Shown here one piece after another: positions 1 to 64,000 of a DNA stretch of 64,000 bases (the stretch's first letter is position 1; every line of letters begins with the position of its first letter). Source of the stretch: Microbacterium sp. PM5 (GTDB lineage: Bacteria > Actinomycetota > Actinomycetes > Actinomycetales > Microbacteriaceae); NCBI RefSeq assembly GCF_003293595.1, contig NZ_CP022162.1, forward strand, positions 2,735,432 through 2,799,431, read 5' to 3'. Position numbers and translations under genes: made by a program. Under the pieces are notes generated by a model. It had not been told where the DNA came from. It saw only the letters and a list, made by a program, of their open reading frames with translations, and searched no databases.

Positions 1-6
1 GGGTGG

Positions 7-1155
7 TCAGAGCTGGTTGCCGAGCTTGAACTCCCCGGCGCCCACCTCTTCGGGGGCGCGGGTGTAGCTGAAGCCGTCCGCGCCGATCGTGACCGCCATC
101 TCGCTCGCGTCGGTACGGGCGCGCACGGGCTGCGGATTGCCGTCCAGATCGAGAACCACGGATCCGTCGGTGTACCAGGACGGGACGACGGGGTTTCCCC
201 ACCAGTCGCGTCGCTGGTTGTCGTGCACGTCCCAGGTGACCACCGGGTTGTCGGGATCGCCGGTGTAGTAGTCCTGCGTGTAGATCTCGACGCGGTGACC
301 GTCGGGGTCGCGCAGGTACAGGTAGAACGCGTTGGAGACGCCGTGCCGACCGGGGCCGCGCTCGATGGAATCCGAGCGGCGCAGGGCTCCGAGCTTGTCG
401 CAGATGGCCAGAATGTTGTGCTTCTCGTGCGTCGCGAAGCACACGTGATGCATGCGGGGTCCGTCTCCGCCGGTCATGGCGGTGTCGTGCACCGTGGGCT
501 TGCGGCGCATCCAGGCGGCGTAGACGATGCCCGCCTCGTCCTGGATGTCCTCGGTGACGCGGAAGCCGAGGGACTGCATGAAACCGACCGCGCGCGGCAC
601 GTCGGGCGTGATCTGGTTGAAGTGGTCGAGGCGCACGAGCTCGCCGGGGGAGTAGAGGTCGTAGCGCCACGACAGGCGCTCCACGTGCTGGGTCTCGAAG
701 AAGAACTCGTACGGGAAGCCCAGCGGATCCTCCACCCGCACCGAGTCGCCGATGCCCTTCGTGAACCCGTCGGGTCGGCGCTCGACGCGGCATCCGAGCT
801 CCGAATAGAAGGCCACCGCCTTGTCGAGATCCTCCGCCGACCGCACGCGGTACGAGAAGGCGGCGACGGCGGCGATCGGGCCCGAACGCAGGACGAGGTT
901 GTGGTGGATGAACTCCTCGGTCGAACGGAGATAGATAGTCTCGTCGTCCTCCTCGGTGACGTGCAGCCCGAGGATGTCCACGTAGAACTCGCGGGATGCC
1001 GCGAGGTCGGTCACCACGAGCTCCATGTACGCGCAGCGCAGGATGTCGGGGGCGGCGACAGAGGGCGTCGGGATGGGATTGTCCGCGTGGATCGGCGCCT
1101 CCTGCGAGACGAAGAATCCCGAGGAGGTTCGGATCATCTGGCTGCGGTCTGTCAT
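7..1155 (-). CDS. hpaD: 3,4-dihydroxyphenylacetate (homoprotocatechuate) 2,3-dioxygenase
   Basis: Extradiol ring-cleaving dioxygenase of the vicinal-oxygen-chelate superfamily. It opens homoprotocatechuate to 5-carboxymethyl-2-hydroxymuconate semialdehyde using a mononuclear metal (Fe or Mn). The 382-residue protein aligns with a constant offset of 23 to the well-studied Brevibacterium fuscum enzyme, as I recall its numbering: metal ligands at H178, H237 and E290, the acid-base histidine at H223, and second-sphere N180, W215 and Y280 are all present. It lies 1 nt after the dehydrogenase gene and is probably translationally coupled to it. It is the last gene of the cluster inside the window; further pathway genes may lie to the left. 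Confidence in the function is high because every active-site residue is conserved. Confidence 0.93.
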   Translation of the reverse strand: MTDRSQMIRTSSGFFVSQEAPIHADNPIPTPSVAAPDILRCAYMELVVTDLAASREFYVDILGLHVTEEDDETIYLRSTEEFIHHNLVLRSGPIAAVAAFSYRVRSAEDLDKAVAFYSELGCRVERRPDGFTKGIGDSVRVEDPLGFPYEFFFETQHVERLSWRYDLYSPGELVRLDHFNQITPDVPRAVGFMQSLGFRVTEDIQDEAGIVYAAWMRRKPTVHDTAMTGGDGPRMHHVCFATHEKHNILAICDKLGALRRSDSIERGPGRHGVSNAFYLYLRDPDGHRVEIYTQDYYTGDPDNPVVTWDVHDNQRRDWWGNPVVPSWYTDGSVVLDLDGNPQPVRARTDASEMAVTIGADGFSYTRAPEEVGAGEFKLGNQL

Positions 1156-1156
1156 C

Positions 1157-2671
<1,515 letters not shown>

Positions 2672-2715
2672 GGGAGCTCCTTCGTGGGAGGGGGCGGATG
2701 CCGCAAGGCGACGAG

Positions 2716-3408
2716 TCAGAAGGCGGGGAGGCCGAGCGCTTCGTCGGGGTGCTCGTGGATCATGTAGGCGTCGAGGGTCGCCGAGCGGTGGCGGCGCGAT
2801 GCCTTCTCGATCTCGGCGAGCGGGGCACCGGTCTCGATGAGTACGAGGATGTTCTCGTGCTCGCGCACCGATTCGGCGGCGCGACCGGGGACGAAGCTGA
2901 ACGTCGAGTCGCGCAGATGCCCGAGTCGCGCCCACTCGGCCTGCACCAGCTCGAGCATGCGCGGGTTGGCGCACTTCTCGAACAGGATCGCGTGGAACTC
3001 CTGGTTCAGCGCGGTGAAGGCGCGGGGGTCGAAGTGCTCGAGTGTCTCGACCATCATCTCGTTGACCCGACGTGCACGGCGCACGTCTTCGACGCTGAGC
3101 GCGCGCGCCGAGAGGGCCGTCGCCGCCCCTTCGAGGATGCTGAGCGACTGCATGCTGAAGCGGTAGGCCGTGTCGTCCACCATCGATACCCGCGCGCCGA
3201 CGTTGCGCTCGAACATCACGAGACCCTCGGCTTCGAGCTGACGGATCGCTTCGCGTACCGGCACCACGCTCATCTCGAGCTCGCCCGCGATCGTGCCGAG
3301 CACGAGGCGGTAGCCGGGGGTGAACTCCTGCGACGCGATGCGCTGTTTGATCCAGTGATAGGCCTGCTGCGACTTGCTCTGAGCCGTCGCGGGTGTCAGG
3401 GGTGTCAT
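2716..3408 (-). CDS. GntR-family transcriptional regulator with FCD ligand domain
   Basis: 230-residue FadR/FCD-type regulator. An N-terminal winged helix (about residues 12-75, with the recognition-helix motif PVREAIRQLEAEGLV) is followed by an all-helical FCD domain. This carries the usual metal-site pattern: N in ALNQEFH, then histidines in REHEN and RRHRSA. It is likely the local repressor of the homoprotocatechuate genes, with an aromatic or dicarboxylate intermediate as inducer (inferred). Its ATG shares one base with the TGA of the upstream FAH-RraA gene (TGATG), so regulator and enzymes are co-transcribed and the regulator would control its own level. A candidate operator is at 4886-4897. 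Confidence 0.88.
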   Translation of the reverse strand: MTPLTPATAQSKSQQAYHWIKQRIASQEFTPGYRLVLGTIAGELEMSVVPVREAIRQLEAEGLVMFERNVGARVSMVDDTAYRFSMQSLSILEGAATALSARALSVEDVRRARRVNEMMVETLEHFDPRAFTALNQEFHAILFEKCANPRMLELVQAEWARLGHLRDSTFSFVPGRAAESVREHENILVLIETGAPLAEIEKASRRHRSATLDAYMIHEHPDEALGLPAF

Positions 3409-4859
3409 CAGCCGTTCCTCTCGCTCTCATAGCGGGCACGCCACGCGGCGTTCATCGGGAACAGGCCGTCGACGGGGTGACCGGATGCCACCTGTCGGGC
3501 GATCCACGCATCCTCCTCCTCCTGGGCGAGGGCAGCGGTCGCAACCTCCTCGGCGAGGGCGGGCGGCAGCACGACGACGCCGTCACCGTCTCCGACGAGG
3601 ATGTCTCCCGGCTCGACGGTCGTGCCGCCGCAGCCGATCGCGACGTCGGTCTCCCAAGGGATGTGGCGACGACCGAGGACGGCGGGGTGGGCACCGGCGG
3701 TGAAGACCGGGATGCCGACGGCCGCGACGGCGTCGGCATCGCGCACGCCCCCGTCGGTGACGATGGCGGCGGCGCCGCGCGCGTGGGCGCGGATCGCCAG
3801 GATGTCGCCCAGTGTCCCCGATCCGGTTTCGCCGCGGGCCTCGATGACCAGGACCTCACCCTCTGCGACCGCGTCGAACGCGCGCTTCTGGGCGTTGTAG
3901 CCGCCGCCGCGTGCGGCGAAGAGGTCTTCGCGGTGGGGGAGGAAGCGCAGGGTCCGGGCGGTGCCGACGAAGCGGCTGCCCGCGGTGAGGGGGTGCACGC
4001 CGTCGATCGTGACGTCGTTGAGCCCGCGCTTGCGCAGCTGTCCGCTGAGTGCGGCGACGGGAACGCGGGAGAGTTTCTCGCGCAGCGCGGGCGTGAGAGC
4101 CGGGGGGATTCCTGCGGCCTCGGGGGAGCCCCACGCCTCGGCGCGCTGGCGGTCGTCGACGGCGGGGAGCGAGCCGATCGCACCGTCGAGGGTGCGCTCG
4201 CCCTGCACCACGGTGGTGCGCAGCCGTCCGCTCGAGAGCGAACCGGCATCCACCTGTACCTCGACGACGTCGCCGGGAACGACCACCGACGAGCCCGCGG
4301 GCGTGCCGGTGAGGATGACGTCGCCGGTCTCGAGGGTGAAGTGCTGGGAGAGGTCGGCGACGATCTGGGCGAGCGGGAAGAGGAGCCCGTCGGTGGTGTC
4401 GTCCTGCGCGAGCTCGCCGTTGACCCAGGTGCGCAGGCGCAGATTCGCCGGATCGATGCCGACCGCGTCGATCAGTGCCGGGCCGATCGGCGTGTAGCCG
4501 TCGCCGCCCTTCGAGCGGACGTTCGAGCCCTTGTCGTTCGCGCGCAGGTCGTAGAGGCCGAAATCGTTCGCCGCGGTGATCGCGGCCACGTGCGACCAGG
4601 CGGTCTCGACCGTCGTCCATCGGGCGGGCGTGCCGATGATGAGTGCGATCTCGCCTTCGAACGCGAGCAGCTCGGTGCCGGCGGGACGCTCGACCGACGC
4701 GCCCGAGGCGGCCAGCGAGCTGGAGGGCTTGAAGAAGTACGACGGGGATGCCGGGCGGCGGCCGCGCTGGTCGGCGCGAGAGGCGTAGGCGAGGTGGACG
4801 GCGACGATCTTGCCCGGGCGCGCGCCGAGGACGGCGAACCGGCTGTCGGTGTCTGTCAT
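3408..4859 (-). CDS. Fused fumarylacetoacetate-hydrolase-family and RraA-like protein
   Basis: 483-residue two-domain protein, first gene of the leftward catabolic operon. Residues about 1-230 are an FAH-family fold: metal-binding acidic residues in FEGEIALIIG, the KGGDGYTPIGP segment and the signature GDVILTGTPAG. Residues about 270-470 are an RraA/HMG-aldolase-type fold with GDILAIRAHARGAAAIV followed by TDGGVRDADAV, which holds the Arg-Asp pair of this family. In the homoprotocatechuate pathway an FAH protein (HpaG) decarboxylates and isomerises the tricarboxylate. RraA-like proteins are aldolases or oxaloacetate decarboxylases. The fusion could therefore join an HpaG-type step to a later C-C cleavage, but this is inference. 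No separate hpaF, hpaH or hpaI is in the window. Confidence 0.85.
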   Translation of the reverse strand: MTDTDSRFAVLGARPGKIVAVHLAYASRADQRGRRPASPSYFFKPSSSLAASGASVERPAGTELLAFEGEIALIIGTPARWTTVETAWSHVAAITAANDFGLYDLRANDKGSNVRSKGGDGYTPIGPALIDAVGIDPANLRLRTWVNGELAQDDTTDGLLFPLAQIVADLSQHFTLETGDVILTGTPAGSSVVVPGDVVEVQVDAGSLSSGRLRTTVVQGERTLDGAIGSLPAVDDRQRAEAWGSPEAAGIPPALTPALREKLSRVPVAALSGQLRKRGLNDVTIDGVHPLTAGSRFVGTARTLRFLPHREDLFAARGGGYNAQKRAFDAVAEGEVLVIEARGETGSGTLGDILAIRAHARGAAAIVTDGGVRDADAVAAVGIPVFTAGAHPAVLGRRHIPWETDVAIGCGGTTVEPGDILVGDGDGVVVLPPALAEEVATAALAQEEEDAWIARQVASGHPVDGLFPMNAAWRARYESERNG

Positions 4860-4885
4860 GGATGCTCCCTTGCGTCGTATCCGAA

Positions 4886-4897
4886 ATCGTATATGAT
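4886..4897. promoter_or_regulatory. Candidate operator for the GntR-family regulator
   Basis: ATCGTATATGAT is a near-palindrome with 5-bp half-sites of the short AT-rich type bound by FCD-type GntR regulators. It is one of few AT-rich stretches here. It lies 27 nt upstream of the FAH-RraA start and 69 nt upstream of the divergent transporter, in the only intergenic region of the cluster, so one site could control both directions. No binding evidence exists. Confidence 0.45.
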
Positions 4898-4965
4898 CGT
4901 CGTCACCGCGGCAAGCACTGCTTCGCCGTCCGACAGAGACGTCACACCGACACTGGAGTCACCCC

Positions 4966-6354
4966 ATGAGCGCTTCCACGAACCACCCCGTCGGGTTCAC
5001 CCCGACCGGGACGATCGCGACGTCCACCGACCGCCGCCGCGTCGTCTTCGCCACGATCGTCGGCACGACGGTCGAGTGGTACGACTTCTTCATCTACGCA
5101 TCTGCGGCCGGCCTGGTCTTCGGAAGCCTCTTCTTCGCTCCCGCCGGAGAGGGGTTCGCTCAGGTGCTGTCGTTCATCACGGTGGGCATCAGCTTCCTGT
5201 TCCGACCGTTCGGCGCTTTCCTCGCGGGTCACTTCGGAGACAAGTACGGGCGCCGACTCGTCCTCATGGTGACCCTGATCCTGATGGGCGTGGCGACGAC
5301 GCTGGTCGGTCTGCTGCCGACGTATGCCGCGATCGGCATGGCGGCGCCGATCCTGCTCGTGCTGCTGCGCATCCTGCAGGGCATCTCGGCCGGCGGAGAG
5401 TGGGGCGGTGCGGTGCTGATGGCGGTCGAGCACGCTCCCAAGACGCGCCGAGGCATCTTCGGCGCATCCCCTCAGATGGGCGTTCCCTTGGGTCTGCTCC
5501 TCGCGTCGGGCATGCTCGCGCTGATGGCCACGATCGCTCCCGGGGAGGCCTTCCTGCAGTGGGGCTGGCGCGTGCCGTTCCTGCTCTCGTTCGTGCTGAT
5601 CGTCATCGGCTACTACATCCGCCGCCGAGTGGAGGAGAGCCCGGTGTTCGCGGAGCTCGCCGAGCGCAAGGAGGAAACGCGGATGCCGATCGTCGCGCTG
5701 TTCCGCAAGCACACCCTGCTCGTGGTGATCGCGGCTCTCGTGTTCGCCGGCAACAACGCCGTGGGATACATGACCACCGGGGGGTACATCCAGCGCTACG
5801 CCACCGACCCGAAGGGACCGATCGGACTCGCGACCGCCGATGTGCTGGGCGCGGTCACCCTGTCCGCGATCACCTGGCTGGTGTTCACCTTCCTCTCCGG
5901 TTGGATCTCGGATCGCATCGGACGGCGCACGACCTACATCATCGGCTGGCTGGCCCAGCTGGCCGGCGTCTTCCTGCTCTTTCCGCTCGTCAACACCGGC
6001 TCGATCGTCCTGCTGACGCTGGGCCTGGTGGTCCTCACGGTCGGGCTCGGTTTCACGTACGGTCCTCAAGCCGCCCTCTACGCCGAGCTGTTCCCCGCGT
6101 CCATCCGCTTCTCGGGCGTCTCCATCTCGTACGCGATCGGTGCGATCCTCGGCGGGGCCTTCGCTCCGACGATCGCGCAGGCGATCGTGCAGGCGACGGG
6201 TTCCACGACGGGCGTCACCTGGTACCTCGCCGGCATGACCCTGCTGGGACTGATCGCCACGCTGCTGCTGCGCGACCGCAGCGGCATCCCGCTCGGACCC
6301 GACCATGAGGCCGAGCAGACGGTCAGCCCCATCCGAGGGCTCTCGCGGGCCTGA
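4966..6354 (+). CDS. MFS transporter, metabolite:H+ symporter (MHS/ShiA-like) family
   Basis: 462-residue twelve-helix major facilitator. The family marker GHFGDKYGRR lies between helices 2 and 3, and the MHS opening TIVGTTVEWYDFFIYASAAG is characteristic. Members import aromatic acids, shikimate, dicarboxylates or osmolytes with protons. Its position, divergent from the ring-cleavage operon and immediately before the flavin hydroxylase, suggests uptake of the aromatic substrate, such as a hydroxyphenylacetate (inferred). The ATG follows a GGAG ribosome-binding site. It is probably co-transcribed with the next gene, 18 nt downstream. Confidence 0.85.
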   Translation: MSASTNHPVGFTPTGTIATSTDRRRVVFATIVGTTVEWYDFFIYASAAGLVFGSLFFAPAGEGFAQVLSFITVGISFLFRPFGAFLAGHFGDKYGRRLVLMVTLILMGVATTLVGLLPTYAAIGMAAPILLVLLRILQGISAGGEWGGAVLMAVEHAPKTRRGIFGASPQMGVPLGLLLASGMLALMATIAPGEAFLQWGWRVPFLLSFVLIVIGYYIRRRVEESPVFAELAERKEETRMPIVALFRKHTLLVVIAALVFAGNNAVGYMTTGGYIQRYATDPKGPIGLATADVLGAVTLSAITWLVFTFLSGWISDRIGRRTTYIIGWLAQLAGVFLLFPLVNTGSIVLLTLGLVVLTVGLGFTYGPQAALYAELFPASIRFSGVSISYAIGAILGGAFAPTIAQAIVQATGSTTGVTWYLAGMTLLGLIATLLLRDRSGIPLGPDHEAEQTVSPIRGLSRA

Positions 6355-6372
6355 GTCGGAAGGACGACGACG

Positions 6373-8268
6373 ATGCAGTTCCATCACCACGGGTATGTCT
6401 CCGCCGACCCCCGCGTGCAACCGGCCGCGGGGACGGGAATCGACCGCCCAGCGGAGCTGCCCGACGAGGTCGACGTCCTGATCGTCGGCTCCGGGCCGGC
6501 CGGCATGCTCCTGGCCGCGCAGCTGTCGCAGTATCCCGGGATCCTCACGCGCGTCATCGAGCGCCGTGAGGGACGCCTGGCCCTCGGACAGGCCGACGGC
6601 ATCCAGCCGCGCAGCGTCGAGACGTTCCAGGCGTTCGGCTTCGCCGAGCGGATCATCGCCGAGGCGTACAACATCGGGTGGATGAACTTCTGGGGCCCCG
6701 ATCCCGAGAACCCCGCGCGCATCGTGCGCCGCTCCCGCACTGCCGACTACGCGTACGACATCAGCGAGTTCCCGCACCTCATCGTCAACCAGGCGCGCGT
6801 GCTCGACTACTTCGCCGAAGCGGCCGCGCACGGCCCGGCGCGCATCGCACCCGACTACGGGATCGAGTTCGTCGGGCTCACCGTGCACGAGGGCGAGGAC
6901 CGTCCGGTCGAGGTGCGCGTACGCCACGTCGGCGGAGAGCGCGCCGGCGAGGAGCGCGCCGTGCGTGCGGCGTACGTCGTCGGCTGCGACGGGGCGCGAA
7001 GCGGCGTACGGGCGGCGATCGGCCGGGTGCACGTCGGCGACATCTCGCAGCACGCCTGGGGCGTGATGGACGTGCTCGTCGAGACGGACTTCCCCGACTG
7101 GCGCATCAAGTGCGCGATCAACGCCGAGGCCGGCAACATCCTGCACATTCCGCGCGAAGGCGGATACCTCACCCGCATCTACGTCGACCTGGGCGCCGTG
7201 GCGGACGACGACGACCACCGCGTGCGTCAGACGCCCGTCGAGGAGATCATCCGGCGGGCCAACGAGATCCTGCACCCGTACACGCTCGACGTGAAGAGCG
7301 TCGCCTGGCACAGCGTGTACGAGGTCGGCCACCGGGTCACCGACGGCTTCGACGACGCGCTCGACGGCGGACGGCAGCCGCGCGTGTTCCTCACCGGCGA
7401 CGCCTGCCACACGCACAGCGCGAAGGCGGGGCAGGGCATGAACGTCTCGATGCAGGACGGCTTCAACCTGGGGTGGAAGCTCGGCTCCGTGCTGAGCGGT
7501 CTGAGCCCGGCCTCCCTTCTGTCGACCTACACCTCCGAGCGCCGGCCGGTCGCTCAGCAGCTCATCGAGTTCGACAAGGAGTGGTCGACGCTGATGGCGC
7601 GAAAGCCCGAGGAGATCTCCGATCCTGCCGACCTCGCGACCTACTATCTCGCCACCGCCGAGTTCCCCTCGGGCTTCATGACCACCTACGCCGAGGGGGC
7701 GGGAGTCGTCGCCGGCACCGCCCACCAGCATCTGGCAACCGGCTTCCCGGTGGGCAAGCGCTTCAAGAGTGCGCCCGTCACTCTGGCGGCCGACGGCAAC
7801 GTCGTGCATCTCGGTCATCACGCGAGCGCCGACGGGCGCTGGCGCCTGTACGCCTTCGCCGACCGCGACGGGCTCGCCGACGACTCGCCCCTCGCGCGCT
7901 TCGCGGCCTGGCTCGCCGACGCCCCGGACTCTCCGGTGCGGCGCCATACCCCCGCGGATGCCGATATCGACGCGGTCTTCGACGCGAAGGTGATCTACCA
8001 GCAGGGGTTCGACGACATCGATGTCACTCGTGCGCCGGCTGTCTTCCGCCCGCATTCGGGTGCGCTGGCGCTCACCGACTGGGAGAAGGTGTTCGCCGCG
8101 GCACCCCACAGGTGGAACGAGACCGACATCTTCGAGGCCCGCGGGCTATCGCGTGACGGTGTGGTCGTCGTGGTGCGTCCTGATCAGTACGTCGCGGCCG
8201 TGCTGCCGCTGGACGCGACCGATGAGCTGGCGGACTTCTTCTCCCGGTGGATGCTCCCCGTCGGGTGA
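6373..8268 (+). CDS. FAD-dependent aromatic hydroxylase (phenol 2-monooxygenase / 3-hydroxybenzoate 4-monooxygenase-like)
   Basis: 631-residue single-component flavoprotein hydroxylase of the PheA/MobA type. It shows the FAD dinucleotide motif IVGSGPAGM (about residues 37-45), the DG motif in VGCDGARSGVR, and the ribityl-binding GD motif in FLTGDACHTH with D343. A C-terminal thioredoxin-like dimerisation domain is expected from the length. It ortho-hydroxylates a phenolic acid with NAD(P)H and oxygen. In this cluster the reasonable product is homoprotocatechuate from 3- or 4-hydroxyphenylacetate, which would replace the two-component HpaBC, but the substrate cannot be read from sequence; 3-hydroxybenzoate is an alternative. 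The ATG is preceded by GGAAGGA. Confidence 0.82.
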   Translation: MQFHHHGYVSADPRVQPAAGTGIDRPAELPDEVDVLIVGSGPAGMLLAAQLSQYPGILTRVIERREGRLALGQADGIQPRSVETFQAFGFAERIIAEAYNIGWMNFWGPDPENPARIVRRSRTADYAYDISEFPHLIVNQARVLDYFAEAAAHGPARIAPDYGIEFVGLTVHEGEDRPVEVRVRHVGGERAGEERAVRAAYVVGCDGARSGVRAAIGRVHVGDISQHAWGVMDVLVETDFPDWRIKCAINAEAGNILHIPREGGYLTRIYVDLGAVADDDDHRVRQTPVEEIIRRANEILHPYTLDVKSVAWHSVYEVGHRVTDGFDDALDGGRQPRVFLTGDACHTHSAKAGQGMNVSMQDGFNLGWKLGSVLSGLSPASLLSTYTSERRPVAQQLIEFDKEWSTLMARKPEEISDPADLATYYLATAEFPSGFMTTYAEGAGVVAGTAHQHLATGFPVGKRFKSAPVTLAADGNVVHLGHHASADGRWRLYAFADRDGLADDSPLARFAAWLADAPDSPVRRHTPADADIDAVFDAKVIYQQGFDDIDVTRAPAVFRPHSGALALTDWEKVFAAAPHRWNETDIFEARGLSRDGVVVVVRPDQYVAAVLPLDATDELADFFSRWMLPVG

Positions 8269-8291
8269 CGGACCGAGACGCCGAGTGACGC

Positions 8292-10070
8292 TCAGTCGAG
8301 GTCGTCGTAGCCGCTGAGGCGCAGCTCCTCGGCATCCAGGTGCGCTTCCAGCCGTCGGGCGAGAAGATCGTCGACGGTGCCTTCTCGGCGCAGCCGCAGC
8401 AGCACCTCGCGCTTGCGCTCCAACAGGGCCAGCTTCAGTCGCGTCATCTCCTCGAAGCGCACGAGCGGCGAGCGCTGGGTGAGGTCGATTCCGGTCGAGG
8501 CGGCGAGCATCGTCAGCGAGGTCGCGGCGTCGACGCCCGCCGCTGCCGGATTCAGCCCCACGACGGGCCCAGCGCCGTCCACGACTGTCTGCGCACCGGT
8601 GTCGGGGGCCGACGGCGCCGCCACCATGCCCTCGAGCTGTGCGATCTGGTCGGCATCCGCGGCGGCCTGGGCACGGGCGAAGGCACGCGCGTTGGCCAGC
8701 TCGAGCATGTCGTAGCCATCCTGACGAGCGCGCTCGCGTACCTCGTCGCTGATGCCGTGCTCGGCCGCGATGTCGTCGAGAGCGGCGATCGCCGCACCCG
8801 AGATGGTCCGCTGCGCCAGCTCGATCTCGTCGGCGGCCCAGTCGTCGCTGGGAAGCTTCGCCCACCGGACGATGGCGGGAAGGAGCGGTCCCTGCACGAG
8901 CAGACTCAGCACGATCACCCCGGCCGTCACGAACACCACGGCGTCGCGGCCGACGAGCGGCTGACCGGACGACGTCGTCAGCGGAACCGAGAGCGCGATC
9001 GCGAGCGACACGGCACCGCGGAACCCGGCCATCGTGCTCACGATGCGCGCGCGGTTCAGCGATCCCGGGCCGGAACGTGCGGTCAGCGCCGGCGTACGCG
9101 GGCGCGAGAAGGGGGCCATCAGCAGTTGGAACACATAGCGCACCACCAGCAGCGCCGCCCACGCGGCCACGGTCAGCAGCACGAGGCCCCACACCTCGCT
9201 CGGGGAGATCTCGTGCAGGACGAGCTGCACTTCCAACCCGATCAGCACGAACAGCGCTCCGTTGAGCAGGTAGACGCCGAACGGCCACGCCGCCATCGCG
9301 GTGCGGCGGGAGGCGGCGGTGGTGATGCGCGGCGAGGCCCAGGCGATGATCAGGCCCGCGAACACCACGGCGAGAACGCCCGAGGCGTTGACCAGTTCGG
9401 CGAGCAGGAACGCCGTGAACGGAACCAGCAGCAGCGTCACGTTGATCGACAGGGCATTGCGCATGCGCCGCAGCGCGAGGTACGCGAGAGCCGCGACGAC
9501 GATGCCGGCGATCGCTCCGCCGAGATAGGAGACGAGCACGGTGGCGGTGATCGACCAGCCCGTGACGGTGTCGCCGAGTGCGACGGAGATCGCGATGGCA
9601 TAGAGCACCAATGCGGTGCCGTCGTTGGTCAGACTCTCCGCCTTCAATTTCATGAACGTGCGCTGCGGAAGCAGTCGTCCGAGCGCGGCGACAGCCGTGG
9701 CATCGGGGGGCGCGACGGCGGCACCGAGGATCATGGCTGCCGGCCAGGGCAGCCCGAAGAGTGTGGCCACCCACGCGACCGCGAACGCCGAGGCGACCAC
9801 GAGCAGCGTGCTCATCGGGATGATGTAGCGCAGCGACCGGCGAACGCCCCGCAGCGACGTCGTCAGGCTCTCCCAGAACAGCATCACGGGCAGGAACAAC
9901 AGCAGCACCGTCTCGGGCGGCAGCTCGATGCGACGCAGCTCCGGCACGAAGCCGAGCAGCAGGCCGAGGATCAGCAGCACCAGCGGTGTCGCCAGGCGCA
10001 GGCGCGGCGCGAGGAGCGTTCCCGCCAGCACCGACAGCCCGAGCAGGACGGTGACTTCCAGACCTTCCAT
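8292..10070 (-). CDS. Na+/H+ antiporter, CPA1 (NhaP-like) family
   Basis: 592-residue membrane protein with about twelve N-terminal helices and a roughly 200-residue hydrophilic C-terminal tail. The conserved transport segments GAAVAPPDATAV and ESLTNDGTALV carry the acidic residues expected in CPA1 exchangers. It would extrude Na+ (or K+) for protons and regulate cytoplasmic pH. The frame extends 22 codons further to a GTG at 10136, but the ATG beginning MEGLEV is preferred because the first membrane helix follows directly. It is convergent with the hydroxylase gene, 23 nt apart, and not obviously tied to the catabolic cluster. Confidence 0.85.
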   Translation of the reverse strand: MEGLEVTVLLGLSVLAGTLLAPRLRLATPLVLLILGLLLGFVPELRRIELPPETVLLLFLPVMLFWESLTTSLRGVRRSLRYIIPMSTLLVVASAFAVAWVATLFGLPWPAAMILGAAVAPPDATAVAALGRLLPQRTFMKLKAESLTNDGTALVLYAIAISVALGDTVTGWSITATVLVSYLGGAIAGIVVAALAYLALRRMRNALSINVTLLLVPFTAFLLAELVNASGVLAVVFAGLIIAWASPRITTAASRRTAMAAWPFGVYLLNGALFVLIGLEVQLVLHEISPSEVWGLVLLTVAAWAALLVVRYVFQLLMAPFSRPRTPALTARSGPGSLNRARIVSTMAGFRGAVSLAIALSVPLTTSSGQPLVGRDAVVFVTAGVIVLSLLVQGPLLPAIVRWAKLPSDDWAADEIELAQRTISGAAIAALDDIAAEHGISDEVRERARQDGYDMLELANARAFARAQAAADADQIAQLEGMVAAPSAPDTGAQTVVDGAGPVVGLNPAAAGVDAATSLTMLAASTGIDLTQRSPLVRFEEMTRLKLALLERKREVLLRLRREGTVDDLLARRLEAHLDAEELRLSGYDDLD

Positions 10071-10149
10071 GGCACCCCGATTCCGCGCAGACCTCCCGAC
10101 GGATTTCCGTCGCAGCCCAGTGTGCGCCACAGACACAGCGTTTCAACAG

Positions 10150-10175
10150 GTCTGCGCATTCCCGGCCGCGCAGAC
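10150..10175. terminator. Hairpin between antiporter and ThDP-enzyme genes
   Basis: GTCTGCGC and GCGCAGAC form a perfect 8-bp stem around a 10-nt loop. It lies just past the shorter hairpin that follows the ThDP-enzyme gene and 80 nt before the antiporter start. There is no T-run, so it is either a second-line terminator or an mRNA leader structure of the antiporter. Confidence 0.4.
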
Positions 10176-10187
10176 AGTTCCGTCCGT

Positions 10188-10206
10188 GCGGGGCTACCGG
10201 CCCCGC
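10188..10206 (-). terminator. Terminator-like hairpin after the ThDP enzyme gene
   Basis: GCGGGGC, a 5-nt loop and GCCCCGC form a perfect 7-bp GC stem starting one base beyond the stop codon of the leftward ThDP-enzyme gene. No T-tract follows, as is common for actinobacterial terminators. Confidence 0.5.
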
Positions 10207-10207
10207 G

Positions 10208-11872
10208 TCAGGAGTTCACGCGAATGATCTCCTGCTGGTACGGGGCGATGACGTCGCCGGAGATTCGGCAGTCCAACAGCAGGAAGGGCCGGTCGGATGC
10301 CGGGACCTGCACCCACCGCGCGAGCTCGTCGAGGTCGGCGAGCGTGCGCACGACGACACCTCGAGCCCCGACCGCGGAGGCGAGACCCGCGAAGTCGACC
10401 TCGGGGATCAGCATGGGCTCCCGGGCGAGGCCCTGCAGGCCGTACAGGTTGATCTCGGCGCCGTACGCGGCGTCGTTCCACACGACGGCCAATCCGCGGC
10501 CCGCCGCCACGCGCACCGCGGATTCCAGATCCGACAGTGCCATCAGTCCGCCGCCGTCGCCGGTGGACAGCACGATGGTGGCCTCCGGCCGAGCCCGGGT
10601 GGCGCCCGCGACCGAGGGGAATCCCAGGCCGATCGACTGGTACGCGGTGCCGACCATCATCATGCGGTCGGGCGAGGCCACCGACCAGTACATGTTCGCC
10701 CAGCCGAGGAAGTGGCCGCCGTCGGTGACGACGACGCGGTCGCGGGTGGAGGGTGCGCTCTCGAGCAGCTCACCGATGCGCTCGGCGACCGACCGTGGGT
10801 CGAGACGGCCGTCGGGCGCCAGGGGGTCGCCGCCGTCGCGGGCGCGCAGCGCGGCGATGTCCACGCGCTCGCGCCAGCCGCTGGGCGCGGCATCCCTCGT
10901 CGCCAACTCGTCGCAGAGGGCTTCGGCGACGAGGCGTGCATCGCCGCGGATGAAGCCGCCGACGTGCGGGTGCGTCGCCGCGGGGGCGATGTCGACCTGC
11001 ACGACGCGGGTGCCCGGGGCGAACAGGGCGCCGAAGCGCATCGTGAACTGGTTGAGTCCCGCGCCGAAGACCACCGCGACGTCCGCCGTCGAGATCAGCT
11101 CCATGGCGCCGTCGGCGCCGAACCCGCCGGTGACCCCGAGGTCGAACTCCGGCCGAGGGAACATCCCGCGACCCAGCGCCGTGGTCGCCGTGACGGCGCC
11201 CGTCGCGTCCGCCAAACGCCCGAGAGCATTCGCGGCGCCCGAGATCCACGCGCCGCGACCCGCGATCAGCACCGGACGCTCCGCGGCGGCCAGTGCGGAG
11301 GCCAGGTCGGCGATCGCCGCACGTGCGAACGGGGAGGGGGCGATCGGCGCGGGCAGTGTCGGCTGCGGCGCGGCCGGCACCGAGCCCGCCTCGAGCTTGG
11401 CGACGTCGTAGGGGATGGCGAGCACCGTCGGCACGCGATAGGCCAGCGCGTGCTCGATCGCGATGACCGTGGTGGCCGCCGCATCGGCCCGTCCGACGGT
11501 GTACGTGCGCGCGCCCACCGCCGAGGCCAGGGCGATCTGGTCGACGTCCCACGGACGGGGGCCCGACGTCGGTTCGTCCCCGACGACGAGTACGAGCGGC
11601 ACGTGGGCCTGCACCGACTCCGCCAGGGCGGTCAGCGTGTTGGTGAAGCCGGCACCGTAGGTGGCGGTCGCGGCGGCGAGGCGTCCGCTCGCCCGATGAT
11701 AGGCATCCGCTGCGACGACCCCGCCCGCCTCGTGGCGCACGGCGGTGTAGTGCACGTCCGTGGAGCGCTCCAGGGCGTCGAGGAAGTGGGCGTTGCCGTT
11801 TCCCATCACGCCGAAGACGTGGTCGATGTGAGCGGCAAGGGTCTGGGCGACGTGCGCAGAGACGGTGGACAT
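10208..11872 (-). CDS. Thiamine-diphosphate-dependent enzyme, acetolactate synthase-like
   Basis: 554-residue ThDP enzyme of the acetolactate synthase / benzoylformate decarboxylase superfamily. It has an N-terminal Pyr domain with the catalytic glutamate in VRHEAGG, a central domain, and a C-terminal PP domain with the ThDP/Mg motif GDGGGLMALSDLESAV ending near WNDAAYG. It probably decarboxylates or ligates a 2-oxo acid. No IlvN-type regulatory subunit or isoleucine/valine genes lie nearby, which argues against housekeeping acetolactate synthase. It is transcribed alone and divergently from the winged-helix gene. The ATG (MSTVSAH) follows a GGAGG-like site. The substrate is unknown. Confidence 0.8.
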   Translation of the reverse strand: MSTVSAHVAQTLAAHIDHVFGVMGNGNAHFLDALERSTDVHYTAVRHEAGGVVAADAYHRASGRLAAATATYGAGFTNTLTALAESVQAHVPLVLVVGDEPTSGPRPWDVDQIALASAVGARTYTVGRADAAATTVIAIEHALAYRVPTVLAIPYDVAKLEAGSVPAAPQPTLPAPIAPSPFARAAIADLASALAAAERPVLIAGRGAWISGAANALGRLADATGAVTATTALGRGMFPRPEFDLGVTGGFGADGAMELISTADVAVVFGAGLNQFTMRFGALFAPGTRVVQVDIAPAATHPHVGGFIRGDARLVAEALCDELATRDAAPSGWRERVDIAALRARDGGDPLAPDGRLDPRSVAERIGELLESAPSTRDRVVVTDGGHFLGWANMYWSVASPDRMMMVGTAYQSIGLGFPSVAGATRARPEATIVLSTGDGGGLMALSDLESAVRVAAGRGLAVVWNDAAYGAEINLYGLQGLAREPMLIPEVDFAGLASAVGARGVVVRTLADLDELARWVQVPASDRPFLLLDCRISGDVIAPYQQEIIRVNS

Positions 11873-12011
11873 GGGGCCTCCGAGAGACGAAACGGTGAAG
11901 GGATGCCGTATGTGTCTCGCGTGCCCCTTTTTCGAGCACCGAACGCCGCGTCGCGTCCGGACCAGTCGAGTATACGAGGCGCGTGTCGGCGGCGGCGGGC
12001 AGGATGGGACC

Positions 12012-13079
12012 ATGGTCCCCGTCCGCGTCCGCGCCGCGCGTCTGGTGAGCCATGCGCTCGCCGAGCCCACGGCGGATCTCGTCGGCGCGGCGCGTCGGCT
12101 CGCGGCGACGCAGGCGCAGGAGTTCTGGGCGGGGCGGTGGGCCCTCGGCATCCGCACGGCGGGGGAGCCGACACTCACCGACGTCGACCGGGCCTTCGCC
12201 GCCGGAGGGCTCGTGCGCGCCTGGACCCAGCGCGGCACCCTGCACATCGTCGCGGCAGAGGATCTCGGGTGGATTCTGGCGCTCACCCGGGACCGACAGC
12301 TGCGGCAGGCCGCCGGCGTGCACCGCAACCTCGGGATCGACGCCGAGACGATCGTGCGTGCGGAGCGCGCGGTGCGGCCCGCGCTCGCCGGCGGCAACCG
12401 GCTCACGCGTGCCGAGGTCGGCGAGGCGATGACGGCGGCCGGCATCGACGTGGCGGGCTCGCGCGGAAACCACCTGCTGTCGGCGATCGCGCTTCGCGGC
12501 GGCGCCGTGTTCGGTCCGGTCGTGCCGCGGGACGGTGGGATCACGCGGGAACAGTACGTCGTCGCCGCCGACGAATGGCTGCCGGATGCCGCGGCCCCCG
12601 CCGAGCCGCTGGGGGAGCTGCTGGTCCGCTATCTCGGGGGGCACGGCCCGGCGACGCTCGAGGACTTCCGCTGGTGGGCGGGCCTGCCGCTCGGGCTCGC
12701 CCGGGCCGGTCGCGAGGCCGCGGGGGAGCGCGTCGTCGAGGGGGAGGACGCGCTCCTCGCCGTCGCCGGTGCGGGTCCGGAGATCGAGGCGCCACCGGCC
12801 GAGGTGCTCGCCCTGCCTCCGTTCGACGAGTACTACCTCTCGTACGCGGACCGCTCGCTCGTATGCCCGCCCGCGCATCTCGCGACGATCGGGCCCACCC
12901 TCAACGGCCTGGTGCGTCCCGTGCTCGTCGCCGCGGGTGAGGTCATCGGAACGTGGCGGCACTCGACGGCGGTGGGCCGGCACCATCTCGATCCCCTCGC
13001 CGAACCCTTCACCGCCGGGGTCGAAGCGGGCGCCGTCGACGTGGCGCTCGCGCGTTTCGCGAGGTTTCTGCGCGCGTGA
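12012..13079 (+). CDS. Winged-helix DNA-binding domain protein, AlkZ/HTH_42-like
   Basis: 355-residue protein of the HTH_42 (winged helix DNA-binding) superfamily, which includes the AlkZ and YcaQ/AlkX DNA glycosylases that unhook alkylation lesions and crosslinks. A QAQ triplet at residues 34-36 (in AATQAQEFWAG) matches the position and pattern of the QxQ catalytic motif described for AlkZ-type enzymes, and the conserved WTQRGTLHIV segment follows. The start is the ATG in MVPVRV; an open frame extends about 49 codons upstream but that stretch has no ribosome-binding site and overlaps the divergent gene. Activity as a glycosylase is inference; many family members are uncharacterised. Confidence 0.72.
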   Translation: MVPVRVRAARLVSHALAEPTADLVGAARRLAATQAQEFWAGRWALGIRTAGEPTLTDVDRAFAAGGLVRAWTQRGTLHIVAAEDLGWILALTRDRQLRQAAGVHRNLGIDAETIVRAERAVRPALAGGNRLTRAEVGEAMTAAGIDVAGSRGNHLLSAIALRGGAVFGPVVPRDGGITREQYVVAADEWLPDAAAPAEPLGELLVRYLGGHGPATLEDFRWWAGLPLGLARAGREAAGERVVEGEDALLAVAGAGPEIEAPPAEVLALPPFDEYYLSYADRSLVCPPAHLATIGPTLNGLVRPVLVAAGEVIGTWRHSTAVGRHHLDPLAEPFTAGVEAGAVDVALARFARFLRA

Positions 13080-13082
13080 CGG

Positions 13083-13139
13083 TTCGGGGTCGCCTCTGGG
13101 CGTTCCCGAGTGGCATGGGCGACCACACGCGACCCCGAA
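13083..13139. repeat. Long-loop inverted repeat between convergent genes
   Basis: TTCGGGGTCGC and GCGACCCCGAA are perfect 11-bp arms separated by a 35-nt loop. The repeat fills the 66-nt gap between two convergent genes, where a bidirectional terminator would be expected, but the loop is far too long for a normal intrinsic terminator. It may be an interspersed palindromic element. Confidence 0.6.
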
Positions 13140-13145
13140 GCGGGG

Positions 13146-14462
13146 TCAGGCGAACAGCCCCGCCCCGACGTACGAGCCCTCCTCGGCTCCCGGGGGAATG
13201 GCCCACAACCCCGAGCCGATGTGGCGGATGTACTCGCTCAGCAGATCCCTCGACAGCGCACGCTGCAGGGCGATGAACTGCGCGGGAGAGCGTTGGTACG
13301 CGAGGAAGAACAGGCCGGCGTCGAGTCGTCCGAGATCGGTGTTGCCGTCGACGTAGTTGTAGCCGCGGCGGAGGATGCGGATGCCCTTGTTGAGGTCGGG
13401 ATGGGCGAGGCGCACGTGGCTGCGGGCGTCGATCGCGGGCTGGCCCGTGGCGCCGACGGCGGAGAAGTCCGGCGCTGTCTGCTCCTGCCCGCCCGAGAGC
13501 GGCGCGCCGTGCGCCTTGTCACGGCCCGTGATGCGCTCCTGCTCGCTCAGACGCACGCGATCCCACGTCTCGATGAGCATCGCGATCTTGCGCGCCACGA
13601 GATAGGAGCCGCCCACGAGCCAGGCCGGTTCGTCGCCGTCGCCGACCCAGACGTGCTGATCCAGCGCCGCCTGGTCGTCGGCGAGGATGTTGGCCGTGCC
13701 GTCCTTGAACCCGAAGAGGTTGCGGGGCGTGGCCTGATCGGCGGTCGTCTTCGACGTCTTTCCGAAGCCGAGCTGCGACCAGCGCAGCCGTGCTCGGCCG
13801 AAGGCGATGCGGCTCAGATTGCGGATCGCGTGCACGGCGACCTGCGGGTCGTCGGCGCAGGCTTGGATGCACAGGTCGCCGCCGGTGTGATCGGGCTCCA
13901 GGTCGTCGCTGAGAAACGCCGGCAACGCGGTGAGCAGGGCGGGCCGACGGTCGGCGAGTCCGTAGCGGTCGGTGCCGTCGACGGCCGTGAACAGGGTCGG
14001 TCCGACGCCGAACGTGATCGTCAGCCCGTTCGCGGCAAGGCCCAGCGCCTCACCGGTGTCGTCCGGCGGCGCCTCCGGCGAGCCTCCCACCGCGCCGCTG
14101 GCCGACACATCGAGGCCCTGGGTCATCCGCGCCGCCGCGTAGGACCAGTCCTGGAGAAGCTCGATCAGATCCTCGCGGGTGGTCCCCGCCATCATGTCGA
14201 ACGACGCGAAATGCAGATGGTCCTGCACGGGCGTGGTGATGCCGGCCTGGTGCGCGCCGTAGAACGCGTAGGGCGACGCCGCGCCGGCGGCGCCGCGCGT
14301 GCGGCCGACGGCGACGCCGGCCGCCGCTCCGGCTCCGGCGCCGACGGCGAGCCCGGCCGCACCGACACCGGCCGCGAGGCCCAGCAGGCCCCGTCGGCTG
14401 AGACCGGCGCGCGGCGCGGGCTCGAGGCGGTCGCCGCCCGCGAGAGGTCCGTCGGTGCTCAC
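13146..14462 (-). CDS. efeB: Deferrochelatase/peroxidase EfeB, Dyp-type
   Basis: 438-residue heme-dependent dye-decolourising peroxidase of the EfeUOB iron system. It is exported by the Tat pathway: the twin arginine is in LSRRGLLGLA (RR at 23-24), followed by a hydrophobic stretch to about residue 52. The Dyp signature GFKDGTANI is at 251-259 with catalytic Asp254. EfeB is proposed to oxidise ferrous iron or extract iron from heme for uptake by EfeO and EfeU. The start is GTG, overlapping the efeO stop by 4 nt (GTGA), so it is the third gene of a tightly coupled operon. Confidence 0.94.
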   Translation of the reverse strand: MSTDGPLAGGDRLEPAPRAGLSRRGLLGLAAGVGAAGLAVGAGAGAAAGVAVGRTRGAAGAASPYAFYGAHQAGITTPVQDHLHFASFDMMAGTTREDLIELLQDWSYAAARMTQGLDVSASGAVGGSPEAPPDDTGEALGLAANGLTITFGVGPTLFTAVDGTDRYGLADRRPALLTALPAFLSDDLEPDHTGGDLCIQACADDPQVAVHAIRNLSRIAFGRARLRWSQLGFGKTSKTTADQATPRNLFGFKDGTANILADDQAALDQHVWVGDGDEPAWLVGGSYLVARKIAMLIETWDRVRLSEQERITGRDKAHGAPLSGGQEQTAPDFSAVGATGQPAIDARSHVRLAHPDLNKGIRILRRGYNYVDGNTDLGRLDAGLFFLAYQRSPAQFIALQRALSRDLLSEYIRHIGSGLWAIPPGAEEGSYVGAGLFA

Positions 14463-15688
14463 TGCAGGATGGTGGACGTCAGCTTGGACAGCGGCTCGGC
14501 CAGCGCGTTGATCAGGTCGGTGAGCTCGCGCTTGTCGGCCTCGCTGAGCTGCCGGTAGTTCACGAAACCGGCGCTCAGCGAGCCGTGGCGCGCGAGAGCG
14601 GCCTCAAGGGCGGCGTAGCCGCTGTCGATCCGACCGGCGAGCTCCGTTCCGGTCGCGCCGGAGGAGACGGCGAAGTCCTTGACGAGCGAGAACGCCATCT
14701 TCGATCCCTCGACATTGGCCGCGAAATCGTACAGGTCGGTGCCGCTCCACCAGTCCTCTTCGCCGCTGATCTTGCCCGTGGCCACTTCGTCCAGCAGAGA
14801 GATCGCGCCGTTGGAGATGCCGCCGATGCCCTGCGCGTCGAGCGCCTTCTGGAACTCATCGCCGTGCACGTACGCGTTGAGCTCGCCCACGTCTGCGATC
14901 AGCTTCGCCCCGTAGGTCGCGCGCTCGGCGGGCGTCGAGGGCGCCCAGTCCTTCCACGCCGGGGTTGACCCGTCGGAGTTGAGGGCATCCTGCGCCGGAA
15001 CCCAGAGGTCCTTCTCGATGCGGTGGAAGCCCGTCCAGTCGAGTCCCTCCGCGACGGCATCCACCTCGCGGTAATCGATGCGGGGGTCGAGATCGCCCAG
15101 CGACTCCGCCACGGGTTCGATGCGCTCGTAGAACGCCCGCGTGGTGGGGAAGAGGCTCCGCGCCTTCTCATCGTCGCCGGCCTCGTAGGCGCTCACGAAG
15201 GTCGCCACGGCCGGGACGAGCTGTTCGACCTGATCCTTGACGAACGACGCGTACAGATCGACGGCCTTCTGTTTCTGCGCGGCGTCGTCGCCCGTGGCCG
15301 TGACGGCGTCGCCCGTGACCGTGAAGGCGGTGCGTCCGATGCCCTCACCGACCATGCCGGGCTTGCACAGGGTGACGTAGTCACCGGGCTGGGCGACGAC
15401 GGTGAGGGTGCGTGAGGCGCCGGGGGCGATGTTCTCGACCTCGCCGACGATGCGCAGACCGTCGGAGGCGAGGAGATAGAACTCCGTCACCTGCGAGCTG
15501 GCGTTGGTCACCGCGAACGCGAGCGTGCCGCTGGTGGCGGTCGCGGTCGACACCGTGCACGCCGTGTCGGTGGAGGTGACGGTCAGGGCGTCGGACGCGG
15601 CGACGTCGGTCTTGGCGACGCAGCCGGCCAGCACGAGGGCGGTCGCGCCGAGCGCGGCGACGGCTCCCCAGGTGCGTGTGCGGGTCAT
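14459..15688 (-). CDS. efeO: Iron uptake lipoprotein EfeO (cupredoxin + M75 peptidase domains)
   Basis: 409-residue extracytoplasmic iron-binding component. It is a lipoprotein with lipobox LVLAGC (Cys23). Residues about 30-125 form the EfeO-type cupredoxin domain, and the rest is the imelysin/M75 domain with its HxxE motif (HRIE in TGFHRIEKDLW). It presumably delivers iron to the EfeU permease. The ATG is preceded by AAGGAG and overlaps the efeU stop by 4 nt. Both domains are present, so this is the full-length form. Confidence 0.93.
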   Translation of the reverse strand: MTRTRTWGAVAALGATALVLAGCVAKTDVAASDALTVTSTDTACTVSTATATSGTLAFAVTNASSQVTEFYLLASDGLRIVGEVENIAPGASRTLTVVAQPGDYVTLCKPGMVGEGIGRTAFTVTGDAVTATGDDAAQKQKAVDLYASFVKDQVEQLVPAVATFVSAYEAGDDEKARSLFPTTRAFYERIEPVAESLGDLDPRIDYREVDAVAEGLDWTGFHRIEKDLWVPAQDALNSDGSTPAWKDWAPSTPAERATYGAKLIADVGELNAYVHGDEFQKALDAQGIGGISNGAISLLDEVATGKISGEEDWWSGTDLYDFAANVEGSKMAFSLVKDFAVSSGATGTELAGRIDSGYAALEAALARHGSLSAGFVNYRQLSEADKRELTDLINALAEPLSKLTSTILQ

Positions 15689-16629
15689 GATGCTCCTTGG
15701 TGGTGGGAGAGGTCCGCGTGGTGCGGAACCGACGTGAGGGGTGCGGATGCCGAGGCCCGGGCGGGCCGGCGACCGAGTCCCCGGACGAAGAGGGTGCCGA
15801 CGACGGCCATGTACAGGGCCCAGGCGATGACCTGCAGCCACGACATCTGCGGCATGAAGCCGACGGTGGCCTGCAGGATCGCGGCGAGGGGGCTTCCCGG
15901 CGGGATCGTCGCCGAGAGGTCGAACGCCCAGCCGAAGGGGAAGGCGGCCGCGCCGACGGCGACCGTGCCGCCGACGAGGGGCGCCAGGGCGGAGAACGGA
16001 CCGGGAAGGGCGCCGGCCTCTTGCAGATCGTGGATCGCGTACGCCAGCACCCCGGCGGCGACGATCACGAGGAATCCGCCGGTCCAGCCGAAGAAGACGC
16101 GGAGGTCGAGTCGCACCATTCCCCGGGCGAGGAGCCAGCCGAGCACGACGGCGGTGGCGAGGCCGAGCAGTGCGCCCAGAAGAGCCGACGGCGTGTCGCC
16201 GAAGGACTGCACCATCGACCACAGCAGGAGGGTCGTCTCGATGCCTTCGCGGGCGACGGACACGAATCCGATGAGGACGATTCCCCAGAGACCCCCCGTC
16301 GCGAGCGCCCGATCGACGCCGCCCTCGAGCGTCTTCTTCATCGTGCGGGCGGTCTTCTGCATCCAGAAGATCATCCAGGTCACCATGCCGACGGCGACCA
16401 GCGAGAGAAGCCCCCCGATCAGCTCCTGTGCCTCGAAGGTGAGGGCGTAGGCGCCGAAGGTGAGGATCGCGCCGATGCCCACGGCCAGCGCGATGGCGAG
16501 GCCCACGCCGACCCACAGTCGCGGCAGGACGTCGCGACGATCGATACGGCGGAGATAGGCGACGAGGATGCCGACGACGAGAGCGGCTTCGAGGCCTTCG
16601 CGGAGGCCGATCAGGAAAGTGGCGAGCAC
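15685..16629 (-). CDS. efeU: Ferrous iron permease EfeU (FTR1 family)
   Basis: 314-residue, roughly seven-helix membrane protein and first gene of efeUOB. Both FTR1 iron-binding motifs are present: REGLEAAL at residues 10-17 and REGIETTL in the middle, each holding the REXXE signature. It imports iron released or oxidised by EfeB and EfeO. The start is a GTG only 25 nt downstream of a DtxR-type iron box, so transcription should be repressed in iron-replete cells. Confidence 0.93.
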   Translation of the reverse strand: MLATFLIGLREGLEAALVVGILVAYLRRIDRRDVLPRLWVGVGLAIALAVGIGAILTFGAYALTFEAQELIGGLLSLVAVGMVTWMIFWMQKTARTMKKTLEGGVDRALATGGLWGIVLIGFVSVAREGIETTLLLWSMVQSFGDTPSALLGALLGLATAVVLGWLLARGMVRLDLRVFFGWTGGFLVIVAAGVLAYAIHDLQEAGALPGPFSALAPLVGGTVAVGAAAFPFGWAFDLSATIPPGSPLAAILQATVGFMPQMSWLQVIAWALYMAVVGTLFVRGLGRRPARASASAPLTSVPHHADLSHHQGAS

Positions 16630-16654
16630 GAGCGCTTCTTCGGAAGAGGGGAAA

Positions 16655-16675
16655 GTGAGGTTAGGCGAACCTCAC
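16655..16675. promoter_or_regulatory. DtxR/IdeR-type iron box upstream of efeUOB
   Basis: GTGAGGTT and AACCTCAC form a perfect 8-bp inverted repeat around AGGCG. The central part, GAGGTTAGGCGAACCTC, closely matches the actinobacterial DtxR/IdeR consensus (TTAGGTTAGGCTAACCTAA type). It sits 26 nt upstream of efeU, so iron-loaded DtxR bound here would block transcription. Confidence 0.85.
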
Positions 16676-16743
16676 AAACAGCGAGCGTACACCCAACCGC
16701 GCCACCCCACCACGCGCGTCCGCTGCTGCACGCGCGTGCACGC

Positions 16744-17442
16744 TCACCGGGCCAGGCGCGGATCGCTCGACGGGTCGGCGTACGTCGGCGGGCACCCGTT
16801 CCTGCCGGCATCCGGTCGCAGTTCGACGTGCCACGGCTCGTTGTCGTACACCAGGCACAGCCCGAACGCCGGACCGTGACGGGCGATCCAGTCCTGCGTG
16901 CCGCTGCCGTCGAGGTCGGCGGCGGCGCCCTGCACGTGCAGGGAGGTTTCGGCCGTCGCGACCCACCGCGCCGCGCGCTCGCGCGAACCGTACTGGCTCA
17001 CCGCCTGCGACAGCAGCGACTCCTGCTGCGCGGGCGAGCGCCAACCGCTCGTGACGAAGAAGCTGACGCCGTCGGCGTAGGCCTGGGTGCTCGCGCGCTG
17101 GAGGGCGTCGAGGAGTGCGGGATCCATCCGCGAGATGCCCGGGTACTGCGTGTCGAACGGGGTCACGCCCCAGGGCAGGTAGCCGTCGGCGACGGACGTC
17201 GCCGCATCGGTGGGGGCATCCGTCTCGCCGAGGCTCGGCGCAGACGACGACGTCGACGAGTCCGACATCGACCCGCGGGACTCCGCGGGTGGCAGGTGCG
17301 TCAGCGGGTCTCCGAGCAGCAGCATCAGCACCGTGGCGGTGACCAACACGAGAGCTGCGGTCATCCCGGCGGCGAGAAGCCATCGCCGGCGGAGGTGGTG
17401 GGCAGAGGGGGCCGTGGGCGGAGTGGAAAGGTGACGTGCCAT
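16744..17442 (-). CDS. Membrane-anchored D-alanyl-D-alanine carboxypeptidase, VanY-like (M15B)
   Basis: 232-residue protein with one N-terminal membrane helix (about residues 21-43) and an outward Ser/Thr-rich linker. The peptidase domain carries the M15 zinc site: SLHVQGAAAD gives ligands H169 and D176, and EPWH gives catalytic E202 and ligand H205. It should trim the terminal D-Ala from peptidoglycan stem peptides. It is divergent, 87 nt away, from a response-regulator/kinase pair resembling VanRS, which makes regulation by that pair likely. No VanHAX genes are visible, so this alone does not indicate glycopeptide resistance; cell-wall remodelling is the simpler reading. Confidence 0.87.
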   Translation of the reverse strand: MARHLSTPPTAPSAHHLRRRWLLAAGMTAALVLVTATVLMLLLGDPLTHLPPAESRGSMSDSSTSSSAPSLGETDAPTDAATSVADGYLPWGVTPFDTQYPGISRMDPALLDALQRASTQAYADGVSFFVTSGWRSPAQQESLLSQAVSQYGSRERAARWVATAETSLHVQGAAADLDGSGTQDWIARHGPAFGLCLVYDNEPWHVELRPDAGRNGCPPTYADPSSDPRLAR

Positions 17443-17529
17443 GTGGGCGAGTCAAACGCGGAGGCCGTTGCGGGAGCGTCGCCGAAATCCGATACGCCGA
17501 CGATATGCGTGGCCTCCTAGCATCGAAGA

Positions 17530-18219
17530 ATGCGCGTGCTGGTCCTGGAGGACGAACCCCTGCTGGCCGATGCGATCCGTGACGGGCTGCGCCTGGAAGC
17601 GATCGCGGCCGACCTCGCGGGCGACGGCGATACCGCGCTGGAGTTGCTGTCCTACACCGACTACGACGTCGCCGTGCTCGATCGCGATGTTCCGGGGACA
17701 TCGGGAGATGCGGTCGCGGCGTCGATCGTGCAGGGCGGCACGGGGGTGCCGATCCTCATGCTGACCGCCGCCGACCGGCTCGACGACAAGGCGTCGGGAT
17801 TCGAGCTGGGCGCCGATGACTACCTCACCAAGCCGTTCGCGATGCGCGAGCTCGTTCTGCGGCTGCGCGCCCTCGAGCGTCGTCGCCGACGGGTGCGCCC
17901 ACCCGTGCGCGAACTCGCCGGCATCCGCCTCGACCCCTTCCGTCGTGAGGTGTACCGCGACGGTCGCTATGTCGCGCTCACTCGCAAGCAGTTCGCCGTC
18001 CTGGAGGTGCTGCTCGAAGCGGGCGGCGGCGTCGTCAGCGCCGAGGAACTGCTCGCACGCGCCTGGGACGAGAACGCCGATCCTTTCACCAACGCGGTCC
18101 GCATCACGGTGTCCGGTCTGCGTCAACGGCTCGGTGGTCCCGCCGTGATCGCGACGGTCTCCGGCGTCGGCTATCGCGTCGAGGTGCCGGCGTCCGACGC
18201 TGAGGCGGAGGGGAGGTGA
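17530..18219 (+). CDS. OmpR-family response regulator
   Basis: 229 residues: receiver domain (1-118) with acidic pocket E7/D8, phospho-acceptor D51 (in AVLDRD) and the conserved lysine in LTKPF, then a winged-helix Trans_reg_C domain ending in SGVGYRVEVP. It forms a two-component pair with the kinase that overlaps its stop by 4 nt (GTGA). It is divergent from the VanY-like peptidase, a probable target. Confidence 0.92.
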   Translation: MRVLVLEDEPLLADAIRDGLRLEAIAADLAGDGDTALELLSYTDYDVAVLDRDVPGTSGDAVAASIVQGGTGVPILMLTAADRLDDKASGFELGADDYLTKPFAMRELVLRLRALERRRRRVRPPVRELAGIRLDPFRREVYRDGRYVALTRKQFAVLEVLLEAGGGVVSAEELLARAWDENADPFTNAVRITVSGLRQRLGGPAVIATVSGVGYRVEVPASDAEAEGR

Positions 18220-19328
18220 GTGCGACACCGTCGCCCTCTCCCGGTGCGCGCCGGCGTGCCGCGGGGCTGACCTTCCGGGTGAAGCTCATGCTCAGCTACG
18301 CCGGCACGGTTGCGCTCGCCGGCGCTCTGTTGCTGTCCGTCGTGTGGCTGTTCCTCCTGCGATACGTCCCGGAGGAGGCGGCGCCGACGACCGGCGGGTT
18401 CATGCCGGGTCGCGGCGATCTGCTGCGGGCATTCGTGCCACCCGCGCTCGCCGCGTGGGCCCTGCTGATCGTCGTCGGACTGGTGGGTGGGTGGTTCCTT
18501 GCCGGGCACATGCTCGCGCCGCTGGGGCGGATCACCCGCGCCACGCGGCTGGCCGCCGCCGGATCGCTGTCGCATCGGATCGGCGCCCACGGCCCCGACG
18601 ACGAGGTGCGCGAGCTCGCCGACAGCTTCGACGCCATGCTGGCGCGCATCGAAGCGCAGGTCGCGGAGCAGCGTCGCTTCGCCGCGAACGCATCGCACGA
18701 GTTGCGCACACCGCTGGCCATCACCCGGGCGATGCTCGACGTTGCCGCCGCTGACCCGGACCGTGACGTCGACGCTCTGCTCACGCGGCTGGCTCGCGTC
18801 AACGGACGGGCGATCGAGCTCACCGAGGCGCTGCTCTCGCTCAGCCGCGCCGAAGGCGGGGCCCTCGACCCCGTCCCCGTCGATGTCTCACTCCTGGCCG
18901 ATCAGGCCGCGGAGACCTTTCTGTCGCTCGCCGAATCGCGGGGAATTGCTCCGCAGCTCGAGACACTGCCGGGCATCGCGCGGGGATCTCAGTCGCTGCT
19001 GCAGCAGCTCGTCGTCAACCTCGTGCACAACGCGATCGTGCACAACTGCGATGATCACGGCTGGGTGCGAATCGGTGTGCGCTCGGCGCAGGGCAGCGTC
19101 GGTCTGTGCGTGGAGAACTCCGGGCCCGTCGTCCCGTCGGAGATGCTCCCGACCCTGCTGGAGCCGTTCCAGCGCGGGGCGCAGCGCGCACATAGCGGCG
19201 AGCACGAGGGAGCCGGTTTGGGACTCGCGATCGTCGCGGCGATCGTTCGTGCGCACGACGGGAGCCTGACCCTGTGGCCGCGCGACGACGGTGGGCTGCT
19301 CGTGGAGGTCGTCCTGCCGGCCGCGTAG
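18216..19328 (+). CDS. Sensor histidine kinase
   Basis: 370-residue membrane kinase. Two helices at about 27-49 and 75-97 enclose only a short extracytoplasmic loop of about 25 residues, suggesting sensing at or in the membrane. Then follow a HAMP linker (about 98-150), HisKA with H161 in ASHELRTPL, and an HATPase domain with N-box NLVHNAIVHN and G-box GAGLGLAIV. It starts at GTG, overlapping the regulator gene. The signal is unknown; cell-wall stress is suggested only by the VanY-like neighbour. Confidence 0.91.
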   Translation: MSATPSPSPGARRRAAGLTFRVKLMLSYAGTVALAGALLLSVVWLFLLRYVPEEAAPTTGGFMPGRGDLLRAFVPPALAAWALLIVVGLVGGWFLAGHMLAPLGRITRATRLAAAGSLSHRIGAHGPDDEVRELADSFDAMLARIEAQVAEQRRFAANASHELRTPLAITRAMLDVAAADPDRDVDALLTRLARVNGRAIELTEALLSLSRAEGGALDPVPVDVSLLADQAAETFLSLAESRGIAPQLETLPGIARGSQSLLQQLVVNLVHNAIVHNCDDHGWVRIGVRSAQGSVGLCVENSGPVVPSEMLPTLLEPFQRGAQRAHSGEHEGAGLGLAIVAAIVRAHDGSLTLWPRDDGGLLVEVVLPAA

Positions 19329-19344
19329 GCTCCGCTCGGCGCCA

Positions 19345-20787
19345 TCAGCCCTGGGCGTGCCGGTCGAGGAAGGCGTACACCTCGCCGTCGTCGACGCCGG
19401 GGAAGGCGCCGCGCGGCAGCGGCGAGAACATCTGCATGTGCACGCGGGCACTCGGCCACGCGCGACCCTCCCAGCGCGCCGTGAGCTCGGCATCCGGACG
19501 CCGGCAGCACGATTCGTCGGGGCACGTCGAACTCGCCCGCTTCTGGGTCTCACGTCCGCGGAACCAGCGTGCGTCGTCGAAGGGCACCCCGACGGTGATC
19601 GAGAACTCGCCGTCCGAGGTGCGTCCGGTCTGGGACGAGCACCAGAAGGTGCCGGCGGGGGTGTCGGTGTACTGGTAGTGCTCGACCGTGCGGTTCTGCT
19701 CCGAGAAGGCGGAGCGGGCGGCGAAGTGGCGGCAGACGACCTGGCCTTCGACCGAACCGGTGACATCCATCGGCAGCGGCAGGTCGTCGTTCTCGTAGGC
19801 GCGGGTGATGGCGCCCGAGCCGTCGACCCGCAGGAAGTGCAGGCGGATGCCGATGTGCTGCGTCAGGAGGTTCGTCAGTCGCATGCCCGCGGCCTCGTGG
19901 GTCACGCCGAAGGCATCGCGGAAATCCTCGACGGCGAGGTTGCGGTCCTTCTTCGCCTGGGCCAGAAAGGCGACCGAGGCGGTCTCGGGCATGAGGCAGC
20001 AGGCGGCGAAGTAGTTGATCTCGAGCCGTTGCTGCAGGAAGTCGGCGTAGTCGCTGGGTGGTGTGTGCCCGAGCAGGCGGTGGGCCATGGCCTGCAGGGC
20101 CATCGAGCGCAGGCCGTGTCCGCCGGGGATGGATGCCGGCGGCAGGTAGATCCGGCCGTTCTCCAGGTCGGTGACCGAACGGGCCGAGTGGGGGAGGTCG
20201 TCCACGTAGATCAGCTCGAATCCCAATTGGGACGCCATGATGCTCACCGTGCGGTGGGTGAGGGCCCCCGAGACGTGGCCGGCGGCCTTCAGCTGCTTCT
20301 CCGCGAGCTTCTCGATGTCGGGGAGGTAGTTGTCCTTGGCGCGCATGCGCAGGCGCAACTCCGTGTTCGCCCGCCGGGCCTCTTCAGGGGTTGCGATGGC
20401 TGCGCGCTCGCGACGCTGCAGTTCACGGTGCAGCCCCAGCACCGACTCGATCGTCTCGTCGGAGGTCGCTTTGGTCACCCGCAGAGCCGGGATGCCGAGG
20501 CTGCGGAAGACGGGGGACTGCTGTGCACGTTCGAGTTCGAGCTCGAGGGCGGCTCGACGGTTCGGCGGCTCGGCCGACAGCAGATCGGTGACGTCCGTGC
20601 CGGTGGCGGCGGCGATGGCCTGCAGCAGCGACAGTTTGGGCTCGCGCTTGCCGTTCTCGATCAGGCTCAGCTGGCTGCCGGCGACACCGACGATCGCGCC
20701 GAGCTCGTCGAGCGTGAGTCCGTGCGACACGCGCTGGTGACGGATGCGATGTCCGAGCGTCGACAGCTCCAGGGAGGTGGGTGGCAT
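19345..20787 (-). CDS. ramB: XRE-family regulator with IrrE/ImmA-like domain, RamB-like
   Basis: 480-residue regulator. An N-terminal Cro/CI helix-turn-helix (about 10-65, SQLSLIENGKREPKLS) is followed by a degenerate ImmA/IrrE metallopeptidase-like domain and the C-terminal short-chain fatty acyl regulator domain with a Cys cluster (CPDESCC). This matches RamB, which in corynebacteria and mycobacteria controls acetate and propionate metabolism. The divergent neighbour is PEP carboxykinase, a gluconeogenic gene sensibly controlled by such a regulator. It is convergent with the histidine kinase, 16 nt apart. The RamB name rests on domain order, length and context. Confidence 0.82.
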   Translation of the reverse strand: MPPTSLELSTLGHRIRHQRVSHGLTLDELGAIVGVAGSQLSLIENGKREPKLSLLQAIAAATGTDVTDLLSAEPPNRRAALELELERAQQSPVFRSLGIPALRVTKATSDETIESVLGLHRELQRRERAAIATPEEARRANTELRLRMRAKDNYLPDIEKLAEKQLKAAGHVSGALTHRTVSIMASQLGFELIYVDDLPHSARSVTDLENGRIYLPPASIPGGHGLRSMALQAMAHRLLGHTPPSDYADFLQQRLEINYFAACCLMPETASVAFLAQAKKDRNLAVEDFRDAFGVTHEAAGMRLTNLLTQHIGIRLHFLRVDGSGAITRAYENDDLPLPMDVTGSVEGQVVCRHFAARSAFSEQNRTVEHYQYTDTPAGTFWCSSQTGRTSDGEFSITVGVPFDDARWFRGRETQKRASSTCPDESCCRRPDAELTARWEGRAWPSARVHMQMFSPLPRGAFPGVDDGEVYAFLDRHAQG

Positions 20788-20914
20788 TCCTTGAGCATAG
20801 CGAAAGAATCACGTTTCTTGACGGCATCCTTGTGTGCAAAACCCTCCTCACGCCTTCAATCTGGAAGAGACCCCTCCGGATCGCCCCACCGACGCCACGC
20901 TGAAGGAGCCCGAC

Positions 20915-22819
20915 ATGGCCATCGCCGACATGTTCACCCGTCCCACCGCCACGCGCACCCCCGCGGCGGTCGACGCGACGGACGAGCCCCGGAGCGGCTT
21001 CGGCATGCGGCCGGTCCTCGCCGGCACGGGCCTGGAGGCCTTGCACGCCTGGGTCGATGAGATCGCTGCCCTGACGCAGCCCGCGCGCATCCACTGGGTC
21101 GACGGCTCTCGTGCGGAGAACGACGCCCTTCTTCGCCAGCAGGTCGAGGAGGGCAAGCTCATCAAGCTCAACCCCGAGTGGCGACCGGGCTCGTACCTCG
21201 CCCGCTCGCACCCGAGCGACGTCGCCCGCACCGAGGCGCGCACCTTCATCGCCTCGGCGCGAGAGGAGGATGCCGGCCCCACCAACAACTGGGCGCAGCC
21301 GGACGAGATCCGGGCGACCATCATGCCGCTGTTCGAGGGGTCGATGCGGGGGAGGACGATGTACGTCGTGCCCTTCTCGATGGGCGCGGTCGGCGGTCCG
21401 CTCTCGCACATCGGCGTCCAGATCACCGACAGTGCGTACGCCGTCACCTCCATCGGCATCATGACCCGGGTCGGCACCGCCGTCGTGGAGCAGATCGCCG
21501 CGGGCAAGCCGTGGGTCAAGACGGTGCACTCGGTCGGTGCGCCGCTGGCTCCCGGCCAGGAGGACGTGGCGTGGCCCTGCAACGACGAGAAGTACATCGT
21601 CCACTTTCCCGACACGCTCGAGGTGTGGTCGTTCGGATCCGGCTACGGCGGCAACGCGATCCTCGCGAAGAAGTGCTTCGCGCTGCGCATCGCCTCGGTC
21701 ATCGGGCGTGAAGAGGGGTGGCTCGCCGAGCACATGCTGCTGATCCGCGTCATCAGCCCGGAGGGCAAGCGCTTCCACCTCGCCGCCGCCTTCCCCTCCG
21801 CGTGCGGCAAGACCAATCTGGCGATGCTGCGCCCCACGATTCCGGGGTGGCGCGTCGAGACCCTCGGCGACGACATCGCGTGGCTTCGCCCCGGCGACGA
21901 CGGGCGGCTGTGGGCCATCAACCCCGAGGCCGGCTTCTTCGGGGTGGCGCCGGGAACGGGCGCGTCGACCAACGTGGCGGCTGTCGAAACGCTGTGGGGC
22001 AACACGATCTTCACGAACGTGGCCCTGCGTCCCGACGGAGACGTGTGGTGGGAGGGTCTCACCGATGACGTCCCGTCGGAGCTGATCGATTGGGAGGGCA
22101 ACCCCTGGACGCCGGCGATGGGGCGCCCGGCCGCACACCCGAACTCGCGCTTCACCGTCAGCGCGGGACAGTGCCCGCAGATCGCCCCCGACTGGGAGAC
22201 TCCGCAGGGCGTGCCGCTGGACGGCATCCTGTTCGGTGGGCGTCGGGCCACGAACGTCCCCCTCGTGCTGGAGGCCACCGATTGGACGCACGGCGTGTTC
22301 CTCGGCTCCAACATCTCCTCCGAGCGCACCGCCGCCGCCGAGGGGACCGTCGGTGAGCTGCGCCGCGACCCCTTCGCGATGCTCCCGTTCTGCGGCTACA
22401 ACATGGCGGACTACTTCGGTCACTGGCTCAAGGTCGGTCAGCGTCTGCGCTTCGACCGCGCCCCGCGCATCTTCCAGGTCAACTGGTTCCGAAAGGGCGA
22501 CGACGGCCGCTTCCTCTGGCCGGGTTTCGGTGACAACGCACGCGTGATCGACTGGATCATCCGCCGCATCGAGGGTGTCGTTCCGGCCATCGACAGCCCG
22601 ATCGGACGACTGCCCCGCACGGAGGATCTGAACCTCGAGGGCATCGAGGTTCCGGACGCCGACCTCGAGGCCCTGTTCGCGATCGACCGCGACCTGTGGC
22701 TGCAGGAGGCCGGGCTCACGGAGGAGTTCTACCGCACGTTCGAGGGACGGGTGCCCCCGGCGCTGTACGCCGAGCTCGCGGCTCTTCGCTACCGCCTCAA
22801 GCTCGCCGCGTCGCGGTGA
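20915..22819 (+). CDS. pckG: Phosphoenolpyruvate carboxykinase (GTP)
   Basis: 634-residue GTP-type PEPCK, converting oxaloacetate and GTP to PEP, CO2 and GDP for gluconeogenesis. The P-loop/hyper-reactive Cys motif PSACGKTN is at 294-301. GVAPGTGASTN and FPSACGK segments are typical of the animal/actinobacterial class. The start is the ATG (MAIADMF) after GAAGGAG; 27 further codons are open upstream without a ribosome-binding site. It is divergent from the RamB-like gene. Its last 23 nt overlap the 3' end of the convergent Asp23-like gene. Confidence 0.96.
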   Translation: MAIADMFTRPTATRTPAAVDATDEPRSGFGMRPVLAGTGLEALHAWVDEIAALTQPARIHWVDGSRAENDALLRQQVEEGKLIKLNPEWRPGSYLARSHPSDVARTEARTFIASAREEDAGPTNNWAQPDEIRATIMPLFEGSMRGRTMYVVPFSMGAVGGPLSHIGVQITDSAYAVTSIGIMTRVGTAVVEQIAAGKPWVKTVHSVGAPLAPGQEDVAWPCNDEKYIVHFPDTLEVWSFGSGYGGNAILAKKCFALRIASVIGREEGWLAEHMLLIRVISPEGKRFHLAAAFPSACGKTNLAMLRPTIPGWRVETLGDDIAWLRPGDDGRLWAINPEAGFFGVAPGTGASTNVAAVETLWGNTIFTNVALRPDGDVWWEGLTDDVPSELIDWEGNPWTPAMGRPAAHPNSRFTVSAGQCPQIAPDWETPQGVPLDGILFGGRRATNVPLVLEATDWTHGVFLGSNISSERTAAAEGTVGELRRDPFAMLPFCGYNMADYFGHWLKVGQRLRFDRAPRIFQVNWFRKGDDGRFLWPGFGDNARVIDWIIRRIEGVVPAIDSPIGRLPRTEDLNLEGIEVPDADLEALFAIDRDLWLQEAGLTEEFYRTFEGRVPPALYAELAALRYRLKLAASR

Positions 22820-23138
22820 TGCGGCTGACGCGCACGGTGACGTGTGCGTCAGGTGCGCCCAGCGCCTCGCGCACCCGCAGCGCGACCTCGCTCGCCACCG
22901 CGGCGACGCGACCGCCCGTGACGCCGATGCTCACCGTCACCTCGAGCGCCTGCGCGCGCCGCGTCACCACGCTGTACGCGCCGTCGCCGGCGAGCGTCGC
23001 CCGCCACAGGCGAGCCGGGAGGGCGGCGGCGTAGTACAGCTCGGCCACGCCGGTGACCGCCCTCGCGGCGGCATCCACGATCAGGGCGAGCTCGGTGGGC
23101 GCGTCGCCGCTCGCCGATCGGGTCGCGGTGTCGCTCAT
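22797..23138 (-). CDS. Small Asp23/Gls24-like protein
   Basis: 113-residue protein, last gene of the ECF sigma-Asp23 operon. A weak Asp23/Gls24-type pattern is visible: central IGVTGGRVAAVASEVALRVR followed by HVTVRVSRI, the beta-strand repeat of that fold. No membrane segment. Its ATG overlaps the preceding stop by 4 nt, and its 3' end overlaps pckG tail to tail by 23 nt. The role is presumably envelope stress along with its paralogues; the assignment is tentative. Confidence 0.62.
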   Translation of the reverse strand: MSDTATRSASGDAPTELALIVDAAARAVTGVAELYYAAALPARLWRATLAGDGAYSVVTRRAQALEVTVSIGVTGGRVAAVASEVALRVREALGAPDAHVTVRVSRITATRRA

Positions 23139-23707
23139 CGCTCCTCCTCCCGCAGCCGCAGCGAGTCGATCGTGACGTCGACGACGCCGACGGTCCATCC
23201 GCCGTACTCCTCGAGATCGGCGCGCACGCGCTCTCGCACCGAATCTGCGATGCGCGCAAGTCCGCGTCCCGCGCCGAGCACGCTGTCCAGGACGCTGATC
23301 GTCAGCCGCACGTCGACGCGTACATCCTCGTGGAGCGTGAGATGCACCCGTTCTACGAGCACGCCCTCCACCGCGTCGCCGGCGTCGCGGACGAGACCGC
23401 GCACGGCGCCCTCGGTCACCACGACGCGTACCGGGTCGTCGTCGACGAGAGGCAGGTCGCGCCCCGCGCGAGATTCGCGGGCGACTTCGCCGAGAATCTG
23501 TTGGAACCAGGTCTCGGAGACATCGTCACGGGCGTCGGTCTCGATGAGTTCGCGCGACAGTGCCCCGAGGCGGTCCATCGAATCCAGCACGGCTCGGCAC
23601 TGCGCATCGCCGTCGATCGCGGGGATCGCCGGCGTCCGTCCGCGCTCGTGATAAGCCGCGAGCTCCTCGAGGGTGTGGCCCGAATCGCCGATCTCCTCGC
23701 GCGTCAT
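23135..23707 (-). CDS. Asp23/Gls24-family envelope stress protein, long form
   Basis: 190 residues. The N-terminal 70 residues look like an anti-sigma-type or zinc-finger-like helical segment (HTLEELAAYHERGR), and the C-terminal half has the Asp23 pattern LTISVLDSVLGAGRGLARIADSV then VGVVDVTIDSLRL. The gene starts 5 nt after the ECF sigma factor stop, with GGAGGTGAG as ribosome-binding site. The position directly behind a sigma gene is where an anti-sigma factor is usually found, so its helical N-terminus might have that role (inference). Confidence 0.7.
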   Translation of the reverse strand: MTREEIGDSGHTLEELAAYHERGRTPAIPAIDGDAQCRAVLDSMDRLGALSRELIETDARDDVSETWFQQILGEVARESRAGRDLPLVDDDPVRVVVTEGAVRGLVRDAGDAVEGVLVERVHLTLHEDVRVDVRLTISVLDSVLGAGRGLARIADSVRERVRADLEEYGGWTVGVVDVTIDSLRLREEER

Positions 23708-23712
23708 CCCGC

Positions 23713-24258
23713 TCACCTCCACTCCTTCATCCGGTCGTAGATGGTCGCCCGCGCCCGCGCGAGCCTGCCGCGCACCGCCGTGGCGGACACGCCCAGCTCG
23801 CGGGCGATCTCGTCGTAGCCGTATCCGCTCACCTCGCGCAGGAGCCAGGTCGTGCGTTGCTCGACCGGCAGCTCGTCCAGCACGCGCCGCAGCATGTCCA
23901 GTTGAGAGGATGCCACGGCAGACTCGTCGGGTGTGGGCTGCAGAGCCTCGGGCTCCGTATCCTCGATCGGTGCGGTGGGCGCCGCGCTGCGCAGACGGTC
24001 GGTGGCCTTGCGTGCCACGATCGTCGACAGCCAGGAACGGACGCGGTCGGGCTCGCGCAGTTCCGGGAGACGTCGCCACGCGATGATCAGGGCCTCCTGC
24101 ACGCAGTCGTCGGCGTCGGCGCGTGAGCGCAGCAGCCGGGTGGCGAAGCCGATCAGGTAACCGCTGTGCCGACGCACGAGCACCGCGAACGCGCGCTCGT
24201 CGCCGTCGGCGGCGCGTGCGGCCAGAACGCCGTCTTCGACGTGTGTCAGCGTGTCCAC
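23713..24258 (-). CDS. ECF-type RNA polymerase sigma factor
   Basis: 181-residue sigma factor with region 2 (about 22-90; FATRLLRSRADADDCVQEAL) and region 4 (about 125-178; YDEIARELGVSATAVRGRLA) joined by a short linker. It heads a leftward operon with two Asp23-like genes and is divergent from five further Asp23/AmaP-locus genes, so it most likely controls both arms. The start is GTG with GGGGGAAG upstream. No transmembrane anti-sigma factor is adjacent. Confidence 0.92.
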   Translation of the reverse strand: MDTLTHVEDGVLAARAADGDERAFAVLVRRHSGYLIGFATRLLRSRADADDCVQEALIIAWRRLPELREPDRVRSWLSTIVARKATDRLRSAAPTAPIEDTEPEALQPTPDESAVASSQLDMLRRVLDELPVEQRTTWLLREVSGYGYDEIARELGVSATAVRGRLARARATIYDRMKEWR

Positions 24259-24503
24259 ACCGCTTCCCCCCTCGCGCCGTCGTCACCCTGCGGGCCGCGC
24301 GATGCCCCCTGCATACCTCGACCGTGCCACGCGCAGCTGACGCCGCCAAGGGGTTGCGTCGCCGCCGCGCAGCCATTAAGCGCGCCGACAGCTCCCGCGG
24401 CGGCACTCAGCGAACTGCCAGGAAATCCACCGTGACGAAACCCCTGCGGCATCCGTCACACCTGTGAACGCCCTCACCGGAGGGCCGGAAAGGACAAGAC
24501 ATC
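24259..24503. other. Divergent control region of the Asp23 locus
   Basis: 245 nt without a gene between the ECF sigma gene and the first rightward Asp23 gene. It should hold promoters for both arms. I see GGAAAT at 24422-24427 and CGTC at 24455-24458, which resemble ECF elements, but the spacing is too wide to pair them. TCACA-CC-TGTGA at 24457-24468 is a small palindrome. I can assign no promoter with confidence. Confidence 0.5.
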
Positions 24504-24923
24504 ATGGCTACCACGACCCCCACCACCTCCGCCGTCGCACCTGCTGCGGGCGCCGGCAAGACCGTCATCGTCGACCCGGTCATCGCCAAGATCGCCGGCA
24601 TCGCCGCCTCTTCCGTGCCCGGCGTGCACGCCCTCGGCGGCGGAGCCGCGCGCGTCATCGGCAGCATCCGTGAGGCCGTGGGCGCCAAGGATCTGGGTCA
24701 GGGTGTGAACGTCGAGGTCGGCGAGACGCAGGTCGCCGCCGACATCACGATCGTGGCCGAGTACCCCGAGCAGCTGCAGCGCGTCGCGACCGACGTGCGC
24801 ACGGCCGTCGCCGATGCCATCACCGAGCTCGCCGGCATGGAGGTCACCGAGGTCAATGTGACCGTCGTCGACGTCCACATCCCGGGTGACGACGAGGCTC
24901 CCGCCCCGGAGCGTGTCCAGTGA
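24504..24923 (+). CDS. Asp23/Gls24-family envelope stress response protein
   Basis: 139-residue canonical Asp23 protein: KTVIVDPVIAKIAGIAASSVPGV, then VAADITIVAEYPEQL and the closing VTEVNVTVVDVHI. In Firmicutes Asp23 is tethered to the membrane by AmaP and is abundant in alkaline or cell-wall stress. Here it is the first gene of a five-gene operon that also encodes a DUF2273 and two membrane proteins, so a similar tether is likely. No membrane segment of its own. Confidence 0.9.
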   Translation: MATTTPTTSAVAPAAGAGKTVIVDPVIAKIAGIAASSVPGVHALGGGAARVIGSIREAVGAKDLGQGVNVEVGETQVAADITIVAEYPEQLQRVATDVRTAVADAITELAGMEVTEVNVTVVDVHIPGDDEAPAPERVQ

Positions 24924-25117
24924 CCGGCGGGGGTCCCACGGTGTGGGGAGCGGTCGCGGGCGCGGTGCTCGCCGTCGCCGCACTGGCGTTCGGCTTCTGG
25001 GGCATGGTGCTCGTGGCGGCTCTCGCCGCCATCGGCGGCCTCATCGGCGCCGCGGTGTCGGGTCGCATCGACCTGCGCGCCGCGATCGATGCCGCCCGCG
25101 GCCGGCGGGTGGGCTGA
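24920..25117 (+). CDS. DUF2273-family small membrane protein
   Basis: 65-residue protein with two tightly packed helices (about 8-25 and 28-46) and a basic C-terminus. DUF2273 proteins are standard neighbours of Asp23 and AmaP. It starts at GTG, overlapping the Asp23 stop by 4 nt. No biochemical role is known. Confidence 0.78.
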   Translation: MTGGGPTVWGAVAGAVLAVAALAFGFWGMVLVAALAAIGGLIGAAVSGRIDLRAAIDAARGRRVG

Positions 25118-25119
25118 CC

Positions 25120-25431
25120 ATGGATGCCGCACGGATCCCCGGTCGGGTCACCATCTCCGCACGGGCCTACGAGCGCGTCGCGGCGGCGGTCCTCGCCGAT
25201 GAGCTGGGCGTTCCCGCCCGCGCGTCCCGCGCCCACGTGCGCGACGCGGGCGGGGCCCTCGCCCTGGATCTCACCAGCGGCATCCGAGCCGACGGCGACC
25301 CCATCGCGGCCAGCGCCGCTGCCGCACGCACCCGCACCGGTGAGCGCGTGAGCGCACTCACCGGAGCACTGGTCGGAGACATCCGACTGCGCATCACTCA
25401 CCTCGTCACGCAGAACAGGAGCAGCTCGTGA
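25120..25431 (+). CDS. Asp23-like small protein of the envelope-stress operon
   Basis: 103 residues. The segment RVTISARAYERVAAAVLADELGV then an alternating-strand half ending in LVGDIRLRITHLV gives the overall impression of a diverged Asp23/Gls24 domain, but I cannot confirm the family. No membrane segment. It starts 2 nt after the DUF2273 stop and overlaps the next gene by 4 nt, so it belongs to the operon. Confidence 0.65.
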   Translation: MDAARIPGRVTISARAYERVAAAVLADELGVPARASRAHVRDAGGALALDLTSGIRADGDPIAASAAAARTRTGERVSALTGALVGDIRLRITHLVTQNRSSS

Positions 25432-26030
25432 ACACCACATCGGCACCCGTCGAGGTCGTTCCGGCGGGAGCGCCCGACCGGCTTCAGAGCGCGGCTGCGC
25501 GGCGTCTGCAACGACGTTCGCGTGCTGTCTGGGTGAGCTGCGCCCTGGTCGTGATCATCGTCGTCGCCGCGGCGCTGGCCACCGAGCTGGTGCTGTCGGC
25601 TCTCGGGCGCCCCGCGCTGCTCGTGGCCCCGGACGCCGTTCGCTCGGCGCTCGCCGAGGGGGGGACGACCGGCACGATCGTCGCTGCGGCGGCCGCACTG
25701 TTCGGCATCGTGTGTCTCTGGGGTGCATTGGCGCCCGGGCGCACTCATCGCCGGGCCCTGGCCGCCGGCCGGGTACCCCTGGTGGTCGACGACGCGATCG
25801 TGGCCGGCGCCCTCTCGCGCGCCGCCGCCACGGCCGCAGCCGTCACCAACTCCCACGTGTCCACGCAGCTCGACGCTCGTCGTGCGCGCATCTCCCTCAC
25901 TCCCGCGACCGGCTTTCCGGTCGACCGTGAACAGGTGGAGCGCGCCGCCGATCGGCTGCTCACCGAACTCGGCGCGGCGCCTCGACTGACGGCTCGCGTC
26001 GAGGTGACCCCGGAAGGACGGCTGTCATGA
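25428..26030 (+). CDS. DUF6286-type membrane protein of the Asp23 locus
   Basis: 200 residues with two helices (about 33-58 and 80-101) and a cytoplasmic C-terminal domain containing VTNSHVSTQLDARRARISLTP, typical of DUF6286 proteins in actinobacterial Asp23 loci. This is the topology expected for an AmaP-like anchor. It overlaps the genes on both sides by 4 nt. Confidence 0.72.
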   Translation: MNTTSAPVEVVPAGAPDRLQSAAARRLQRRSRAVWVSCALVVIIVVAAALATELVLSALGRPALLVAPDAVRSALAEGGTTGTIVAAAAALFGIVCLWGALAPGRTHRRALAAGRVPLVVDDAIVAGALSRAAATAAAVTNSHVSTQLDARRARISLTPATGFPVDREQVERAADRLLTELGAAPRLTARVEVTPEGRLS

Positions 26031-26587
26031 GCCCGGCATCCCGCTTCGTCAACCGCACGATCCTCTTCGTGCTGGCCGTGGGCGCCCTCGCCGTCGCCGC
26101 GACCGCGGCCTGGCCGCTCTTCGCCGAGGGGCGACCGTCGCCGCTGCTGGCCATGGCCGCCGATGTCGTCCGCGGCACGGGGGTGGCACCGCAGACCCAG
26201 GCGTGGATCGCTGCGGGCATCCTCGCGCTGGTCGTCGTGATTGCGCTCGTGGTCGTGCTCACCCGCGGTGAGCGGCACGTCCGGGCGGTCCTCGACGAGG
26301 GCGGCATCGCCATCGATGACGGCGTCGTCGCCGATCTGCTCCGGCAGTCGCTCGCGGACGTGCCCGACGTGCTGGCGGTCTCGGCGGTGACCTCTCGCCG
26401 TCGCCGTCGCCGGCTTCTGCGGGTGCGGGTGCAGGTGCGCCCGCGCGCCGACCTGGGACTCGTCCAGCGTCGCGTCGCCGGTGCGGTCGCCGATACCGAC
26501 CGCCGGCTGGGGCTCGCGCTACCACTGGTCGTCCAGCTCACGGGCGGTCTGCGTTCCGCCGTCGCCCACGAGCGCCGCGTCGCCTGA
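26027..26587 (+). CDS. AmaP-like alkaline shock membrane anchor protein
   Basis: 186 residues with two helices (about 8-30 and 60-82) and a basic cytoplasmic domain rich in arginine (SRRRRRRLLRVRV). Helix spacing and operon position match AmaP, which holds Asp23 at the membrane in staphylococci. Together with the previous gene it gives the locus two candidate anchors. Confidence 0.68.
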   Translation: MSPASRFVNRTILFVLAVGALAVAATAAWPLFAEGRPSPLLAMAADVVRGTGVAPQTQAWIAAGILALVVVIALVVVLTRGERHVRAVLDEGGIAIDDGVVADLLRQSLADVPDVLAVSAVTSRRRRRRLLRVRVQVRPRADLGLVQRRVAGAVADTDRRLGLALPLVVQLTGGLRSAVAHERRVA

Positions 26588-26666
26588 CGAACGACGCTCA
26601 CCGAACTCCCGGGCCGCCCGGGATCCCCAAAGAAACCGGAACCATCACCAGAGAAAGGAGTCCCTC

Positions 26667-26864
26667 ATGGGCCTCGCAGATGACATCAAGAACACCGCCG
26701 AGAACCTGACCGGCAAGGCCAAGGAGGCGATCGGTAACCTCACCGACAACGACAAGCTCGTCGCCGAGGGCAAGGCCGACCAGGTCAAGGCCCACGCGAA
26801 GGACGCCGCAGCCGACGTCAAGGATGCGGCCAAGGACGCGAAGGACGCTCTCGGCGGTAAGTGA
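26667..26864 (+). CDS. CsbD-family stress protein
   Basis: 65-residue hydrophilic, lysine/alanine/aspartate-rich protein with the CsbD opening GLADDIKNTAENLTGKAKEA and an AKDAAADVKDAAKDAKDA tail of helical repeats. CsbD proteins are general-stress-induced, of unknown mechanism. A strong AGAAAGGAG site precedes the ATG. The gene is 79 nt after the AmaP-like gene and may have its own promoter. It ends at a strong hairpin. Confidence 0.88.
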   Translation: MGLADDIKNTAENLTGKAKEAIGNLTDNDKLVAEGKADQVKAHAKDAAADVKDAAKDAKDALGGK

Positions 26865-26879
26865 CCAGCGCTGACAGCA

Positions 26880-26909
26880 GAGGGGCCCGCCGGTGACGGC
26901 GGGCCCCTC
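26880..26909. terminator. Bidirectional terminator hairpin
   Basis: GAGGGGCCCGCCG, loop GTGA, CGGCGGGCCCCTC: a perfect 13-bp GC-rich stem, followed by TCGTCTG. It lies between the convergent CsbD and ABC exporter genes, so it can end transcripts from both sides. Confidence 0.85.
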
Positions 26910-26930
26910 GTCGTCTGTCGGGGTCGCGGG

Positions 26931-28847
26931 TCAGACGAGCAGCTGGTGCTTCGCGAGGTCGCGGTACAGCGGCACCGTCTCGACGAGTTCGGAGTGGGTG
27001 CCCTGCCCGACGACTCGACCGTGATCCATCACGACGATGAGGTCGCTGTCGACGACCGTCGACAAGCGGTGCGCGATCACGACGAGCGTCCGCCCCGAGG
27101 CGACGGCGTCGATCGCTTCGCGCATGCGCTGTTCGTTGAGGCCGTCGAGCGATGACGTCGACTCATCCAGCAGCAGCACCGGGGGAGCGGCGAGAAGGGC
27201 GCGGGCGATCGCCAGCCGTTGCCGTTCGCCGCCCGACAGCATGACGCCGGCCTCGCCCACCGGCGCGTTCAACCCCAGGCTCGAGCGTTCCAGGACGTCG
27301 CCGAGGTTCACGGCGCGCAGCACCCGGGCGCATTCCTCGTCGGATGCCGACGGCGACGCCAGCCGCAGGTTGTCCGCGATCGTCCCGGCGAGCGTCGGCG
27401 CGTCCTGCTCGACATAGCCGAGCTGGGCACGCAGCCGCGTGCGGTCGATCCCGCGCAGGTCGACACCGTCGAGCAGGATCGAGCCTGCCGTCGGGTCGTA
27501 GAACCGCTCGATCAGGGCGAGAGCGGTGGACTTTCCCGCCCCCGACGGCCCGACGAGGGCGACGCGCGCCCCGCGGGGGACGCGGAACGACACCCCGCGC
27601 AGCACCTCTCCGGGCGCCTCCGAGACCGCCACCGTCGCGTCGGCGTGGGCTTCGGCGAGCAGAGCCGCCGCCTCGGTCTCCGAGCGGCGGCGCGCGCTGA
27701 CCACGGCATCCGGGTAGGCGAAATGCACCTCGCGGAACTCGATCGCGGCGGTCGTCTCGTGGCTGTCGTGTGCGGCGGCCGTGGAGATCGGGGAGGTGCC
27801 GACGGCGACCGATGCCGCGACCTCCGCATCGCACGCGGTCTCGGTGCGCAGGTCCAGGACCTCCTGGATGCGCCCCAGCGCCCCCAACGCCTGGCCGACC
27901 GAGGTGATTGCGCCGAAGAACGAGCCGAGCGGCTGCACGAGGAAGAACAGGAACATCACGAATGTCACCAGCCCGGCGATCGTGATCGCGCCCGAGGCCA
28001 CGCGGAAGCCGCCGACGCCGAGCACGACGAGCAGCGACAGCTGCAGGGCGACGCCGGCGACCGGAACCACGAACGCCGATGCCTTGGCGACCTGCACCCC
28101 GGCCTCGTACGCTCCCCGCGCGGTGTGCTCGATGCTCTCGCGTTCGCGTTCGGACGCGCCCGAGGCGCGGATCGTGCGGATCGATCCGACGGCGCGCTCC
28201 ACGCCCGAGGCCAGCTCTCCCACCTTCTCCTGCTGAACGGCGGTCGCGCGGCGGATGCGGCCGCTGAGCGCCACCACGACGGCGACCGACGCGCCGACTA
28301 CGACCAGGATGAGCACGAGCAGCACCGGGTCGATGATGAACATCGCCACGATCGCGCCGACGAAGATGAGCGCGTTGCCGATCGAGTCCGCCAGACCCTG
28401 GGTGAGCACCGCATACAGCAGGGTCGTGTCGGTGCCGACCCGCGAGACGAGGTCACCGGTGCGCCGCGCGTCGTACTCCTGGACGGGAAGATGCAGCAGC
28501 TGGGCGATGAGACGGCGCCGACTCGAGTAGACGACGGCCGTACCGGTGCGCTGCAGGAGGAAGTGCTGGATGCCGCTGATCACGGAGGAGGCGACGACGA
28601 GGCCCACCAGCACCCACACCAGCAGGCCGAGCGGGTCCTGCTTCTGCACCCGGTCGATGACCTGACCGACCACCAGAGGCTGGGCGAGGGTCGCGACGGC
28701 GGCGAGCACGCTCAGCACCGCGACGACGACGAGCACGCCCTTCTGCTCGAAGACGAAGGGGAGCAGCTGTCGCAGACTCGCGCGAGGGCCGTCATCGGGC
28801 GTGCGGCGTCGGGAGCGGGAAGGGCGGGTGGTGCTGGCAGAGGACAT
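26931..28847 (-). CDS. ABC exporter, fused membrane and ATPase domains
   Basis: 638-residue half-transporter (MsbA/LmrA type): six membrane helices in about residues 30-330, then an ATPase domain with Walker A GPSGAGKST (about 433-441), signature LSGGERQRLAIARALL and Walker B LLLDESTSSLD. An unusual alanine-rich segment of about 30 residues (SARRRSETEAAALLAEAHADATVAV) is inserted early in the nucleotide-binding domain. It works as a homodimer or with an unknown partner; the substrate (lipid, drug or peptide) is unknown. It is divergent from the ABC-2 exporter cluster. Confidence 0.9.
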   Translation of the reverse strand: MSSASTTRPSRSRRRTPDDGPRASLRQLLPFVFEQKGVLVVVAVLSVLAAVATLAQPLVVGQVIDRVQKQDPLGLLVWVLVGLVVASSVISGIQHFLLQRTGTAVVYSSRRRLIAQLLHLPVQEYDARRTGDLVSRVGTDTTLLYAVLTQGLADSIGNALIFVGAIVAMFIIDPVLLVLILVVVGASVAVVVALSGRIRRATAVQQEKVGELASGVERAVGSIRTIRASGASERERESIEHTARGAYEAGVQVAKASAFVVPVAGVALQLSLLVVLGVGGFRVASGAITIAGLVTFVMFLFFLVQPLGSFFGAITSVGQALGALGRIQEVLDLRTETACDAEVAASVAVGTSPISTAAAHDSHETTAAIEFREVHFAYPDAVVSARRRSETEAAALLAEAHADATVAVSEAPGEVLRGVSFRVPRGARVALVGPSGAGKSTALALIERFYDPTAGSILLDGVDLRGIDRTRLRAQLGYVEQDAPTLAGTIADNLRLASPSASDEECARVLRAVNLGDVLERSSLGLNAPVGEAGVMLSGGERQRLAIARALLAAPPVLLLDESTSSLDGLNEQRMREAIDAVASGRTLVVIAHRLSTVVDSDLIVVMDHGRVVGQGTHSELVETVPLYRDLAKHQLLV

Positions 28848-28944
28848 GAGGAGCTTTCCTGCGGTGTTCGGGTAGTTCTATCTTCCCTCTCGACGACGAC
28901 GAGCGGCGCCGCACGGTGTCGGAGGCACTGGGTAGGGTGGGTCG

Positions 28945-29886
28945 GTGCCTGCTCCCGTCATCTCCGCGCATCAGCTCGTGAAGTCCTACAAGGTCAAGGG
29001 CAAGGCCGACTTCGTCGCCGTCGACGGCCTCAGCTTCGAGGTCGCGCCCGGCGAGTCGTTCGGTCTTCTCGGACCCAACGGTGCCGGCAAGTCGACGACG
29101 ATGAAGATGATCGGCGCCGTCTCGACCCGCTCGGGCGGCGACCTGCAGATCCTCGGCCTCGACCCGGATCGCTACGGTCCCGAGATCCGGTCGCGGCTCG
29201 GCGTCGTGCCGCAGCAGGACAATCTCGACGGCGAGCTCAACGCCCGCGAGAATCTGTACATCTACGGCCGGTATTTCGGCCTCCCCAGCAAGGTGTGCCA
29301 CGAGAAGGCCGATGAGCTGCTCGCCTTCGCGCAGCTCGAGGACAAGGCGAAGAACAAAGTCGACCAGCTCTCCGGCGGCATGAAACGGCGCCTCACCATC
29401 GCGCGAGGGCTCATCAACGATCCGCGCATCCTGCTGCTCGATGAGCCGACCACGGGCCTCGACCCGCAGGCGCGTCACGTCCTGTGGGACCGCCTGTTCC
29501 GCCTCAAGGAGCGCGGCACGACCCTGGTGCTGACCACGCACTACATGGATGAGGCCGAGCAGCTGTGCGATCGCCTCATCGTCGTCGACAAGGGGCGCAT
29601 CATGGCCGAGGGCACCCCGGCATCCCTCATCCGGGAGCACTCCAGCCGTGAAGTGCTCGAAGTGCGCTTCGGTTCGGATCGCAACGCCCAGGTCGCCGGC
29701 CAGCTGGCCGGTATCGGCGACCGCGTCGAGGTGCTTCCCGACCGCATCCTCATCTACGCCGACAACGGTGAGGCCGCCCTCGAGCGCGTCACCTCGCTGG
29801 GACTCGAGCCGATCACCTCGCTCGTGCGCCGCTCCTCGCTGGAGGACGTCTTCCTCCGCCTCACGGGAAGGTCGCTGATCGAATGA
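28945..29886 (+). CDS. ABC-2 exporter ATP-binding protein, DrrA/NodI-like
   Basis: 313-residue ATPase with Walker A GPNGAGKST, signature LSGGMKRRLTIARGL and Walker B LLLDEPTTGLD. The downstream ArsA/DrrA-type region (TTHYMDEAEQLCDRL) and C-terminal accessory domain match the drug- or oligosaccharide-export subfamily. It starts at GTG and overlaps the first permease by 4 nt. The substrate is unknown. Confidence 0.9.
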   Translation: MPAPVISAHQLVKSYKVKGKADFVAVDGLSFEVAPGESFGLLGPNGAGKSTTMKMIGAVSTRSGGDLQILGLDPDRYGPEIRSRLGVVPQQDNLDGELNARENLYIYGRYFGLPSKVCHEKADELLAFAQLEDKAKNKVDQLSGGMKRRLTIARGLINDPRILLLDEPTTGLDPQARHVLWDRLFRLKERGTTLVLTTHYMDEAEQLCDRLIVVDKGRIMAEGTPASLIREHSSREVLEVRFGSDRNAQVAGQLAGIGDRVEVLPDRILIYADNGEAALERVTSLGLEPITSLVRRSSLEDVFLRLTGRSLIE

Positions 29887-30755
29887 GCACCTCGTCGACG
29901 GATGCCGCGGCGCACCCGAGCCTGGAGGCGTTGCGGGCCGAGGCGATGCAGTGGGGTCGCAAGCCCCGCCGTCGCGGCACCTGGTACGTCACCGAGCACA
30001 TGGTGCGCGCCATGCGCGCCTACGGCTGGACGATCATCGTCGGCGCCGTCGGTCAGCCCATCCTGTACCTGCTGGGGCTCGCCGTGGGCCTGGCGGCCCT
30101 CATCCGCGTGCCGATCGTCGATCACGGCCAGGAGGTGAGCTACCTCATGTTCGTCGCCCCGGCGCTGCTGGCGACCGCGACGATCTCGGTGGCCAGCGAG
30201 GAGCTCACCTACCCGGTCATGGCGGGCTTCAAGTGGCGCCGCTACTTCTACGGCTTCAACGCGTCGCCGCTGTCGAGCCCGCAGATCGCGAACGGCGTGG
30301 TCGCGGGAGCGACCGCGCGTATGGTCGTCGCCTCGGCGGCGTACTACCTGATCGTGTGGCTGCTGCCGTTCGGGGCGGTGCCGCACCCGGCGACCGGATG
30401 GCTCGCGGTGTTCGCCGGGGTGCTGGCGGGGCTCGCCTTCGGCATCCCGCTCATGGCCTATGCGGGCTCGATCGAAGACGACAAGGGACAGTTCGCTCTC
30501 GTGCAGCGCTTCCTCTTCATGCCGATGTTCCTCTTCTCCGGAACGTTCTATCCGCTGGACTCGCTGCCCCTGTGGCTGCAGTGGATCGGGTGGATTTCGC
30601 CGCTGTGGCACGGCGCGGAACTGGGCCGTGTCGCCACCTACGGCGCGGCGGTCGACCCCGTGATGGTCGCCGTCCACCTCGTCTATCTGCTCGCTCTCGC
30701 GGTGGTCGGCTATCTGTTCGCCCGCCGCGTCTTCACCGAGAGGCTCGCGAAATGA
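29883..30755 (+). CDS. ABC-2 type permease 1
   Basis: 290-residue membrane subunit with about six helices. The ABC-2 family segment MFLFSGTFYPLDSLPLWLQWI near residue 220 is shared with the next gene. Paired permeases behind one ATPase occur in NodIJ- and DrrAB-like exporters, and here they probably form a heterodimer. ATGA overlaps link it to both neighbours. Confidence 0.88.
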   Translation: MSTSSTDAAAHPSLEALRAEAMQWGRKPRRRGTWYVTEHMVRAMRAYGWTIIVGAVGQPILYLLGLAVGLAALIRVPIVDHGQEVSYLMFVAPALLATATISVASEELTYPVMAGFKWRRYFYGFNASPLSSPQIANGVVAGATARMVVASAAYYLIVWLLPFGAVPHPATGWLAVFAGVLAGLAFGIPLMAYAGSIEDDKGQFALVQRFLFMPMFLFSGTFYPLDSLPLWLQWIGWISPLWHGAELGRVATYGAAVDPVMVAVHLVYLLALAVVGYLFARRVFTERLAK

Positions 30756-31579
30756 GCGCGGTCGTCGAGGCGCCGCAGGGGGCCGTCCGTCGCGGAGGCG
30801 TGCGCGCCCTGTGGGCGGGCAACCCCGGTGCCGTCGTCCAGCGCGGCCTGATCGCTGCGCGGTCTTCCAGCTGGGCGGTCGTGCTCTCCGGCTTCTTCGA
30901 GCCCGTGTTCTACCTCGCCTCGATGGGTATCGGCCTCGGCGCGCTCATCGGCGACGTCGAGACCGCACAGGGCGCCAGTGTCAGCTACGCCGCCTTCATC
31001 GCGCCGGCACTGCTGGCGGTCTCTGCGATGAACGGCGCCATCTACGACTCCACCTGGAACGTCTTCTTCAAGCTCAACTACGGCAAGCTCTACGAGGGCA
31101 TGCTCGCGACCTCGCTGGGCCCGCTCGACGTCGCGCTGGGTGAGATCCTCTACGCGCTGCTGCGCGGTCTCGCGTACGCGACCGGGTTCATGATCATCAT
31201 GCAGATCCTCGGGCTCAACCTCGCGTGGACGGCGGTGCTCGCCCTGCCCGCGGTGGTCCTGATCGCGTTCGGCTTCGCGAGCCTCGGCATGGCCGTCACG
31301 AGCTACATGAAGACGTTCCAGCAGATGGACTGGATCAACTTCGTCCTCCTGCCGATGTTCCTCTTCTCCGCCACCTTCTACCCGATCACGGTCTACCCCG
31401 GCTGGGTTCAGCAGATCGTCATGGCCCTGCCGCTGTGGCACGGCGTGGAGCTGATCCGGGGGCTGACCACCGGCATCCTGAACGTCGACATGCTGTGGCA
31501 CGTCCTCTACTACGCCGTGATGATCGCGATCGGTCTCGTCTTCACGACGAAGCGGCTGCGCGCGCTGTTCCTCGACTGA
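30752..31579 (+). CDS. ABC-2 type permease 2
   Basis: 275-residue six-helix membrane subunit, paralogous to the previous gene (MFLFSATFYPITVYPGWVQQI corresponds to its central motif). It likely forms the heterodimeric pore with permease 1. It starts at the ATG overlapping the permease 1 stop by 4 nt and is the last gene of the operon, 7 nt from the convergent transporter. Confidence 0.88.
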   Translation: MSAVVEAPQGAVRRGGVRALWAGNPGAVVQRGLIAARSSSWAVVLSGFFEPVFYLASMGIGLGALIGDVETAQGASVSYAAFIAPALLAVSAMNGAIYDSTWNVFFKLNYGKLYEGMLATSLGPLDVALGEILYALLRGLAYATGFMIIMQILGLNLAWTAVLALPAVVLIAFGFASLGMAVTSYMKTFQQMDWINFVLLPMFLFSATFYPITVYPGWVQQIVMALPLWHGVELIRGLTTGILNVDMLWHVLYYAVMIAIGLVFTTKRLRALFLD

Positions 31580-31586
31580 GCGCTCG

Positions 31587-32981
31587 TCAGAGCGAGCCGG
31601 TCTCGCCGAGGCCGATGTTCGTCTCGTAGTCGACGTCCTTGGTCTCGCGGGAGAGGATCAGTGCGATGAGAGTGAGCACGGCGGAGCCCGACAGGTAGAC
31701 GCCCACGAGCCACGGCTCGCCGCCGGCGGCGGCCCAGAGTCCCAGGGCGATCGACGGTGCGACAGCGGCGCCCAGGATCGACGAGACGTTGTAGGCGATC
31801 GCCGAACCCGTGTAGCGGACGTTGGTCGGGAAGAGCTCCGGCAGCACGGCGCCCATGGGGCCGAAGGTGGCTCCCATCAGCATGAAGCCGAAGACGAGGA
31901 AGGCCTGCACCAGTGCGCCCGTGAACTTCGGATCGACGGCGGGCAGCAGGAACACGTTGAACGTGAGGCCGAGCACACCGATCAACGCCGTGACCCAGAT
32001 GAGCAGCTTCCGCCGGCCGACCGCGTCGGCGATGGGACCCGACAGCAGCGTGAAGACTCCGAAGAACACCACGCCGATGATCTGCATGATCACGAAGTCG
32101 GTGTAGCCGAATCCGAGGCCGGCGACCGGCGCATCCGTCGCCTTCGTGCCGTAGGCGAGGGTGAAGCTCGTCATCAGGTAGAAGAGCACATACGTGGCCA
32201 GCATGATGAACGTGCCGAGGATCAGGTTCTTCCAGTGTCCGCGGACGACCTCGCCCAGGGGGAAGCGGCGGATGGCGCCCTTCTTCTCGGCGGTCGTGAA
32301 GGTCTCGGACTCGACGAGCTTCAGGCGCACCCAGAGGCCGATGATCACCATGACGGCCGAGAAGAGGAAGGGCACACGCCAGCCCCAGGCGAGGAAGGCC
32401 TCGGAGCGCTGGGTCGGGCCGTCGGGGTGCGGCAGGGCGAAGTTGATCACGAGGAAGAGCGCGTTGGCGATGATGAAGCCGATCGGAGCGCCCAGCTGGG
32501 GAAAGGTGCCGTACCAGGCGCGCTTGCCCTTCGGGGCGTTCTCGGTGGCCACGAGCGCGGCGCCCGACCACTCGCCGCCGAGGGCGAAGCCCTGGAAGAG
32601 GCGGAGGATCAGCAGCAGGAGCGCTGCCCACCAGCCGATTCCGGCGAACGTCGGCAGACACCCGATCAGGAAGGTCGCGATACCCATCGTGAGAAGCGAC
32701 GCCACGAGCGTGGCCTTCCGACCGAAGCGGTCGCCGAAGTGTCCGAAGACCACCGCGCCGATGGGGCGCGCGATCATCGCTGCCCCGAAGACCGCGAACG
32801 ACGACAGGAGGGCGGTGGTCTCGTTGCCGGTCGGGAAGAAGAGGGCGGGGAAGACGAGCACGGCGGCGGTCGCGTAGACGTAGAAGTCGTAGAACTCGAT
32901 CGTCGTTCCGACCAGGCTCGCAGTGATCACGCGAGCGCGGGAGTTGACGGGTGCGGCGGGGGCCGCGGTGGCGGTGGACAT
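31587..32981 (-). CDS. MFS transporter, metabolite:H+ symporter family
   Basis: 464-residue MHS transporter. The opening LVGTTIEFYDFYVYATAAV and GHFGDRFGRK loop motif, then GEWSGAALVATENAP, place it with the proline/betaine, citrate and shikimate symporters. It is related to, but diverged from, the transporter at 4966-6354. No catabolic genes are adjacent, so the substrate is unknown. Confidence 0.86.
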   Translation of the reverse strand: MSTATAAPAAPVNSRARVITASLVGTTIEFYDFYVYATAAVLVFPALFFPTGNETTALLSSFAVFGAAMIARPIGAVVFGHFGDRFGRKATLVASLLTMGIATFLIGCLPTFAGIGWWAALLLLILRLFQGFALGGEWSGAALVATENAPKGKRAWYGTFPQLGAPIGFIIANALFLVINFALPHPDGPTQRSEAFLAWGWRVPFLFSAVMVIIGLWVRLKLVESETFTTAEKKGAIRRFPLGEVVRGHWKNLILGTFIMLATYVLFYLMTSFTLAYGTKATDAPVAGLGFGYTDFVIMQIIGVVFFGVFTLLSGPIADAVGRRKLLIWVTALIGVLGLTFNVFLLPAVDPKFTGALVQAFLVFGFMLMGATFGPMGAVLPELFPTNVRYTGSAIAYNVSSILGAAVAPSIALGLWAAAGGEPWLVGVYLSGSAVLTLIALILSRETKDVDYETNIGLGETGSL

Positions 32982-33104
32982 GCGCAGAGGCTACCTATCG
33001 ATGAGAGATCGCAGGTCCTCGTGGGACGCACCGGTGGTGGACGTCCGGGGCAGGGGTGTGTGCAGCGGGCGCCGCGACAATGAGGTCACCGGGGCGCCGG
33101 CAGG

Positions 33105-33164
33105 TTCCCGGCGCACGGCTATCGAGTCTACGCCGCGTGGGGCGTCTCGGCCGTGCGCCGGGAA
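33105..33164. repeat. Long-loop perfect inverted repeat
   Basis: TTCCCGGCGCACGGC (33105-33119) and GCCGTGCGCCGGGAA (33150-33164) form a perfect 15-bp stem with a 30-nt loop. It lies in the 204-nt gap between the MHS transporter start and the stop of a small membrane protein, 22 nt past the latter. The loop is too long for a standard terminator. I see nothing else in this gap. Confidence 0.7.
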
Positions 33165-33185
33165 TCTCCGCGTGGAGACGCGGGG

Positions 33186-33536
33186 TCAGCGCCAGAGCAC
33201 CGCGAGGGCGGCGTTGAGGATGGTCAGGATGCCGACCAGCCAGAACATCACGGGCGGCACCGCGCTCGCCTTGCGCTGGCGCGCGGTGCCGATCCCGAGG
33301 AGCGCGCCGATCGCGAGCAGCACGACGAGCTTGACGCCGAGCTTGGTGTAGTTCAGCGGGTAGTCGATGCCCCACGGGGCGGCCAGAGCGAGGCCGGCGA
33401 CGGCCGCGATCAGCATGCCCCACGTCATGAGTCGGGTGACGCGGCGCTGGCCCACCGCCTCGACGACCCAGGCGCCGAAGAGGATGGCGAATCCGGTGAG
33501 GTGGACGAGGACGACGACGTGACGCAGGATCTCCAT
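33186..33536 (-). CDS. Small four-helix membrane protein of unknown function
   Basis: 116 residues with four helices (about 5-25, 36-56, 65-83 and 92-113) and an Arg/Lys-rich loop RQRKAS. It resembles small conserved actinobacterial membrane proteins near rib genes, but I recognise no family. The ATG is preceded by a weak site. A long-loop hairpin follows its stop. Confidence 0.7.
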   Translation of the reverse strand: MEILRHVVVLVHLTGFAILFGAWVVEAVGQRRVTRLMTWGMLIAAVAGLALAAPWGIDYPLNYTKLGVKLVVLLAIGALLGIGTARQRKASAVPPVMFWLVGILTILNAALAVLWR

Positions 33537-33616
33537 GCCTTCAGCCTAACTGATAGTCGCCGATTCCGCGCGCCCGCTCGCGCGCGCACGCAGCGACCGG
33601 AAGCGACGTCCCCGCC

Positions 33617-33649
33617 CGGTCGTTGAGCGAGCGCAGCGAGTCGAAACGC
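33617..33649. repeat. Interspersed actinobacterial-type repeat fragment
   Basis: CGTTGAGCGAGCGCAGCGAG followed by TCGAAACG resembles a short extragenic repeat that I recall as very common across Microbacteriaceae and other actinobacteria. It lies in the 133-nt gap between ribH and the small membrane protein. Only one copy is in the window, so the assignment rests on memory. Confidence 0.45.
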
Positions 33650-33669
33650 CGCCGGCGCTGGGGGAGCTG

Positions 33670-34143
33670 TCAGCCGCGAAGGCGCTGGAGGAGCAGCGCG
33701 GTGCGCAGCGCGGCATCCGCGGCTTCTGCACCCTTGTCCTCCTTCGAACCGGGCAGGCCCGCCCGGTCGATGCCCTGCTGCTCGTCGTCCAGGGTCAGCA
33801 CCCCGAAGCCGACCGGCTTGCCGGTGTCGAGGGCGACCCGGGTGAGGCCGTCGGTGGCGGCAGACGAGACGAAGTCGAAGTGCGGCGTGCCGCCGCGGAT
33901 GATCACACCGAGCGCGACGACGGCATCCGCCCCGGCATCCAGAGCCGCCTTCGCCGCGACGGGCAGCTCGAACGAGCCGGGTACGCGCTCCAGGCTCCAC
34001 TCGGCGCCGGATGCCGAGAGCACCCGCTCCGCACCGGCGATCAGGCCGTCGGTGATGACGTCGTGCCACAGACCGGCGATGACGACGACGCGCAGTCCGG
34101 TGGCGTCGATCGGGGCGGTCTCAGGGGCTCCGTGGCCGCTCAT
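33670..34143 (-). CDS. ribH: 6,7-dimethyl-8-ribityllumazine synthase
   Basis: 157-residue lumazine synthase, condensing the pyrimidine from RibD with 3,4-dihydroxy-2-butanone 4-phosphate from RibBA. Family segments [12 protein letters not shown] (substrate pocket), [16 protein letters not shown] and [13 protein letters not shown] are present. It is the last gene of the rib operon, its ATG overlapping the ribBA stop by 4 nt. Confidence 0.96.
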
Positions 34144-35420
34144 GCGTGCTCCTCCGTGCTGTGCGCGAGAGCCGCATCGAGCTCTTCGGCGGTGATGATG
34201 TGGCCCATGCGATCGCGCTTGGTCGCCAGATATTGGTGGTTGTTGGCGCCGACGCCGACCAGCAGCGGCACCTGCTCGACGATATCGAGTCCGAGCTCGC
34301 GCAGTTGCTTGACCTTGTCGGAGTTGTTGGTCAGCAGGCGGATGCGATCGACGCCGAGGTCGGCCAGGATGCCGCCGGCCGCCGCATAGTCGCGGGCATC
34401 GGCGGGCAGGCCCAGGGCGAGGTTCGCGTCGACGGTGTCCAGACCCCGCTCCTGCAGGCTGTAGGCGCGCAGCTTGTTGATGAGGCCGATGCCGCGGCCC
34501 TCGTGACCGCGCATGTAGATGACGACCCCGCCGTCCTTGTCGATACGGTCCAGAGCGGCATCCAGCTGCGGGCCGCACTCGCACTTCTGCGAGCCGAACG
34601 CTTCTCCGGTGAGGCACTCGGAGTGCACCCGCACGAGCGGCGCGTCCTCGGTGAGGTCACCCGAGACGACCGCGATGTGATCGGTGCCGGTCACCCGGTC
34701 CTTGTACGCGAGGAAGCGGAACGTGCCGTGGGACGTGGGCACGGTCGCTTCGGCGCGCAGGCTCACGCGGCGCTTCTGCGCCGCCGCGACACTCGCCGGA
34801 GCTCCCGTCGGCTCGATCTCGTCGAGGTAGGCGATGAGCTGCTCGATCGTGATCACCGGAACGCCCTCGCGCGCGCCGAGCTCTTCCAGGCCCGGCAGGC
34901 GCATCATCGATCCGTCCTCGGCGACGACCTCGCCGATCGCGGCGACCGGCTGCAGGCCCGCGAGGCGCATGAGCTCCACACCGGCCTCCGTGTGACCCGC
35001 ACGCTCGCGCACTCCGCCGTCCACGGCGCGCAACGGCAGGATGTGACCCGGTCGGATCACCGACGACGGAACGGATGCCGGGTCGGCGAGCACGTTGAGC
35101 GTGTGCGAGCGGTCGGTCGCGCTGATGCCGGTCGAGACGCGGTCGGCGGCGTCCACGCTCACGGTGTAGGCGGTGCCGCGAGCGTCCTCGTTCACCGCCA
35201 CCATCGGCGGCAGGTCGAGGCGGTCGGCCCACTCGGCGGGCATGGGCGCGCAGATGAAGCCGCTGGACCAGCGGATCGTCCAGGCGAGCCATTCGGGCGT
35301 GGCGAGCTGAGCCGACAGGATGATGTCGCCTTCGTTCTCGCGGCTCTCGTCGTCGGCGACGATGACGGGCCGTCCGGCGCGCAGCGCCTCGAGGGCCTCG
35401 GGGATGGTGGAAAGGCTCAT
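34140..35420 (-). CDS. ribBA: Bifunctional 3,4-dihydroxy-2-butanone 4-phosphate synthase / GTP cyclohydrolase II
   Basis: 426 residues: RibB domain (1-205) with the acidic motif [10 protein letters not shown] and [11 protein letters not shown], then RibA (206-426) with the zinc cysteines in [17 protein letters not shown] and the [10 protein letters not shown] motif. It makes both precursors of riboflavin. The ATG overlaps the ribE stop by 4 nt. Full-length, both active sites intact. Confidence 0.97.
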
Positions 35421-36070
35421 CGTGAGCCTCCTTCGGTGAGGGAGTCGGTGGAATCGGACACAGGGGGAGCGAAGGCGAGCAGGCGCTGCACGTGACGCGC
35501 GAGGATGTCGGTCTCGAGGTTGACGCGGTCTCCGGCGACGCGGTCGCCGAGGGTCGTCGCCTCCAGGGTCTCGGGAATCAGCGACACCTCGAACCAGGCA
35601 TCGGCGGCGGCGGCATCCGACGCATTCGAAACCGTGAGAGAGACCCCGTCGACGGCGATCGATCCCTTGTCGACGACGAGCGGAGCGAGGTCCGCGGGCA
35701 GTGAGATGCGGATGACCCGCCACTGCGCTCCGGGGCGAACCTCCCGAACCGTGCCGGTCCCGTCGACGTGTCCCTGAACGATGTGTCCGCCCAGGCGGCC
35801 GTGCGCGGCCATGGCGCGCTCGAGGTTCACGCGGGTGCCGGGACCGAACGCGCCCAGGGTCGCCATGTCCAGGCTCTGGCGCATCACGTCGGCGGTGAAC
35901 CAGTCCTCGCCCTGGTCGACGACGGTCAAGCAGACGCCGCTGACCGAGATCGAGTCTCCGTGGTGAGCGTCGGAGACGGCCAGCGGTGCACGGACGGTCA
36001 TCCGCACACCGTCGCCCGACGGCTCGACGGCGACGATCTCGCCGCGCTCTTCGATGATTCCGGTGAACAT
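35417..36070 (-). CDS. ribE: Riboflavin synthase, alpha subunit
   Basis: 217 residues with the internal duplication typical of the family: MFTGIIEERG opens the first lumazine-binding barrel and VQGHVDGTG starts the second. It dismutates two lumazines to riboflavin. Its ATG shares one base with the ribD stop (TGATG). Some nomenclatures call it ribC. Confidence 0.96.
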   Translation of the reverse strand: MFTGIIEERGEIVAVEPSGDGVRMTVRAPLAVSDAHHGDSISVSGVCLTVVDQGEDWFTADVMRQSLDMATLGAFGPGTRVNLERAMAAHGRLGGHIVQGHVDGTGTVREVRPGAQWRVIRISLPADLAPLVVDKGSIAVDGVSLTVSNASDAAAADAWFEVSLIPETLEATTLGDRVAGDRVNLETDILARHVQRLLAFAPPVSDSTDSLTEGGSR

Positions 36071-37149
36071 CAGTTCTCTTCCTTCGTGGGGGAGGTGGGG
36101 GAGGATGTCGCGTCGTCGAACCACCCGACGACGAGCAGATCGTCGCCGAGGTGTTCGACGGATGCCGCGTGCAGGCGCCGCTGCTCGCCGATCGAGGTCA
36201 CGCCGATGTCGCCGAGAGCGAGACGCGGGCCGCCGATCAGGGTCGGGGCGACGTAGACGAGCACCTCGTCGGCCAGTCCTTCGCGCAGGAACGACGAGGC
36301 CAGTGCCGGACCGCCCTCGACGAAGACACGGTGGGCGCCCAGTTCGCCCAGGCGCTCGAGGAGATCGGGGAGGTCGTCGCCCTCGTCCTGCATGAAGGGG
36401 CGCGGATGCCGCCGCACGGCGGCCTCCTGCGGCACGGCGCGAGTTCCCACGACCACGGGGCGCGGCTGGTCGTCGTAGAGCGAGCCGTCGGCACGGCGTG
36501 CGGTCAGGGCCGGATCATCGGCGAGCAGCGTGCCGGTGCCGACCACGATGGCGTCGGCGAGGCTGCGGCGGCGGTGGACGTCGGCGCGGGCTTCGGGGCC
36601 CGTGATCCACTGGCTGGTGCCGTCGGCGGCGGCACCGCGGCCGTCGAGTGACTGCGCCCACTTCACGGTGACGTGCGGGCGGCCGAGGCGCTGCACCTCC
36701 AGCCAGGACGCCAGCAGGGCGGTGCCCTCGTCTGCGCGCCAGCCGCCGATCACATCGACCCCGGCCTCTCGCAGACGCGCGGCGCCGCCCGACGACGCCT
36801 CCCCGGGGTCGGTGACGGCGAACACGACGCGGGCGACGCCGGCGGCGATCAGCGCTTCACTGCAGGGTCCGGTGCGGCCGGTGTGGTTGCACGGCTCGAG
36901 GGTGACGACGGCGGTCGCGCCGCGCGCGGCATCCGGCCCCGCCGCGGCGGCGAGGTTCATCAGCGCGTCGACCTCCGCATGGGCCGTGCCGGCGCCCCGA
37001 TGCCACCCCTCGGCGAGCACGTCGCCGTCGGGGGAGAGCAGCACGGCGCCGACCTGCGGATTCACGCCGCGCGGGCCCCGGCGAGCGATCTCCAGGGCGC
37101 GCTGCATCGCACGGTCGATCGCCGTGTCGTCGCGGTCTGTCGCGGCCAT
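36070..37149 (-). CDS. ribD: Bifunctional pyrimidine deaminase / reductase RibD
   Basis: 359 residues. The N-terminal deaminase domain holds the zinc site HAEVDAL and PCNHTGRTGPC. The C-terminal reductase domain (from about 165) has VTVKWAQSLDGRGA and VEGGPALASSFL. It carries out two early riboflavin steps. The start chosen is ATG (MAATDRD) after AGAAGGACG; the frame stays open another 43 codons, but that part is the FMN riboswitch and cannot be coding. First gene of the operon. Confidence 0.96.
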   Translation of the reverse strand: MAATDRDDTAIDRAMQRALEIARRGPRGVNPQVGAVLLSPDGDVLAEGWHRGAGTAHAEVDALMNLAAAAGPDAARGATAVVTLEPCNHTGRTGPCSEALIAAGVARVVFAVTDPGEASSGGAARLREAGVDVIGGWRADEGTALLASWLEVQRLGRPHVTVKWAQSLDGRGAAADGTSQWITGPEARADVHRRRSLADAIVVGTGTLLADDPALTARRADGSLYDDQPRPVVVGTRAVPQEAAVRRHPRPFMQDEGDDLPDLLERLGELGAHRVFVEGGPALASSFLREGLADEVLVYVAPTLIGGPRLALGDIGVTSIGEQRRLHAASVEHLGDDLLVVGWFDDATSSPTSPTKEEN

Positions 37150-37222
37150 CCGTCGTCCTTCTGTGAGGCTCCGGGGCACGGCCGACACCGCAGATCCCGC
37201 CGCGGCGTGCGCGACGGCATCC

Positions 37223-37370
37223 GTGCTGCCTCCCATCCGGACTAGCGATCGGGTTCTCGTTGAACCGTCACGCATCACCGTCGGTCCCGGAATTCCACCG
37301 GATCAACCCCTCCTGGGAGGAGCTCGCGGACTGTCACCGCCGGTTCGGATTCACACCGACCCCGGAGCAC
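37223..37370 (-). promoter_or_regulatory. FMN riboswitch (RFN element)
   Basis: The leftward leader of ribD carries the conserved RFN pattern: GGGGTCGGTGTGAATCC, ACCGGCGGTGACAGTCC, a variable hairpin (CTCCTCCCAGGAGG), GTGGAATTCCGGGACCGACGG, and the closing CTAGTCCGGATGGGAGGCAG. GTGCT at the start pairs with AGCAC at the end as helix P1. It ends 74 nt before the ribD ATG. FMN binding should lower expression of the whole operon; without a T-rich terminator, translational control or Rho is possible. Confidence 0.95.
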
Positions 37371-37441
37371 GTTTCTTGCACTTGATCCTAGTCAACGCCC
37401 TGCAGAGGATTTCATTCCGTGTCGGTGCAGAGCGCGCTGCC

Positions 37442-38305
37442 CTATTTCAGCAGTCGCGACAGTCGCCGGTCGGCGAGCAGCTTTCCGCCGGTCTGGCAGG
37501 TGGGACAGTACTCCAGCGAGTTGTCCGCAAAGAAGACGCTGTGTACCTCGTCGCCGCACACCGGGCAGGCCTCACCCCGCCGGCCGTGCACCGACATTCC
37601 GCGACGTTTCGCATCCTTCAGATCTGCCGGGGGCCTGCCGGACGCCGATGCGACGGCATCCGTCAGTGTCGTGCGCATCGCGGTGTAGAGGCCGTCGACA
37701 TCGGCATCGGTCAGGCTCGCCGCGAGCGCATAGGGCGACATCCTCGCCGCGTGCAGGATCTCGTCGGAGTAGGCGTTACCGATGCCCGCGATGATCGCCT
37801 GGTCGCGCAGCAGCCCCTTGATCTGCGTGCGGCGCCCGGCCAGCAGGGCGGCGAGAGCGTCGCGCGTGAAGTCAGCCGAGAGCGGATCGGGACCCAGTCG
37901 TGCGATGCCCGGCACATCCTGCGCAGCGCGAGCGGCGTACACGGCGAGGGACTTCTTGGTGCCGGCCTCGGTCAGGTCGAATCCGGCGCCGTCGTCGAGG
38001 CGCACGCGCAGCGCGATCGGTGTCTTGCCCGGTCGGATCACCGTGTCGGGGACCGTCTCGTACCAGCGCAGCCAACCGGCCTTGGCGAGATGGAAGATGA
38101 GATGGATGCCGGCATCCGTCGCCAGGTCGACGAACTTGCCGTGGCGCCGGGCTTCACTGATGCGGCCCCCGACGAGGCCGTCGATGGGCGGGTCGTAGGT
38201 CTTGAGCGCCGCGATGTTGGCGACCGTCACCTTCGTGATGGTGCGTCCCGTCGCGCGCTCGGCGAGGAAGTCGACGAGACCTTGCACCTCCGGCATCTCG
38301 GGCAT
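37442..38305 (-). CDS. Fpg/Nei-family DNA glycosylase
   Basis: 287-residue formamidopyrimidine/endonuclease VIII family base-excision enzyme. The N-terminus MPEMPEV matches the family's MPE(L/G)PE, so Pro2 is the Schiff-base nucleophile and Glu3 follows; this fixes the start. The lysine in GRRTQIKGLL, the H2TH region (QAIIAGIGNAYSDEIL) and a C-terminal four-cysteine zinc finger (CPVC, CPTC) are present. It removes oxidised bases. Whether Fpg- or Nei-like cannot be decided here. Confidence 0.92.
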   Translation of the reverse strand: MPEMPEVQGLVDFLAERATGRTITKVTVANIAALKTYDPPIDGLVGGRISEARRHGKFVDLATDAGIHLIFHLAKAGWLRWYETVPDTVIRPGKTPIALRVRLDDGAGFDLTEAGTKKSLAVYAARAAQDVPGIARLGPDPLSADFTRDALAALLAGRRTQIKGLLRDQAIIAGIGNAYSDEILHAARMSPYALAASLTDADVDGLYTAMRTTLTDAVASASGRPPADLKDAKRRGMSVHGRRGEACPVCGDEVHSVFFADNSLEYCPTCQTGGKLLADRRLSRLLK

Positions 38306-38338
38306 GGCCTCATCCTGCCACTGCGCCCCGTCACCGCG

Positions 38339-38908
38339 TCAGGGGCAGTCGGCGGCGGGCCACACCTGTGGGGCGCGCTCATCGTCGGCGAGCAAGCCCG
38401 CGATGAGGCCGTCGGCGCGCACGCCGGCTCCGTTGACGAGAGCGGAGCGTACCCGGCCCTCGTAGCGGAATCCGAGTCGCTGCGCGACGCGGTGCGATGC
38501 GGGATTGTCGACCACGGCGCGCCACTCGATCCGTTGCAATCCCAGTCCGTCCGGAGAAAAGCCCCAGTCGATCACCCTCTGCGCCGCCTCCACGACCAGT
38601 CCCCGACCGCGCGCGGCGGGCGTCATCCAGTAGCCCAGTTCGCCGGATCCCTGGCCGAGGCGATGCAGGCCCATCATGCCGGCGAGCATGCCGTCGTGGC
38701 GCAGCGCCCAGGTCGCCTCCGTCTCGGCATCCCACCAGCCCGCGACTTTGTCGACGAACCCCTCGGCGTGCGCGCGCTCGTACGGCGACGGCACCGTCGT
38801 GAAGCGCTGGATCAGCTCGTCCTGGCAGGCGGCGTAGATCGCGTCGACATCGTTCTCGGTCGGCAGCGAAAGTTCCAGTCGCGTCGTCCGCAGTGTCACC
38901 GGTTGCAT
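38339..38908 (-). CDS. GNAT-family N-acetyltransferase (RimJ/RimL-like)
   Basis: 189 residues of the acetyltransferase_3 type: TTRLELSLPTENDVDAIY opening, acetyl-CoA loop in TPAARGRGLVVEAAQRV and the NPASHRVAQRLGF motif common to ribosomal-protein or amino-acid acetyltransferases. The substrate is unknown. The leader upstream of the ATG is extremely G-rich on this strand. The gene lies 33 nt from the glycosylase and may be co-transcribed. Confidence 0.87.
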   Translation of the reverse strand: MQPVTLRTTRLELSLPTENDVDAIYAACQDELIQRFTTVPSPYERAHAEGFVDKVAGWWDAETEATWALRHDGMLAGMMGLHRLGQGSGELGYWMTPAARGRGLVVEAAQRVIDWGFSPDGLGLQRIEWRAVVDNPASHRVAQRLGFRYEGRVRSALVNGAGVRADGLIAGLLADDERAPQVWPAADCP

Positions 38909-38921
38909 GCCGCGAGCCTAT

Positions 38922-38972
38922 CCCCGCCCGCCCGCCCGCCCGCCCGACCCGCCCGCCTGCCCGACCCGTCCC
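38922..38972 (-). repeat. (CCCG)n tract with G-quadruplex potential
   Basis: The plus strand reads five tandem CCCG units then imperfect copies (CCCGACCCGCCCGCC and on). On the strand of the GNAT gene this is a run of GGGC/GGGT units, with at least eight GGG tracts separated by 1-4 nt, ending 14 nt before the start codon. It meets the usual intramolecular G-quadruplex pattern and would be in the mRNA leader. Confidence 0.7.
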
Positions 38973-38976
38973 GACG

Positions 38977-39051
38977 GTGCATAACTCCGCCTGAACGGTG
39001 CCGCCGCCTCGTTTCGCGACAACCGCAACCTCTTCAGATGGAGTTGTGCAC
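38977..39051. repeat. Long-loop hairpin, 5' side of DUF559 module 1
   Basis: Left arm GTGCATAACTCCGCCTGAA (38977-38995) pairs with right arm TTCAGATGGAGTTGTGCAC (39033-39051), 16 of 19 positions matching, around a 37-nt loop. It ends 101 nt before the start of the DUF559 gene. The arm sequence recurs in the hairpin at the other end of the gene. Confidence 0.8.
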
Positions 39052-39152
39052 GGCATCCGCGAACCCCTCCCCAGCGCAGCATCCGAGCGTTCTGTCCGCA
39101 GATCGACTGACACGCCGGCCCTGCATCCCGGCGCCGGTCGAGCATCGTCGTC

Positions 39153-40037
39153 GTGGACCAGGTTGAATGCGTGAGTTCCCGAGAACTACGACAGGCGGGC
39201 ATGAGCCGTCGCCAGATCACCGACGCCGTACGCGCGGGCGCGATCATCCGCGCCCGCCGCGACCACTACCTGGTGGCTGACGCACCCCGGTCGATCGTCG
39301 CGGCCGTGCGCGTCGGGGGCCGGTTGACCTGTCTCAGTCTGCTCGCCGCCGAGGGGGTGTTCGTGTTCGCCAACGATGCCCTCCACGTGCATCTTCAGCG
39401 CGGGTCGAGCAGACTGCGCGGCGCCGAAGGGGTTCGTACGCCGATTTCACCTCGGCATCGGCGAGACCGGCTGACGCTGCACTGGCTCCCGCTGATGCAG
39501 CCGGATCGGGCGAATTCGGTGCGTGTGGGCCTGCTCGATGCTCTCGCGCACTCCGTGCTCTGTCAGCCTCCCCGGCACGCTATCGCGACCCTCGACAGTG
39601 CACTGAACCGCGGCGCGATCGTGCGCTCCGATCTCGACCGGATCTTCGATGTGCTGCCGCGGAAGTATGGTGCGCTGAGGCCGCTGGTCGACGGTCGGTC
39701 GCAGGCCGGATCGGAGACCCTCGTGCGTCTGATGGTGCGCGCGACGGGGGCGCACGCGGAGCCGCAGGTGTTCTTCCCCGGCGTCGGCTGGGTCGACCTG
39801 CTGGTCGAGGGATGGCTGGTCATCGAGTGCGACAGCCGGCAGTTCCATTCGGACTGGAGGCAGCAGGTCAAGGACCGCGACCGGGACCTCGCGCTGGCCG
39901 CCCAGGGCTGCGTCGTGCTGCGGGTCACGGCCGCTCAGGTCTTCTTGCGCCCGCAAGACGTGCAGGCCGCGATCCGAGCCCTTCTCCGCGCACACGCCGT
40001 TGCCCGGCCTCGGCCGGCACGCTCGCGGCGTGCGTAA
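39153..40037 (+). CDS. DUF559 nuclease-like protein with AbiEi-type N-terminal domain (module 1)
   Basis: 294 residues. The N-terminus (about 7-75) has the AbiEi_4-like winged-helix pattern (SRRQITDAVRAGAIIRARRDHYLV). The C-terminal domain (about 185-285) is DUF559/Vsr-like, PD-(D/E)XK superfamily, with E188 (SETLVR), D215 (WVDLLVEGW), E225/D227 (VIECDS), H232 and the KDRDRDLALAAQG helix. These residues suggest a functional nuclease. The start is GTG at 39153; a GTG at 39171 is equally possible, and neither has a clear ribosome-binding site. Long-loop hairpins flank the gene, and its TAA stop is inside the first arm of the downstream hairpin. No toxin partner (AbiEii) is adjacent. Function unknown. 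Confidence 0.82.
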   Translation: MDQVECVSSRELRQAGMSRRQITDAVRAGAIIRARRDHYLVADAPRSIVAAVRVGGRLTCLSLLAAEGVFVFANDALHVHLQRGSSRLRGAEGVRTPISPRHRRDRLTLHWLPLMQPDRANSVRVGLLDALAHSVLCQPPRHAIATLDSALNRGAIVRSDLDRIFDVLPRKYGALRPLVDGRSQAGSETLVRLMVRATGAHAEPQVFFPGVGWVDLLVEGWLVIECDSRQFHSDWRQQVKDRDRDLALAAQGCVVLRVTAAQVFLRPQDVQAAIRALLRAHAVARPRPARSRRA

Positions 40038-40104
40038 CTCCGCCTGAGCTCGTCGCCGGGTGGCATTCCGGGGCGGGATGCCGCGATGAGGCGGAGTTGT
40101 GCGC
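40030..40104. repeat. Long-loop hairpin, 3' side of DUF559 module 1
   Basis: Left arm GTGCGTAACTCCGCCT (40030-40045) and right arm AGGCGGAGTTGTGCGC (40089-40104) match at 13 of 16 positions, with a perfect AACTCCGCCT core and a 43-nt loop. The left arm overlaps the last codons and TAA stop of the DUF559 gene. It is nearly the same as the hairpin at 38977-39051. It ends 53 nt from the trpS stop. Confidence 0.8.
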
Positions 40105-40156
40105 GGCCGGCGCCCGCGGCAACAGCAGTTCCCGCGGCAGCAGCGCCCCCGAGGGA

Positions 40157-41161
40157 TCAGCCGCGGCGGAGCAGTCCGACCTTCGCGTACACGTCGGCGA
40201 GGGTCGCATCGGCGACCTCGGCGGCGCGGTCGGCGTTGGCGGCGAGCACCCGGTCGAGCTCGGCCGGGTCGGACAGCAGGTCGAGCGCCCGGGCACGCAC
40301 CGGCCCGAACTCGTTCACGACCACCTCCGCGAGACCCTTCTTGAAGTCACCGTAGCCGCGGCCCGCGTACTCGTCCTCGATCGAGGGGATCTGACGTCCC
40401 GTCAGGGCCGCGTAGATCACCAGCAGGTTGGACACCCCGGGCTTGTTCTCCTTGTCGTAGCGGACCACGCCCTCGCTGTCGGTGACGGCGCGCATGATCT
40501 TCTTGGCCGACACGGCCGGGTCATCCAGCATCCACAGCACGCCGGCATCCGACTCGGCCGACTTGCTCATCTTGGCGGTGGGGTTCTGCAGGTCGTAGAT
40601 GCGGGCCGTCTCCTGCTGGATCACCGGCATGGGCATGCGGAAGGTCTGGCCGTAGCGGGAGTTGAAGCGCTCTGCGAGGTCGCGCGTGAGTTCGACGTGC
40701 TGCTTCTGATCGTCGCCGACCGGGACGATGTCGGTCTGATAGAGCAGGATGTCAGCGGCCATCAGCACCGGGTACGTGAACAGACCGACGTTCGTCTGGT
40801 CGGCGCCGTACCGCGCAGACTTGTCTTTGAACTGCGTCATGCGGTTCGCCTCACCGAATCCGGTGATGGTCGAGAGCACCCAGGCGAGCTCGGCGTGGGC
40901 GCGCACGTGCGACTGCACGTACAGCGTCGACTTCGACGGTTCGATGCCGGCGGCGATGTACTGCGCCGCCGTGCGCCGGGTCTTCTCCCGCAGCTCCGCC
41001 GGATCGTTCGGCTGGGTCAGAGCGTGCAGATCGACGACGGAGAAGAAGGCCTCGTACTCCTCCTGCAGGTCACGCCACTGCAGCAGGGCCCCGATGTAGT
41101 TGCCGATCTGGAGGGAGTCGGCGGAGGGCTGCATTCCGGAGTAGAGGCGGGGCCTGGTCAT
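40157..41161 (-). CDS. trpS: Tryptophanyl-tRNA synthetase
   Basis: 334-residue class I synthetase, normal bacterial length. The HIGH-equivalent is in LQIGNYIGAL (17-26) and the KMSKS loop is exact at 197-201. It charges tRNA-Trp. The ATG (MTRPRLYSG) is right for TrpS N-termini. It is leftward, 67 nt after the exonuclease gene; no T-box or leader peptide is seen in that gap. Confidence 0.97.
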   Translation of the reverse strand: MTRPRLYSGMQPSADSLQIGNYIGALLQWRDLQEEYEAFFSVVDLHALTQPNDPAELREKTRRTAAQYIAAGIEPSKSTLYVQSHVRAHAELAWVLSTITGFGEANRMTQFKDKSARYGADQTNVGLFTYPVLMAADILLYQTDIVPVGDDQKQHVELTRDLAERFNSRYGQTFRMPMPVIQQETARIYDLQNPTAKMSKSAESDAGVLWMLDDPAVSAKKIMRAVTDSEGVVRYDKENKPGVSNLLVIYAALTGRQIPSIEDEYAGRGYGDFKKGLAEVVVNEFGPVRARALDLLSDPAELDRVLAANADRAAEVADATLADVYAKVGLLRRG

Positions 41162-41228
41162 CGTCCCAGTCTAGAGAACGGATGCCGGTGCCCTGCCGTC
41201 CGCCGGCGCGACAGCTCCGCCGGACAGC

Positions 41229-42062
41229 TCAGAACGTGTAGTCGGCCACCACGGGCGCGTGATCGCTCCACCGTGTGTCCCACGAGGGTGCGCGCACGAC
41301 GCGATAGTCGACGACGCGCGCGGCCAACGCCGGAGAGGCGAGGTGGTAGTCGATCCGCCAACCGGTGTCGGTGTCGAACGCCTTGCCGCGGTTCGACCAC
41401 CACGAGTAGGGGCCGTCGACCTCGCCCGCCCACCGGCGTCCCACGTCGACCCAGCCGAGCCCCGTGCCGGTGGTGCCGTCCGTGCCGACGACCTCTTCGC
41501 CTTCGGGGCCGGTGAAGCGGTCGAAGTACGCGCGCTCACGGGGCAGGAAGCCCGCCTTCTTGACGTTGCCCCGCCAATTGCGGATGTCGAGTTCGCGGTG
41601 GCCCACGTTGAGGTCGCCCGTGATGAGGGCCAACTCGCCGAGCTTCGGCATCCGGGATTCCATCGCGTCGAGGAACGCGTATTTGGCCACCTGCTTCTCG
41701 GTGTCGGCTTCGCCGGTGTGGACATACGCGCTGACGATCGTCACCTTCTCGCCGGCGACGTCGATGTCGGCTTCGACCCAACGTCCGCGGGAATCGAGGG
41801 TGTCGTCGCCGAGTTCGATGCGCCAGATGTCGATCGGCTCGCGAGCCGCGATCGCGACACCGGCGCGACCCTTCGCCAGCGCTTCGTCGTTGACGATGTG
41901 CCACCCGGGCAGAGCGTCGGCGAGGTGCGTCGCCTCGCCGCGCACCTCCTGCAGAGTCAGCACGTCGACGTCGGCCGTCTCGAGCCACGGGAGCATGCCC
42001 TTCCGGGCGGCGGCACGGATGCCGTTGACGTTGACGGAGGCGACGCGCAGGTTTCGGGGCAC
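41229..42062 (-). CDS. xthA: Exodeoxyribonuclease III (AP endonuclease)
   Basis: 277-residue Mg-dependent exonuclease-endonuclease-phosphatase family enzyme. Metal and catalytic motifs are present: NVNGIRAA, LQEVRG, the LITGDLNVGHRELD segment, and the closing WSDHAPVVADY with the His. It incises abasic sites and trims 3' ends in base excision repair, so with the nearby Fpg/Nei gene the region holds two repair enzymes. Confidence 0.95.
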   Translation of the reverse strand: MPRNLRVASVNVNGIRAAARKGMLPWLETADVDVLTLQEVRGEATHLADALPGWHIVNDEALAKGRAGVAIAAREPIDIWRIELGDDTLDSRGRWVEADIDVAGEKVTIVSAYVHTGEADTEKQVAKYAFLDAMESRMPKLGELALITGDLNVGHRELDIRNWRGNVKKAGFLPRERAYFDRFTGPEGEEVVGTDGTTGTGLGWVDVGRRWAGEVDGPYSWWSNRGKAFDTDTGWRIDYHLASPALAARVVDYRVVRAPSWDTRWSDHAPVVADYTF

Positions 42063-42111
42063 CCGTCAACCCTAACGAGCGCCGCCGACACGCGACGCGG
42101 GTCCGCGGCCC

Positions 42112-43299
42112 TCAGCCGAGGAGGCCGCGCGGGGGCGGGGGAGCGTCGGCCTCGACCCGCGCGAGGTCGTCTTCGGCGCGCCGGAGCTCACGCGTCTCGT
42201 GCCAACGCCGCCACCAGGGTGCGTCGGCGCGCGCGAGGTGGGCGTCGCGCACGCGTACCCGCGCGGCGATCAGCAATGCGGCGTGCTCGCGACGCCGCTG
42301 CTCGTCCGCCGACAACTGCGCGATGGGCACGTCCGCGTCCTGCGCCGTGAGGGCGACCCATGACGCCGCGACGAGGATCACGATGCCGACCAAACGGAAC
42401 CAGAGCAGGAATCCGACGAAGACCGAGAAGGTCGCCAGCAGCGGGTTGGAGGGGGAGTAGGAGAGGAGGATTCCAGCCCCGTACTGGAGGACCACCATCG
42501 CGGCGCCGCCGAGTGCGGCGCCGGGGAGGATCAGCCGCCACCGTAACGAGGTTCCGGTGAGGAAGCGGATCAGCGCCCCGATGGCAGCGGTGTTGATCGC
42601 GAAGGCGACCGCCCCCGAGGCGATGCGGCCCGTCACCCACACCCAGTTCGAGTAGCCGGGCCACTGGAACAGCTGGAACAGCAGTTCGATCGCACCCGCA
42701 GCGACGCTGGCGAGGATCGCGCCGATTACCAGTGCCAGTCCGAACAGGGCGGCCGCGAAGAAGTCCCTGGCCTTCAACAACACGTAACTGCGGGTGTCGA
42801 ACGGCAACCCGAAGATGTCGCGCACGGCGCGCCGGGTGAACGTGACGAAGCCGATCGCCGTCCACAGCGCGGCGATGAACGCCACGGCACCCGTGACAGC
42901 GAGCACACTCGCCGACTCCTGCGCGATCTGCGCGACGTCGGCTTCGCTCACCAGCCCCTGGCCATCCTCGCGCCCGATGAGGCCCGGGATGTAGAGGTTG
43001 AGGATATGGATGAGTCCGGCGATGGCCTGAGCGCTGCCCCCGAGCCAGATGCCGACGATCGCGAAGCCGAAGTAGATCACGGCGAAGATCGCGAACAGGG
43101 ACTGGTAGCTGATCGCCGCGGCGAGCAGGAACCCGTTGGCGCGCAGGAAATGACGCCATACGCGGATCGGGAACCACCCGAGCGTCTTGCGCGTGATCTC
43201 CGTCGCGCGCTCGATCGGCTCGTCCAGGCGCTCCCGCAGGGGCGACTGCTCCCAGCGCGCACGCCACGCGGCATCCGCGCGTTCCGACGAATCCGTCAC
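42112..43299 (-). CDS. YihY/BrkB-family membrane protein
   Basis: 395 residues with about six helices. ANGFLLAAAISYQSLFAIFAV opens the first, and WTAIGFVTFTRRAVRDIFGLP and LRWRLILPGAALGGAAMVVLQYG are family segments. Once annotated as RNase BN, it is now an inner-membrane protein of unknown function. The GTG start (VTDSSERAD) has no strong ribosome-binding site; the open frame upstream runs into the terminator of the sdh operon. Confidence 0.85.
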   Translation of the reverse strand: MTDSSERADAAWRARWEQSPLRERLDEPIERATEITRKTLGWFPIRVWRHFLRANGFLLAAAISYQSLFAIFAVIYFGFAIVGIWLGGSAQAIAGLIHILNLYIPGLIGREDGQGLVSEADVAQIAQESASVLAVTGAVAFIAALWTAIGFVTFTRRAVRDIFGLPFDTRSYVLLKARDFFAAALFGLALVIGAILASVAAGAIELLFQLFQWPGYSNWVWVTGRIASGAVAFAINTAAIGALIRFLTGTSLRWRLILPGAALGGAAMVVLQYGAGILLSYSPSNPLLATFSVFVGFLLWFRLVGIVILVAASWVALTAQDADVPIAQLSADEQRRREHAALLIAARVRVRDAHLARADAPWWRRWHETRELRRAEDDLARVEADAPPPPRGLLG

Positions 43300-43314
43300 C
43301 AGATCAGCGTAGCG

Positions 43315-43355
43315 AGAGCGGATGCCGGGGCCGTTACGGTCCCGGCATCCGCTCT
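43315..43355 (-). terminator. Terminator hairpin of the sdh operon
   Basis: AGAGCGGATGCCGGG and CCCGGCATCCGCTCT form a perfect 15-bp stem with an 11-nt loop, 22 nt past the sdhB stop. No T-run follows. The stem embeds the GGATGCC/GGCATCC heptamer frequent throughout the window. Confidence 0.8.
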
Positions 43356-43376
43356 GCTGGTCGGTGGTCGGCGGAC

Positions 43377-44150
43377 TCAGCGACCGCCGCGCATGACGGC
43401 CTGCTTGACCTCGGCGATCGCCTTGGTGACCTCGATGCCGCGGGGGCAGGCCTCGGTGCAGTTGAAGGTCGTGCGGCAGCGCCACACGCCTTCCTTGTCG
43501 TTGAGGATGTCCAGGCGCGTGGTCGCCGCGTCATCGCGCGAGTCGAAGATGAACCGGTGCGCGTTGACGATCGCGGCGGGGCCGAAGTACTGGCCGTCGG
43601 TCCAGAACACCGGGCACGACGAGGTGCACGCGGCGCACAGGATGCACTTGGTGGTGTCGTCGAAGATCTCGCGGTCGACGATCGACTGGATGCGCTCCTT
43701 GCCGGCCTCGGGCTTGCTGTTGGCGATGAGGAACGGCTGCACCTCGCGGTACGACGCGAAGAACGGCTCCATGTCGACGACGAGGTCCTTCTCCAGCGGC
43801 AGACCCTTGATCGCCTCGACGTAGATCGGCTTCGAGATGTCGAGGTCCTTGATCAGCGTCTTGCAGGCCAGGCGGTTGCGGCCGTTGATGCGCATCGCGT
43901 CGGAGCCGCAGATGCCGTGGGCGCACGACCGACGGAAGGTCAGGGAGCCGTCGACCTCCCACTTGATCTTGTGCAGGGCGTCCAGCACGCGATCGGTGGG
44001 GTACATCTCGACGTCGTAGTCGACCCAGCGCGGCTCGCTGTCGGTCTCCGGGTCGAAACGGCGGATGATGAAGGTGACGAGGTACGACTGGATCGGGGCC
44101 TCACCGGTCGTCTCGGCGACGACGTCCTGCTCGACGATGGCGGTCGACAT
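43377..44150 (-). CDS. sdhB: Succinate dehydrogenase iron-sulfur subunit
   Basis: 257 residues with the three cluster motifs: CAHGICGSDAM...NRLACKT for [2Fe-2S], CILCAACTSSCP for [4Fe-4S], and CRTTFNCTEACPRGI for the [3Fe-4S] cluster. It passes electrons from SdhA to the membrane quinone site. Last gene of sdhCDAB; its ATG shares one base with the sdhA stop. Confidence 0.97.
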   Translation of the reverse strand: MSTAIVEQDVVAETTGEAPIQSYLVTFIIRRFDPETDSEPRWVDYDVEMYPTDRVLDALHKIKWEVDGSLTFRRSCAHGICGSDAMRINGRNRLACKTLIKDLDISKPIYVEAIKGLPLEKDLVVDMEPFFASYREVQPFLIANSKPEAGKERIQSIVDREIFDDTTKCILCAACTSSCPVFWTDGQYFGPAAIVNAHRFIFDSRDDAATTRLDILNDKEGVWRCRTTFNCTEACPRGIEVTKAIAEVKQAVMRGGR

Positions 44151-45979
44151 CAGTACTTCCTCTCCATCGGTGGGTAGTTGAATTCGCCCTTGTCGTTCTT
44201 GGTGAACACGACGGGCTTCCAGTCCAGCTTGATGTGATCCTCGGGGTCGGGCGAGTGCGGGTCGCCGGTGAGGTAGGCCATCGTGTGCTGCATGTACTGC
44301 TCGTCGTTGCGGTCGGGGTAGTCCTCGCGCATGTGTCCGCCGCGGCTCTCGCGACGGTTGCGGGCGGCGTACGCGACGATCTCGGCAAGGTCGAGAAGGA
44401 AGCCGAGCTCGACGGCCTCGAGCAGATCGGTGTTGAAGCGCTTGCCCTTGTCGTCGATGTGCACGTTCTTGAAGCGCTGGCGCAGGTCGTGGATGGTGCC
44501 CATGACGTTGGTCAGGGTCTCCTCGGTGCGGAAGACCTGGGCGTTGGCGTCCATCTCCTCCTGCAGCGTCTTGCGGAGCACCGCGACGCGCTCGGTGCCG
44601 GTGTTGCTTCGCAGACCCTCGAGCATCTCGCGGACCTCCTTGGCGGGGTCCTCGGGCAGCGGCACGAAATCAGCGGTCTGCACGTACTGGACGGCGTTGC
44701 GACCGCTGCGCTTTCCGAAGACGTTGATGTCCAGCAGCGAGTTGGTGCCGAGGCGGTTCGCGCCGTGCACCGAGACGCACGCGCATTCACCGGCGGCGTA
44801 GAGGCCGGGCACGACGGTGTCGTTGTTCTGCAGCACCTCGCCGTTGTTGTTGGTCGGGATGCCGCCCATCGCGTAGTGAGCCGTCGGCATCACCGGCACC
44901 GGTTCGGTGACGGGGTCGACGCCGAGGTACGTCCGCGCGAACTCGGTGATGTCGGGGAGCTTGGTCTCCAGGACCTCGGCGCCCAGGTGGGTGCAGTCGA
45001 GGTAGACGTAGTCCTTGTGGGGGCCGGCGCCGCGACCTTCCAGCACCTCCTTGACCATGCAGCGGGCGACGATGTCGCGCGGAGCGAGGTCTTTGATGGT
45101 GGGGGCGTAGCGCTCCATGAACCGCTCGCCGGAGGCGTTGCGCAGGATCGCTCCCTCACCGCGGGCGCCCTCGGTGAGCAGGATGCCGAGGCCGGCAAGC
45201 CCTGTCGGGTGGAACTGGAAGAACTCGATGTCCTCGAGGGGCAGACCCTTGCGCCAGACGATGCCGACACCGTCGCCGGTGAGGGTGTGCGCGTTGGAGG
45301 TCGTCTTGTAGATCTTGCCGAAACCGCCCGTGGCGAAGATGACCGCCTTGGAATGGAAGACGTGCAGATCGCCCGTCGCCAGTTCGTAGGCGACGACACC
45401 GGCGACCTGCGTGTTGCCGTCGGCGTCCTTCACGGTGATCAGATCGAGCGCGTAGTACTCGTTGAAGAAGTTGATGCCGAGCTTCACGCAGTTCTGGAAC
45501 AGCGTCTGCAGGATCATGTGGCCGGTGCGGTCGGCCGCGTAGCACGCACGGCGCACCGGGGTCTTGCCGTGGTCGGCGGTGTGGCCGCCGAAACGGCGCT
45601 GATCGATCTTGCCCTCGGGGGTGCGGTTGAAGGGCAGGCCCATGTTCTCGAGGTCGATGACGGCGTCGATCGCCTCGCGGGCGAGGATCTCCGCGGCATC
45701 CTGGTCGACGAGGTAGTCGCCGCCCTTGACGGTGTCGAAGGTGTGCCACTCCCAGGAGTCCTCTTCGACGTTCGCGAGCGCCGCCGCCATTCCGCCCTGC
45801 GCCGCGCCGGTGTGCGACCGGGTCGGATAGAGCTTCGTGATCACGGCGGTGCGGGCGCCCGGACCCGCCTCGATCGCGGCGCGCATGCCGGCGCCACCGG
45901 CGCCCACGATGACGATGTCGAACTCGTGGTAGTAGACGCCGTCCTTGAGTACGGCCTCGGGATGCTGCTGGGTAGTCAC
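44150..45979 (-). CDS. sdhA: Succinate dehydrogenase flavoprotein subunit
   Basis: 609 residues. FAD-binding GAGGAGM (26-32), the covalent FAD histidine H56 in [10 protein letters not shown], substrate loop [20 protein letters not shown] and the arginine segment [19 protein letters not shown] ([11 protein letters not shown]) are present. It oxidises succinate to fumarate in the TCA cycle and respiratory complex II. Confidence 0.97.
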
Positions 45980-46030
45980 GTCAGGAATGCCTTGTCTTCT
46001 TCGTCGTCGTGAGCGTCGTGGTGCGCGCGC

Positions 46031-46501
46031 TCAGCGCGCGGCGCACATCTGGATGAGCCAGTCCGTCGTTGAGTTCTCCACGCCCAGGCACGGGTCGAAG
46101 GTGAAGACGACGAGGGTGCCGAGCACGATCAGGAAGCCTGCGGCGATCCACAGGGCCCACACGAGCACCTTGCGGGTGGTCGCGCCGACGACGTAGTCGT
46201 TGACGATCGTGCGCATGCCGTTCGCGCCGTGGATGAGGGCGAGCCAGAGCATCAGCACGTCCCAGACCTGCCAGAACGGGCTCGCGAACTTGCCGGCGAC
46301 GAAGGCGAAGTCGATGCCGTGGATGCCCTCGCCGAGCATCAGGTTCACGAAGAGGTGCCCGAAGATCAGCACGACCAGCAGCACGCCGGAGGCGCGCATG
46401 TAGATCCAGCCGATCTTCTCGAGGTTGGCCCCCTTCTTGCGCACCTGCGGGGCGCGGGGCGCGGGGATGGTCTGGTCGTTGCTCGGGGTGAGGGTGGACA
46501 T
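46031..46501 (-). CDS. sdhD: Succinate dehydrogenase membrane anchor subunit
   Basis: 156 residues with three helices (about 35-57, 78-98 and 112-134). The heme/quinone pattern IHGANGMRTIVNDYV holds the conserved His. It anchors SdhAB and binds menaquinone. Its ATG shares one base with the sdhC stop. 51 nt separate it from sdhA. Confidence 0.92.
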   Translation of the reverse strand: MSTLTPSNDQTIPAPRAPQVRKKGANLEKIGWIYMRASGVLLVVLIFGHLFVNLMLGEGIHGIDFAFVAGKFASPFWQVWDVLMLWLALIHGANGMRTIVNDYVVGATTRKVLVWALWIAAGFLIVLGTLVVFTFDPCLGVENSTTDWLIQMCAAR

Positions 46502-46935
46502 CAGTGACCGCCTCCGATGTTGGACAGCACGATGGGGATGTGGCGTGCGGCGAATCCGCCCACGGTCACGACCCACAGGCCCAGCACGCCCCACCACAGC
46601 TGACGCTGGTGGCGGGTCGCCCACGGCCACAGGTCGACCGCGATGATGCGCAGGCCGTTGAAGGCGTGGTAGACGATGGCCGCGACCAGAGCGACCTCGC
46701 CGAAGCCCATGATCGGGTTCTTGTACGTGCCGATGACCGCGTCGTACGCCTCGGGGGAGAGGCGGATCAGTGCCGTGTCGAGCACGTGCACGAGCAGGAA
46801 GAAGAAGATGGCGACGCCGGTGATGCGGTGCAGCACCCAGGACCACATGCCCTCGTTGCCGCGGTAGAGCGTTCCGCGCGGCGTCTTGGACGTGGTCTGA
46901 GCTACCGACGGTGTGACGCGTGCTGGTGCAGACAC
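46501..46935 (-). CDS. sdhC: Succinate dehydrogenase cytochrome b556 subunit
   Basis: 144 residues, three helices. The SdhC segment MWSWVLHRITGVAIFFFLLVH (serine/arginine and heme-ligand region) and VYHAFNGLRIIAVD are diagnostic. First gene of the operon. Upstream, 46936-47173 is a shared divergent control region. Confidence 0.93.
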   Translation of the reverse strand: MSAPARVTPSVAQTTSKTPRGTLYRGNEGMWSWVLHRITGVAIFFFLLVHVLDTALIRLSPEAYDAVIGTYKNPIMGFGEVALVAAIVYHAFNGLRIIAVDLWPWATRHQRQLWWGVLGLWVVTVGGFAARHIPIVLSNIGGGH

Positions 46936-47091
46936 GGTCGTCCTCCCTTGGTGTGAACGGACACCTCGGTACGGCGGGGGCTGACATCGGCCCCGGGGTT
47001 CACAACGGCACTGGACCCTCGGCGTCGCACACGGGCGCAGTCATATCCTAAGTCGGCGTTCGAGAGCAGGGCGACGAAGGCGAGCCTAAGT

Positions 47092-47109
47092 TCTCTCGAT
47101 ATCGAGAGA
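47092..47109. promoter_or_regulatory. Perfect 18-bp palindrome in the sdh/manC divergent region
   Basis: TCTCTCGATATCGAGAGA is a perfect, gapless 18-bp palindrome 65 nt before the guanylyltransferase start and 157 nt before sdhC. Gapless palindromes of this length are typical operators of MarR/TetR-type dimers. Adjacent AAGGCGAGCCTAAG (47077-47090) resembles half of a DtxR box. The regulator is not known. Confidence 0.6.
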
Positions 47110-47173
47110 TTCGGAACGAAACGGCCTTCTTGACGAAATCGGTCCGTCACGTGCGGCCCGGTACCCTGGCGGC

Positions 47174-48289
47174 ATGGCCGATCCGATCGACGACTTCTAC
47201 GCCGTGATTCCCGCCGGGGGTGTCGGCAGCCGCCTGTGGCCGCTGTCGCGCGCCGACGCGCCCAAGTTCCTTCACGACCTCACCGGATCGGGGCACTCCC
47301 TCCTGCGCGACACCTGGGACCGCCTCGCACCGCTGTCCGGGCCCGACCGCATCGCCGTCGTCACGGGACGTGCCCACCGGGCCGCCGTGGAAGAGCAGCT
47401 TCCCGGCATCCCCGACCGCAACGTGTTCCTCGAATCCGAGCCGCGCGACTCGGCGGCCGCGATCGGCCTGGCCGCCGCGATCCTGCACCGCCGCGAGCCC
47501 GACGTCATCATCGGATCGTTCGCGGCCGACCACGTGATCCGCGGCACGCGGGTGTTCGAGTTCGCCGTCCGAGATGCGGTGGAGGTGGCGCGCGAGGGCT
47601 ACATCTGCACCGTCGGCATCTCGCCGTCCGAGCCCGCGGTCGGTTTCGGCTACATCAAACGCGGCGGCGAGCTCATCGTCGAGGGCGCGCGGGACGCCTC
47701 GCTGGTCGAGCGTTTCGTCGAGAAGCCCGACCTCGAGACGGCGAAGCAGTACCTCGCCGACCGCGACTATCTCTGGAACGCCGGCATGTTCATCTCTCGC
47801 GCCGACGTGCTGCTTGCGGAGATCGAGGCCAACAACCCTGAACTGCATGCGGGACTCATCGAACTCGCCGAGGCGTGGGACGACCGCGATCGCCGTGGTC
47901 CCGCGGTCGACCGTATCTGGCCCAAGCTGCCGAAGATCGCGATCGACTACGTGGTGGCCGAGCCGGCCGCCGAGAAGGGGCGCCTGGCCGTGGTGCCCGG
48001 CCACTTCGACTGGGACGACGTCGGTGATTTCGCCAGTCTCGCCAAGCTCAACAGCGGTGGGCGCAAGAACGACCTCGCCATTCTCGGCGAGAACGCCCGC
48101 ATCCTCTCCGATGCGGCCAGCGGCATCGTCGTCAGCCACACGAAGAGGGTCATCAGCTTGATCGGCGTGAAGGACATCGTGGTCGTGGATACTCCCGACG
48201 CGCTTCTGGTCACCACGAGCGAACACGCCCAGCGCGTGAAGGGCGTCGTCGACGCGCTGAAGCTCACCGGCCGCGGCGACGTGCTCTGA
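47174..48289 (+). CDS. manC: Mannose-1-phosphate guanylyltransferase
   Basis: 371-residue nucleotidyltransferase making GDP-mannose from GTP and mannose-1-phosphate for glycans and lipoglycans. The signature IPAGGVGSRLWPLSRADAPKF (near residues 12-32) and FVEKPD motif are present. The second half lacks the isomerase domain of bifunctional ManC/AlgA, so it is monofunctional. Transcribed alone and divergent from sdhC. Confidence 0.92.
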   Translation: MADPIDDFYAVIPAGGVGSRLWPLSRADAPKFLHDLTGSGHSLLRDTWDRLAPLSGPDRIAVVTGRAHRAAVEEQLPGIPDRNVFLESEPRDSAAAIGLAAAILHRREPDVIIGSFAADHVIRGTRVFEFAVRDAVEVAREGYICTVGISPSEPAVGFGYIKRGGELIVEGARDASLVERFVEKPDLETAKQYLADRDYLWNAGMFISRADVLLAEIEANNPELHAGLIELAEAWDDRDRRGPAVDRIWPKLPKIAIDYVVAEPAAEKGRLAVVPGHFDWDDVGDFASLAKLNSGGRKNDLAILGENARILSDAASGIVVSHTKRVISLIGVKDIVVVDTPDALLVTTSEHAQRVKGVVDALKLTGRGDVL

Positions 48290-48451
48290 TCACGAGCCAC
48301 CGGGCAGGATGCCGCGTTCGTGTCGGCTTGATTGCGTCTTTGTAACCTTTCGCCCGCACCCGGGTGTGCAGCGTGCAAATCCCACGTCACAGTAGGTAAC
48401 TTCGATCCGTGCGCCCGCGAAATCCGCGGGTCTATCAATGTGGAGGCTGCA

Positions 48452-49576
48452 TTGACCATCTCGACCACCAAGAAGCTCGCCGGCATCACAGCTGCCGCGG
48501 GGCTCATCATCGCCCTCGCCGGTTGTGGCTCGGCCCCGACCCCCGCAGGCTCCGGCTCGGCCGCTGCCGGCGGCACCGTCGTGGACGGCTTCAAGCCCTG
48601 CCTGGTCTCGGACAACGGCGGCTTCAACGACAAGTCGTTCAACGAGTCGGCCAAGAACGGCATGGACAAGGCTGCCGCGGAGCTGGGCGTGAAGCCCCTC
48701 GAGGTGGAGTCGAAGTCCGACAACGACTACAAGCCCAACATGGACGCACTGCTGTCGGGTGGCTGCACGTTCATCGTGTCGGTCGGCTTCAAGCTCTCCG
48801 CCGCGACGGTGGAAGCCGCCAAGGCCAACCCCAATGTCAACTTCGCCATCATCGACGACTCCGCCGACACCGACCAGGACGGCAAGACCGACGCTCCGAA
48901 CATCAAGCCGCTCCTCTTCGACACGGCTCAGGCTGCGTACCTCGGCGGCTACGCCGCCGCCGCGTGGTCGCAGGCATCCGGCGTGAACAAGGTCGGCACC
49001 TTCGGCGGCATGCAGATCCCGCCGGTGACCATCTTCATGGACGGCTTCGTCGAGGGCGTCAAGAAGTACGACGCCGACAAGGGCGCGAACGTCCAGTCGT
49101 TCGGCTGGGACGCGGCTTCGCAGAAGGGCTCGTTCACGGGTGACTTCAAGGCGAACGACACGGCCAAGCAGACCGCGCAGGGCATCCTCGACCAGGGTGT
49201 CGACGTGATCCTGCCCGTCGGTGGCCCGATCTACCTGTCGGCCAGCGCCGCCATCAAGGACAGCGGCAAGAACACCGTCATGCTCGGTGTCGACTCCGAC
49301 CTCGCCGTCGCCGACCCCTCGGTCGCCGACCAGATCCTCGTCTCCGTCATGAAGCGCATCGACACCGCGGTGTACACCGCCGTGGCGCAGGCGTCGCAGG
49401 GCAAGTTCGACGGCACGCCGTACGTCGGCACGCTGGAGAACGACGGCGTCGGCCTCTCGTCGTTCCACGACTACGAGAGCAAGCTGCCGGCCGGTCTGCA
49501 GGACGAGCTGAAGGCGCTGCAGGCGAAGATCGTCAGCGGCGAGATCAAGGTCACCTCGCCCAGCTCGCCCAAGTAA
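48452..49576 (+). CDS. BMP-family nucleoside-binding lipoprotein
   Basis: 374-residue ABC substrate-binding lipoprotein (BmpA/PnrA/Med family). The lipobox is LIIALAGC. The ligand domain opens CLVSDNGGFNDKSFNESAK, the nucleoside-binding signature of the family. The start is TTG at 48452, supported by GGAGG five bases upstream; a GTG at 48440 is the alternative. Transporter genes and cdd-deoA-add follow, so it binds purine and/or pyrimidine nucleosides. A 162-nt leader upstream includes a CCCGCG-AAATC-CGCGGG hairpin. Confidence 0.92.
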   Translation: MTISTTKKLAGITAAAGLIIALAGCGSAPTPAGSGSAAAGGTVVDGFKPCLVSDNGGFNDKSFNESAKNGMDKAAAELGVKPLEVESKSDNDYKPNMDALLSGGCTFIVSVGFKLSAATVEAAKANPNVNFAIIDDSADTDQDGKTDAPNIKPLLFDTAQAAYLGGYAAAAWSQASGVNKVGTFGGMQIPPVTIFMDGFVEGVKKYDADKGANVQSFGWDAASQKGSFTGDFKANDTAKQTAQGILDQGVDVILPVGGPIYLSASAAIKDSGKNTVMLGVDSDLAVADPSVADQILVSVMKRIDTAVYTAVAQASQGKFDGTPYVGTLENDGVGLSSFHDYESKLPAGLQDELKALQAKIVSGEIKVTSPSSPK

Positions 49577-49587
49577 TCCACGAGCAC

Positions 49588-49629
49588 GAGAGCGGGGCGT
49601 TTCGCCGGCCGGCGAAACGCCCCGCTCTC
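49588..49629. terminator. Strong hairpin after the BMP lipoprotein gene
   Basis: The two 21-bp arms (49588-49608 and 49609-49629, beginning GAGAGCGGGGCG and ending CGCCCCGCTCTC) are perfectly complementary without a loop other than the innermost bases. It lies between the lipoprotein gene and the transporter genes, so it probably makes the binding protein mRNA much more abundant by partial termination or 3'-end protection. Confidence 0.8.
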
Positions 49630-49665
49630 TTCTCGTGCCCGACCTCTCTGGATAGGGTCACACGT

Positions 49666-51180
49666 ATGAAGCTTGAGTTGCGTGGCATCACGAAGCGGTT
49701 CGGATCGCTCGTCGCCAACGACCACATCGACATCGTCGTCGAACCGGGGCAGATCCATGCCCTGCTGGGTGAGAACGGTGCCGGAAAGTCCACCCTGATG
49801 AACGTTCTCTACGGTCTCTACCGGGCCGACGAGGGGCAGATCCTGCTCGACGACGTCGTCCAGGATTTCCGCGGTCCGGGAGACGCGATGGCCGCCGGCA
49901 TCGGCATGGTGCACCAGCACTTCATGCTCATCCCGGTCTTCACGGTCGCCGAGAACGTCATGCTCGGTCATGAGCAGACCGGCGTCATGGGATCCCTCGA
50001 CCTCGCCGCCGCGCGGGCGCACGTGCGCGCCGTCGCCGCGCGTTTCGGGTTCGACGTCGATCCCGATGCCCTCGTCGGCGATCTGCCGGTCGGCGTGCAG
50101 CAGCGCGTCGAGATCATCAAGGCGCTCTCGCGCGATGCCAAGGTCCTCGTCTTCGACGAGCCCACCGCCGTGCTCACCCCGCAAGAGACCGATGAGCTCA
50201 TGTCGATCATGAAGCAGCTGCGGGATGAGGGCACGGCGATCGTGTTCATCACGCACAAGCTGCGCGAGGTGCGCGCCGTCGCCGACCGCATCACCGTCAT
50301 CCGTCTCGGCAAGGTGGTCGGCGAGGCCGAACCCACCGCATCCAACACCGAACTCGCCTCGATGATGGTCGGTCGACCGGTCGAGCTGACCGTCCAGAAG
50401 AACCCTCCGCAGATCGGCTCGGGCGGCCTCGAGGTCAGGGACCTCCGCGTCATCGGCGCCGATGGCGTCGTCCTCGTCGACGACATCAGCTTCGACGTCC
50501 GTCCCGGCGAGGTCCTCGCCGTCGCCGGTGTGCAGGGCAACGGCCAGACCGAGCTCGCCGAGGCGATCATGGGTCTGAGCTCGCACACGACCGGATCGAT
50601 CCGCTTGGACGGTGCCGAACTGCTCGGCCGCAGCGTCAACCAGGTCCTGGCCAGCGGCGTCGGCTTCGTGCCCGAGGACCGCGGTGAGGATGGCCTCGTC
50701 GGAGCCTTCTCGGTCGCCGAGAACCTCATCCTCGACCGCTCCGACGACCCGGGCTTCTCCCGCTGGGGGACCATTCGGCGCGGCATCCTCGACGACTTCG
50801 CCAAGGAGCGCATCGCCGAGTTCGACATCCGCACGCAAGGCCCCGGCCAGGCGGCGGGTTCGCTCTCCGGCGGTAACCAGCAGAAGGTCGTGATCGCGCG
50901 CGAGCTCAGTCGCAGCCTCAAGCTCTTCCTCGCCTCCCAGCCGACGCGCGGTGTGGACGTGGGCTCGATCGAGTTCATCCACAAGCGCATCGTCGAGACG
51001 CGCGATGCGGGCATTCCCGTCGTCGTCGTCTCCACCGAGCTCGATGAGGTCGTTGCGCTCGCCGACCGCATCCTCGTGATGTACCGCGGGCGCATCGTGG
51101 GCATCGTGCCGGCGGACACGCCGCGTGATGTCCTCGGCCTGATGATGGCCGGCGAGAACCCGACGGAGGATGCCGCGTGA
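49666..51180 (+). CDS. Nucleoside ABC transporter ATP-binding protein (duplicated ATPase)
   Basis: 504 residues with two ATPase halves, as in YufO/RbsA-type proteins. The first has Walker A GENGAGKS (35-42). The second lacks the GKS lysine (VQGNGQTEL), which is normal for this type. The second signature is LSGGNQQKVVIAREL. It energises uptake through the two permeases that follow. ATGA/GTGA overlaps join the three genes. Confidence 0.93.
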   Translation: MKLELRGITKRFGSLVANDHIDIVVEPGQIHALLGENGAGKSTLMNVLYGLYRADEGQILLDDVVQDFRGPGDAMAAGIGMVHQHFMLIPVFTVAENVMLGHEQTGVMGSLDLAAARAHVRAVAARFGFDVDPDALVGDLPVGVQQRVEIIKALSRDAKVLVFDEPTAVLTPQETDELMSIMKQLRDEGTAIVFITHKLREVRAVADRITVIRLGKVVGEAEPTASNTELASMMVGRPVELTVQKNPPQIGSGGLEVRDLRVIGADGVVLVDDISFDVRPGEVLAVAGVQGNGQTELAEAIMGLSSHTTGSIRLDGAELLGRSVNQVLASGVGFVPEDRGEDGLVGAFSVAENLILDRSDDPGFSRWGTIRRGILDDFAKERIAEFDIRTQGPGQAAGSLSGGNQQKVVIARELSRSLKLFLASQPTRGVDVGSIEFIHKRIVETRDAGIPVVVVSTELDEVVALADRILVMYRGRIVGIVPADTPRDVLGLMMAGENPTEDAA

Positions 51181-52487
51181 GCACCACGACCGAACCCGCC
51201 CCCCTGGCACCCGGCGCGGCGGTACCCCCTCCGCCGACGGCGAACCGCGTCATGACCGAGATCCTGCGCGGCAATGTCGTGACCACGATCCTGGCCGTCG
51301 TGCTGGCGCTGATCGTCGGCGGCGTGCTCATCGCCGTGACCAACCCGGAGGTGCAGGCGGCATCCGGATACTTCTTCGCGCGCCCCGGTGACACGCTCTC
51401 GGCCGCCTGGACCGCCGTCGCCGGCGCCTACGCCGCACTGTTCACGGGCTCGGTCATCAACCCGAACGCCCCCGACTTCCTGAGCGCGATCCGCCCGCTT
51501 GCGAACACCCTCGGGTTTGCGACACCTCTCATCGCGGCGGCTCTGGGCATCGCCGTCGCCTTCCGGGTGGGACTGTTCAACATCGGTGCCCGCGGCCAGA
51601 TGCTCATCGCGTGTGCCGCCGCGGCGCTGGTGACCTTCCAACTGGATCTGCCCGCGATCATCCAGGTGCCGCTCACGCTCGTGGTCGGCATCATCGGCGG
51701 TGCGCTGTGGGGCGGGCTGGTGGGTCTGCTCAAAGCGCGCACCGGCGCGCACGAGGTGATCCTGACGATCATGCTCAACTACATCGCGTTCTACCTGGTG
51801 TCGTGGATGGTGCGTGTGCCCGAGCTGCTCCAGAAGCCGGACAACATCCAGCCGATCAGCCGGCCCACGCCGGAGAGCGCGCGTTTTCCCCTGCTGTTCG
51901 GCGAACAGTTCAACCAGCTCAACTGGGGCTTCGTGATCGTCATCGTCGCGACGCTGTTCGTGTGGTGGCTCGTTGAGCGCTCCAGCCTCGGCTTCCGCAT
52001 GCGCGCCGTCGGCGAGAACCCGCACGCGGCCCGCGCCGCGGGCATCAGCGTTCCCCGTGTCTACATCTACGCGATGCTGTTCGCCGGCGGCCTGGCCGGT
52101 ATCGCGGGCATGTGCCAGATCCAGGGCACGGTCACGAGCGGCTTCGACGGCGGTATCGACGCCGGTATCGGCTTCAACGCCATCACCGTCGCCCTCCTCG
52201 GACGCAGCCGTGCGTGGGGCACGTTCTGGGCCGGCATCCTGTTCGGCGCGCTCAAGGCGGGCTCGTTCCCGATGCAGGCGCTGCAGCAGATCCCGGTCGA
52301 CATCGTTCTCGTCGTCCAGTCGCTGATCGTGCTGTTCATCGCCGCTCCGCCTCTGATCCGCACGATCTTCTTCCTTCCCAAGACCGACGCCGAGCGCTCG
52401 CCGCGTTCGCGTGCCCGCCTCGCGCGGCGCCGCGCCCGCGGCAACGGATCGGATGCCGGCAACGACCAGAAGGCGGTGGCAGCATGA
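51177..52487 (+). CDS. Nucleoside ABC transporter permease 1
   Basis: 436 residues, about nine helices, BPD_transp_2 family (YufP type). The family loop ERSSLGFRMRAVGENPHAARAAGI contacts the ATPase. Start is GTG overlapping the ATPase stop by 4 nt. Probably a heterodimer with the next permease. Confidence 0.91.
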   Translation: MSTTTEPAPLAPGAAVPPPPTANRVMTEILRGNVVTTILAVVLALIVGGVLIAVTNPEVQAASGYFFARPGDTLSAAWTAVAGAYAALFTGSVINPNAPDFLSAIRPLANTLGFATPLIAAALGIAVAFRVGLFNIGARGQMLIACAAAALVTFQLDLPAIIQVPLTLVVGIIGGALWGGLVGLLKARTGAHEVILTIMLNYIAFYLVSWMVRVPELLQKPDNIQPISRPTPESARFPLLFGEQFNQLNWGFVIVIVATLFVWWLVERSSLGFRMRAVGENPHAARAAGISVPRVYIYAMLFAGGLAGIAGMCQIQGTVTSGFDGGIDAGIGFNAITVALLGRSRAWGTFWAGILFGALKAGSFPMQALQQIPVDIVLVVQSLIVLFIAAPPLIRTIFFLPKTDAERSPRSRARLARRRARGNGSDAGNDQKAVAA

Positions 52488-53767
52488 CCGCGCCGGTGAT
52501 CGCTCCCGAGATCGGTGAGCCGACCGTCGTCCAGGTGCGCGCGATGAAGGTGCCGATCACCCTCCTGGTGCTCGCCGGACTCCTCGGCATCCTGTTCCTT
52601 CTCGCTCCCCGCGACGGCGTCACCACGTATCGACTCGCCGAAGCCGGGGCGGCGATCGCCCTGGGCGACGTGAGCATTCCGGCGCTGCCCGTGGTGTGGG
52701 CGTCGTGGGCGATCGCGACGGCGCTCGCCGTCGTCTCCGTCGTCGCCGCCCGCCGGTACCGCCCGGTCGGGCTCTGGCTGCCGATCGTCTACGCCGTGCT
52801 CGCCATGGTCGCGTTCCTGACGTGGGCCGGTGCCGGCGCGTCCGGCGCCATCACTCTGGTCGGGCTGCTCGGCGGCTCGATCTCGCTCGCGGTGCCGTTG
52901 GTCTTCGGCGCCCTCGGCGGTGTCATCGGTGAACGGGTCGGCGTGGTCAACGTCGCGATCGAAGGGCAGTTCCTGCTCGGCGCGTTCACGGCGACCGTCC
53001 TTTCCAGCATCACGCAGAACCCGTTCGTCGGGCTCGTCGGTGCGATGCTCGGCGGTGTCGTCGTCGCCTTCGCCCTGGCCGCGTTCTCGATCAAGTACAT
53101 CGTCGACCAGGTGATCGTCGGCGTCGTGCTGAACGTCTTCGTGTCAGGCCTCACCGGCTTCCTCTACGGCGTCATGCTCGCCCCCAACACGCAGACGCTC
53201 AACAGCCCGGCGCGGTTCGACCTCATCAAGATCCCGATCCTCGGCGACATCCCCGTCATCGGTCCGGCCCTGTTCAACCAGACCTTCCTCGTCTACTTCA
53301 TGATCGTCGTCGTCATCGTCGTGACGTGGGGGCTCTACCGCACGCGCTGGGGCCTGCGTCTGCGGGCGGTCGGCGAGCACCCGCAGGCGGCGGACACCGT
53401 CGGCATCAAGGTCAACCCGACACGATTCTGGAACGTGCTGCTGGCCGGCGCGATCGCCGGCATGGGTGGCGCGTACTTCACCCTCGTCTCGGTGCCGCAG
53501 TTCACGAAGGACATGACGGCGGGGCTCGGCTATATCGCCCTCGCCGCCGTGATCTTCGGCCGTTGGGATCCGGTGCGGGCGACGCTCGCCGCGCTGCTGT
53601 TCGGATTCGCCACCAACCTGCAGAACCTGCTGACCGTGCTGAAGACGCCGATCCCCAGCGAGTTCATGCTCATGCTGCCGTACGTCGTCACGATCCTCGC
53701 GGTGGTCGGATTCGCCGGCCAGATCCGGGGACCCGCGGCATCCGGCAAGCCCTATATCAAGGAGTGA
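52484..53767 (+). CDS. Nucleoside ABC transporter permease 2
   Basis: 427 residues, about ten helices, BPD_transp_2 family (YufQ type). The coupling-helix segment TRWGLRLRAVGEHPQAADTVG parallels that of permease 1. The ATG overlaps the previous stop by 4 nt. An open frame further upstream is the out-of-frame shadow of permease 1. Confidence 0.91.
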   Translation: MTAPVIAPEIGEPTVVQVRAMKVPITLLVLAGLLGILFLLAPRDGVTTYRLAEAGAAIALGDVSIPALPVVWASWAIATALAVVSVVAARRYRPVGLWLPIVYAVLAMVAFLTWAGAGASGAITLVGLLGGSISLAVPLVFGALGGVIGERVGVVNVAIEGQFLLGAFTATVLSSITQNPFVGLVGAMLGGVVVAFALAAFSIKYIVDQVIVGVVLNVFVSGLTGFLYGVMLAPNTQTLNSPARFDLIKIPILGDIPVIGPALFNQTFLVYFMIVVVIVVTWGLYRTRWGLRLRAVGEHPQAADTVGIKVNPTRFWNVLLAGAIAGMGGAYFTLVSVPQFTKDMTAGLGYIALAAVIFGRWDPVRATLAALLFGFATNLQNLLTVLKTPIPSEFMLMLPYVVTILAVVGFAGQIRGPAASGKPYIKE

Positions 53768-53775
53768 CCTCTTTC

Positions 53776-54177
53776 ATGACCGACATCGACTGGGACGAGC
53801 TGCGCGCCGTCGCCACCGAGGCCATGCAGCGCGCCTACGCGCCGTACTCCCGCTATCAGGTGGGGGCCGCGGCGCTGGTCAGCGATGGACGCATCGTGTC
53901 GGGCTGCAACGTCGAGAACGCCTCGTACGGCGTCGGGCTCTGCGCCGAATGCGCCCTCGTGGGCGATCTGCATATGTCCGGCGGGGGGCAGCTCGTCGCC
54001 TTCGTCTGCGTCAACAAGGACGGTGAGACGATCATGCCCTGCGGGCGGTGTCGCCAGCTGCTCAACGAGTTCGCTCTGCCGGGAATGCTGTTGGAGACCG
54101 TTTCCGGCATCCGCACGATCGATGAGGTGCTGCCGGATGCCTTCGGCCCGCGCGATCTCGAGGAGGTGTCGCGATGA
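53776..54177 (+). CDS. cdd: Cytidine deaminase
   Basis: 133-residue zinc deaminase converting (deoxy)cytidine to (deoxy)uridine. Active-site motifs: CNVENASYGVGLCAECA with the zinc Cys and catalytic Glu, and PCGRCRQLL with the paired zinc cysteines. Homotetramer expected from the short form. First of three salvage enzymes behind the transporter; a distant GGAG precedes the ATG. Confidence 0.95.
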   Translation: MTDIDWDELRAVATEAMQRAYAPYSRYQVGAAALVSDGRIVSGCNVENASYGVGLCAECALVGDLHMSGGGQLVAFVCVNKDGETIMPCGRCRQLLNEFALPGMLLETVSGIRTIDEVLPDAFGPRDLEEVSR

Positions 54178-55490
54178 GCGCGGCGCAGAGCACGGCGGAT
54201 GCCGCGGTCGAACCGTTCGACGCGGTCGACGTCATCCGTACCAAGCGCGACCGCGGTGCGGTGCCCGAGGACGCCCTGCGCTGGATGATCGACGCCTACA
54301 CGCGCGAGTATGTCGCCGACTCGCAGATGGCGGCCTTCGCGATGGCCGTGCTCCTCAACGGCATGAACCGCGATGAGATCCGCGTCATGACCGATGCGAT
54401 GATCGCCTCGGGCGAGCGCATGAGCTTCGCCGGCCTCGGCAAGCGCACCGTCGACAAGCACTCCACCGGCGGTGTGGGTGACAAGATCACGCTGCCGCTC
54501 GCGCCGCTCGTCGCGGCGTTCGGTGTCGCGGTGCCCCAGCTGTCCGGCCGCGGCCTCGGCCACACCGGCGGCACGCTCGACAAGCTCGAGTCGATCCCCG
54601 GCTGGCGCGCCGCCCTGTCGAACGAGGAGATGTTCGCGCAGCTGCGCGACGTCGGACCGGTGATCTGTGCCGCAGGCTCCGGTCTCGCTCCCGCCGACAA
54701 GCGTCTGTACGCCCTGCGCGATGTGACCGGGACCGTCGAGGCGATCCCGCTGATCGCGTCCAGCATCATGTCGAAGAAGATCGCCGAGGGTACCGACGCG
54801 CTCGTGCTCGACGTGAAGTTCGGTTCCGGCGCGTTCATGCGCGACGTCGAGAAGGCACGTGAGCTGGCGCGCACGATGGTCGCACTCGGCACCGACTCGG
54901 GCGTGGCCACGACGGCGCTGCTGACCGACATGAACACGCCGCTCGGTCTCACCATCGGCAACGCCAACGAGGTGCGCGAGTCGGTCGAGGTGCTCGCCGG
55001 CGGCGGCCCCGCCGACATCGTCGAGCTGACCGTGGCTCTGGCCCGCGAGATGCTCGCCCTCGCCGGCCAGCCCGACACCGATGTCGAGGCGGCGCTGCGC
55101 GACGGGCGCGCCATGGACGCGTGGCGAGAGATGATCCGCGCCCAGGACGGCGATCCCGACGCGGCGTTGCCGACACCGCGTGAGACGCATACCGTGGTCG
55201 CCGCTCGCGACGGCGTGCTGACGCGGATGGAGGCGCTTCCGTTCGGCATCGCCGCGTGGCGTCTGGGCGCGGGACGGGCGCGCGCCCAGGATCCCGTCAT
55301 CCACGCCGCCGGCATCGACCTGCACGTCAAGCCCGGCGCATCCATCGTCGCCGGACAGCCGTTGTTCACCCTCCTGGCGGATGATGACAAGCGCTTCGAG
55401 CGCGCCCTCGACGCCCTCGAGGGTGCCTGGGAGATCGGAACGGATGCCCCGGCATCCACTCCGCTCGTCCTCGAGCGCATCACCGCCTGA
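54174..55490 (+). CDS. deoA: Thymidine phosphorylase
   Basis: 438-residue pyrimidine nucleoside phosphorylase. Glycosyltransferase domains with KHSTGGVGDKITL, LSGRGLGHTGGTLDKLESIPG (the family signature) and a C-terminal biotin-like alpha/beta domain. It cleaves thymidine or deoxyuridine with phosphate. Overlaps cdd by 4 nt. Confidence 0.95.
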   Translation: MSAAQSTADAAVEPFDAVDVIRTKRDRGAVPEDALRWMIDAYTREYVADSQMAAFAMAVLLNGMNRDEIRVMTDAMIASGERMSFAGLGKRTVDKHSTGGVGDKITLPLAPLVAAFGVAVPQLSGRGLGHTGGTLDKLESIPGWRAALSNEEMFAQLRDVGPVICAAGSGLAPADKRLYALRDVTGTVEAIPLIASSIMSKKIAEGTDALVLDVKFGSGAFMRDVEKARELARTMVALGTDSGVATTALLTDMNTPLGLTIGNANEVRESVEVLAGGGPADIVELTVALAREMLALAGQPDTDVEAALRDGRAMDAWREMIRAQDGDPDAALPTPRETHTVVAARDGVLTRMEALPFGIAAWRLGAGRARAQDPVIHAAGIDLHVKPGASIVAGQPLFTLLADDDKRFERALDALEGAWEIGTDAPASTPLVLERITA

Positions 55491-55530
55491 CCCTTCGCTC
55501 CACCCGCACCGCCCACCAGAAGGAAGCCCC

Positions 55531-56646
55531 ATGGCCACCGACCCCTACGCCGACCCGAAGCTCGAGGGCGTCTCCATCCGCTCGCTTCCCAAGGTCTCGC
55601 TGCACGATCACCTCGACGGCGCGCTGCGGCCGCAGACGATCATCGAGCTCGCCGACGAGATCGGCCTCGACGTCCCGTCGACGGATGCCGAGGAGCTCGC
55701 CGACTGGTTCGAGGACCAGAGCGATTCGGGTTCACTCGTCGAGTACCTGAAGACGTTCGATCTGACGACCGCCGTGATGCAGAGCGCCGACGGCCTGCGC
55801 CGCGTCGCGAAAGAGTTCGTCGAGGACCTCGCCGCCGACGGCGTGATCTACGGGGAGGTGCGCTGGGCCCCCGAGCAGCACCTGGGCGGAGGGCTCTCCC
55901 TCGAAGAAGCCGTCGAGGCCGTGCAGGAGGGCATCGAGGAGGGCGAGGACGCCGTCGACCGCTCGGGTCGCGACATCCGGGTCGGCCAGCTCATCACGGC
56001 GATGCGTCACGCCGACCGCTCGCTGGAGATCGCCCGACTCGCGGTCGCGTTCCGCGGTCGCGGTGCGGTCGGCTTCGACATCGCGGGGGCGGAGGACGGC
56101 TTCCCGCCGTCGCGTCATCGCGCCGCGTTCGACTATCTCGCCTCCGAGTTCTTCCCGGTGACGGTGCACGCGGGGGAGGCGGCGGGACTCGACTCGATCC
56201 GCTCCGCGATCCTCGACGGTCGCGCTCTCCGCCTCGGCCACGGTGTGCGCATCGCGGAGGACCTCGAGGTCGTGCAGCAGCAGGGCGACGAGGTGCTGGT
56301 GACCTTCGGCGACCTGGCGCGCTGGGTGCGCGATCGCGAGATCCCGCTCGAGCTGTCGCCCTCGTCGAACCTCCAGACCGGTGCGATCGCCGCGTGGGGC
56401 AAGAACCTCGAGGATCATCCGTTCGACCTGCTGTACCAGCTCGGCTTCGCCGTGACGGTCAACGTCGACAACCGCACGATGAGCCGCACCTCCCTCACGC
56501 GTGAGCTCGCGCTTCTGGCAGAGACGTTCGACTACCGCCTCGAAGATCTGGAGGCGTTCCAGCTGAACGCCGCCGCCGGCGCATTCCTGTCGGTGGAGGA
56601 GCGCGAAGAGCTCATCGAGCTCATCGGTGAGGGCTTCGACGCCTGA
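55531..56646 (+). CDS. add: Adenosine deaminase
   Basis: 371-residue amidohydrolase. Zinc ligands H25 and H27 in LHDHLDGALRP, VTVHAGEA with the third His and catalytic Glu, LGHGVRI, and the Asp-Asp region NVDNRTMSRTSL. It converts (deoxy)adenosine to (deoxy)inosine. Start is ATG after GAAGGAAG; it is 40 nt beyond deoA and closes the operon. Confidence 0.94.
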   Translation: MATDPYADPKLEGVSIRSLPKVSLHDHLDGALRPQTIIELADEIGLDVPSTDAEELADWFEDQSDSGSLVEYLKTFDLTTAVMQSADGLRRVAKEFVEDLAADGVIYGEVRWAPEQHLGGGLSLEEAVEAVQEGIEEGEDAVDRSGRDIRVGQLITAMRHADRSLEIARLAVAFRGRGAVGFDIAGAEDGFPPSRHRAAFDYLASEFFPVTVHAGEAAGLDSIRSAILDGRALRLGHGVRIAEDLEVVQQQGDEVLVTFGDLARWVRDREIPLELSPSSNLQTGAIAAWGKNLEDHPFDLLYQLGFAVTVNVDNRTMSRTSLTRELALLAETFDYRLEDLEAFQLNAAAGAFLSVEEREELIELIGEGFDA

Positions 56647-56662
56647 CCGTCACCCCACGGCA

Positions 56663-56677
56663 GACCCGTCACGGGTC
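56663..56677 (+). terminator. Weak hairpin after add
   Basis: GACCCGT-C-ACGGGTC is a perfect 7-bp inverted repeat 17 nt past the add stop, followed by G-rich DNA and a short TTCTTGTTC. It is a plausible but weak terminator for the nucleoside operon. Confidence 0.4.
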
Positions 56678-56760
56678 CCGGGCGGGCTCGGGTTCTTGTT
56701 CGGGTTCGGGGTTCGGGCGGAGCGCGGCGGAGTCCGGTGCGCGTCTCGATCACGGCCACC

Positions 56761-56846
56761 GTTCACAACTCCGGAGTTTCCGAGCAGGTTCGGCCCTCGG
56801 GGACACGGATCGGCCTGTCCGCTCACCGTTCTCCGGAGTTGTGAAC
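56761..56846. repeat. Long-loop hairpin, 3' side of DUF559 module 2
   Basis: GTTCACAACTCCGGAG (56761-56776) and CTCCGGAGTTGTGAAC (56831-56846) are perfect 16-bp arms with a 54-nt loop. The gene-proximal arm (56831-56846) encodes the last residues VHNSGE of the frame-repaired DUF559 product. The arms are the same as in the hairpin on the other side of the gene. Confidence 0.85.
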
Positions 56847-57718
56847 TCGCACCGTGCGCGGCGTGGTGCGAGGGCCGCGGGCTACCGCCCGCCGGAGAAC
56901 CTCGATCACCCATTCCGGACGGAAGAGGATGTCCTCGGCGAGCAGCCGCAGGGTCGTGAAGCCGAGTCCGATTGCGGCGGCATCCTGCGGCGGTCTCGCT
57001 TGTGATCCCCCCACGACCCGTGGTGCGAGAGACTGTCGCACTCGATGACAAGCCAACCGTCGACGAGGAGATCCACTCGGCCGACGCCGTCGATTCGCAC
57101 CTGCAGTTCCACGTGGCATCCCAGACTGCGCAGCATGAGGCGGACGAGGGTCTCGGTACCCGCCTCCGCACGTTGGTCGAGAAGCGGCCGCAGGGATCGG
57201 TAGCGCCCGGGAAGGTGCGCGAAGACGTCAGCGAGACCGTCTTCATCCACTGCCCCGAGATGCCACGCGCTGTCGAGAGTCGCGATTGCATCCCGAGGCC
57301 GCTGGCAGCGCACCGCTGCACATAGTGCTTCGCGGACAGGTACGAGCACATCATCGGCGGCGCTGGAGGTGGGACGCCAATGTCGGACGATCTCCGTCGA
57401 CGCCCCCGGTCGCGGCGTGCGGGAGGCGTCCGGAGCGAGCTGGATGTGCAACCCCGCACGCTCCCGTACGAACACGCCGAGAAGCCGCAACAGTGAGACG
57501 CAGTCCAGGCGCCCGCCCCACTGCACCGCCGCGCACACCTGCGGATCGGTGTCCCGGGGCAGATAGCGATCCCTCCGCAGGCGCAGGAGCCGTCCGTCGC
57601 GCACCGCGTCGGTGATCTCTCGGCCGGTGACTCCCGCGGCGAGCAGGTGAGCACGCCGCAGAACAGCGGTGGGGACGCCGCTGGGCAGAACGAGGCGGTC
57701 GGCAGGAGATCGGAGCAT
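56823..57718 (-). pseudogene. DUF559 nuclease-like gene with frameshift (module 2)
   Basis: Paralogue of the gene at 39153-40037: AbiEi-type N-terminus (ITDAVRDGRLLRLRRDRYL), the shared RDAIATLDSA segment, then a DUF559 domain with E189, D216 and E226/D228 (VIECDS). After DHKRDRR near 56986-56990 the frame is lost and a premature stop occurs at 56906 (270 residues). The missing C-terminus, AIGLGFTTLRLLAEDILFRP, is found intact in the next frame and runs to a stop at 56823. Inserting one base gives a 298-residue product, matching the 294 of module 1. So either a recent 1-nt deletion or a sequencing error. Hairpins flank it on both sides, the 3' one overlapping the end of the frame. Confidence 0.82.
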
Positions 57719-57813
57719 GTCCAGAACTCTGACCGCGACGCCCGTGGGGTGGGGCTCTGTGCGCCGCCTCGGTGGATGACCCGGTTCAGTCGGAGGCGGG
57801 GGAGGAGTCGTCG

Positions 57814-57903
57814 CCGTTCACAACTCCGGAGATGCGCTCGCGACCGTCGGCCACAGCCCTGGCTGGGGGCGGTGTACCGAGGGATCTCCGGAGTTGTGAA
57901 CGG
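57814..57903. repeat. Long-loop hairpin, 5' side of DUF559 module 2
   Basis: CCGTTCACAACTCCGGAGAT (57814-57833) and ATCTCCGGAGTTGTGAACGG (57884-57903) are perfect 20-bp arms around a 50-nt loop, ending 95 nt before the gene start. The core GTTCACAACTCCGGAG is identical to the 3' hairpin of this module. Confidence 0.87.
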
Positions 57904-57979
57904 TGGAAGGGGCCCCCGGGTTCCGCGGCCGGAAGCCAGCGCGGTCCGCCGTCCCCGGGAGGCGGGGGGCGGGAGCGGG

Positions 57980-59128
57980 TCAGAGCTCGGACTGACGGAG
58001 GCGTACGACGGCTTCGACCGCGGCGAACAGCGGGTGGGACGGCTCGAGTCCGGTGACCGCGGCGGTGAAGGTCGCGGCATCCTCTTCGCGGAGGCGGTGC
58101 TGCATCTCGACCGACTGCTCGTCGTCGGGCTCGTCGAAATCGAGGGCGGCGCCGATCGCATCGACGAGCGCGCCGGTCGCCAGTCCGCGCTCCGCGGCAG
58201 CCGCAGCGGGTCCGACGAAACGCTCGTGGCGTGACAGCTTGCGCAGCGGCTGGCGCCCGACGCGGCCCACGGTGTCGGGAAGAGCCGGGTTGGCGAAGCG
58301 GCGCAGGATCGTCGACCGGTACTCGGCGAGCTCAGCGGCAGCCCATCCGTGCACCGCGACCAGCAGTGCGGAGGTCTCCTCGAGCGCGGCGGCCACGCGG
58401 GCCTCGATGGACGGATCGGCCAGCGCGTCCGAGATCTTCTCGACGCCGGCACGGGCACCGAAGTACGCCGTTGCGGCATGACCGGTGTTCACCGTGAAGA
58501 GCTTGCGCTCGATATACGGGGCGAGGTCGTCGACGAAGTGGGCGCCCGGAATGTGCGGCGGAGCATCGCCGAAGGGCGGACGCTCGATGGCCCATTCGAA
58601 GAACGGTTCCACGGTGACGTCGATGCCCGCGCCCTCCGGCTGCGCGGGCACGATGCGGTCGACGGCGGTGTTGGCGAACACCGCCCGGTTGCTGATCGCA
58701 TCCCAGGCATCGCCGGCCTGGGCGCGGATCTCGTCGCGCAGGGTGTCGGTCGCCCCGATCGCGTTCTCGCACGCCATGACCTGCAGCGCGGGTCGCGACG
58801 GGTCGCGAAGCGCCAGGCCCGCCAGGATGTGGGGCGCGACGAAGCGCAGAATCGTCGGGCCGACCGCCGTGGTCACCACGTCGGCGGTGGCGATCTCGTC
58901 GATCAGAGCCTGCGGATCGCTGGCACTGTTGATCGCGCGGAAGCCCGTGACGACGGTGTCGGTGCCGCCGTCGCCGACTTCGTGGACGGTGTACTCCGAG
59001 GCTGCGTTGATCGCGTCGACCAAGGACGCCGCGACATCCGAGAACACCAACTCGTACCCGCCCTGGTGCAGCAGCAGTCCGACGAAGCCGCGACCGATGT
59101 TGCCGGCGCCGAAGTGGACGGCCTTCAT
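57980..59128 (-). CDS. mtlD: Mannitol-1-phosphate 5-dehydrogenase
   Basis: 382-residue NAD-dependent polyol dehydrogenase (MtlD, long-chain family), oxidising mannitol 1-phosphate from the PTS to fructose 6-phosphate. Rossmann start [17 protein letters not shown], and the family lysine/histidine region [11 protein letters not shown] are present. Its ATG shares one base with the mtlF stop. Last gene of the operon. Confidence 0.95.
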
Positions 59129-59565
59129 CAGCCGTTCACCGTCGACAGCAGCGCGAAGAGCTCTTGCGCGGTGGTCGCGGCCTTCAGCCGTGCGACCTCT
59201 TCGTCCTCGGAGAACAGCAGAGCGATCTGCGACAGGATGTCGAGGTGCTCGTCACCCTTGCCGGCGATGCCGACGACGAAGCTCACCTTCTCGCCGTCCC
59301 AGTCCACGCCGCCGTCGTAGCGGACGAAGGAGAGTGCCGAGTCGAGAATCGCGTCTTTGGTCTCGTTGGTGCCGTGGGGGATCGCGAGCTCGTTGCCCAT
59401 GTAGGTCGACACCGTCTGCTCGCGCTGCAGCATCGCGTCGAAGTACGCGGACGTGACCGCGCCCGCGGCTTCGAGGATGTCGGCGGCCTCCCGCATCGCC
59501 TCCTGCTTGCTCACCGTCCCCGGGTGGATGCGGACCTGGTCGATCTTCAGTACGTCGCGTGACAT
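59128..59565 (-). CDS. mtlF: Mannitol-specific PTS enzyme IIA
   Basis: 145-residue IIA protein with phospho-acceptor H64 in [10 protein letters not shown]. It accepts phosphate from HPr and passes it to the IIB domain of MtlA. It is a separate protein because MtlA here is IICB only. Preceded by a long hairpin that separates it from mtlA. Confidence 0.95.
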
Positions 59566-59633
59566 GTCATCCTCGTCTCTGTTCGAAGCTCGTCCCGGTC
59601 ATCGTACGTCCGGGCGATCTGTGTCGGGCGGGA

Positions 59634-59672
59634 GCCGCGGGGACGGGGCATCACGCATCCCGTCCCCGCGGC
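59634..59672 (-). terminator. Intercistronic hairpin between mtlA and mtlF
   Basis: GCCGCGGGGACGGG and CCCGTCCCCGCGGC form a perfect 14-bp stem with an 11-nt loop, 20 nt past the mtlA stop. It may end part of the transcription or stabilise the upstream mRNA, giving less mtlF-mtlD than ptsHI-mtlA. Confidence 0.75.
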
Positions 59673-59692
59673 GTCGCGGGTGGCCTGAGCTC

Positions 59693-61363
59693 TCAGGCCT
59701 GGTTCTTGTGCTGCTGGACCACCAGATCGACGACCTCGTCGTACTTCGGCGAGTTCATGAAGTTGTCCACCGAAACGTGCGTGGCGTTCGGTGTGCGCCC
59801 GCGCGCGCGGTCGGTGAGCTGCTGCTGGGTGATCACGAGGTCCTCGCTGCCGTCGAGGTTCGCGATCGCCTTGTTGGTGACCGAGACGTCGTCGACGCCG
59901 GCCTTCTTGATCTTGTTGCGCAGCACGCTCGCACCCATCGCGGACGAGCCCATGCCGGCGTCGCACGCGAACACGATGTTCGTCACGCGCCCGACAGGCG
60001 CCAGCGTTCCCGTCGCGACGGCATCGGCGGCGCGGTCGGCCGACAGCGACGACTGGTCGCCCTCCAGCCCGGCGTTCGCGGCGGCGCCGGCACGCAGGCC
60101 GGCGAGGGCCTCGGAGCTCTTGCCCTTGTTCGCCTCGGTCTGGGCGATCGCCGCTTCGAACGAGGCGCTGGACTCCGCCTCCGCGGCCAGATCGCGCTTA
60201 CGAGATGCCCGCAGGATGACCGCGGTGATCAGGAACGTGACGGCGGCGGCGAGGATGACCGACAGGTAGACGACGAACAGGTTGCCGACGCCCGGGCCGA
60301 TGGCGGCGGCCGTCACGGCGATGATGCTGCCGGGTGCCGCCGGGAAGGCGAGGCCGCCGCCCAGCAGCATGTTGGTCGTGACACCGGTCGCCCCGCCCGC
60401 GATGAGGGCGAGGATCGTCATCGGCTTGCTCAGCGCGTACGGGAAGTAGATCTCGTGGATGCCGCCGAAGAACTGGATGATGATCGCGCCCGGAGCGGAG
60501 GCGCGCGCGGCGCCCACGCCGAAGAAGGTGAACGCCAGCAGGAGACCCACACCGGGACCGGGGTTGGCCTCGATGAGGAAGAGGATCGACTTGCCGGCCT
60601 CGGTCGCCTGCTGGATGCCGAGCGGCGTGAACACGCCGTGGTTGATGGCGTTGTTGAGGAACAGCACCTTCGCCGGCTCGACGATGATCGACAGCAGCGG
60701 CAGCAGGTTGACGCTCACGAGCCAGCCGACGATGCCGCCGAGGAACGTCGAGATGCCGAGCATGATCGGACCGAAGGCGAAGAAGCCGACGATCGCGAGG
60801 ATCATTCCGAGGATGCCGGCGGAGAAGTTGTTCACCAGCATCTCGAAGCCGGGCTTGATCTTGCCGTCCCAGAGCTTGTCCATCTGCTTCGTGATCCACG
60901 CGGCCAGCGGACCCATGATCATGGCTCCGAGGAACATCGGGATGTCGGTGCCGACGATGACACCCATCGTCGCGATGGTCGCGACGACGCCGCCTCGGGC
61001 GTCGTAGACCATGCGGCCGCCGGTGTTGGCGATCAGCAGCGGGAGTAGGTACGTGACCATCGGGCCGACCAAGCCCACGTAGACGGTGACATCGCCGCTC
61101 GCGAGTGCCGTCATCGCGCCGTTCCACCCGATAGTGGCTGCGTTTCCGCCGCCGCCGATGATCTCGGCGACGGGCGACCAGTGCCATCCGAAGGGGCTTT
61201 CCGCGCCGAAGAAGCCCTTCGTGATGAAGAGCATCGTGATGAAGCCCCAGGCGATGAAGGCCGCGATGTTCGGCATGATCATGCCGGAGAGGAAGGTGCC
61301 GAACCTCTGCACGCCGACGCGTGCGCGGTTCACCCCCGTCGATGTCGTGGACGCCGTTGTCAT
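59693..61363 (-). CDS. mtlA: Mannitol-specific PTS enzyme IICB
   Basis: 556 residues: IIC membrane domain (about 1-345, about eight helices, with GGIHEIYFPYAL as the substrate-site segment) and C-terminal IIB domain with phospho-Cys467 in FACDAGMGSSAMG. It imports and phosphorylates mannitol. A linker of about 80 residues rich in alanine lies between. Starts 32 nt after ptsI. Confidence 0.95.
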   Translation of the reverse strand: MTTASTTSTGVNRARVGVQRFGTFLSGMIMPNIAAFIAWGFITMLFITKGFFGAESPFGWHWSPVAEIIGGGGNAATIGWNGAMTALASGDVTVYVGLVGPMVTYLLPLLIANTGGRMVYDARGGVVATIATMGVIVGTDIPMFLGAMIMGPLAAWITKQMDKLWDGKIKPGFEMLVNNFSAGILGMILAIVGFFAFGPIMLGISTFLGGIVGWLVSVNLLPLLSIIVEPAKVLFLNNAINHGVFTPLGIQQATEAGKSILFLIEANPGPGVGLLLAFTFFGVGAARASAPGAIIIQFFGGIHEIYFPYALSKPMTILALIAGGATGVTTNMLLGGGLAFPAAPGSIIAVTAAAIGPGVGNLFVVYLSVILAAAVTFLITAVILRASRKRDLAAEAESSASFEAAIAQTEANKGKSSEALAGLRAGAAANAGLEGDQSSLSADRAADAVATGTLAPVGRVTNIVFACDAGMGSSAMGASVLRNKIKKAGVDDVSVTNKAIANLDGSEDLVITQQQLTDRARGRTPNATHVSVDNFMNSPKYDEVVDLVVQQHKNQA

Positions 61364-61395
61364 TGTCTTCCGTTCCCTTCGAATGTGCCGCGCCG

Positions 61396-63060
61396 TCAGC
61401 CGGCGAGGTTCTCAGCGGCGGCCTGAGCCGCCGATCGTGCGGATGCCGCGTCATCGGCGGCGAGGGCTGCCGCGGCGATGCGCTCGGCATCCTCGCGGGT
61501 GTACTGCAGAAGCGAGGCGCGCACGTCCGCGAGGGCGGTGGGGGCCATCGACAGCGTCGTCGCGCCGAGCCCGACGAGCACGACCGCCAGCAGCGGGTCG
61601 GCGGCGGCCTCGCCGCAGATGCCGACGGGCTTGCCGTTGGTCTTGCCGCCGTCGGCGGTCATCTTGATCAGCTCGAGGACCGCGGGGTGCCACGGGTCCT
61701 GGTACGACGCCACCGAGCCGAGCAGGCGGTCGGCGGCGAGCGTGTACTGCGTGAGGTCGTTCGTGCCGATGGAGGCGAAGTCCGCGATCTGCAGGATGCG
61801 CTTCGCCTGGATCGCCGACGAGGGAACCTCGACCATGACACCCGCCGTCTTGATGCCGTACTCCTTCGCGAGCGCCACGAAGTAGTCGGCCTCCTCGACG
61901 GTGGCGACCATCGGCGCCATGACCCAGAGGTCGGCATCGGTGGCGGCATCCGCGTTGGCAAGCGCCGTCAGCTGCTCGCGCAGGATGTCCTCGCTGGCGC
62001 GCAGGGCGCGCAGGCCCCGCAGGCCCAGTGCGGGGTTGTCCTCGTGCGCGTCGTTGAGGAAGGCGAGGGGCTTGTCGGCGCCGGCGTCGAGCGCGCGGAC
62101 GACGACCTTCTTGCCGGGGAACGCCTTCAGCAGCTCGGTGTACGACGCGGTCTGCTCGTCGACGGTCGGAGCCTGGGTGGCGGAGAGGAAGAGGAACTCG
62201 GTGCGGAACAGGCCGACGCCCTCGGCGCCGAGCTCGACCGCCTCGGCGGCGCCGCCCGGCTTGCCGAGGTTGGCCAGCAGCGGAACCGCCGAGCCGTCCT
62301 TGAGCGCGCCCGGGGTGAGTGGAGCGGATGCCGCGGCAGCGCGGGCATCGGCGCGGTTCTGCGCCTGCGCCCGCTCGTCCTCGGTGGGATCGACGGTGAC
62401 GACGCCCTTCGCGGCGTCCACGATCACGGTCTGCCCGTCGACGAGGTCCTTGGCGGCAGCGGCGCCCACGATGGCGACGATCGACTTCTCGCGCGCGAGG
62501 ATCGCGGTGTGCGAGGTCGGTCCGCCGTCGGTGGTGACCAGCGCGAGCACCTGGTCGAGGTCGAGCAGCGCGGTGTCGGCGGGCGCCAGGTCCTTGGCGA
62601 CGAGCACGAAGGGGTGACCCGGGTCGGGAACGCCCGGCGCGGGCAGGCCGCGCAGGCGCGCGATGACGCGCTGGGCGACGTCGTCGAGGTCGGCGGCGCG
62701 CTCACCCAGGTAGCCGCCCATCGCGGCCAGGGTGTCGCGGAAGCTCGCGAACGCCTCGTGGACGGCGTACTCACCGGTCTTGCCGGCGTTCACCCGCGTG
62801 GAGACCTCGGTGTCGAGCGTGGGGTCCTCGGCCATCATCGCCTGCGCCTCGAGCACGTCGCGGGCGAGGCCTCCGGCCTTCGAACCCCGCTCCTCCAGCT
62901 CGCGGGCGACGGCGGCGACCGCCTCGCGGACACGTGCGAGCTCCTCGTCGGGGGTGAGGGTGCTGGGGACGTCCGAGGGGGCGGGCAGGGGATCGGCCAT
63001 GCGGGCGACCGGGCCCTGTGCGACGCCCAGTCCGATACCCACTCCACGCAGTTCACTCAT
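61396..63060 (-). CDS. ptsI: PTS enzyme I (phosphoenolpyruvate-protein phosphotransferase)
   Basis: 554 residues, autophosphorylated from PEP at H184 (GGPTSHTAIL) and passing phosphate to HPr. The C-terminal PEP-binding barrel has GLFRTEFLFL, DAGADKPLAFL and the catalytic Cys in VGICGEAAAD. Normally a general PTS gene; here it is embedded in the mannitol operon, 20 nt after ptsH. Confidence 0.96.
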   Translation of the reverse strand: MSELRGVGIGLGVAQGPVARMADPLPAPSDVPSTLTPDEELARVREAVAAVARELEERGSKAGGLARDVLEAQAMMAEDPTLDTEVSTRVNAGKTGEYAVHEAFASFRDTLAAMGGYLGERAADLDDVAQRVIARLRGLPAPGVPDPGHPFVLVAKDLAPADTALLDLDQVLALVTTDGGPTSHTAILAREKSIVAIVGAAAAKDLVDGQTVIVDAAKGVVTVDPTEDERAQAQNRADARAAAASAPLTPGALKDGSAVPLLANLGKPGGAAEAVELGAEGVGLFRTEFLFLSATQAPTVDEQTASYTELLKAFPGKKVVVRALDAGADKPLAFLNDAHEDNPALGLRGLRALRASEDILREQLTALANADAATDADLWVMAPMVATVEEADYFVALAKEYGIKTAGVMVEVPSSAIQAKRILQIADFASIGTNDLTQYTLAADRLLGSVASYQDPWHPAVLELIKMTADGGKTNGKPVGICGEAAADPLLAVVLVGLGATTLSMAPTALADVRASLLQYTREDAERIAAAALAADDAASARSAAQAAAENLAG

Positions 63061-63080
63061 CTTCGGGTCTCTCCTTCGGT

Positions 63081-63356
63081 TCAGTTCTCGTCGTGATCGG
63101 TCGTCAGCAGCTCGGCGAGCACGTCGAGCACGGCGTTCGCGTTCTCACCCTCGGCGGTGAGGGTGACGTAGTCGCCCTTCTCGGCTCCCAGTGAGATGAC
63201 GCCCAGGATGCTGGCGGCGTTGACCGGTGCACCCGCGCCCTTGGAGATCGTGACCTCCAGGCCGGAGTCCTTCACGCCCTGGGCGAAGAGCTTCGCGGGT
63301 CGGGCGTGCAATCCGTTGGACGATCCGATGCGGATCGTGCGGGACACAGAGCTCAT
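63081..63356 (-). CDS. ptsH: HPr phosphocarrier protein
   Basis: 91 residues with phospho-His17 in GLHARPAK and the serine region AASILGVISLGAEKGD. It carries phosphate from EI to IIA. The ATG overlaps the preceding IIB stop by 4 nt, and the ribosome-binding site is within that gene. Confidence 0.95.
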   Translation of the reverse strand: MSSVSRTIRIGSSNGLHARPAKLFAQGVKDSGLEVTISKGAGAPVNAASILGVISLGAEKGDYVTLTAEGENANAVLDVLAELLTTDHDEN

Positions 63357-63697
63357 GCGGGGTTCCTCTCCGTCGAAGCGGGCATGTCGGGGTCTGCGCT
63401 CAGGGTCTCGTCGATCAGCGCGAGGGCGCGCGTACCGTGGAGATCGCTGAAGATGTCGGTCGGAAGGAGGATCACGCGTACCAGACGCGGCGCCGCTTCG
63501 CGACGGATGCGGTCCAGGCTGCCGTGCAGGTGGGGGCCCACGAGCACGACGTCTGCGGCGTCGATGTCGATCGGGAGCGACTGTTCGGTGCCGGCGACGG
63601 CACTGAGCTCACGCCCGGCCGCCTGCGCCGCGTGACGAACACGCTGCGCGACGAAAGTGCTCGACGCACCCGCGCCGCACACAACGAGGATCCTCAT
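63353..63697 (-). CDS. Orphan PTS IIB-like protein (lactose/cellobiose type)
   Basis: 114 residues with a phosphate-binding Cys loop at the start (VVCGAGASSTFVAQRV, Cys7), resembling PTS_IIB of the lactose/chitobiose family. First gene of the operon, before ptsH. The matching IIC and IIA are not in the window and MtlA already has its own IIB, so its partner or a regulatory role is unknown. Start ATG preceded by GGAGG; the frame is open 18 codons further without support. Confidence 0.82.
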   Translation of the reverse strand: MRILVVCGAGASSTFVAQRVRHAAQAAGRELSAVAGTEQSLPIDIDAADVVLVGPHLHGSLDRIRREAAPRLVRVILLPTDIFSDLHGTRALALIDETLSADPDMPASTERNPA

Positions 63698-63754
63698 CGA
63701 TCCGCCTCCTTCTCGGCCATTCTTGTGAAAGGGCTGGGAGGCGACAACCACACC

Positions 63755-63776
63755 TGTTTCCGCGGGGGCGGAAACA
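63755..63776. promoter_or_regulatory. Palindrome in the PTS/regulator divergent region
   Basis: TGTTTCCGC, loop GGGG, GCGGAAACA: perfect 9-bp arms, 58 nt before the IIB start and 31 nt before the divergent regulator. An outer ACAACCAC / GTGGTTG pair encloses it. A likely operator of the divergent regulator or of another PTS control protein. Confidence 0.55.
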
Positions 63777-63806
63777 CCCCGCGGACGGCGTGGTTGACTG
63801 GACGGT

Positions 63807-64000
63807 GTGAGCAGAGCGCGTCAGGACCGTGTCATCGCGCTGCTCGCGCGGGAGGGCGACTGGCTCACGGCCGCCGAACTCGCCGACATCGTCGGCGTGA
63901 CCCCTCGCAGCATCCGCAGCTACGTCACCGCGCTCAATGCTCGCGTTCCCCGGGGCGTCGTCGTCGAGTCCGGTCCGCTCGGCTATCGTGCGGGCGCGGA
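63807..64000 (+). CDS. HTH transcriptional regulator, BglG/MtlR-like, partial
   Basis: Only 64 codons are in the window before the edge. The sequence beginning at GTG encodes an HTH_11/Mga-type winged helix (VIALLAREGDWLTAAELADIV then VTPRSIRSYVTALN), which is the N-terminus of PRD-containing BglG/MtlR regulators. It is divergent from the mannitol PTS operon, so it likely activates it according to PTS phosphorylation state. The PRD and PTS domains, if any, lie outside. Confidence 0.72.
   Translation, partial: MSRARQDRVIALLAREGDWLTAAELADIVGVTPRSIRSYVTALNARVPRGVVVESGPLGYRAGA

Follow-up and report, generated by a model that had tools for sequence, protein, structure and literature searches.

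Paired dyads around genes joining AbiEi-like and nuclease halves in Microbacterium: a candidate self-spreading DNA system

Two dyad-flanked genes in one window

The 64,000-nucleotide stretch analyzed here (the window) belongs to the genome of Microbacterium sp. PM5 (3.16 Mb, one contig) and holds two cassettes of one kind, each in the order dyad-gene-dyad. In module 1, a plus-strand gene (39153..40037) encodes a protein of 294 aa with an AbiEi-like N-terminal part and a Vsr/EDxHD-like nuclease domain. Its upstream dyad (38977..39051, no strand assigned) carries arms of type A, GTGCATAACTCCGCCTGA ... TCAGATGGAGTTGTGCAC, with a span of 63 from AACTCC to GGAGTT. The downstream dyad (40030..40104, likewise unstranded) has the same arms and span around another spacer, and overlaps the final codons of the ORF at 39153-40037. 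Module 2 comprises an unstranded dyad at 56761..56846 with arms of type B (GTTCACAACTCCGGAG ... CTCCGGAGTTGTGAAC; span 74), a 270-aa ORF on the minus strand (56906..57718) related to the module 1 gene, and a second unstranded type B dyad, also of span 74, at 57814..57903.

The arms of each module recur as direct repeats. For module 1, the left-arm repeat GTGC[A/G]TAACTCCGCCTGA occurs at 38977 and 40030 (94% identical) and the right-arm repeat GGAGTTGTGC[A/G]CGGC at 39040 and 40093 (93% identical), both 1053 apart. For module 2, CCGTTCACAACTCCGGAG (56759 and 57814) and TCTCCGGAGTTGTGAAC (56830 and 57885) are each repeated with 100% identity, both 1055 apart. Because left and right arms repeat at equal offset in each module, arm spacing is equal in its two dyads, though the spacers differ. 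The pattern AACTCCN{30,60}GGAGTT has two matches in the window compared to 0.03 expected, a number reached in none of 100 shuffles. The initial annotation had proposed that a DUF559/AbiEi gene is enclosed by two long-loop palindromes, with a like plan at 56761-57903 built on different, internally matching arms; its positions and arm repeats for module 1 were verified, and the match within module 2 is perfect.

Pfam searches of five neighboring genes identified GNAT, Fpg/Nei and TrpS proteins at module 1, and adenosine deaminase and mannitol dehydrogenase at module 2. Module 1 is intergenic, with the TrpS gene on one side, the GNAT gene on the other, and target-like dyads at both of its ends. 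No Rfam family matched the window dyads at gathering thresholds; the only element found in that search was an FMN riboswitch (37219-37374, minus strand), which adjoins a ribD-like gene.

The module 1 protein matches the AbiEi_4 profile (E 4e-7), MTES_1575 REase (8e-8, below the curated cut-off) and DUF559 (5e-4, just below the cut-off). Model residues 6-180 are AbiEi-like and residues 184-283 make up the Vsr/EDxHD-like domain, in which E188, D215, E225, D227, H232 and D241 are conserved. Module 2 gave a weaker MTES_1575 match (1.6e-4, below the cut-off), NCBIfam had no match to either protein, and PADLOC reported a weak AbiEi match. By sequence, the family joins an AbiEi-like DNA-binding half to a nuclease fold of the Vsr/EDxHD type. 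The window copy of the module 2 gene is probably broken in its nuclease part, since a one-base length difference lies there relative to the copy in a sister genome, Microbacterium sp. oral taxon 186 (G059). Both module 2 dyads are conserved in that genome although the window gene is probably broken.

Searching with the module 1 protein, we found relatives at E 1e-8 in 56 of 59 genomes of the genus. At E 1e-40, 50 of the 80 Microbacteriaceae genomes searched have the family; in a phylum-wide sample, a search at E 1e-15 detected it in 11 of 149 (10 of 148 when our own genome is left out). It is thus common within this actinobacterial family, sparse outside it, yet present beyond. Relatives on mobile DNA were few at E 1e-5, with four plasmid records and one phage record. 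One relative, 33% identical, lies at 3368-4102 of MT839994.1, a 4.9-kb phage record from human faeces.

Matching dyads around relatives and across genomes

To score flanking dyads, we compared the two sides of each gene for dyads with 12-nt arms, similar span and arms matched across the gene, and set the threshold at a score of at least 42 of 48. This threshold was picked on the genus set; the sets of 29 other genera, 304 control windows and loci outside the family were tested afterwards. The genus set contained 56 of the 60 listed places with at least 40% identity, leaving out L063 (short flank), G046:C4, G055:C338 and our own module 2. Among these places, 44/56 relatives had matching flanking dyads, compared to 27/335 for mismatched flanks, and a stricter span match gave 40/56 versus 14/328. 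The control is highest in the genus because AACTCC is common to many cassettes there. In other Microbacteriaceae genera (29 loci from 29 genera, the best match per genome), 16/29 passed versus 10/300 mismatched, two of the 16 with spans of only 31 and 35. Outside the family, 7/12 passed versus 3/132, with short spans (30 and 32) in two cases. These seven loci (L270, L273, L274, L275, L277, L278 and L280) come from the same order, class or phylum, and the dyad-flanking rule may therefore extend beyond one family.

None of the 304 control windows elsewhere in related genomes passed. Among 13 distant relatives, which were the next best-scoring genes rather than a random sample, six passed. Failures thus numbered 12/56 for close, 7/13 for distant and 13/29 for other-genus genes. 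Three further relatives in our own genome (L282-L284) scored 41-44 with spans of 31-37 or 64 and are not convincing as pairs. Of 98 loci examined, 47 had a pair scoring at least 44.

Arms vary from gene to gene, each typed gene having its own arm sequence at both ends, with one dyad of the pair upstream of the gene and another at or past its end. AACTCC arms were present in 20/44 typed modules, and we rejected this motif as the defining signal, it being one arm type among many. Within single genomes, 0/19 arm pairs were similar compared to 4.1% of between-genome pairs, a difference that is not significant. Arm similarity follows the AbiEi-like N-terminal half and not the nuclease half, although the Mantel correlation is modest.

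The proposal of a nuclease-linked palindromic module is strongly supported by these counts and turns out to hold more widely than was claimed, in the genus, in other genera and outside the family. It was to be abandoned if DUF559 relatives lacked such flanks, and flanks were far above mismatched controls in all three sets. The more specific expectation that AACTCCG-type palindromes flank relatives held in that matching dyads occur beyond chance, but a search for AACTCC alone misses the rule.

We then considered dyads away from the genes. In our own genome, AACTCCN{32,62}GGAGTT had 26 matches, two of which overlap each other, compared to one for the reversed pattern. Three types can be told apart by eye, A (AACTCCGCCTGA, at span 63 except for one at 64), B (AACTCCGGAG, at spans 73-74) and C (AACTCCGCA, with double arms), besides a few others, some of which may be chance; unfiltered AACTCC listings include other spans, taken as chance or coding matches. 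The window arms recur as dyads in this genome away from any detected gene of the family, whereas paired copies of the AACTCC pattern around a family gene are found only in the window. Of 29 dyad places checked against a crude gene call, 21 lie outside ORFs.

Dispersed dyads mainly occur in genomes with the cognate gene. The dyad ATTCAGTC..GACTGAAT has 12 copies in G018 and 10 in G019; these are the two genomes in which its cassette was found, and two copies in each flank the gene. Elsewhere there are three in G015, one in G037 and none in the other 55 genomes, and the reversed control gave 0 throughout. Similarly, cognate cassettes for ACGACGCMRA were found in two genomes, G043 with 31 dyads and G057 with seven, again with two each flanking the gene. 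The other 57 genomes have at most one each (control 0), and these single hits resemble coding sequence by eye. AACTCC dyads have a median count of 17 where an AACTCC cassette was detected (19 genomes) and of 3 where none was (40 genomes; p 1e-6 by Mann-Whitney test). Exceptions are G009, G018 and G016, with 38, 29 and 20 AACTCC dyads and no detected AACTCC cassette of the close clade; in G018, locus L108 has type C-like arms, and the G016 locus is too short for the pair test. It had been stated that equal occurrence of the palindromes at unrelated genes would count against the module. Dyads do lie away from family genes; being found mainly in cognate-gene genomes, with the exceptions just given, these are read as support rather than refutation.

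Spacers are mostly unlike among dyads of one type, and hence simple copying of a whole dyad fails to explain the dyads. At one place (L047 4044-4260; G000 C1:2938043 and 2938194), tandem type A dyads with shared upstream context apparently arose by local duplication and are absent in the sister genome. At another (L021 586-684; G000 C1:3018808 region), three overlapping inverted pairs, TGTCCCACTT / AAGTGGGACA, lie upstream of another MTES_1575-type gene.

Arm spacing, by comparison, is sharply constrained. Across all sequences analyzed, spans of 90 non-redundant AACTCC dyads fall at 61-64 (38), 73-75 (34), 84-86 (13), 94-96 (3), 106 (1) and 115 (1), with none between, and the best-fit period is 10.75 bp (R 0.93, n = 90). 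For this count type C was omitted, pairing past the six-base core was required, and some of the pooled loci are related to each other; the initial loci were selected at spans of 44-74, a range in which 65-72 is empty. Between the two dyads of the 47 pairs scoring at least 44, the span difference is 0-2 in 38, 10-12 in five, 19 in three and 36 in one. ATTCAGTC and ACGACGCMRA arms in genomes with cognate cassettes have spans of 71-73 and 84-85. Some distant-clade members show arms 19 bp apart. As a single-stranded hairpin has no reason to follow the helical repeat, the arms are probably read as duplex DNA, both contacted on one helix face. The word 'hairpin' in the initial annotation is for this reason probably wrong. 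Its suggestion that the nuclease may cut or recognize its own hairpins is reasonable, but the phasing favors recognition of duplex dyads, and the arms track the AbiEi-like half rather than the nuclease.

Some spacers contain a common core. In the span-72 class, mid-spacer CGACACGCCGG recurs across genomes whose arms differ (10.9 bits per sequence over 36 sequences, versus 5.4-6.2 shuffled), and in the span-84 class a core resembling CGGAAT..CGCGG occurs with two arm types (n = 15, 11.5 versus at most 8.4; n = 26, 9.7 versus at most 6.8). The 73-75 AACTCC class gave only a weak signal (7.2; control 5.9-6.4), and no motif was found in span-63 spacers (6.2; control 5.9-6.6). Inner pairing of spacers is weak and mostly compositional. 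A CRISPR-like reading of the loops was dropped, as the central core is common to different arm types.

The trpS site and a sister genome

Whether the element is present or absent at otherwise syntenic loci had been put forward as a check, and the trpS site offers both states as well as cassettes of another type. Among the best 80 of 580 TrpS-anchored loci, a relative is the first gene after trpS in 25 (partial or broken in L163 and L165) and follows GNAT in four; in 23, GNAT lies within 200 bp of trpS with no relative there, and 28 are unresolved. We typed 28 trpS-site genes and found a pair score of at least 40 in 19 and no pair in nine, in a table that has no control. Arms at this single site are of several types, including AACTCCGCC, ATTCAGTC, CTCAGGAC, TGCAGGA, CTCCGGA, CTCCTGC, CGCAGGA and others. 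In the sister genome G059 (L131), trpS is 93.9% identical to that of the window, while the cassette protein is 47.6% identical and has ATTCAGTC arms. Alignable flanks stop at 38946 and 40122, 31 and 18 bp outside the dyads. A like pattern of exchange is seen for L141 and L143 versus L166 (trpS 89%, cassette 48-50%, arms ATTCAGTC versus CTCCGGA).

Dispersed dyads were compared at 13 sites of the window genome and G059, leaving out L039 and both L033 sites, for which the alignments were spurious anchors, and the type A site L032. For type A, the type whose cassette is exchanged, four of five sites differ in G059: the tandem pair of L047 is missing, L041 has the same arms around a different spacer, and L036 and L035 correspond to intergenic places where G059 carries ATTCAGTC dyads. 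At L043 the dyad is conserved with its spacer. Types B and C, on the other hand, are kept at 8/8 sites (L037 and L038; L034, L040, L042, L044, L045 and L046), with partial change at L040 and L044. For all types together, 9/13 sites keep the dyad with little or partial change. Conversely, two G059 sites with ATTCAGTC dyads, at 118314 and 894943, lack a dyad in the window genome. Three filled/empty comparisons showed no target-site duplication by eye, in flanks that have partly diverged. A change of cassette type thus goes with a change of that type's dispersed dyads, although few sites could be compared and some older type A dyads are still in place.

At L044 (G000 C1:2642780), a type C double-arm dyad is common to both genomes, and the gene beside it (L226:14259-15167; DUF559/MTES_1575, 302 aa, 33% identical to module 1) is present in G059 and absent from the window genome. 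It may be that type C dyads belonged to a distant-clade gene that has since been lost.

A homing-like mechanism and its alternatives

We favor a homing-like mechanism as the best explanation of these observations, and put its probability at about one half. A protein dimer would bind both arms of a dyad on one helix face through its AbiEi-like half, and the nuclease half would nick or cut at or near the dyad middle, or at a partial or rival site. Repair would then, as in homing, insert a copy of the cassette, or of a solo dyad, at the break. Dyads would in this way be spread and maintained, and one cassette type could be replaced by another as a unit. Going further, we tentatively suggest an undescribed form of dyad spreading, in which a homing-type nuclease with an AbiEi-like specificity half rewrites its own phased dyads, those of the old type being overwritten in place by the new. 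Judged from sequence comparison, the module looks like a small self-spreading DNA system.

A different role for the protein, as an AbiEi-like autoregulator with a regulon whose operators are the flanking and dispersed dyads, strikes us as unlikely. AbiEi binds inverted repeats in its own promoter (PMC7319586), one dyad of each typed pair is upstream of the gene, and helical phasing would suit cooperative repressors. However, a further dyad lies at or beyond the gene end, no AbiEii-like toxin is present among the five neighbors checked, and four of the five type A sites compared differ in the closely related genome. In addition, the nuclease domain would need some other job, leaving its conserved active site unexplained.

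We regard as rather improbable that the cassettes are exchangeable alleles of a nuclease locus for defense or conflict, with dyads that mark self DNA or tether the nuclease, and with arm diversity driven by phages or rival cassettes. Allelic exchange at one site, the many arm types and patchy presence at trpS (25 occupied, 4 shifted, 23 empty and 28 unresolved) speak for such a role, as do the weak PADLOC match and a conflict-system survey (PMC3710099) that names MTES_1575 a nuclease domain of the Vsr type. Yet the five neighbors checked are housekeeping or metabolic genes, plasmid and phage relatives are few, and restriction does not need dispersed dyads.

A reading of the dyads as miniature transposons that some other transposase mobilizes, with the nuclease gene as a passenger or domesticated neighbor, would accord with their terminal inverted repeats and their filled and empty states, but is very improbable: arm type follows the type of the nuclease gene and correlates with its N-terminal half, spacers are unlike, and our own genome has no Y1 transposase, the only such family searched. 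Finally, the idea that the dyads form hairpins in RNA or in single strands, for example as terminators or attenuators, can practically be discarded, for despite inverted arms of 12-20 nt and the many places outside ORFs, it was rejected on the helical quantization of the long spacers, and gene-specific arms at both sides of one gene and the lack of Rfam matches at the window dyads also speak against it.

Among the known systems close to the module is the EDxHD homing endonuclease I-Bth0305I, which has an EDxHD/Vsr-like catalytic fold and conserved residues comparable, at fold level, to those of the module. Here, by contrast, the DNA-binding part is AbiEi-like, target-like sites lie at both sides of the gene and in scattered copies, and the window modules involve no intron or interrupted host gene. 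The AbiEi antitoxin of the AbiE type IV toxin-antitoxin system shares the AbiEi-like fold, but the module has an extra nuclease domain, no AbiEii/DUF1814 toxin gene among the five neighbors (Pfam), and dyads on both sides as well as dispersed. Unlike the Vsr mismatch endonuclease and DUF559 (NGO0050, 3hrl), the module nuclease is joined to a DNA-binding half and associated with palindromic dyads, with no DNA methylase among the five neighbors checked.

In its genomic layout, the module resembles RAYT-REP/REPIN systems, which, according to PMC3116915 and PMC3733652, have a chromosomal gene per type, matching palindromic doublets beside the gene and many elsewhere in the genome, fixed spacing of inverted arms, and several types per genome. 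CGTC repeats apparently lack a dedicated transposase (PMC3733652). A RAYT link was rejected for the module itself, as a PF01797 (Y1/HUH transposase) search of our own genome returned no matches. RAYTs have a Y1/HUH transposase and palindromes with a GTAG or CGTC tag, whereas the module has a protein with AbiEi-like and Vsr/EDxHD nuclease parts, no such tag in its typed arms (by eye), and spacing quantized by helical turns, which suggests duplex recognition. By analogy, we view the module as a functional counterpart of RAYT-REPIN built from unrelated proteins. To our knowledge, RAYTs are the sole enzyme class tied to REP-like dispersed palindromes, and we found no description of such a nuclease-dyad system in the open-access PMC literature.

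The module would represent a partner system for dispersed palindromes made from proteins unrelated to RAYT, with many arm types and a natural replacement series between sister species. It opens two questions to testing: by what means a nuclease spreads the sites it binds, and how variable specificity for arms of at least 12 nt is built into an AbiEi-like fold. It could also supply many pairs of protein and site for studies of DNA recognition.
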